Virus record (IMG/VR): IMGVR_UViG_3300028393_000386
Coordinates: 1 to 21,082 of that record
Source of the DNA: a virus
Strand: one strand, 5' to 3'
Length of the DNA: 21,082 bases
Shown here piece by piece: positions 1 through 21,082 of this stretch. Numbering within the stretch: position 1 is the stretch's first letter; each line of letters begins with the position of its first letter. The notes under the pieces are model-generated. The model was not told the DNA's origin and made no database searches. It saw only the letters and a list, made by a program, of their open reading frames with translations. A program made the position numbers and the translations under genes.

Positions 1-397
1 ATATAAACGCCTCGGTCGGGCTGGCTCGCAGCTCGATGCGGTCCTGTTTCGGCTCGAGCAGGCCGTTAAGACCGGGCGGCAGTTCTTTGATCCAGCGCTT
101 CAGCTCGGCGAAGAGCGCGTCGAAGAGCTGCGCGCTCGTGGGGGCGGTGACGATCACCTTCACCGGGTATCTGGTGAGGATGAACCAGATCATCGCCCAG
201 CTCGTTGTGGCGGTCTTGCCGACGCCGTGGCCGGATCTCACGCTGATCTTGCGCTCGCCCCTGGCGATTGCCTCGAGCAGGTCGGACTGCCACGGGTCGG
301 GCTTGATGCCGAGAATTTCTTCGACGAACTTCGTCGGATGGTCGCGGTAGTCCTTGATGAACTGGATGAATGGGTTGGGTTGGTTGGCTTGGTTCAT
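1..397 (-). CDS. terL: Terminase large subunit, N-terminal part (cut by window edge)
   Basis: Large terminase is the ATPase/nuclease motor that packages phage DNA into the prohead. Only the first 132 codons are present; the frame is still open at base 1. The translation has an adenine-contacting region around PDPWQSDLLEAI (residues 33-44) and a clear Walker A, SGHGVGKT (55-62), followed by a hydrophobic strand and VIVTAPTSAQ (81-90), as expected for the terminase ATPase domain. The nuclease domain would lie outside the window. The ATG overlaps the stop of the upstream serine recombinase as ATGA and is preceded by GAGGG at good spacing, so translation is probably coupled. The frame is missing from simple ORF lists because it has no stop inside the window. 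Family call is strong; subfamily cannot be set from this fragment. Confidence 0.9.
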   Translation of the reverse strand, partial: MNQANQPNPFIQFIKDYRDHPTKFVEEILGIKPDPWQSDLLEAIARGERKISVRSGHGVGKTATTSWAMIWFILTRYPVKVIVTAPTSAQLFDALFAELKRWIKELPPGLNGLLEPKQDRIELRASPTEAFI

Positions 398-1086
398 TGC
401 GCCCTCTTCATCACTCGGCTGACCGTGGTTGCTGCCCATGTACCCGTGCGGCTGGGGGTTGGGATCTGTCTTGCGTTAAGCGCCCGGGCGATCTGCTGGT
501 AGCTGGCATGGCCCTCTTTCACTACCTGATCGATGGCGACCCGTAGGTCTCTTGCCCTTGCGTCGGCTTGGTCGACCCGTGCGCGGGCGCCCTGCTCGAT
601 GACCTGCCTTGGTGGCTTGTGGCCGCGGTCGCCGCCTAGGGTGACGCCTCGCTGCTTGGCCTGGTAGAGCGCGGCCTTGGTCCGCTGGGAGATCAGGCCG
701 GCCTCGAGTTCGGCGACGCTGGCAAGCTGCTGCAGGATGAAGTTCGGCACTGGGCCCGTGCCCAAGTTGGGCAGGTCAAGGAATATCACCTGGATGCCGG
801 ACTGGATGATGGTGCTCAGGAAATGCGCGTTTCTTGCAAGGCGGTCGAGCTTGGCGACGATGAGCGTGGCGTCGTGCGTGCGGCACAGTCTGAGTGCCTC
901 CTGCAGCATTGGCCTGGTGGTGCTGCGTCCGCTTTCCACTTCCTCGAGTTCGGCGATCGGGGGCCATCCCTTGTCTTGCAGGTGCTTGCGCACCGCTTCT
1001 TTTTGGGCCTGCAGGCCGAGGCCGGATTGGCCTTGCTCTTTTGTTGAGACGCGGTAGTAGGCGACGTACTTGGTCTGGCTGGTCAT
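394..1086 (-). CDS. Small serine recombinase (resolvase/invertase family)
   Basis: A 230-residue site-specific recombinase that would cleave DNA through a phosphoserine link. The N-terminal resolvase domain has YYRVSTKEQ with Arg12 and nucleophile Ser14, then AKLDRLAR (78-85) supplying Asp81, Arg82 and Arg85, so the known catalytic set is complete. The E-helix region follows (about 115-150). The C-terminus (about 190-230) has a predicted helix-turn-helix, SYQQIARALNARQIPT, as in the broad 'recombinase family protein' group found on plasmids and phages. It lies between the terminase subunits, its stop overlapping the terL start by four bases, but has a 239-base G-rich leader and its own extended -10 candidate. 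This suggests a separately transcribed, acquired gene. Substrate sites are unknown; it could be a resolvase, a DNA invertase or a cargo gene. The start has a weak GAG ribosome site. Confidence 0.9.
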   Translation of the reverse strand: MTSQTKYVAYYRVSTKEQGQSGLGLQAQKEAVRKHLQDKGWPPIAELEEVESGRSTTRPMLQEALRLCRTHDATLIVAKLDRLARNAHFLSTIIQSGIQVIFLDLPNLGTGPVPNFILQQLASVAELEAGLISQRTKAALYQAKQRGVTLGGDRGHKPPRQVIEQGARARVDQADARARDLRVAIDQVVKEGHASYQQIARALNARQIPTPSRTGTWAATTVSRVMKRAQ

Positions 1087-1116
1087 AGCGTTGCTCGGTG
1101 CGGTAGCGTTGATCGC

Positions 1117-1125
1117 ATTGTAACA
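1117..1125 (-). promoter_or_regulatory. Extended -10 promoter candidate for the serine recombinase
   Basis: On the minus strand the sequence reads TGTTACAAT, matching an extended -10 element (TGn plus a TATAAT-like hexamer with one mismatch). It lies about 30 bases before the recombinase ATG. No good -35 is present at 17 bases, but the minus strand has an A9 run further upstream that could act like an UP element. Prediction from motif only. Confidence 0.4.
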
Positions 1126-1155
1126 CTATGTGGCGGGGTAGGATTTTTTTTTGGC

Positions 1156-1179
1156 GGGGTGGGGTCGGGGTGTGGGGGG
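1156..1179 (+). repeat. G-quadruplex motif
   Basis: Four runs of at least four Gs lie at 1156-1159, 1161-1164, 1167-1170 and 1174-1179, with loops of 1, 2 and 3 bases. This fits the strict pattern for a stable intramolecular G-quadruplex on the plus strand, which is the template strand for the leftward operon. The motif is directly visible; folding in vivo is inferred. Confidence 0.7.
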
Positions 1180-1325
1180 TAGCCGAATCCTTCTGCCCCC
1201 GCCGCTGGCGCGAAGGGGGGGGGTCGCGGCGCCGCCCGGCTGGCCGCGCCGGCTCCGCTCCCGCTTTGCGCTGGCTTGTCGCTCCTTGCCGATCGCATCC
1301 CCATCGACAGGGTGTCACGCATCGA

Positions 1326-1778
1326 TCAACTGTCGTTGCTTGGTATGTCAATGGTGATGGTTTGCGGTGCTGCCTGCTCTACTGGCCGCACTGCGCGCAG
1401 ATGCGCGCCTGCTAGATCTATCTGCACCAGCGGGCCAGTGCGCTCGCCATAGATGCCTGGGTTCCACCTAGATGCGAGCCACTTGCGTGCGTCGATGCGC
1501 AGCTTGGCAACTCGCTCAGACTCGTTCGTTGCGCCGTCGGCGATGTCGATTACCTCGTCGGCCATGCGGTTGCTGGCCTCCTCGCGCGCACGCGAGATCG
1601 TGGCGGCGCGCTCGGGGTCGGCTGCAATCCAAGCGGCCAGCGTCGAGCGACCTACCTTCAGACGCTTTGCAATCGCATTGAGGTTCGACCCATCAGCAAT
1701 GGCTGCGGCAATGACATCCATGCCACCCATCTGATTGATCGTCTCGACCATCGCCTTCCGGTGCGGCCTCCCCGCCAT
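1326..1778 (-). CDS. terS: Terminase small subunit (Sf6 gp1-like)
   Basis: A 150-residue protein that would recognise phage DNA and load the large terminase. The N-terminus has a helix-turn-helix-like stretch, NLNAIAKRLKVGRSTLAAWI (about 32-51). The central part, ADEVIDIADG followed by RIDARKWLASRWNPGIYGER (about 97-116), matches the family signature of Sf6 gp1-type small terminases as I know it. The C-terminal tail is variable, as is usual. It starts right after the TAG stop of the zinc-ribbon gene, with GGGGTGG upstream as ribosome site. Terminase large subunit follows downstream, though separated by the recombinase insertion. Family assignment is fairly secure from motif and context. Confidence 0.85.
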   Translation of the reverse strand: MAGRPHRKAMVETINQMGGMDVIAAAIADGSNLNAIAKRLKVGRSTLAAWIAADPERAATISRAREEASNRMADEVIDIADGATNESERVAKLRIDARKWLASRWNPGIYGERTGPLVQIDLAGAHLRAVRPVEQAAPQTITIDIPSNDS

Positions 1779-2138
1779 CTACCACCCCATCTCAGTGCGC
1801 AACTCATCCACAGACATAGCCCCGTCGTCTTCCTCTTCCATGTCGCGCATATCCTCCAGGCGACGCCGAGCGTCAGCTCGTGCCTTCATGCCTGCGGTGT
1901 TGTTCAAGCTCGACGCCTTCTCAGCCTTCACTTTCGGAGCACGAGGCGCAGCATAAGAACCAACAGTCCGCGGCAAACCAACAAAGGGCGACGCCGGCGC
2001 ATTAACCGGAGCCTCGACCGTATTGAATCGAAGCGCGCATGTATTGCAAATACGAACCCGCACAATCGTCTGATGCTCTGACCGACTCGACCGAGTTTCA
2101 TTGACCCGTGTTATGCCACCGCATTCGCATCGGATCAT
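1779..2138 (-). CDS. Small NrdR-like zinc-ribbon protein
   Basis: A 119-residue protein with an N-terminal four-cysteine cluster: Cys4 and Cys6 in MIRCECGG, and Cys31 and Cys34 in ICNTCALRFNTVE. The order and spacing resemble the zinc ribbon of the ribonucleotide-reductase repressor NrdR, including the RF-T-E tail of the ribbon, although the first pair is CxC rather than CxxC. The ATP-cone domain that NrdR needs for nucleotide sensing is missing; the rest is a charged, probably helical tail ending in an acidic segment (MEEEDDGAMSVDELRTEMGW). The ATG overlaps the stop of the upstream 45-residue ORF (ATGA) and its own stop abuts the terS start. It may be a DNA-binding regulator or a small packaging-operon protein; function is not known. 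Confidence 0.65.
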   Translation of the reverse strand: MIRCECGGITRVNETRSSRSEHQTIVRVRICNTCALRFNTVEAPVNAPASPFVGLPRTVGSYAAPRAPKVKAEKASSLNNTAGMKARADARRRLEDMRDMEEEDDGAMSVDELRTEMGW

Positions 2139-2272
2139 CGCAATTCACGCCAAACTAAATCAGACTCATCCAAATACATCAACGGCATCCCAATTGCATA
2201 TAGCCTGATTACGCCATTCACCAGCAACATAACAGAAACTTCATAGCCCAATGGCGCAATAGGCAAATACAT
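2135..2272 (-). CDS. Unlisted 45-residue hypothetical protein
   Basis: A short frame filling the gap between rusA and the zinc-ribbon gene. Its ATG follows the rusA TAA stop with no spacing, and its TGA overlaps the next ATG as ATGA. Both junctions match the tight packing of this operon and suggest translational coupling. The product begins MYLPIAPLGYEVSVMLLVNG and is moderately hydrophobic in its first half (possibly a membrane-associated or small core-forming peptide), ending with acidic and basic residues. No family is recognised. The main support is the packing; there is no clear ribosome site of its own. It is shorter than common gene-finder cut-offs. Confidence 0.6.
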   Translation of the reverse strand: MYLPIAPLGYEVSVMLLVNGVIRLYAIGMPLMYLDESDLVWRELR

Positions 2273-2695
2273 TTAACGCTCAACCCCAGTCACCCGAATA
2301 CCAACCCGGCCAATATCCGAATAGCGTTTAGACACCGACGCAATGACAACCTGCCCATCATCGATATAGACAACGCTATTCATCGCATCAAGGCAAGCCT
2401 TCAGCACGTTATCAATGTCCGGCTTGGCCCAGAACTCGCCCTGCTCAAGCGCCCTGCGCCGTCTGGAGGCAGACCACGACTTCGGAACCCCCTTGCAAGC
2501 CTCCAGAACGACGCGTAGCGGCCCCGTGGCCGGATCTTGACCCGACATAGCCACCCGAGCCGCCGATCGAACCACGGCCTCGTAATCCACAGTCTTAGCC
2601 GGCGTATAGGCCCGGGCAAACCCGCCGCGCGTCGAGATCCGCGGCCGGCCTTTGCCGACCGGATTACCAGGCACGTCGAATTCGACCGAAAACAT
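2273..2695 (-). CDS. rusA: RusA-family Holliday junction resolvase
   Basis: A 140-residue endonuclease that would cut four-way DNA junctions, likely to remove branches before packaging. The N-terminus has the family motif GNPVGKGRPR (10-19). The catalytic core has KPDIDNVLKACLDAMN (91-106), with Asp93 and Asp95 and Lys99 at the positions of Asp70, Asp72 and Lys76 in E. coli RusA, and VVYIDDGQVV (108-117), supplying the third acidic residue. Length fits RusA (about 120 residues in E. coli) with a small extension. Its ATG abuts the TAA of the H-NS-like gene. RusA next to terminase is common in lambdoid and related phages. The active site appears complete. Confidence 0.95.
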   Translation of the reverse strand: MFSVEFDVPGNPVGKGRPRISTRGGFARAYTPAKTVDYEAVVRSAARVAMSGQDPATGPLRVVLEACKGVPKSWSASRRRRALEQGEFWAKPDIDNVLKACLDAMNSVVYIDDGQVVIASVSKRYSDIGRVGIRVTGVER

Positions 2696-3031
2696 TTAAA
2701 CCGCGAACTCAGCCGACCGATCGGCAATAAACCATTTCGGCGCAATACCCCGACCTGACCATTCGGCACCCGTTGCCGGGTCGCGCCACTTAACCGGCAC
2801 CTTGCGACCGGCACGCGACGGCTTGTCGAACACCTCCTCGGCCTTGAACCCGTACAGCTCGACCGTCGCCTTCATCGACGCCAGCGCCTCGGCGCGGGTC
2901 TCAGCAACCTTGCGCTCGATCGCCTCGTCCAGTTCAACCCGAGCGCGCTCGGTATCCGCCGCCGCCTTCGCCATCGCAGCGTCCAACCCGTTCCTGGCCG
3001 CGACCATCTCAGCAACCGTCATGCCGTTCAT
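2696..3031 (-). CDS. H-NS family nucleoid-associated protein
   Basis: A 111-residue DNA-binding protein of the H-NS type. Residues about 20-60 are rich in Ala, Glu and Arg and should form the oligomerisation coiled coil; the C-terminal domain has GRKVPVKWRDPATGAEWSGRG (the core W91-SGRGIAPKW at 91-100), the AT-hook-like loop used by beta-proteobacterial H-NS proteins. The chosen ATG lies 5 bases after GAGGGG (3037-3042); an ATG 11 codons upstream is in frame but would place that ribosome site inside the gene. It follows a 316-base gap containing a long palindrome. A phage-borne H-NS can silence host or phage AT-rich DNA, or counter host H-NS; which applies here is not visible. Confidence 0.85.
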   Translation of the reverse strand: MNGMTVAEMVAARNGLDAAMAKAAADTERARVELDEAIERKVAETRAEALASMKATVELYGFKAEEVFDKPSRAGRKVPVKWRDPATGAEWSGRGIAPKWFIADRSAEFAV

Positions 3032-3168
3032 GCAAACCCCTCGAATTAATTGAGTCCAAAGCATAGCACCGCTTTACACGCCGAACGCAATGCCTGCCAA
3101 CCACGCCGCACCTTGCGCCGGCTTACCCGTCCTGCTCTGCTCCGGGTAAAAATCGCCCACCAACTCTA

Positions 3169-3217
3169 TTGCGCTCCCTTACCCCCTCCTTACAGGAGGG
3201 GGGGTAAGGTAGCGCAA
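3169..3217. repeat. Long inverted repeat (hairpin), about 20 bp stem
   Basis: The left arm TTGCGCT-C-CCTTACCCCC-TCC pairs with the right arm GGA-GGGGGGG-TAAGG-T-AGCGCAA around a five-base loop (TTACA). There is one C/T mismatch and the right arm has two extra Gs. Neither strand has a T run after the stem, so it is not a standard intrinsic terminator. It could be an origin hairpin, a protein-binding site or a mobile REP-like palindrome. Confidence 0.75.
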
Positions 3218-3222
3218 GAGCT

Positions 3223-3308
3223 GGCGCAGTAGGTGTCGCACCTAGTCTGCTCCCGTTTTGCGCCACCTTTTTGCGCCACCTTTTGAAGCCGGCGCAGAAG
3301 CGGGCGCA
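3223..3308. repeat. Iteron-like cluster of GGCGCA motifs
   Basis: GGCGCA occurs at 3223, 3291 and 3303 and its complement TGCGCC at 3259 and 3272, five hits in 86 bases, with a sixth at 3114. The two central ones lie in tandem 13-base units ending GCGCCACCTTTT. Regular spacing of 13 between 3259 and 3272 and 12 between 3291 and 3303 is close to one helical turn plus. This could be a set of initiator-binding sites. Confidence 0.5.
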
Positions 3309-3347
3309 AACCGCCCAGCAGCACCCCGACACACCCACAACGGGTCA

Positions 3348-5249
3348 TCACATAACCACCAAAGAGTGAAACTTTTTCCGACTCGCCGGGTTCACCTCGG
3401 TCGTCGGCCGAACCTTACCCAGGTTGATCAGACCGCCAAGCGCACGGGCCAGGTCGGTCAGCCGGATGTCCTGCGTCATCGCGTGACGCTCCATCAGCTT
3501 CGGCAAGTACCTAGGCGAGGTCGCGCTGCCCGTCGGCCACTCGTCATAGTTCCTCGCCCGCAGCTCACCGATCGCCACGAGCACCGCCCGCTCTGCAGCC
3601 CGCCTGGCGATCGCCACGCGCTCTACCTCGACGGGTCCGGCGTGCTCCCCGTCAGTCCTGACGTATGCGCCTGCGTCATACCGCAATTGCATTTCGTCTA
3701 ATTGGCTGTAATTAGCCTTTGCTTTACGCAGAATCAATCGATCCTCGTCGGTCTCATCGCGCTCCAGCATAAGCCTGGATCGAACCGCCGCATCCCATGC
3801 GGTCGAGCCACTAAACTGACTCCCAATACCTTTCGCAGGGTGCCCCAATAAAAGAATCCCAACGTCCCTGCTAATAGCCAACTGCGTCAGGACATTCACC
3901 GCCTGAGTAACAATCGGCCTTTTGTTCTCATTGACCGCCATTAGCTGCGCGATATTGTCCAATACCAAAAGAGAATATCCACCGCCCGCCAGCATCTCGT
4001 CGACCCTCCCGAAAAGCCTGCCGACCCGCACCTGGGCCGCGACATCGTCTGCCTCGACCAGCACGTTCGTCTTGCCTGCACGCGCATCAACCTGCAGCCC
4101 GGAGCACTCCACAAGATCCACCCCCATCTGGCCGGCCATGCGGCGCATGCGCAGGTGCAGCTCCGAGGCGTCGTCCTCGCAGTAGAGGCACAGCACCCTC
4201 CCACGGGTCGTCTGCCTGCCGAACATTGGCAACCCCGCAGCCACCGATATCGCCATCTGCAGCGAGATGAGCGACTTCCCGACACCGCCCGCCCCGTATA
4301 GCGATGTCACAGACCCCCGAGGCACCCAGTCGTCCCAGACCCACCGCCTCTCAGGCGGGTCGACAGACATCACCCGCGCCAGGTCAAGCGGGGCGATCGC
4401 GTCCTCGTCCAGCACTACCGCACGGGTCACATCGACCCGACTCGACGCGTCGCGCGCCGCGGCCCACTCGACCATGCCGGCCACGTTCGCCCAGTCGACT
4501 GGGTCCGACGCATCGAAGTGCTGCTCGACGTAAACCCGCACGAGCGCATCAATCTCGACCTTGCCCAGGCCACGGGCCGAGACCGACGCAATGTACGACT
4601 TGAGCGCCTCGCGCCTACCCTCCCCGGTCCGCAGCCTGGCGTCCGGCGCGACTGCCGCATGAGCCGGCACCGGCGCCGACACCCGCGCCGCGGGGAACAC
4701 CGGCTCGATGTCGACCTGATCGATCCAACGGTTCATATGCAGCGTGTCGCGCGTCTCGTAGTGCGCCGCGTCATCTGCCTTGCCGTAAAAGTACGCTTGG
4801 GACAAAGTGAACGACTCGGAAGCCAGAATGCCGCCCAGCACCGCGTTCAGCTTGCCCATCAGCTCGAGGTGCTCGTCGGGTCCGCACTCTGCAGACACCG
4901 GCGCAAGCACCCGCCACCTGGGGCGCGCCTCGGTCGACGACGGCGACGTAAACAACATCGCCCGCACCGACTCGGACTTGAGCATCCCGACGGCCTCGTC
5001 GATCGACACCCTGCCGGCGTCATAGTCGCCCGTCAGGCCGGTCACCGAGACCACGTTCGCGTCGTGCCTGAGCGAGCCGCGCTCGCTGCGCACGTCGCCG
5101 AACCGGCGCAGCGCCAGCAGGCGCAGCGACTGCTTGTTCGCGGCCCGCATCGGGTTCTGGAACCAGCCCAGTAACTGCTCAGGGCTGACATCCATCGCGT
5201 CGATCTTGCCGGCCTTCAGGTCTTGGAATGTAGAGGTGTGAATCATCAT
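3348..5249 (-). CDS. PrimPol-like and RepA-like fused replicative primase/helicase
   Basis: A 633-residue replication protein. Residues about 60-180 resemble an archaeo-eukaryotic primase-type domain: GDYDAG (74-79) gives the DxD metal motif and ARPRWRVLAP (108-117) matches the PRWR strand. The His usually found before this strand appears replaced by Ser in TSPSSTEARP, so priming activity is uncertain. Residues about 300-520 form a RecA-like hexameric helicase ATPase (AAA_25/RepA type): Walker A GAGGVGKS (319-326), CEDD (357-360), Walker B LLVLDN (427-432) and LLLGHPAKG (467-474). The last 100 residues look like a winged-helix tail. Start: GAGG five bases before ATGATG. It follows cro by seven bases, so it belongs to the early leftward transcript. 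Replication role is strong; the primase part less so. Confidence 0.85.
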   Translation of the reverse strand: MMIHTSTFQDLKAGKIDAMDVSPEQLLGWFQNPMRAANKQSLRLLALRRFGDVRSERGSLRHDANVVSVTGLTGDYDAGRVSIDEAVGMLKSESVRAMLFTSPSSTEARPRWRVLAPVSAECGPDEHLELMGKLNAVLGGILASESFTLSQAYFYGKADDAAHYETRDTLHMNRWIDQVDIEPVFPAARVSAPVPAHAAVAPDARLRTGEGRREALKSYIASVSARGLGKVEIDALVRVYVEQHFDASDPVDWANVAGMVEWAAARDASSRVDVTRAVVLDEDAIAPLDLARVMSVDPPERRWVWDDWVPRGSVTSLYGAGGVGKSLISLQMAISVAAGLPMFGRQTTRGRVLCLYCEDDASELHLRMRRMAGQMGVDLVECSGLQVDARAGKTNVLVEADDVAAQVRVGRLFGRVDEMLAGGGYSLLVLDNIAQLMAVNENKRPIVTQAVNVLTQLAISRDVGILLLGHPAKGIGSQFSGSTAWDAAVRSRLMLERDETDEDRLILRKAKANYSQLDEMQLRYDAGAYVRTDGEHAGPVEVERVAIARRAAERAVLVAIGELRARNYDEWPTGSATSPRYLPKLMERHAMTQDIRLTDLARALGGLINLGKVRPTTEVNPASRKKFHSLVVM

Positions 5250-5256
5250 TCACGCC

Positions 5257-5469
5257 TCACTCGGCCCGCGGATACGTATGCGGCGCCAGCACCTCACGGG
5301 ACACGCCGTACAGGTCCTCGATCTGACAGGCGACGCGCGGCGACACGCGCCCCTGGCGAAGAATGTGCGCGATCGCCTGTCGGGTTATCCCCAGCTCGTC
5401 CGCAAGCGCGCTCTGGCTCCCTGCAAGCTGGATCGCCTGCCGAAATGCAATCATCGGTAAGTCAGTCAT
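5257..5469 (-). CDS. Cro-like / YdaS-type transcriptional regulator
   Basis: A 70-residue helix-turn-helix protein starting MTDLPMIAF. The core GSQSALADELGITRQAIAHI (17-36) is a standard Cro/YdaS helix-turn-helix, followed by RVSPRVACQIEDLYGVSRE, as in Cro-like proteins that pair with a CI-type repressor. The chosen ATG has AGAGG five bases upstream; the frame is open much further upstream but that part overlaps the control region and the repressor gene and looks non-coding. It is the first gene of the leftward early operon, divergent from the CI-like gene. It likely shuts down the repressor to favour lytic growth; that role follows from position and family. Confidence 0.85.
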   Translation of the reverse strand: MTDLPMIAFRQAIQLAGSQSALADELGITRQAIAHILRQGRVSPRVACQIEDLYGVSREVLAPHTYPRAE

Positions 5470-5612
5470 TGCCACCTCTGTGTCAAGTAATGCTTGCACT
5501 TTATCAGCACAAGGCAAAGTCCGACAGACGGTTACCGAATTAACTAGACAGGCGATGGACAAGGTGCGCTTTACAAAGTACAACGGCAACTCAGCAACTG
5601 CAGTAGAAAGAC
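5470..5612. promoter_or_regulatory. Divergent cro/repressor control region
   Basis: These 143 bases separate cro (leftward) from the CI-like gene (rightward) and should hold both promoters and their operators. Visible dyads include CAAG-N5-CTTG (about 5484-5496), an imperfect GTTAC-CGAA-TTAAC (5531-5544) and CTTT-AC-AAAG (about 5569-5578). No promoter with good -35 and -10 boxes is clear on either strand, so the exact start sites are not called. Confidence 0.6.
5531..5544. promoter_or_regulatory. Imperfect GTTAC dyad in the cro/repressor gap
   Basis: GTTAC-CGAA-TTAAC, one base away from a perfect GTTAC/GTAAC pair. It shares the half-site of the dyads at 11362 and 11558, so one phage regulator could bind all three. 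Spacer lengths differ (4, 3 and 2), which weakens the case. Confidence 0.3.
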
Positions 5613-6056
5613 ATGCCCATCTCACCTGAGTACAACGCGCAGATTTCGCTCCGTCTGAAAGAAGCGCGCCTCGACAACAAAATGAATCAGACCGAGTTCG
5701 CAAAGAAACTCGGCGTGAGCCGCGCATCGATCTCACAATGGGAGCGTGGCTTAACCAAGCCGGGCATGAGCCGCCTGCGCCAGGTAAGCGAACTCACGCG
5801 GCGACCGCTTAGTTGGTTCCTGATTGAGGACAGCGCCGCCGCTATGGCAGCGTCGAACACTCCGGACGATTCGATCGTCAATACGATCAGCGCGCTGCCG
5901 CCGATCTTGCGCGAAGTGCTGCTCGATAGCATCGACGACTTGCGCGCTTACGAGAAAACCATGCCCGCCTGGATCTGGAAGACGCTGCCCCCGGCAGGCG
6001 CCGCCCGCGACGAGTTCATCACCAAACTGAAGCGCGAGATCTGGAAGAACACGTAA
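5613..6056 (+). CDS. CI-like phage repressor without peptidase domain
   Basis: A 147-residue XRE-family repressor. Residues 13-65 are a clear helix-turn-helix domain: LRLKEARLDNKMNQTEFAKK then LGVSRASISQWERG (33-46). The C-terminal half (about 85-147) is helical and ends FITKLKREIWKN; it shows none of the Ser/Lys catalytic motifs of the S24/LexA peptidase fold, and the protein is much shorter than lambda CI (237 residues). It is divergent from cro, the usual lysogeny switch arrangement. Without self-cleavage, induction would need an antirepressor, protein partner or another signal. Start has only a weak AGAAAG ribosome site. Maintenance of lysogeny is inferred from context. Confidence 0.8.
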   Translation: MPISPEYNAQISLRLKEARLDNKMNQTEFAKKLGVSRASISQWERGLTKPGMSRLRQVSELTRRPLSWFLIEDSAAAMAASNTPDDSIVNTISALPPILREVLLDSIDDLRAYEKTMPAWIWKTLPPAGAARDEFITKLKREIWKNT

Positions 6057-6205
6057 CTCCGCCGTGTAAGTCGTACCGATCGGAATTTTTTACATCTTTT
6101 TGATTTTGCCTAGTCCTAAATAGTTAAGTAGAAGCTAGGCACTGCGCAAGGTTTGCTTTACAGTCGTGCTTCCTGCTGCTTCGCGGCAAACCAAGGGAGA
6201 CGACG
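6057..6205. other. Gap after repressor with two inverted repeats
   Basis: No gene is seen. Two inverted repeats stand out: GCCTAG/CTAGGC at 6108-6140 and GGTTTGC/GCAAACC at 6150-6192. The second ends just before the AGGGAGA ribosome site of the next gene, so it might affect its translation or mark an operator. A CCGATCGG followed by T6 at about 6077-6091 has no loop and is not a convincing terminator. A TTGATT (6100-6105) could be a -35 but no matching -10 is clear. Confidence 0.4.
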
Positions 6206-6427
6206 GTGCAACAAAAAAGGCAGGCCCGTACGCTTAAAGAAGCGTTCGGGCCATACGCAGACTGGCCCGCGGAAAAGAAAGACGGCCCGGGCATCAAGTT
6301 CGCTCTGACTGCAGTGATCGCAGCCGGCTATACGGTCGCGATGATCGCTTTACTTACCGACTGGCAAGCAGTAACCCCCCCCGCTGCCGGTAAGCCTTCA
6401 CTAACGGCCCAGGTGGTGCGCCCATGA
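6206..6427 (+). CDS. Small single-span membrane protein, unknown
   Basis: A 73-residue protein read from a GTG start with AGGGAGA five bases upstream. Residues 1-28 are charged and likely cytoplasmic; GIKFALTAVIAAGYTVAMIA (about 29-48) continuing through LLTD is one clear membrane span; the short tail is Pro-rich. No family is recognised. Its TGA overlaps the next ATG as ATGA, so it heads a run of coupled small genes that ends with the recombination module. Its place directly after the repressor is typical of lysogenic-conversion, superinfection-exclusion or kil-type genes, but nothing in the sequence settles this. Confidence 0.65.
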   Translation: MQQKRQARTLKEAFGPYADWPAEKKDGPGIKFALTAVIAAGYTVAMIALLTDWQAVTPPAAGKPSLTAQVVRP

Positions 6428-6756
6428 TGCGCGCCATGTTGAGTGCCCAAGAGCGGGCCGATCTGGTCGATCGACGCCGCGATGACTGGGTCGCCACGCG
6501 AACCAAAGAGATCGTCGCTGCGCTCGCTGACAATCGCGAGATGATCGTCGACATCAATCTGTCGTGGCCCGCCAAGCAGGCCACCGCCTGGCTTGAGTTC
6601 GAGTGCTGGCTGGGTGAACGGGTCGGCATGATTCACGCCGTCATCACCGGCGGCGCCCTGCCCGCGGCACGTGTCCAGTTCGCAGAAGAGCACGCGGCGA
6701 TTGAGTGCGACAAGCTCCCCGACGACTTCTTTGTCGGAGACTACAGCGATGACTGA
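6424..6756 (+). CDS. Hypothetical protein, acidic
   Basis: A 110-residue soluble protein of no recognised family. It begins MMRAMLSAQERADLVDRRRD, has a conserved-looking Trp-rich centre (LSWPAKQATAWLEFECWLGE) and ends in a strongly acidic tail (CDKLPDDFFVGDYSDD), which could mimic DNA charge or bind a basic partner. It overlaps the upstream gene by four bases and the next one by eight (ATGACTGA), so it sits firmly in a coupled operon. Role unknown. Confidence 0.65.
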   Translation: MMRAMLSAQERADLVDRRRDDWVATRTKEIVAALADNREMIVDINLSWPAKQATAWLEFECWLGERVGMIHAVITGGALPAARVQFAEEHAAIECDKLPDDFFVGDYSDD

Positions 6757-6955
6757 CGTGTCCTGGGTTGTTCACCCCCGCGGTGCCCCGCTGACCGCCC
6801 AAGTGACGATCGTTGCGGAGAGCGAGGCCGGCGTGCGCGCCATGGCAAGCCTTGCAATGCTGCCGTGCGCCGCGACCGACGCCCTGTTCGCCGTCAGCGT
6901 TCTGCAGGCGCTGCAGGCACGCGGCATGAACGTGCATTGTTGTGCCGCCAATTGA
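6749..6955 (+). CDS. Small hypothetical protein
   Basis: A 68-residue protein starting MTDVSWVVHPRGAPLTAQVT. The chosen ATG overlaps the previous stop by eight bases and has CGGAGA upstream; the same frame is open 26 codons further upstream but only inside the previous gene. It contains an Ala-rich helical part and a Cys pair near the end (VHCCAAN). No family recognised. It is coupled to both neighbours, the next gene starting 14 bases before its stop. Confidence 0.55.
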   Translation: MTDVSWVVHPRGAPLTAQVTIVAESEAGVRAMASLAMLPCAATDALFAVSVLQALQARGMNVHCCAAN

Positions 6956-7253
6956 AGACGACTGGGCCATCTTCGATGTTTATGCACGGATCGACTCCCC
7001 CTGGCTGTTCCGCAAGACGGATCAGCCGATTGACGACCTCGAGCGCACGCTTACCAAGCTGGCACTCGACCCGTCAGACAAGCAGCGCGCAACAGCACTC
7101 GCCGCAATCGCCCGCAAGGCGACAGGCATCGACCGCGCGCTTGCTTGTGCGCGCATGAACGTAAGCACCTCTAACCGAACGATAAGCAATAACCTTAAAC
7201 TGCTGCCGCGGCATCTGCGCGGCCTTAACTGGAAAACAGACAATGGCATTTGA
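6942..7253 (+). CDS. Hypothetical protein before the Sak4-like gene
   Basis: A 103-residue protein read from GTG (the frame has a stop shortly upstream and no ATG nearby). It is rich in charged residues, with DLERTLTKLALDPSDKQRAT and a helical ARKATGIDRALACARMNVS followed by NRTISNNLKLLPRHLRGLNW, which might be a DNA-contacting part; no family is claimed. It overlaps the preceding gene by 14 bases and the Sak4-like gene by 11, so it is expected to be co-expressed with the recombination module. No own ribosome site is clear. Confidence 0.55.
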   Translation: MPPIEDDWAIFDVYARIDSPWLFRKTDQPIDDLERTLTKLALDPSDKQRATALAAIARKATGIDRALACARMNVSTSNRTISNNLKLLPRHLRGLNWKTDNGI

Positions 7254-7983
7254 TCTTTCATCCATCCAAAAGAAAGCCGCCATGCAGGCGCCGCGGATCA
7301 TGCTCTACGGCGTCGAGGGCATTGGTAAAACAACGTTCGCAGCCGGCGCCCCCGCACCCATCTTCATTCAGACCGAGGACGGACTCGGGTCAATCGACGT
7401 GCCGCACTTCCCGCTGGCCTCAAGCATTGACGACGTGACGAGCGCCATCGCAGCGCTTGACGACAAGCACGACTACAGCACGGTGGTGCTCGACTCAGTC
7501 GATTGGTGCGACCAGCTCATTACCAGCGACATCGAAAAGAAGTACGAGGCGAAAGATCTGGCATACGGCAAGGGCGCCGTGCTTGCCGCCGAGAAATGGC
7601 GCGAGCTGCTCGCCGGGTTCAACCATCTGCGCACCGCCCGCGGCATGGTCGTGATCCTCATTGCGCACTCGCAGATCAAGCGCTTTGACTCGCCCGAGAC
7701 CGAGCCTTTCGACCGCTACCAGCCGAAGCTCGCCGACCGCAGCTCGAGCCTGATCCGCGAGTGGGCAGACGCCGTCCTGTTTGGCAACTACCGCACGGTC
7801 GTCAAGAACAGCGATGTCGGCTTCAACAAGACCGTCGCCCGCGGCATCAGCACGGGCGAGCGCCTGCTCTACACCAGCGAGCGCCCGGCCTACATGGCGA
7901 AGAACCGCTTCTCACTTCCCGATTCAATCCCCATGACCTGGGACGCACTGCAATCCGCAATCACCTCAACCACAAAGAACTGA
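7243..7983 (+). CDS. Sak4-like RecA-fold ATPase, single-strand annealing recombinase
   Basis: A 246-residue ATP-binding protein of the AAA_24 phage group, which includes Sak4-type annealing proteins. The N-terminus has LYGVEGIGKTT with Walker A GVEGIGKT (23-30); Walker B is STVVLDSVDW (79-88, Asp84); VVILIAHSQIK (about 136-146) is the strand and polar motif next to it. Length and layout fit a minimal RecA core without extra domains. It is followed at two bases by a DUF669-like ssDNA-binding protein and then by a Cas4-like nuclease, the normal partners of such recombinases. It likely anneals or pairs phage DNA during replication and repair. The family is well supported; strand-annealing activity is inferred from homologues. 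Confidence 0.85.
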   Translation: MAFDLSSIQKKAAMQAPRIMLYGVEGIGKTTFAAGAPAPIFIQTEDGLGSIDVPHFPLASSIDDVTSAIAALDDKHDYSTVVLDSVDWCDQLITSDIEKKYEAKDLAYGKGAVLAAEKWRELLAGFNHLRTARGMVVILIAHSQIKRFDSPETEPFDRYQPKLADRSSSLIREWADAVLFGNYRTVVKNSDVGFNKTVARGISTGERLLYTSERPAYMAKNRFSLPDSIPMTWDALQSAITSTTKN

Positions 7984-7985
7984 CC

Positions 7986-8450
7986 ATGAAACTGAACCTC
8001 GCACACATTGAAGAACAGCAGCAGACCTCATCCTACGAGCCGATCGCACCCGGCTGGCACGTCGCCGACATCACCGGCAACGACATCAAGGCGACCAAGT
8101 CCGGCAACGGCCAGTACTTGGCGCTCGAGCTGACCATTGGCGCACGACGGGTCTGGGACAACCTCAATTTTGACAACCCGAACCCTCGCGCCAGCGAGAT
8201 CGCCCTGGCCCAGCTCAAGCGCATCGCCACCGCGATCGGCCAGGCGCCGGAGGATGTCGACACCGACGGGTTTCTCGGCCACCAGATCCAAGTGAAGCTC
8301 GGCATCGACACGAAAGATCCGTCCCGCAACCGCGTGCTCGACTACAAGAGCGCACGCGTTCTTGCTGCCCCGGCCGCACCGCGCACCGTCCAGGCCGCAG
8401 CGCCCGCTCCCGCCCCCGCCGCAGGAGGCAAGCCGGCATGGATGAAGTGA
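7986..8450 (+). CDS. DUF669-like ssDNA-binding partner protein
   Basis: A 154-residue protein starting MKLNLAHIEEQQQ. The central part, YEPIAPGWHVADIT, KATKSGNGQYLALELTIG and RVWDNLNFDNPNPRASEIAL, follows the DUF669 pattern: an OB-like strand set, GNGQYL and the NPNPRA segment. The tail is an Ala/Pro linker ending KPAWMK, reminiscent of the flexible tail of SSB proteins. It is two bases downstream of the Sak4-like gene and overlaps the nuclease gene by 13 bases. It probably binds single-stranded DNA and supports the annealing ATPase. The frame stays open upstream inside the previous gene, but this ATG fits operon spacing. Confidence 0.8.
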   Translation: MKLNLAHIEEQQQTSSYEPIAPGWHVADITGNDIKATKSGNGQYLALELTIGARRVWDNLNFDNPNPRASEIALAQLKRIATAIGQAPEDVDTDGFLGHQIQVKLGIDTKDPSRNRVLDYKSARVLAAPAAPRTVQAAAPAPAPAAGGKPAWMK

Positions 8451-9520
8451 GATCACCAGGCGTCGACCTCGAGCGCCTGGACATCGCAGGCGCCATCTAC
8501 AAGGTCCACGAGTCGCGCTCGGGTGCCGGCCGCACGTACCTGGGCGGGTCGGTCATCGGCACGCCCTGCTCGCGCGCGCTCTGGTATCAGTTCACGGGCG
8601 CCCAGGACGCAAAGTTCCCAGGCCGCATGCTGCGCCTGTTCGAGACCGGGCACCGCGAGGAGGACCGGCTGATCACTGAGCTGCGCAAAGCCGGCTACAG
8701 CGTGCTCGACCGCGTTAATGGGCAGCAGATCGCCTTCAGCGAGCTGGGCGGGCACTACAAGGGCAGCGCCGACGGCATCATCGAGATCGGCCAGCCCATG
8801 CTGCTTGAGATCAAGACGCACAACAAGTCGTCGTTTGCGGCGCTACAGAAACACGGCGTCGCAAAGCACAAGCCGCAGCACTTTGCGCAGATGCAGGTTT
8901 ACATGCAGCAGTTCGATTTGCTGGGCGGCATCTATCTTGCGGTCAGCAAGGACGACGAGTCGATCTACAGCGAAATCGTCGTCGCCGACAAAGCGATCGG
9001 CGACGCACTGCTCGAAAAGGCCCGCACGATCATCACGTCGGCCGCACCGCCCGAGCGGATCAGCGAAGACCCGGCATCCTTTGCCTGCAAATTCTGCGAC
9101 TACAAAGACATCTGCCACCAGGCGGTCATGCCGCGCAAGGACTGCAGGACCTGCTTCGCATCAAGCGCCGACCTGAGCGGCACCGACGGCGACTGGTCTT
9201 GTGCGAAATGGAAGGCAAGCGTGCCGAACGCGCACGTCCGCGATGCCTGCCCGAGTCACGTCTTTCTGCCGGTGTTTTTTCGTGACTCGATCGTGCTCGA
9301 TGCTGGCACGAACGAGTCACCTTGGCTGCACCTCAAACACGAACCTAGCGGGCAGCAGTTTGTGCATGGCCCGCGCGAGACGGCGCCGGCCTTAGAAGGT
9401 GTCCCGGTCTACGGGTCAGACGAACTCGCAGGCCAGCCTGCGGCGCGTTACTACGACCCTGTGCGCGCGGATCTGACGCTTAATTTCGGGCCGCTGCTCG
9501 AGACCGAAGTCCCGTTCTGA
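8438..9520 (+). CDS. Cas4/RecB-like PD-(D/E)XK nuclease with Fe-S cysteine pattern
   Basis: A 360-residue exonuclease-type protein. The PD-(D/E)XK core is visible: FETGHREED (His72), GSADG (Asp112), LEIKTH (Glu124, Lys126) and the Q-x3-Y motif at Gln151-Tyr155. One Cys before the core (Cys44, GTPCSRALWY) and CKFCDYKDIC after it (Cys217, 220, 226) match the single-plus-three cysteine pattern of Cas4 and AddB iron-sulfur nucleases. The 130-residue C-terminal part holds a second Cys set (236, 239, 255, 271), perhaps a zinc site. AGGAGG lies nine bases before ATG, and the gene overlaps the DUF669-like one by 13 bases. It likely resects DNA ends for the annealing ATPase. It is not linked to any CRISPR locus here. 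Confidence 0.88.
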   Translation: MDEVRSPGVDLERLDIAGAIYKVHESRSGAGRTYLGGSVIGTPCSRALWYQFTGAQDAKFPGRMLRLFETGHREEDRLITELRKAGYSVLDRVNGQQIAFSELGGHYKGSADGIIEIGQPMLLEIKTHNKSSFAALQKHGVAKHKPQHFAQMQVYMQQFDLLGGIYLAVSKDDESIYSEIVVADKAIGDALLEKARTIITSAAPPERISEDPASFACKFCDYKDICHQAVMPRKDCRTCFASSADLSGTDGDWSCAKWKASVPNAHVRDACPSHVFLPVFFRDSIVLDAGTNESPWLHLKHEPSGQQFVHGPRETAPALEGVPVYGSDELAGQPAARYYDPVRADLTLNFGPLLETEVPF

Positions 9521-9541
9521 TCAACCAGGTAGGAGAATGCA

Positions 9542-10051
9542 ATGAGCACACTTGAACAAGCAGCGCGGCAGGCGCTGTATACGCTGCAACGATGTGCGTT
9601 TCGATTGACCGACCCAGCTTTTGTAACCTCGGCCATCAACGTCCTCCGCGCCGCCCTCGCCCAGCAGCAGGCCGAGCCGGAGCAGGCCAACACGGATCTT
9701 GTGAGCGCATTGCGAGCAATTGCGGCGGTTTGTGAGCAGCGCGAGCTTGCGACGATTGATGTCATTTTCGACGCCGCACAGATTGCTATTGCTCAATACC
9801 AATGCACGCTAACGCAGCGGCTGTTATCGTGCAAAAAGCCAGTTAAGCAGGCCGAGCCGGTGGTTGATCTGTATGCGGTGCAGTCGGCGGTGCTGATTGA
9901 GCGTGAGGCGTGCGCGAGGCTGTGCGAAAGCACAACCGCGAGCTGGACGCAGCACCTTTACAACGAAGGCTGCATGGACTGCGCGAAAGCGATTCGCGGG
10001 CAGAGTGTCGCAAGCGAGCCGGACGACGACAACGGCAACCCGAGCTACTGA
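9542..10051 (+). CDS. Hypothetical phage protein
   Basis: A 169-residue protein with a strong ribosome site (AGGTAGGAG before ATG). It has a helical N-terminal half (LEQAARQALYTLQRC; INVLRAALAQQQAEPEQ) and a C-terminal part, YAVQSAVLIEREACARLCES then NEGCMDCAKAIRGQ, a pattern seen in many small phage accessory proteins with no known function. The two halves are joined by a Gln/Glu/Pro linker repeated as QQAEPEQ and KQAEPV, so it may be a fusion of two short modules. It lies between the nuclease and the excisionase-like gene. Confidence 0.65.
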   Translation: MSTLEQAARQALYTLQRCAFRLTDPAFVTSAINVLRAALAQQQAEPEQANTDLVSALRAIAAVCEQRELATIDVIFDAAQIAIAQYQCTLTQRLLSCKKPVKQAEPVVDLYAVQSAVLIEREACARLCESTTASWTQHLYNEGCMDCAKAIRGQSVASEPDDDNGNPSY

Positions 10052-10053
10052 TC

Positions 10054-10290
10054 ATGAGCCTGATGCTGACATGCAAAGACATCGCGGCGCGCCTGCAGAT
10101 GGCCGAGACTTATGTCCGCGACATCCTCACAAAGCGCCGCGACTTTCCGCCGGCCTACCGGCTTGGCACCGCGCTGCGATGGTCAGAGGACGATTTCGAT
10201 GCTTGGCTGAAATCGAGGCAGGTCAAGCCTGCAGCGCGGCGCAAGCGTCAGCCGAGTTTGTCCGCAATCGACTCGGCAGGTTCGCGGTAA
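10054..10290 (+). CDS. AlpA/excisionase-like small DNA-binding protein
   Basis: A 78-residue winged-helix protein. MLTCKDIAARLQMAETYVRD (about 4-23) is the first helix-turn-helix part, followed by KRRDFPPAYRLGTALRWSED and DFDAWLKSRQ, the typical DFP-x-R-x-G-x-x-x-RW-x-x-x-D-x-x-x-W layout of AlpA and excisionase-type proteins (HTH_17/MerR-like). It begins two bases after the previous stop and its last 14 codons overlap the convergent integrase gene end. Beside an integrase, the likely role is directing excision by bending att DNA; a transcriptional activator role like AlpA is the alternative. Confidence 0.8.
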   Translation: MSLMLTCKDIAARLQMAETYVRDILTKRRDFPPAYRLGTALRWSEDDFDAWLKSRQVKPAARRKRQPSLSAIDSAGSR

Positions 10291-11222
10291 TAGACCAGCA
10301 GCGAGTTGAGATCCTGGTGACCGATCATGCGCGCCAAATCGTGAATCGACAGACGGGTCGCAAGCCTGGTGACGGCGGTTGCGCGCCCGTCGTGAAATCG
10401 GAAGTCGCCCAGGCCGGCCGCTTTCCTGGCGCGACGAAAGATCGTAGACAGTTCTCCGGCGTCAATGTGGAAAACGCGCGACGAGTCGACCTCGCCACGG
10501 ACGTGCAGCAGACGCTTGCGTCGCATCACATCGAGCAGTTGCTCGGCGCGCGTCGATAGCGGCACTGATCTGCTCGATCCGTTTTTTGTCTTTGCCAAAC
10601 GTGCGACGCGACCGTCGATATCAGACCACTGCAGCCCCGTCAGTTCGCCGGCGCGCATGCCGGTCTCGACTGTCAGCAGCAGCGCGACCGCGACCTCGTG
10701 CGCAACGCTTTTCACCTCCCCTGCGTATTGAAGCGCCACGAGCATCGCGTCGATTTCCTGCGTCGATATCAGTCGCTCGCGATGCGGAGCGTCTGAGGGC
10801 TTCCTGACGCCCGCCAGCGGGTCTTTTGAGATCCATCCCCATTCAAGCCTGGCGCGCTTCAGCACCGACGCCAAGTAGTTCATTTCGCGACGCACGGTCG
10901 ACGCTGACACTTCCTGCAGCCGCTCGTCGCGCCAGGCCGCGATCGTGGCCGGCGTGACCAGATCGAGTCGGGTATCTGCCCAGGAATATCGGCGAGCGAT
11001 GCGTGCGCGCGTAGCGTCCGTCTTGTTGCGTGCATCGATCTTGTCGAGCGCGGACGCGAGCGTCTGCCTCGTGCGCTGATGCTCGCCGCTCAGGATCTCG
11101 GATTCACGCGCGATCGCCCAGTCTTCCGCTTCGCGCTTTGACTCAAATCGCTTCGATTCTCTGACGCCGGCCCGAGCAATTTCTGCGCGCCACTGATCTC
11201 CCACTCGTCTGATCGATGCCAC
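10248..11222 (-). CDS. int: Tyrosine site-specific integrase
   Basis: A 324-residue phage integrase that would insert and excise the genome at att sites. The N-terminal part (1-50) resembles an arm-binding domain; 55-145 is the core-binding SAM-like domain; the catalytic domain follows. All active residues are visible: Arg190 (ETGMRAGEL), Lys213 or Lys211 (LAKTKNG), His277 and Arg280 (FHDGR), His302 (IGHQ) and nucleophile Tyr311 (LLVYYRE). The start is GTG with AAGGGA upstream. It is read against the excisionase-like gene and shares 43 bases with it at the 3' end. The upstream side holds a repeat-rich gap that may contain attP and its promoter. Confidence 0.93.
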   Translation of the reverse strand: MASIRRVGDQWRAEIARAGVRESKRFESKREAEDWAIARESEILSGEHQRTRQTLASALDKIDARNKTDATRARIARRYSWADTRLDLVTPATIAAWRDERLQEVSASTVRREMNYLASVLKRARLEWGWISKDPLAGVRKPSDAPHRERLISTQEIDAMLVALQYAGEVKSVAHEVAVALLLTVETGMRAGELTGLQWSDIDGRVARLAKTKNGSSRSVPLSTRAEQLLDVMRRKRLLHVRGEVDSSRVFHIDAGELSTIFRRARKAAGLGDFRFHDGRATAVTRLATRLSIHDLARMIGHQDLNSLLVYYREPAESIADKLG

Positions 11223-11343
11223 GTTTTCCCTTTGGCGTAATGCAATTGAACGCCTGCGGGTATTGAACTGTTGTGCTTTTGTTCAAGTCCCCCGGCGTAA
11301 AAACTGGCGGAATGCCATGTTGTGCCGGATTGTATGTCCTTGT

Positions 11344-11351
11344 TTTATATA
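11344..11351 (-). promoter_or_regulatory. Possible integrase promoter (-10)
   Basis: The minus strand reads TATATAAA, a good -10 candidate 122 bases before the integrase GTG. The -35 position is poor (TTACGG at 16-base spacing) but overlaps the GTTAC-GCC-GTAAC dyad, so it could depend on, or be blocked by, a bound protein. Confidence 0.25.
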
Positions 11352-11361
11352 GCGCCAGCGT

Positions 11362-11374
11362 GTTACGCCGTAAC
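11362..11374. promoter_or_regulatory. Perfect dyad GTTAC-N3-GTAAC
   Basis: GTTAC (11362-11366), GCC, GTAAC (11370-11374). It overlaps the -35 position of a possible leftward integrase promoter and also contains a TTACGCC copy, so it could be an operator or an arm-type site. The same half-sites recur at 11558-11569. Confidence 0.4.
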
Positions 11375-11396
11375 TGTGCATAAGTGCTGCAAGTAT

Positions 11397-11425
11397 TTGA
11401 TTATTAAACGATAAAGCTATGCTAT
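11397..11425 (+). promoter_or_regulatory. Weak rightward promoter candidate
   Basis: TTGATT (11397-11402), a 17-base AT-rich spacer, then TGCTAT (11420-11425). An alternative -10, TATGCT, lies at 11418 with 15-base spacing. Local AT-richness is higher than around it. It is weaker than the candidate at 11551. Confidence 0.25.
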
Positions 11426-11550
11426 CTGGTACCCCGGGCGGGCAATGAATTTGCCGCCTGGCGCGGCTCTCCGGGCGTCTGGCGTAAATTCGGCGGAGTC
11501 ATCTAGACACATTTTTCTGCATCCTTTCGCAAGAATATCGCACTCACCCC

Positions 11551-11579
11551 TTGACTTGTTACCAGTAACGGCGCAATAT
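11551..11579 (+). promoter_or_regulatory. Rightward promoter with operator-like dyad in the spacer
   Basis: TTGACT (11551-11556) is a near-consensus -35; 17 bases later is CAATAT (11574-11579), a weaker -10. The spacer holds the perfect dyad GTTAC-CA-GTAAC (11558-11569), so a bound repressor would block RNA polymerase. It would drive the small genes from 11625. Confidence 0.5.
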
Positions 11580-11624
11580 CTGGTCATGCGCTGCACGTCG
11601 CGGCGCCAACAAGGAGCAACAATC

Positions 11625-11867
11625 ATGCACAAAGAGTTGACCAACACCGTAAAACGCCAGCGGGCCACCGCTTCCGTGGAACCGATTCACGCCACGCTTA
11701 AACCTGTGCAGGCTTACGTCAACTACATCAGCGACTTGGGCGTGAAGCACCGTGCATTGACCATTCCCGAAGGGAGCGCGGCACATGCCATGGGGTATCG
11801 GTTTGTGTCCGTCCCCCTTGATGAAGTCGACTACTACCTCGCCAACGGCGCAACGCTTGCAGACTGA
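11625..11867 (+). CDS. Small hypothetical protein
   Basis: An 80-residue protein starting MHKELTNTVKRQRATASVEP. AAGGAG lies eight bases before the ATG, which decides the start although the frame is open well upstream. The sequence has a basic N-terminus and a C-terminal half with GYRFVSVPLDEVDYYLANGA; no family is recognised. It is the first gene after the promoter-like sequence with an operator dyad at 11551-11579, so it is probably regulated. It is followed by a GC-rich hairpin before the next gene. Confidence 0.65.
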   Translation: MHKELTNTVKRQRATASVEPIHATLKPVQAYVNYISDLGVKHRALTIPEGSAAHAMGYRFVSVPLDEVDYYLANGATLAD

Positions 11868-11873
11868 TCAACC

Positions 11874-11894
11874 GCGCCCGCCTCGCGCGGGCGC
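11874..11894 (+). repeat. GC-rich hairpin between two small genes
   Basis: GCGCCCGC and GCGGGCGC pair over eight bases around a CTCGC loop. There is no T run after it, so it is not a typical intrinsic terminator; it may protect mRNA ends or tune expression of the downstream gene, whose AAGGAAA ribosome site follows. Confidence 0.5.
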
Positions 11895-11911
11895 ATGAAG
11901 GAAAGACAGAC

Positions 11912-12247
11912 ATGAAAATCCGATTTACCGAACTGCAGGCCGGCGAGATTGCTCACAAAGCCTGCATTATCCGAGACGAGACAGACCTTCAGGAGTCTTA
12001 CGATCTGACCAAGAAGCAAGCCGAAATGTTTGCGGACGCATTCCTTGCCGCGCCGCGCGGCGGAGAAGTCAATGTGCAGCCAGAGTGGGTCGATGCTATT
12101 GACGGCGAGATTGACAATCTGATTGACATTGCAAAAGACAACATTCAAATCGATGGCCCGCATCCGCACATGGCCTACATTCGATCAATGCGCCAGGCCG
12201 CAAGCAAGGTGCGACAAGCCTTTACAAACTCAGCCGCCGCCGCATGA
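11912..12247 (+). CDS. Hypothetical protein, 111 residues
   Basis: Starts MKIRFTELQAGEIAHKACII with AAGGAAAG upstream. It is acidic and helical, with DLQESYDLTKKQAEMFADAF and DGEIDNLIDIAKDNIQIDGP, and ends in an Ala run. No domain is recognised. Its stop overlaps the next ATG (ATGA), so it is coupled to the DUF3018-like gene. Role unknown. Confidence 0.65.
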   Translation: MKIRFTELQAGEIAHKACIIRDETDLQESYDLTKKQAEMFADAFLAAPRGGEVNVQPEWVDAIDGEIDNLIDIAKDNIQIDGPHPHMAYIRSMRQAASKVRQAFTNSAAAA

Positions 12248-12471
12248 AGCCCACCCCCAGCGACTCAAAAACCCGCGTAGCCGCGCACCGCGCGCGGTTG
12301 CGTGCCGCCGGCCTGCGACCAATCGAAGTGTGGGCGCAGCCGCAGCACCATCAGCCGATTCGCGATTTTGCGGCGGCATTGGAGCGTGACAATGTACAAA
12401 AAAGACCCGACCTGGCCGTTCGGCCAGATGCGCAAGCCGGTGAAGACGCCGCGCCCGACTCAGCCGGCTGA
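12244..12471 (+). CDS. DUF3018/MazE-antitoxin-like small protein
   Basis: A 75-residue protein. Its first 50 residues, SKTRVAAHRARLRAAGLRPI then EVWAQPQHHQPIRDFAAALE, follow the pattern of antitoxin MazE-like (DUF3018) proteins, which have the R-x-x-x-HR-x-x-LRAAGLRP core. The last 25 residues are low-complexity and overlap another small frame. No toxin such as MazF/PemK is seen next to it. It may act as a phage-borne solitary antitoxin or as a DNA-binding regulator. It overlaps the previous gene as ATGA. The family match is from memory of the motif. Confidence 0.6.
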   Translation: MKPTPSDSKTRVAAHRARLRAAGLRPIEVWAQPQHHQPIRDFAAALERDNVQKRPDLAVRPDAQAGEDAAPDSAG

Positions 12472-12508
12472 CGTGCCGGCTGCGCCGTTCTACCGGAAAT
12501 CTTTATGA
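12392..12508 (+). CDS. Possible 38-residue small protein
   Basis: A short frame, MYKKDPTWPFGQMRKPVKTP onward, basic and Pro-rich. It overlaps the end of the DUF3018-like gene in another frame. Support: GGAG seven bases before the ATG, and a TGA overlapping the next ATG as ATGA, the junction type used throughout this phage. No family is recognised, and the overlap of 80 bases with another frame is a reason for caution. Confidence 0.4.
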   Translation: MYKKDPTWPFGQMRKPVKTPRPTQPADVPAAPFYRKSL

Positions 12509-12876
12509 ACACCGACGAGTTTGAGCGCCTCCCGGGCGGCGGGGTTGGCGTCGAAGAGGCGCTTGCCAGGCTAAAGCGGGAAAGTCCTGACGCCTACGCT
12601 GCGCACGTTTCGATCATGCACAGACGCCCGCGCGGCGGCGTTTCCATTCAAGAGTATTCGCCGGTGCGCGGCACGCTGGCTCACGCGGCATGGACTGCTG
12701 CGCAGGTCATGCACGGCCAGGCAGACGAGAACGACGCTCTGTGGCACCTACTCCCACCAGACTGTGATCGGCTGGCCTGGTGGGAGTGCTTTCAGGATTG
12801 TCTGAGAATGGCCCGGTACGTCGCCGTGGTCAGGGCGCAAGCAACCCAGGCGGGCGCTCCTCGGCCATCGAGTTGA
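12505..12876 (+). CDS. Hypothetical protein, 123 residues
   Basis: Starts MNTDEFERLPGGGVGVEEAL. It has SPVRGTLAHAAWTAAQVMHG and a Trp/Cys-rich segment LAWWECFQDCLRMARYVAVV; no family is recognised. It is the last gene of the rightward set and its last 47 bases overlap the 3' end of the convergent late gene. No terminator is visible between them. Confidence 0.6.
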   Translation: MNTDEFERLPGGGVGVEEALARLKRESPDAYAAHVSIMHRRPRGGVSIQEYSPVRGTLAHAAWTAAQVMHGQADENDALWHLLPPDCDRLAWWECFQDCLRMARYVAVVRAQATQAGAPRPSS

Positions 12877-14155
12877 TGCTGTACCCAAGCGCTGCAAGAG
12901 CTGCTGCAGGCGTCGCCCCTTTGCGCATCATGTCAACCGCTCGAGGCCAGTCCGCATCGGCAAAGAACTTGCGGGTATTCTGAAGGTCGACCCGTGCCAA
13001 CGGGTGCCCTTCGTCTCGGGCAATCTTTTCGCGCAGCACGTTTGTCACGTCGTCACTTGCACGGATCTTGTCTGCCACAACTGGCAAATCCTTGAACCGA
13101 TCCAGTGCCTGCGATGTGTACTGCCCCGTGAACTGCTCTGGCCCAAGACCTGGGACGAACACCCCTTCGTGGCCTGCCGGAAACAATGACGCGCCCGGAA
13201 AAATGTTTTGAATCTGTTGCCCTTGCTTTTTGATCAATTTGCTTGGCGCCATTGAGTTTTCGCTTAGACCAAGCAGGTTAACCCCGCGGTCAGTAGCAGT
13301 CACATCCATGTGCGTGCCTTTCATAAGGGCATCGAGCGCGGACATCTGTGCAACGGTAGGCTGCACGCCGCCCGTATCGACAAGCACGTTCGACTTGCCT
13401 TTTCTTGACTGGGTGGTGACCGGCAAGTTGCCTGCAGAAAATTCCTGGGCGTCAAGCAGGCCGCGCAACCCTTGGACCGCTTCAAGTGCCTTTTGAGTGC
13501 CAGGCGCAACCTGATTGGTCTGTACGATGTTCGGCGACGCCGGCCCAACAAAGTCTTTCCCCGGCTTACCAGGAACGGTTTCAAAGTCAGACAAAACTCG
13601 CGAAATGGTCATCGGGTTTTGCTCAAGCAGGCCGGCCAAGTTGTAGTAGTTGCCGACTGACTCGACCGCCGGTATTTGGCGCAGACCGACCGCGTCAATC
13701 AGTACGTCACGGTTTCCTGACCCAATGCCAATCGGTGACGGCTCATTGATTGGTCGCGTCCATCGTGCGGAATCGGCGTAGGCTTTCTTCTCATCAAACG
13801 GCGCATTCAGAATGTCAGAGCGATGCCCTGTCACAAACCCTGGCACGTCCTCGTTTGTGAGGCTCATGGTGTGTTTTGGGAAATAGTCCGCGATCGTGTT
13901 GTTGGCGTCGATCAGCGCGTTACTGATTGCCTCTGCCTTGCCCCCTGCAAAATTCTTGGCGCCGTACTTGCCGGTGGCACTTGACCCTCGATCGTAGAAG
14001 TCCTGGGCTTTCATGTTTACCCATGGCAGTTCTTGAAGCTGCGACCCAGTCCAACTATCAAGCCCGCCAAAACTGCCTTCTGCGGCGCGTTTTGTGCGCA
14101 ACGCCGTCTCGGCGTCCATAAACGGGTGCATTGTTGCGGTGACCCCCCCTTCCAC
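12830..14155 (-). CDS. C-terminal part of a split virion-associated protein (-1 frame)
   Basis: This 441-codon frame reads on directly from the protein encoded at 14144-15210 after a -1 change of frame at seven Gs (14143-14149). The nominal GTG start at 14155 has no ribosome site and lies inside the upstream frame, so separate initiation is unlikely. The joined product would be about 793 residues. The start of this part, GGVTATMHPFMDAETALRTK, continues naturally from FEYTTPNGDPWKGG upstream. Its sequence has motifs such as SWTGSQLQELPWVNMKAQDF and looks like a folded soluble domain; the end is KGATPAAALAALGYSINSMA. No enzyme family is recognised. Position among late genes suggests a virion-associated or ejected protein. 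Confidence 0.6.
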   Translation of the reverse strand: MEGGVTATMHPFMDAETALRTKRAAEGSFGGLDSWTGSQLQELPWVNMKAQDFYDRGSSATGKYGAKNFAGGKAEAISNALIDANNTIADYFPKHTMSLTNEDVPGFVTGHRSDILNAPFDEKKAYADSARWTRPINEPSPIGIGSGNRDVLIDAVGLRQIPAVESVGNYYNLAGLLEQNPMTISRVLSDFETVPGKPGKDFVGPASPNIVQTNQVAPGTQKALEAVQGLRGLLDAQEFSAGNLPVTTQSRKGKSNVLVDTGGVQPTVAQMSALDALMKGTHMDVTATDRGVNLLGLSENSMAPSKLIKKQGQQIQNIFPGASLFPAGHEGVFVPGLGPEQFTGQYTSQALDRFKDLPVVADKIRASDDVTNVLREKIARDEGHPLARVDLQNTRKFFADADWPRAVDMMRKGATPAAALAALGYSINSMAEERPPGLLAP

Positions 14156-15210
14156 GGGTCGCCGTTTGGAGTGGTGTACTCAAACCCTTGCGCATTTCGG
14201 AAATCATTAACGCCGAACAAGCCGCCAATCGGAACGCGAGGATCGATTTTCTCCCCATACTCCGAAACTTTGTCGGCGAGCTTAGGATAAACACCTGCAG
14301 CAGCGGCGTCATCCAGCTTGTTCATTGCGGCTGTTCGATAAGCCATGACAGGGTCGCCAATCGCGCGACTGTTGCCGTGCTTTAACGCAAACGCCAGCTC
14401 GGTTTCTGGCGACACTCCTGCGCTGTAGACACTATGCGCAGCCTTGTTGGTGTCAATCTGGCTTGGAAGGCTTGAATCTGCCATGCCCTGCTTTGCCCGC
14501 GGATACCAAGTTCCTACCCTAGCTTCGTCGCCGTAAGTTCGCTCTGCATATCCAACCGCATCTGCCGCCTCTTTGATCTGGTCGTCCATGCGCCGACGGT
14601 ATGCGCCCAGGCTACTGCCGCGAGTAATGTGCCTGGGCGCACCAATTAACCCGCCAGATCCGTCGTCTCTGAGGTGCTCACCTCTTGTGGCCGCGCGCAG
14701 TACGGCATCGTCGCCTTCCTCTTGCGCCATTGTTCGATACTTGCGCGGTTCAACTGCACCGCGCTGCGCCGGCCGTGGGTTTTCGACCGGAGCTTGGTTC
14801 GCCATTGCGTCGACCTTAGCTCGCGTCCTGGCTTCCTGCACCTGCTTGTTGCCAAAGTTCTTCAGCTCGTCAGGCAAGGCGTCCTCGACAACCTTTGCAA
14901 CCTTCTTGCCACCTTTCTTTGCAAGTGCCCCAACCCCGCCAACCACCGGCAGCAACCCAACCGCACCAAGCGCCATCCCCAGCCCGTCGCCCTCACGCCG
15001 AGCACGCTCAAAGTCCCGCGCCCCCATGGCCGTCCCCAACCCCGGCACGAACCCCAGCGCGATGTCCGCGGCCGTTTCGCTGCCGGTCATCTCCGGCTGA
15101 TCAAGCAGCAGGGACTTCTGCATGTACCGGCGCACGGCGCCTGGCACGTCCTTGAGCCGCTCATTGACCGGGCGATAGTCGCCCAGTAGGCCGGTGATTT
15201 TTTCTGCCAT
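14017..15210 (-). CDS. N-terminal part of a split virion-associated protein
   Basis: Starts MAEKITGLLGDYRPVNERLK, with GGAGG six bases before the ATG. Residues about 44-95 are Gly/Ala-rich and hydrophobic (ADIALGFVPGLGTAMG and LGMALGAVGLLPVVGGVGAL), as in proteins that insert into membranes on DNA delivery; then a basic linker KKGGKKVAKVVED and a long helical/soluble region. Reading up to about residue 356 (WKGG) looks coding; the remaining 41 codons to 14017 are Arg/Cys-rich and look out of frame. The product probably continues in the -1 frame to 12830. It starts two bases after the stop of the metallophosphoesterase gene. Likely internal virion or ejected protein; function not known. Confidence 0.65.
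   Translation of the reverse strand: MAEKITGLLGDYRPVNERLKDVPGAVRRYMQKSLLLDQPEMTGSETAADIALGFVPGLGTAMGARDFERARREGDGLGMALGAVGLLPVVGGVGALAKKGGKKVAKVVEDALPDELKNFGNKQVQEARTRAKVDAMANQAPVENPRPAQRGAVEPRKYRTMAQEEGDDAVLRAATRGEHLRDDGSGGLIGAPRHITRGSSLGAYRRRMDDQIKEAADAVGYAERTYGDEARVGTWYPRAKQGMADSSLPSQIDTNKAAHSVYSAGVSPETELAFALKHGNSRAIGDPVMAYRTAAMNKLDDAAAAGVYPKLADKVSEYGEKIDPRVPIGGLFGVNDFRNAQGFEYTTPNGDPWKGGSPQQCTRLWTPRRRCAQNAPQKAVLAGLIVGLGRSFKNCHG
14143..14149 (-). other. G GGG GGG slip site (programmed frameshift or indel)
   Basis: The incoming frame reads AAG GGG GGG TCA; the outgoing frame reads GGG GTC ACC. The seven Gs match the X XXY YYZ layout for -1 slippage exactly. A six-base-pair hairpin (ACGCCG-AGA-CGGCGT, 14101-14115) follows, but 27 bases downstream, further than usual for a stimulator. 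A homopolymer sequencing or assembly error gives the same picture. Confidence 0.5.
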
Positions 15211-15211
15211 C

Positions 15212-16165
15212 TCAAACCTCCAATATCTCGCCGCGAAATTCGACGCGGCCTTCGCTAATCACGCTGACAACCTCGGGCCACAACAGCCTTCCGCCTTTCC
15301 ATGTCATCACCACAAACCCGCTGCGCCAGTCTGCTGGCGAGTCCTCGCGATACGAAAAAGCTTCCCATTCGGGTTCTGCAAGCATTCCGGTGTCGACGCC
15401 GTACACCGTTGGCTTGTCGGCGTAGCTCGACAACGGCATGACCTTTAATGAATGAAGGTGCCCAGTTACGAAAGAATGGCCGAGTGAATTTTTTACATTG
15501 TTAGCCGGGGCATACATTCCCCCGCGAAAACGATGCTTGATGATGGTGCTGTCGTTGACCCAGAGCGACCAAGCAAAGTCCCAGCGCGGGAACAGTTTGC
15601 GCAAGTCCATCGCGTCCATGTCTGCGAGAGCAGGGGCAGCACTTTGTATATACGAGTGCAGCCGGATGTCGTGATTGCCAAGGGTCCAGACACGTCTAGC
15701 GCCTTTGGCCGCATTTGCAATTTCGTCCATGCGCTCATCGACCGCACGCAATTCAGCAGCGGGGCTAGGAGGCTCACTGCCGAACATTTTGGGCCAGCGG
15801 CTGATACCAGCGCCATCTAACGCGTCGCCGTTGCAGACAACGACAGACGGCTTTAAATCCGGCAGCATCTTGACCAGCGCACGATTAGCCGTTGAGACGC
15901 AACCTGGCTGAAAGTGGGCATCCGAAAACACGACAATGCGCCCGTCTTGCAGGTCGATTTTCAGTCTGCCAATTGACTCGTGCGTAACCGGGAGCGGCGT
16001 CAGTCGGGCCTCTCCTCGATGCGCAAGCGGCGGGACGCCAATGTTCCTCATTCGAGCAGTAATCGTCCGGATCGACACGCCAAAAATTTTGGCTAACTCG
16101 GTCGGCGAGGTGGTGATTTTGATTGCCTCGACAAGCGCTTGGTCATCGACTTTTCGAGCAACCAT
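15212..16165 (-). CDS. Calcineurin-like metallophosphoesterase with N-terminal HTH
   Basis: A 317-residue protein. Residues 10-45 form a helix-turn-helix, SPTELAKIFGVSIRTITARM, followed by a linker and a metallophosphatase domain with all main motifs: FSDAHFQPG (Asp82, His84), VVVCNGDALDG (Asp114, Asp117), LGNHD (Asn164, His165), and GHLHS (His236, His238). The metal site is complete, so it could be a phosphodiesterase or phosphatase acting on nucleic acid or nucleotides. The HTH suggests DNA targeting. The ATG lies one base after the previous stop (TGAGATG); a TTG ten codons upstream is in frame but less likely. It sits between the lysis gene and virion genes of the late operon. Substrate unknown. 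Confidence 0.85.
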   Translation of the reverse strand: MVARKVDDQALVEAIKITTSPTELAKIFGVSIRTITARMRNIGVPPLAHRGEARLTPLPVTHESIGRLKIDLQDGRIVVFSDAHFQPGCVSTANRALVKMLPDLKPSVVVCNGDALDGAGISRWPKMFGSEPPSPAAELRAVDERMDEIANAAKGARRVWTLGNHDIRLHSYIQSAAPALADMDAMDLRKLFPRWDFAWSLWVNDSTIIKHRFRGGMYAPANNVKNSLGHSFVTGHLHSLKVMPLSSYADKPTVYGVDTGMLAEPEWEAFSYREDSPADWRSGFVVMTWKGGRLLWPEVVSVISEGRVEFRGEILEV

Positions 16166-16166
16166 C

Positions 16167-16445
16167 TCAACCGCCGATCTTGCCGGCGACGGCAAGAATG
16201 TCGATCCGCTTGATCATCCCAACCGGGATCTCTGTCAGGTGCGCGTGCCCGCCTTTTGTCTTGGTCGCAATGAGCTGACACCAGTCCTCGTCCAGGTGCG
16301 TCATAAAACCGACCGTGACGCAGTCCATGTGCCCCTTGCGTTTCGGTGCCGTCGGCGTGCTGCCCTCTTGCCAGTGCGGGTTGGTGCTCATTGCGGCATC
16401 GATCCAGTGGACTGCAACCATCTGGTCGGATTTGCCGCGGCTCAT
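16167..16445 (-). CDS. Hypothetical protein, 92 residues
   Basis: Starts MSRGKSDQMVAVHWIDAAMS and ends RIDILAVAGKIGG. It contains CVTVGFMTHLDEDWCQLIAT, which looks like a small beta-rich fold, as in compact phage accessory proteins. There is no signal peptide or membrane span, so it is unlikely to be a spanin. Its ATG overlaps the stop of the lysozyme-holin gene as ATGA, and its stop comes one base before the metallophosphoesterase ATG. Family unknown. Confidence 0.65.
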   Translation of the reverse strand: MSRGKSDQMVAVHWIDAAMSTNPHWQEGSTPTAPKRKGHMDCVTVGFMTHLDEDWCQLIATKTKGGHAHLTEIPVGMIKRIDILAVAGKIGG

Positions 16446-17488
16446 TTGCTGGCCTCGGCTCCGAGACCGCGGGACTTGCTGACCGTGAACGAACTTCCCA
16501 ACCAGAACCCGACGACGCTACCGAGCACGCCCGTCACCACCGATGAGGCGATCGCCGCGCGGACCTCGTTGGAGAACCCCTCGGTGTTCTGAAAGACGTA
16601 CCAGATAGTCACGTACAGCAATGGCAAGAGCGCAGCAGTCACCAGCAGCGCCGGGTTCTGCCAGACGTTGCCTGCAGGCTTGGAGGCGAACTCCCTGGCG
16701 CCCGCAATGCCTCCGCCGCCGGCTTCGATCAGCTCGTAGAACTGGGACTGCACTGCGGCGGTCGCGGCCTGCAGTTTCTCGGGGTCCTTCTGCATCTGCT
16801 CTACCGCGTCCTGCAGGTTCGTTGACTTGGTCGCTTCTACGATCAGGTCGCCGACTTGCTGGGCGACGACGACATTTCGGTCGGTGACCGAGGTGCCGTC
16901 TGTGAAGACTTTTGTCAGGGTCGGGATCATCCCGACAATTGTGGGTAGCAGGGCAGCTAGAACCGGCAGCATTGGCTTGTCCTCGTCAGTGGGTAGATTG
17001 ACCGCGGCTACTGCAGCAGCGGCTTGTACGGGCGCGGGGGCAGTCTGAAACAGGGCACGCTCGGCTTCGCGCCGGCGCACCAGGCCGGGCATGACGACGC
17101 CCCCGCCACGGTTCCATCTTTTGAACTCGCCAGCGGCGTCGGCAAACTTGCCGGCATTTACAAAGCGCAGCAGAGTGCTGCTGGCGAGTGCATTACTTCC
17201 AAGATTGTAGGAAAAGCTTACCAAGGCGCCGAACTGATTAGGGTTGAGTTTGACCGTAACAAGCCTCGCGACTTGTGCTGCGAACCTATCTACGTCGTAT
17301 GACAAGAACTGCGTCGCTTGAGCCTCGGTGCAGGTATCGCGCAGCGCAACGAGCTGCCCCGACGGATACTTCGTCGTGCCGTACCCGATCGTGTACGGAC
17401 GACCGCCGCTCGCCGGGTCTGGGTACGCCTTTAAGCGCAGCCCCTCGAACCGCTTTATCAGATCAATCGTGGCCTGGTTGACTGTCAT
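16442..17488 (-). CDS. GH24 lysozyme fused to a holin-like membrane domain
   Basis: A 348-residue lysis protein. Residues 1-150 are a T4/lambdoid-type muramidase: Glu15 (FEGLRL), Asp24 (AYPD) and Thr33 (YTIGYG) match the Glu11/Asp20/Thr26 triad of T4 lysozyme with the same spacing for the first pair, and SFSYNLGSNAL follows at 91-101. After an Ala/Pro linker come three hydrophobic stretches: 173-192, 279-299 and 309-332, with a charged helical region between the first two. The last two resemble the end of three-span holins, including GTA-type ones. A single chain with both activities is unusual. It overlaps the upstream gene (ATGA) and the downstream gene (ATGA). There is no N-terminal signal. 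The lysozyme call is firm, the holin part likely. Confidence 0.85.
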   Translation of the reverse strand: MTVNQATIDLIKRFEGLRLKAYPDPASGGRPYTIGYGTTKYPSGQLVALRDTCTEAQATQFLSYDVDRFAAQVARLVTVKLNPNQFGALVSFSYNLGSNALASSTLLRFVNAGKFADAAGEFKRWNRGGGVVMPGLVRRREAERALFQTAPAPVQAAAAVAAVNLPTDEDKPMLPVLAALLPTIVGMIPTLTKVFTDGTSVTDRNVVVAQQVGDLIVEATKSTNLQDAVEQMQKDPEKLQAATAAVQSQFYELIEAGGGGIAGAREFASKPAGNVWQNPALLVTAALLPLLYVTIWYVFQNTEGFSNEVRAAIASSVVTGVLGSVVGFWLGSSFTVSKSRGLGAEASK

Positions 17489-19488
17489 GGCGTGCGCCTG
17501 GTTTGTGCTTGACCCGTGCCGGCTGCTGCAGCGATTCCCATTGTCTTTGCCCGGTCCTGCAGGCGTGCTGAGAAGTTGCCGACTGTCGTCGTGGTCGCCT
17601 TGGACATGAAGTCACGGGCAAGGACCGGGTCAAGCATTGCGTCCATCAGGAGCCGACGCACCTGATCCTCGGGCGCCGTCGTCAACCATCCAAGCGCGCG
17701 CCCGACTTGCTGGACGGTCGTATTGTTTCCGAACTTCTCTCCCAGCAGTCGCCCCGTCAAGTTTGCGATTGACATGTTCTTGATTGTGTCGCTGCCAGGC
17801 GTGCGGCTTGCGTTCTGCGGGGCCACGCCTGCGTCAATGTCTGAGGTGATGTTGCGCAGGATCTTTTGCTGCTGCGGCGATAGAGTGTCCGAGATGTCAT
17901 CGGCCATGGCGCGCATCGTACGGGTCCACGCCGCAGCGCCAAGCACGTCGGCGTCGGTCACCGAGTTCTTGCTTGACGCGAGCGACTTGCTGCGCAGGGT
18001 CTGCAGAAGCTCCATCATGTCAATTGGCCGCGATGACTTGGCAAACTGGGTCATGTAGTCCTGGTAGCCAGGCGCGACCGACTCAATGGTCGAGTCAATG
18101 ACCCGTTGCACGTTCCTGAGTTCGCCAGCAGCAGCGCGCACGCCGGGGTACTCGTTTTCGAGTTGCCCCGAGATCATCCGAGCGACATCTTTGCGGACCT
18201 CGTACAGCCGGCCCGGGTCATCGCCTGCTTCGCTCAGTCTGCCGCGCAGCCAGGTCATGCCCTTTTGCACCGGCTCACTGGCGCCCTTGCGGCCGGCCAT
18301 GACTTGGTCAATCTCGCGGATGATCGGCGCCTGCAGGTTCTGAACTTGGAGTGCGTTTGAGAAAGCCTCCTCACGCATCGGCCCGGTCACGTCGGCGCGC
18401 TTTTGCTTGGCCCAGTCAACCGCCGCCTGATCGCGCGCAATTCTGTCGAGGTAGTCGATGCGGGCCTGATTGTTAGCCGACGCTCGGGTCGCCAGATCCC
18501 CAGACGTGTCGAACGCACCGAAGATTGCCTTCTCGGCAGACATCAGCCCAGGGTCACGAGACGCCCCTGCAGTCGTAGCGCGCGAGCCAGGAACCGTCGG
18601 CGCATAGTTCTGCATTGCCAGCCTCGCCTGCTCAGGGTTCTGCGAGAGCTTGTTCAACACGCCTCCGGCGATCGCCTCCCTGCCCGCCTGCGTGAACGGC
18701 GAGACAACCGCCTTACCCACTCCCGCGGCGTACCTGCCAGCCGCCTGCGGCGCGCCCGTGATTCCACCGCCTGGCACGATCATTCCGGCCCCAAGCGCGG
18801 CGCCGAGCTGCGCCATGGGACTGCCGCCCTCTTCCGCGACGTATTGCGCCGCACCCGTACTGACACCGCCGGCCAGGGACTGCGTGACGGGCGCCTTTGA
18901 CAACCCGTCGAGGATCGCCCTGGAGGCGCTTCCGCTAGTGGTCAGCGGCAGCAGACTCCGCGCCGCTACCGCACCGCCCCCGCCGGCCATGACGCCCTGC
19001 CCGACCGCGCTTGCCATGCGCTCGTTGCGGGTGATCGGCGTGGGCAGGCCGTACTTGGTCATCAGGTCGCCCAGCATCTCGCTCGGCATCTGGACATTCG
19101 AGCCACTCAGCTTGTTATAGAGGGCCGTCAGCGGGTCGGCGATCATCGGAGCAAGGCTGGCCGCAGTAAACCCTGCGGCAGCGCCTGGGGCCGCTCCAAC
19201 GCCTGCAAAGGGTGCTCCCATCGCAGCGCCTACCATTGCGCCTGCCACCGGCAGCGCCATCGTCCTGGTGGCGAGTCCGGCAGAGCGCTGCGCAGCGTCG
19301 GCGCCTTGCGGCGAGTACTTTTCCTGCAGGTGGTTTAGAACGTCCGCAGCGCTGTACCCGTCGGCGATCGCCGACTGCGCAGAATCGCGCAATTCGGGCC
19401 TGGCCTGCAGCACATAGTTGAGCACGTCGGCGTCTGGGTGGTTGTCCTCACGGGCCGACTTGATTTGAAGACCGAGCGTGTCCGCCAT
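17485..19488 (-). CDS. Large Ala/Gly-rich virion protein, putative ejection protein
   Basis: A 667-residue protein starting MADTLGLQIKSAREDNHPDA. Residues about 1-60 are a charged helical head; about 70-265 are Ala/Gly-rich with several hydrophobic segments (GAMVGAAMGAPFAGVGAAPG; LGAALGAGMIVPGGG), and the rest is soluble and helical (DYLDRIARDQAAVDWAKQKR and on). This layout resembles internal or pilot proteins of podoviruses that leave the virion with DNA. No peptidase or transglycosylase motif is seen. The ATG lies one base after the previous stop (TGACATG); a TTG five codons upstream is in frame. Its stop overlaps the lysozyme-holin start. Function from layout and position only. Confidence 0.65.
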   Translation of the reverse strand: MADTLGLQIKSAREDNHPDADVLNYVLQARPELRDSAQSAIADGYSAADVLNHLQEKYSPQGADAAQRSAGLATRTMALPVAGAMVGAAMGAPFAGVGAAPGAAAGFTAASLAPMIADPLTALYNKLSGSNVQMPSEMLGDLMTKYGLPTPITRNERMASAVGQGVMAGGGGAVAARSLLPLTTSGSASRAILDGLSKAPVTQSLAGGVSTGAAQYVAEEGGSPMAQLGAALGAGMIVPGGGITGAPQAAGRYAAGVGKAVVSPFTQAGREAIAGGVLNKLSQNPEQARLAMQNYAPTVPGSRATTAGASRDPGLMSAEKAIFGAFDTSGDLATRASANNQARIDYLDRIARDQAAVDWAKQKRADVTGPMREEAFSNALQVQNLQAPIIREIDQVMAGRKGASEPVQKGMTWLRGRLSEAGDDPGRLYEVRKDVARMISGQLENEYPGVRAAAGELRNVQRVIDSTIESVAPGYQDYMTQFAKSSRPIDMMELLQTLRSKSLASSKNSVTDADVLGAAAWTRTMRAMADDISDTLSPQQQKILRNITSDIDAGVAPQNASRTPGSDTIKNMSIANLTGRLLGEKFGNNTTVQQVGRALGWLTTAPEDQVRRLLMDAMLDPVLARDFMSKATTTTVGNFSARLQDRAKTMGIAAAAGTGQAQTRRTP

Positions 19489-19489
19489 G

Positions 19490-20764
19490 TCACCGCCCGC
19501 CAAAGTGTGCGCCGAGCGGTTTGCTTGGCTGTTGCGGGGGCGCGCCGCCCGGGACGGCTATCGGCTTGGGGGCAGTGCCACCTCCAAATTGAATACCTGC
19601 GTACGGGTCTACGATGTTGCTGCCGTTCCCGCCCAGGTCTCGCGAGTAACCCGCAAAAGTTCTAGCGCGCTGCGCTGATAGCTCAGATCTAGATTTCACC
19701 GTGGCGCTTGCCACCGCATACAGTTGCTTGCGCTCGTTTTCGGTAAGTGAGCCACCGTTCGACCAACGCTCAAACATGCCCCTGACGGTCTCTGGCAAGT
19801 TCCTTGCGCCGACAATCGTCTTCTTGTCGCCCTCTTGGACCGCGCCAGTCGGATCGTAGATCTTTGCCACGTTGTAAATGATTGCGCCGTCCGCTGACGG
19901 ATTACCTGCGGTCGCTTCGCCCATTGCCGCTTGCAGCGCACGATAGCGTTGCGGCACCTCAAGGTCGCCGGCTTGATGAACTTGCGACGAGTAGTCTTTC
20001 ATTAAGTTAACGCCGGCTAACGCAACCGCACTCGGGTCGCTTGTATTGACCGCGACTTTTGTGCTGCCTGCAGCACGCTGCGACGCAGACACTCGCTCCA
20101 ATGCGATGCGCTGCTCTGGCGTGAAAGATCTCGGGTCGGTGTCAAGCGGAATGCCCAGGTAGACCATTGCCTCGCGAATTGACGACGGAAGCGCATCTGG
20201 CACGGGAGAGAACCCGTTGATCTGCTTGAGTCCACCGCGATCGCTGCGTTGAGCCAAAACTGTCTTGCCGGTATCTGGGTTAATGACAGTCTCAACGCCT
20301 CCATACGTCTCGCGCGGGTCTAGCTTGTCGGCGATTTCAAGGTACAGCTTGGCCTTGTCTCCTAGACCCTTCCCGGCAAACACGTTGGCGAGTTGTCGGT
20401 AAGCCTGCGCTCGAATGACGCTCTGGTCCGGAGCCTGAGCAGCAGGAGCGCCTGACACGGGAGGAACTCCTTGGCCCAATCCCGTCGCGTCGCCGAGCGC
20501 TTTCTTCAACGCTTCAGTCGAGTCCATCGTGACGCGGTTGACGTAGTCGTCGGTGACACCTTTCTGCACGTCTTGGTACTTGGGACGCAGGTCTGCGTTC
20601 AGGTATCTCTGCTGCGATTGAATCTGCCGGCCGTATGCGGCTTGCTGGTCGGGTGTATAGGCGTCCCACAGAGACGGCGGGGCGTACATCTTGAACGCGT
20701 CGACCGGCTCGTCGTAGGCGCCTGCGCCGGTAACGGTCGAGGCAATTGCTTTGAGAAAGTCCAT
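19490..20764 (-). CDS. Putative virion/ejection protein, 424 residues
   Basis: Starts MDFLKAIASTVTGAGAYDEP. The N-terminal third is helical and Gln-rich (PDQQAAYGRQIQSQQRYLNA); the middle has TYGGVETVINPDTGKTVLAQ, the beta-type signature common in tail and internal virion proteins; the end is Gly/Pro-rich (GGAPPQQPSKPLGAHFGGR). It is soluble, with no predicted span except a mild hydrophobic start. It lies six bases after the stop of the next gene up and one base before the 667-residue protein. Such a trio of Gln/Ala/Gly-rich genes is typical of podovirus ejection cassettes, but no strict family match is claimed. Confidence 0.6.
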   Translation of the reverse strand: MDFLKAIASTVTGAGAYDEPVDAFKMYAPPSLWDAYTPDQQAAYGRQIQSQQRYLNADLRPKYQDVQKGVTDDYVNRVTMDSTEALKKALGDATGLGQGVPPVSGAPAAQAPDQSVIRAQAYRQLANVFAGKGLGDKAKLYLEIADKLDPRETYGGVETVINPDTGKTVLAQRSDRGGLKQINGFSPVPDALPSSIREAMVYLGIPLDTDPRSFTPEQRIALERVSASQRAAGSTKVAVNTSDPSAVALAGVNLMKDYSSQVHQAGDLEVPQRYRALQAAMGEATAGNPSADGAIIYNVAKIYDPTGAVQEGDKKTIVGARNLPETVRGMFERWSNGGSLTENERKQLYAVASATVKSRSELSAQRARTFAGYSRDLGGNGSNIVDPYAGIQFGGGTAPKPIAVPGGAPPQQPSKPLGAHFGGR

Positions 20765-20770
20765 GATTAC

Positions 20771-21082
20771 TTACCCCGGCAACTTGAACGGGAAAGGCAT
20801 TGAATTAAACACGCCTTTGTCTGACGTGCCCTGCGCACTTGCAGTGCTGGTCGAATTGCTAGTGCTTTGCTGACCAGAACCGCCGCCGACATTCAGACCG
20901 AGCGCTTGGGCAATCATCTGCTGACGCTCTATCGGCAGGTTGCGGATTGCGTCCATCTGCTGCTGACTGAATCCCTGCTGCACTCCGCCGATATTCGTCA
21001 ACGCCTCGCCGGCTTGGTAGCCCGCGTTTTGCTGCGTCGTGCCGACGTTTGCCAAGTTCGTCGCTGCGCCCTGCCGGAGCTG
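20771..21082 (-). CDS. Gln/Gly-rich virion protein, C-terminal part (cut by window edge)
   Basis: The last 103 codons of a gene that enters from the right edge; the frame is open at base 21082, so the real start lies outside. The sequence has ATNLANVGTTQQNAGYQAGE, then GVQQGFSQQQMDAIRNLPIE, and a Ser/Thr/Gly-rich tail ending PFPFKLPG. Repeated small-residue helices of this kind occur in podovirus internal or ejection proteins. A TTG at 21055 could look like a start but there is no ribosome site. It is the first member seen of the late virion set and ends six bases before the next ATG. Confidence 0.6.
   Translation of the reverse strand, partial: QLRQGAATNLANVGTTQQNAGYQAGEALTNIGGVQQGFSQQQMDAIRNLPIERQQMIAQALGLNVGGGSGQQSTSNSTSTASAQGTSDKGVFNSMPFPFKLPG

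Follow-up and report, generated by a model that had tools for sequence, protein, structure and literature searches.

One gene on the minus strand of the window—that is, the whole stretch of 21,082 nucleotides analysed, from the IMG/VR record IMGVR_UViG_3300028393_000386—appears, with moderate confidence, to be a single-gene lysis module, in which a GH24 endolysin is placed ahead of a TeaA-type holin domain and the natural fusion probably yields two products. Phages normally time lysis by separating the holin, which acts as the clock, from the enzyme. The initial annotation, made from the letters alone, had described a lysozyme and a holin-like domain in a single polypeptide, and this was borne out, a GH24 domain being followed in frame by a three-segment domain of 176 residues (Table 1). 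The ORF (16442-17488, minus strand) begins with the ATG at 17488 and reaches its stop at 16442 without any internal stop, and the frame was confirmed as real, since all 40 genes compared run through the join without interruption. A natural holin-endolysin fusion (PMC9527704), an endolysin with a C-terminal transmembrane (TM) segment (PMC8879335) and internal starts in endolysins of Gram-positive phages (PMC9430671) are already known; a search of the open literature, with most subscription journals outside its coverage, returned no report of this combination. A lineage with one frame, swapped enzymes and a retained start signal allows tests of whether enzyme and hole can be one polypeptide, as well as of whether two starts within one gene can set the time of lysis.

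Table 1 Features of the fused gene and its immediate neighbours (window coordinates)
Feature	Position	Strand	Remarks
Upstream gene, 672 aa	17485..19503	(-)	4-nt overlap with the start of the fusion
Putative fused endolysin-holin gene, 348 aa	16442..17488	(-)	Frame open; fusion also present in 39 other loci
GH24 muramidase domain, aa 12-143 (E15, D24, T33)	17060..17455	(-)	Assigned from matches to PF00959, phrog_7 and PDB 9kbq
Variable Ala/Pro-rich linker, aa 149-172	16973..17044	(-)	Length and sequence differ among relatives
Internal Shine-Dalgarno-like GAGGA, 7 nt before Met173	16980..16984	(-)	Family-wide test; window alone not significant
Putative internal start codon ATG (Met173, 'KPM'), aligned with the TeaA initiator Met	16970..16972	(-)	ATG/GTG in 39/40 genes
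TeaA-type holin domain (by homology), 176 aa; predicted free product of the internal start	16445..16972	(-)	
Hydrophobic segment 1, aa 173-191	16916..16972	(-)	Kyte-Doolittle scan, AlphaFold2
Hydrophobic segment 2, aa 281-299	16592..16648	(-)	Kyte-Doolittle scan, AlphaFold2
Hydrophobic segment 3, aa 312-330	16499..16555	(-)	Kyte-Doolittle scan, AlphaFold2
GFWLGSS motif	16490..16510	(-)	Invariant in fused C-domains; FxxGS/T in stand-alone relatives
Downstream gene, 92 aa	16167..16445	(-)	4-nt overlap with the stop of the fusion; adjoins the fusion in close relatives

The window represents a linear fragment of 21 kb and contains genes for an integrase, a repressor-like protein, Sak4, a Cas4-type exonuclease, a primase, RusA and a terminase; the phage is therefore probably temperate. 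The gene order of fusion, 92-aa gene and metallophosphoesterase is kept in the close relatives. Elsewhere in the window, two long minus-strand ORFs in different frames (14017-15210 and 12830-14155) share 139 nt and may be one gene split by a frameshift or an assembly error, and a gene for a serine recombinase/DNA invertase (394-1086; phrog_125, E=2e-38) overlaps the start of the gene for the terminase large subunit.

Concerning the N-terminal domain, residues 12-143 are matched by Phage_lysozyme, PF00959, with E=1.2e-42 and 145.7 bits against a curated cut-off of 22.3; the domain also matches the phrog_7 endolysin (E=1e-57), and its closest solved structure by sequence in the PDB is the lysozyme 9kbq (PHAb10; E=2.8e-41). 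As judged by this homology, it is a GH24 endolysin. The full Glu/Asp/Thr triad claimed for it is present by inspection (E15, D24 and T33); across 15 aligned relatives, E15 and T33 are invariant, D24 being replaced by Cys in several of them. The N-terminal signal-anchor-release segment of a SAR endolysin is missing, the Kyte-Doolittle scan having revealed no hydrophobic segment before residue 173. It should be noted that Foldseek with the AlphaFold2 model is informative for the GH24 part only, because the C-domain is modelled with low confidence.

The C-domain carries its three hydrophobic stretches, as had been claimed, at residues 173-191, 281-299 and 312-330 in the Kyte-Doolittle scan, and AlphaFold2 places helices at 173-187, 279-300 and 307-335, albeit with low confidence for this domain (pTM 0.41). 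Its description as holin-like held as well, by homology to TeaA from Vibrio phage ICP1, a holin tested by experiment, for which membrane depolarisation and triggering by energy poisons are known and which its authors placed in the family GTA_holin_3TM, PF11351 (PMC7182436). In BLASTP, the C-domain of the window aligns with TeaA at 26% identity over 98 residues and that of the relative L022 at 33% over 93 residues, both from Met1 to Met1, whereas the comparison of profiles gave 98.6%, as against at most 2.6% for 60 column-shuffled controls and 20% for the reversed one. Because of these Met-to-Met alignments and the controlled profile score, the C-domain is regarded as a distant homologue of TeaA, i.e. 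TeaA-like by homology. No usable match to the window C-domain was found in Pfam, PHROGs or NCBIfam; for PF11351, neither the window protein nor the fused C-domains reached the cut-off of 24.8 bits—one stand-alone relative gave E=0.018—and the C-domain is therefore not assigned to this Pfam family. In tblastn against GenBank phages, neither the window C-domain nor that of L035 gave a match, and the PDB search with the C-domain profile yielded nothing informative. Divergent fused C-domains match phrog_1544, a widespread phage family listed as of unknown function (E=2.3e-12 for L035, 7e-10 for L033), which by profile (98.2%) is the same family as the C-domain; owing to its sequence link to TeaA, phrog_1544 gains a likely function, its members—Bbp1 of BPP-1, gp53 of Pbunavirus and others—being probably holins.

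When viral contigs were scanned with only the C-domain as query, there were 37 loci, to which L044 and L039 add two, so that 40 genes including the window were available; the viral scan with the full-length query gave no match, and further viral scans with divergent C-domains added no new lineages. In the 39 other loci, represented by 38 viral contigs and one contig of a betaproteobacterial MAG (L039), the same C-domain is always found in frame behind a cell-wall enzyme. The enzyme is GH24 (phrog_7) in most fusions and a different one in four of these loci, namely a phrog_90 endolysin domain in L033, L035 and L037 and a phrog_873 endolysin-like domain in L032. In the evolutionary tree, the fused C-domains all group together as one clade (support 100/99), within which those with phrog_90 partners branch off first, followed by the one with phrog_873 and then by those with GH24. 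Since one clade of fused C-domains is combined with differing enzymes, a single holin domain seems to have changed its enzyme partner two or more times at this one joint, and such an exchange on one conserved domain argues that the joined state is selected. That two genes were fused by an assembly or sequencing error might be suspected from the stand-alone relatives, which do directly follow hydrolase genes, but the explanation is so improbable that it was ruled out, because the in-frame join recurs in the 39 other loci, on independent contigs that come from numerous metagenomes as well as one MAG and differ in linker and enzyme.

Concerning the joint itself, 32 of the 40 genes have ATG as the boundary codon, seven from two lineages have GTG and one has CTA. 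For eight lineages less than 75% identical, the CTA case (L037) being left out, the summed Shine-Dalgarno duplex energy was -52.7, compared with -34.7 +/- 6.8 for synonymous shuffles encoding the same peptides (P=0.002) and -18.5 +/- 6.2 at other in-frame ATG/GTG codons, where none of 20,000 draws was as low. In 10 of 12 genes, the window among them, the internal Shine-Dalgarno surpasses that of the full-length start (the exceptions being L022 and L032); it is weak in two lineages, L022 and L044. In L037, a GTG with AGGAAG is present three codons upstream of the boundary, but it was found post hoc and is uncounted as support. The internal start near residue 173 (KPM), to which the initial annotation had drawn attention, is thus supported family-wide by the codon, the alignment with TeaA and the P value of 0.002, whereas for the window by itself the internal Shine-Dalgarno does not surpass synonymous shuffles (P=0.77). 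A conserved internal initiation signal is, on this comparative evidence, located at the domain boundary, and the gene therefore probably makes the free holin in addition to the fusion.

The stand-alone relatives suggest where the fusion may have come from. One of them, L067, was found by a pattern scan, and its protein led to 469 GenBank phage records, TeaA of ICP1 falling in one branch of the family reached in this way. Among 19 stand-alone relatives examined, nine start at most 15 nt from, or overlap, the end of a hydrolase gene, i.e. those of L067 (M23), Vibrio 234P9, Bordetella BPP-1 (bbp2-bbp1), ctpVu19, Vibrio 1.024, Vibrio 1.086, PVA1, PBR31 and VP58.5; the gap is 98 nt in Vibrio 1.243, and no annotated hydrolase adjoins the relative in Pbunavirus, tabernarius, ICP1 and others. 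In L067, an M23-peptidase-like protein (4522-5411) is followed by the TeaA-family gene with a 4-nt overlap, the two being likely a lysis pair. The hydrolase-holin order of the stand-alone pairs is that seen within the fusion; the most likely origin would be an adjacent pair of this kind turned into a single ORF, with the former start codon and ribosome-binding site of the holin remaining within the fused gene.

If both starts are used, the full-length product would be a muramidase-holin, and a free holin of ~176 residues would be translated from Met173; the latter would produce the lethal membrane lesion, at which the fused enzyme, co-assembling via its own holin domain, could reach the peptidoglycan. 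We infer the production of both products, their joint action and the timing. From the initial annotation, which had proposed either a membrane-tethered muramidase or a new scheme of lysis timing, the idea of an unusual lysis arrangement is supported by the conserved fusion, but a tethered muramidase probably does not account for everything because the internal start is supported family-wide. It is possible, though rather unlikely, that only the full-length protein is made; it would then be an endolysin tethered to the membrane, with a holin domain that either opens the membrane or takes the enzyme through it, and Met173 would be a relic of the ancestral start codon. In favour of this, the frame is indeed open through the joint in every gene compared, a natural holin-endolysin fusion is known in C. 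sporogenes (PMC9527704) and the endolysin LysAP requires its C-terminal TM segment for lysis (PMC8879335), yet the start codon and Shine-Dalgarno have been retained beyond the needs of the peptide, even across the enzyme swaps.

The statement that no separate holin or spanin lies nearby is true of the window: the hydropathy scan shows no convincing small TM gene near the fusion. But the record is only a 21-kb fragment, and 18 relatives carry, directly upstream of the fusion, a conserved coiled-coil protein of 88 aa that has a single TM segment at its C-terminus (L019:4209-4475; same place in L004, L005, L007, L009-L018, L020, L021, L034 and L036). This protein, faintly resembling XhlA-type hemolysins (phrog_937, E=0.011 for L013), is possibly a second lysis protein. 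Its position favours the view, considered quite improbable, that the C-domain is a membrane anchor or regulator and no longer a pore former, the holin being another small membrane protein; the same can be said of Xanthomonas phage PBR31, where a family member annotated as a spanin is found next to a separate annotated holin. However, holin activity is established for TeaA itself (PMC7182436), the window and many of the relatives lack the 88-aa protein, and in the hydropathy scan of the 39-kb contig G006 no other clear small holin candidate was seen. An artificial endolysin-LVP fusion (Lys-LVP) from Pantoea phage PA1, which did not inhibit E. coli (PMC11538084), also speaks for a non-holin role. 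The forward primer for LVP corresponds to the beginning of a stand-alone member of the family, while the reverse primer lies beyond its stop, and no check of expression was seen; taken as such, the result is mild evidence that a fusion of this type alone is insufficient, which fits a need for a free holin as well as a non-holin domain there. As a separate observation, an ORF in L033 (3812-4237), weakly similar to Rz spanins (phrog_1403, E=0.001), overlaps the upstream side of the fusion.

With regard to timing, the short product could be the holin and the long muramidase-holin its built-in antiholin, as lambda S107 is to S105, with the ratio of starts setting the lysis time; this idea is considered unlikely. 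The bulky N-terminal enzyme would then hinder the first membrane segment until triggering, and one gene would encode enzyme delivery, hole and clock together.

Lambda S105/S107 represents one lysis gene with two starts and two products, the longer of them with an N-terminal extension; the extension has two residues in lambda, whereas in the window it would be a whole enzyme. SpmX from Caulobacterales is similar in that TM segments at the C-terminus follow a muramidase domain related to GH24, but the window protein scores only 88.6 bits against the cut-off of 700 for the SpmX equivalog NF051871, matching just positions 6-161 of 430. The likeness to TeaA of ICP1 comprises the N-terminal 90-100 residues in BLASTP and most of the domain by profile, together with the start Met and the C-terminal FxxGS motif, although TeaA is encoded separately, an antiholin gene lying upstream of it, and the window domain is fused behind an enzyme. 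The stand-alone proteins of phrog_1544, such as Bbp1, belong to the same family and are often encoded directly 3' of a hydrolase gene, but differ from the fusion in being encoded by separate genes. The TpeE-family fusion of C. sporogenes also unites holin and endolysin in one natural polypeptide, but its holin is N-terminal and of a different type, with one TM helix, whereas that of the window would be C-terminal with three hydrophobic segments (PMC9527704). LysAP of Acidovorax phage AP1 is likewise an endolysin with a C-terminal membrane segment needed for lysis, with the difference that it has a single TM segment, no TeaA-type domain and a separate holin gene (PMC8879335). Finally, Ms6 LysA and CTP1L exemplify one endolysin gene with two products sharing a common C-terminus, as predicted here (PMC9430671, PMC3111421, PMC4777826); the survey of internal-start endolysins excluded Gram-negative phages as unlikely (PMC9430671), and the known short products, from phages of Gram-positive or mycobacterial hosts, are catalytic or wall-binding, whereas the one predicted for the window would be a holin.
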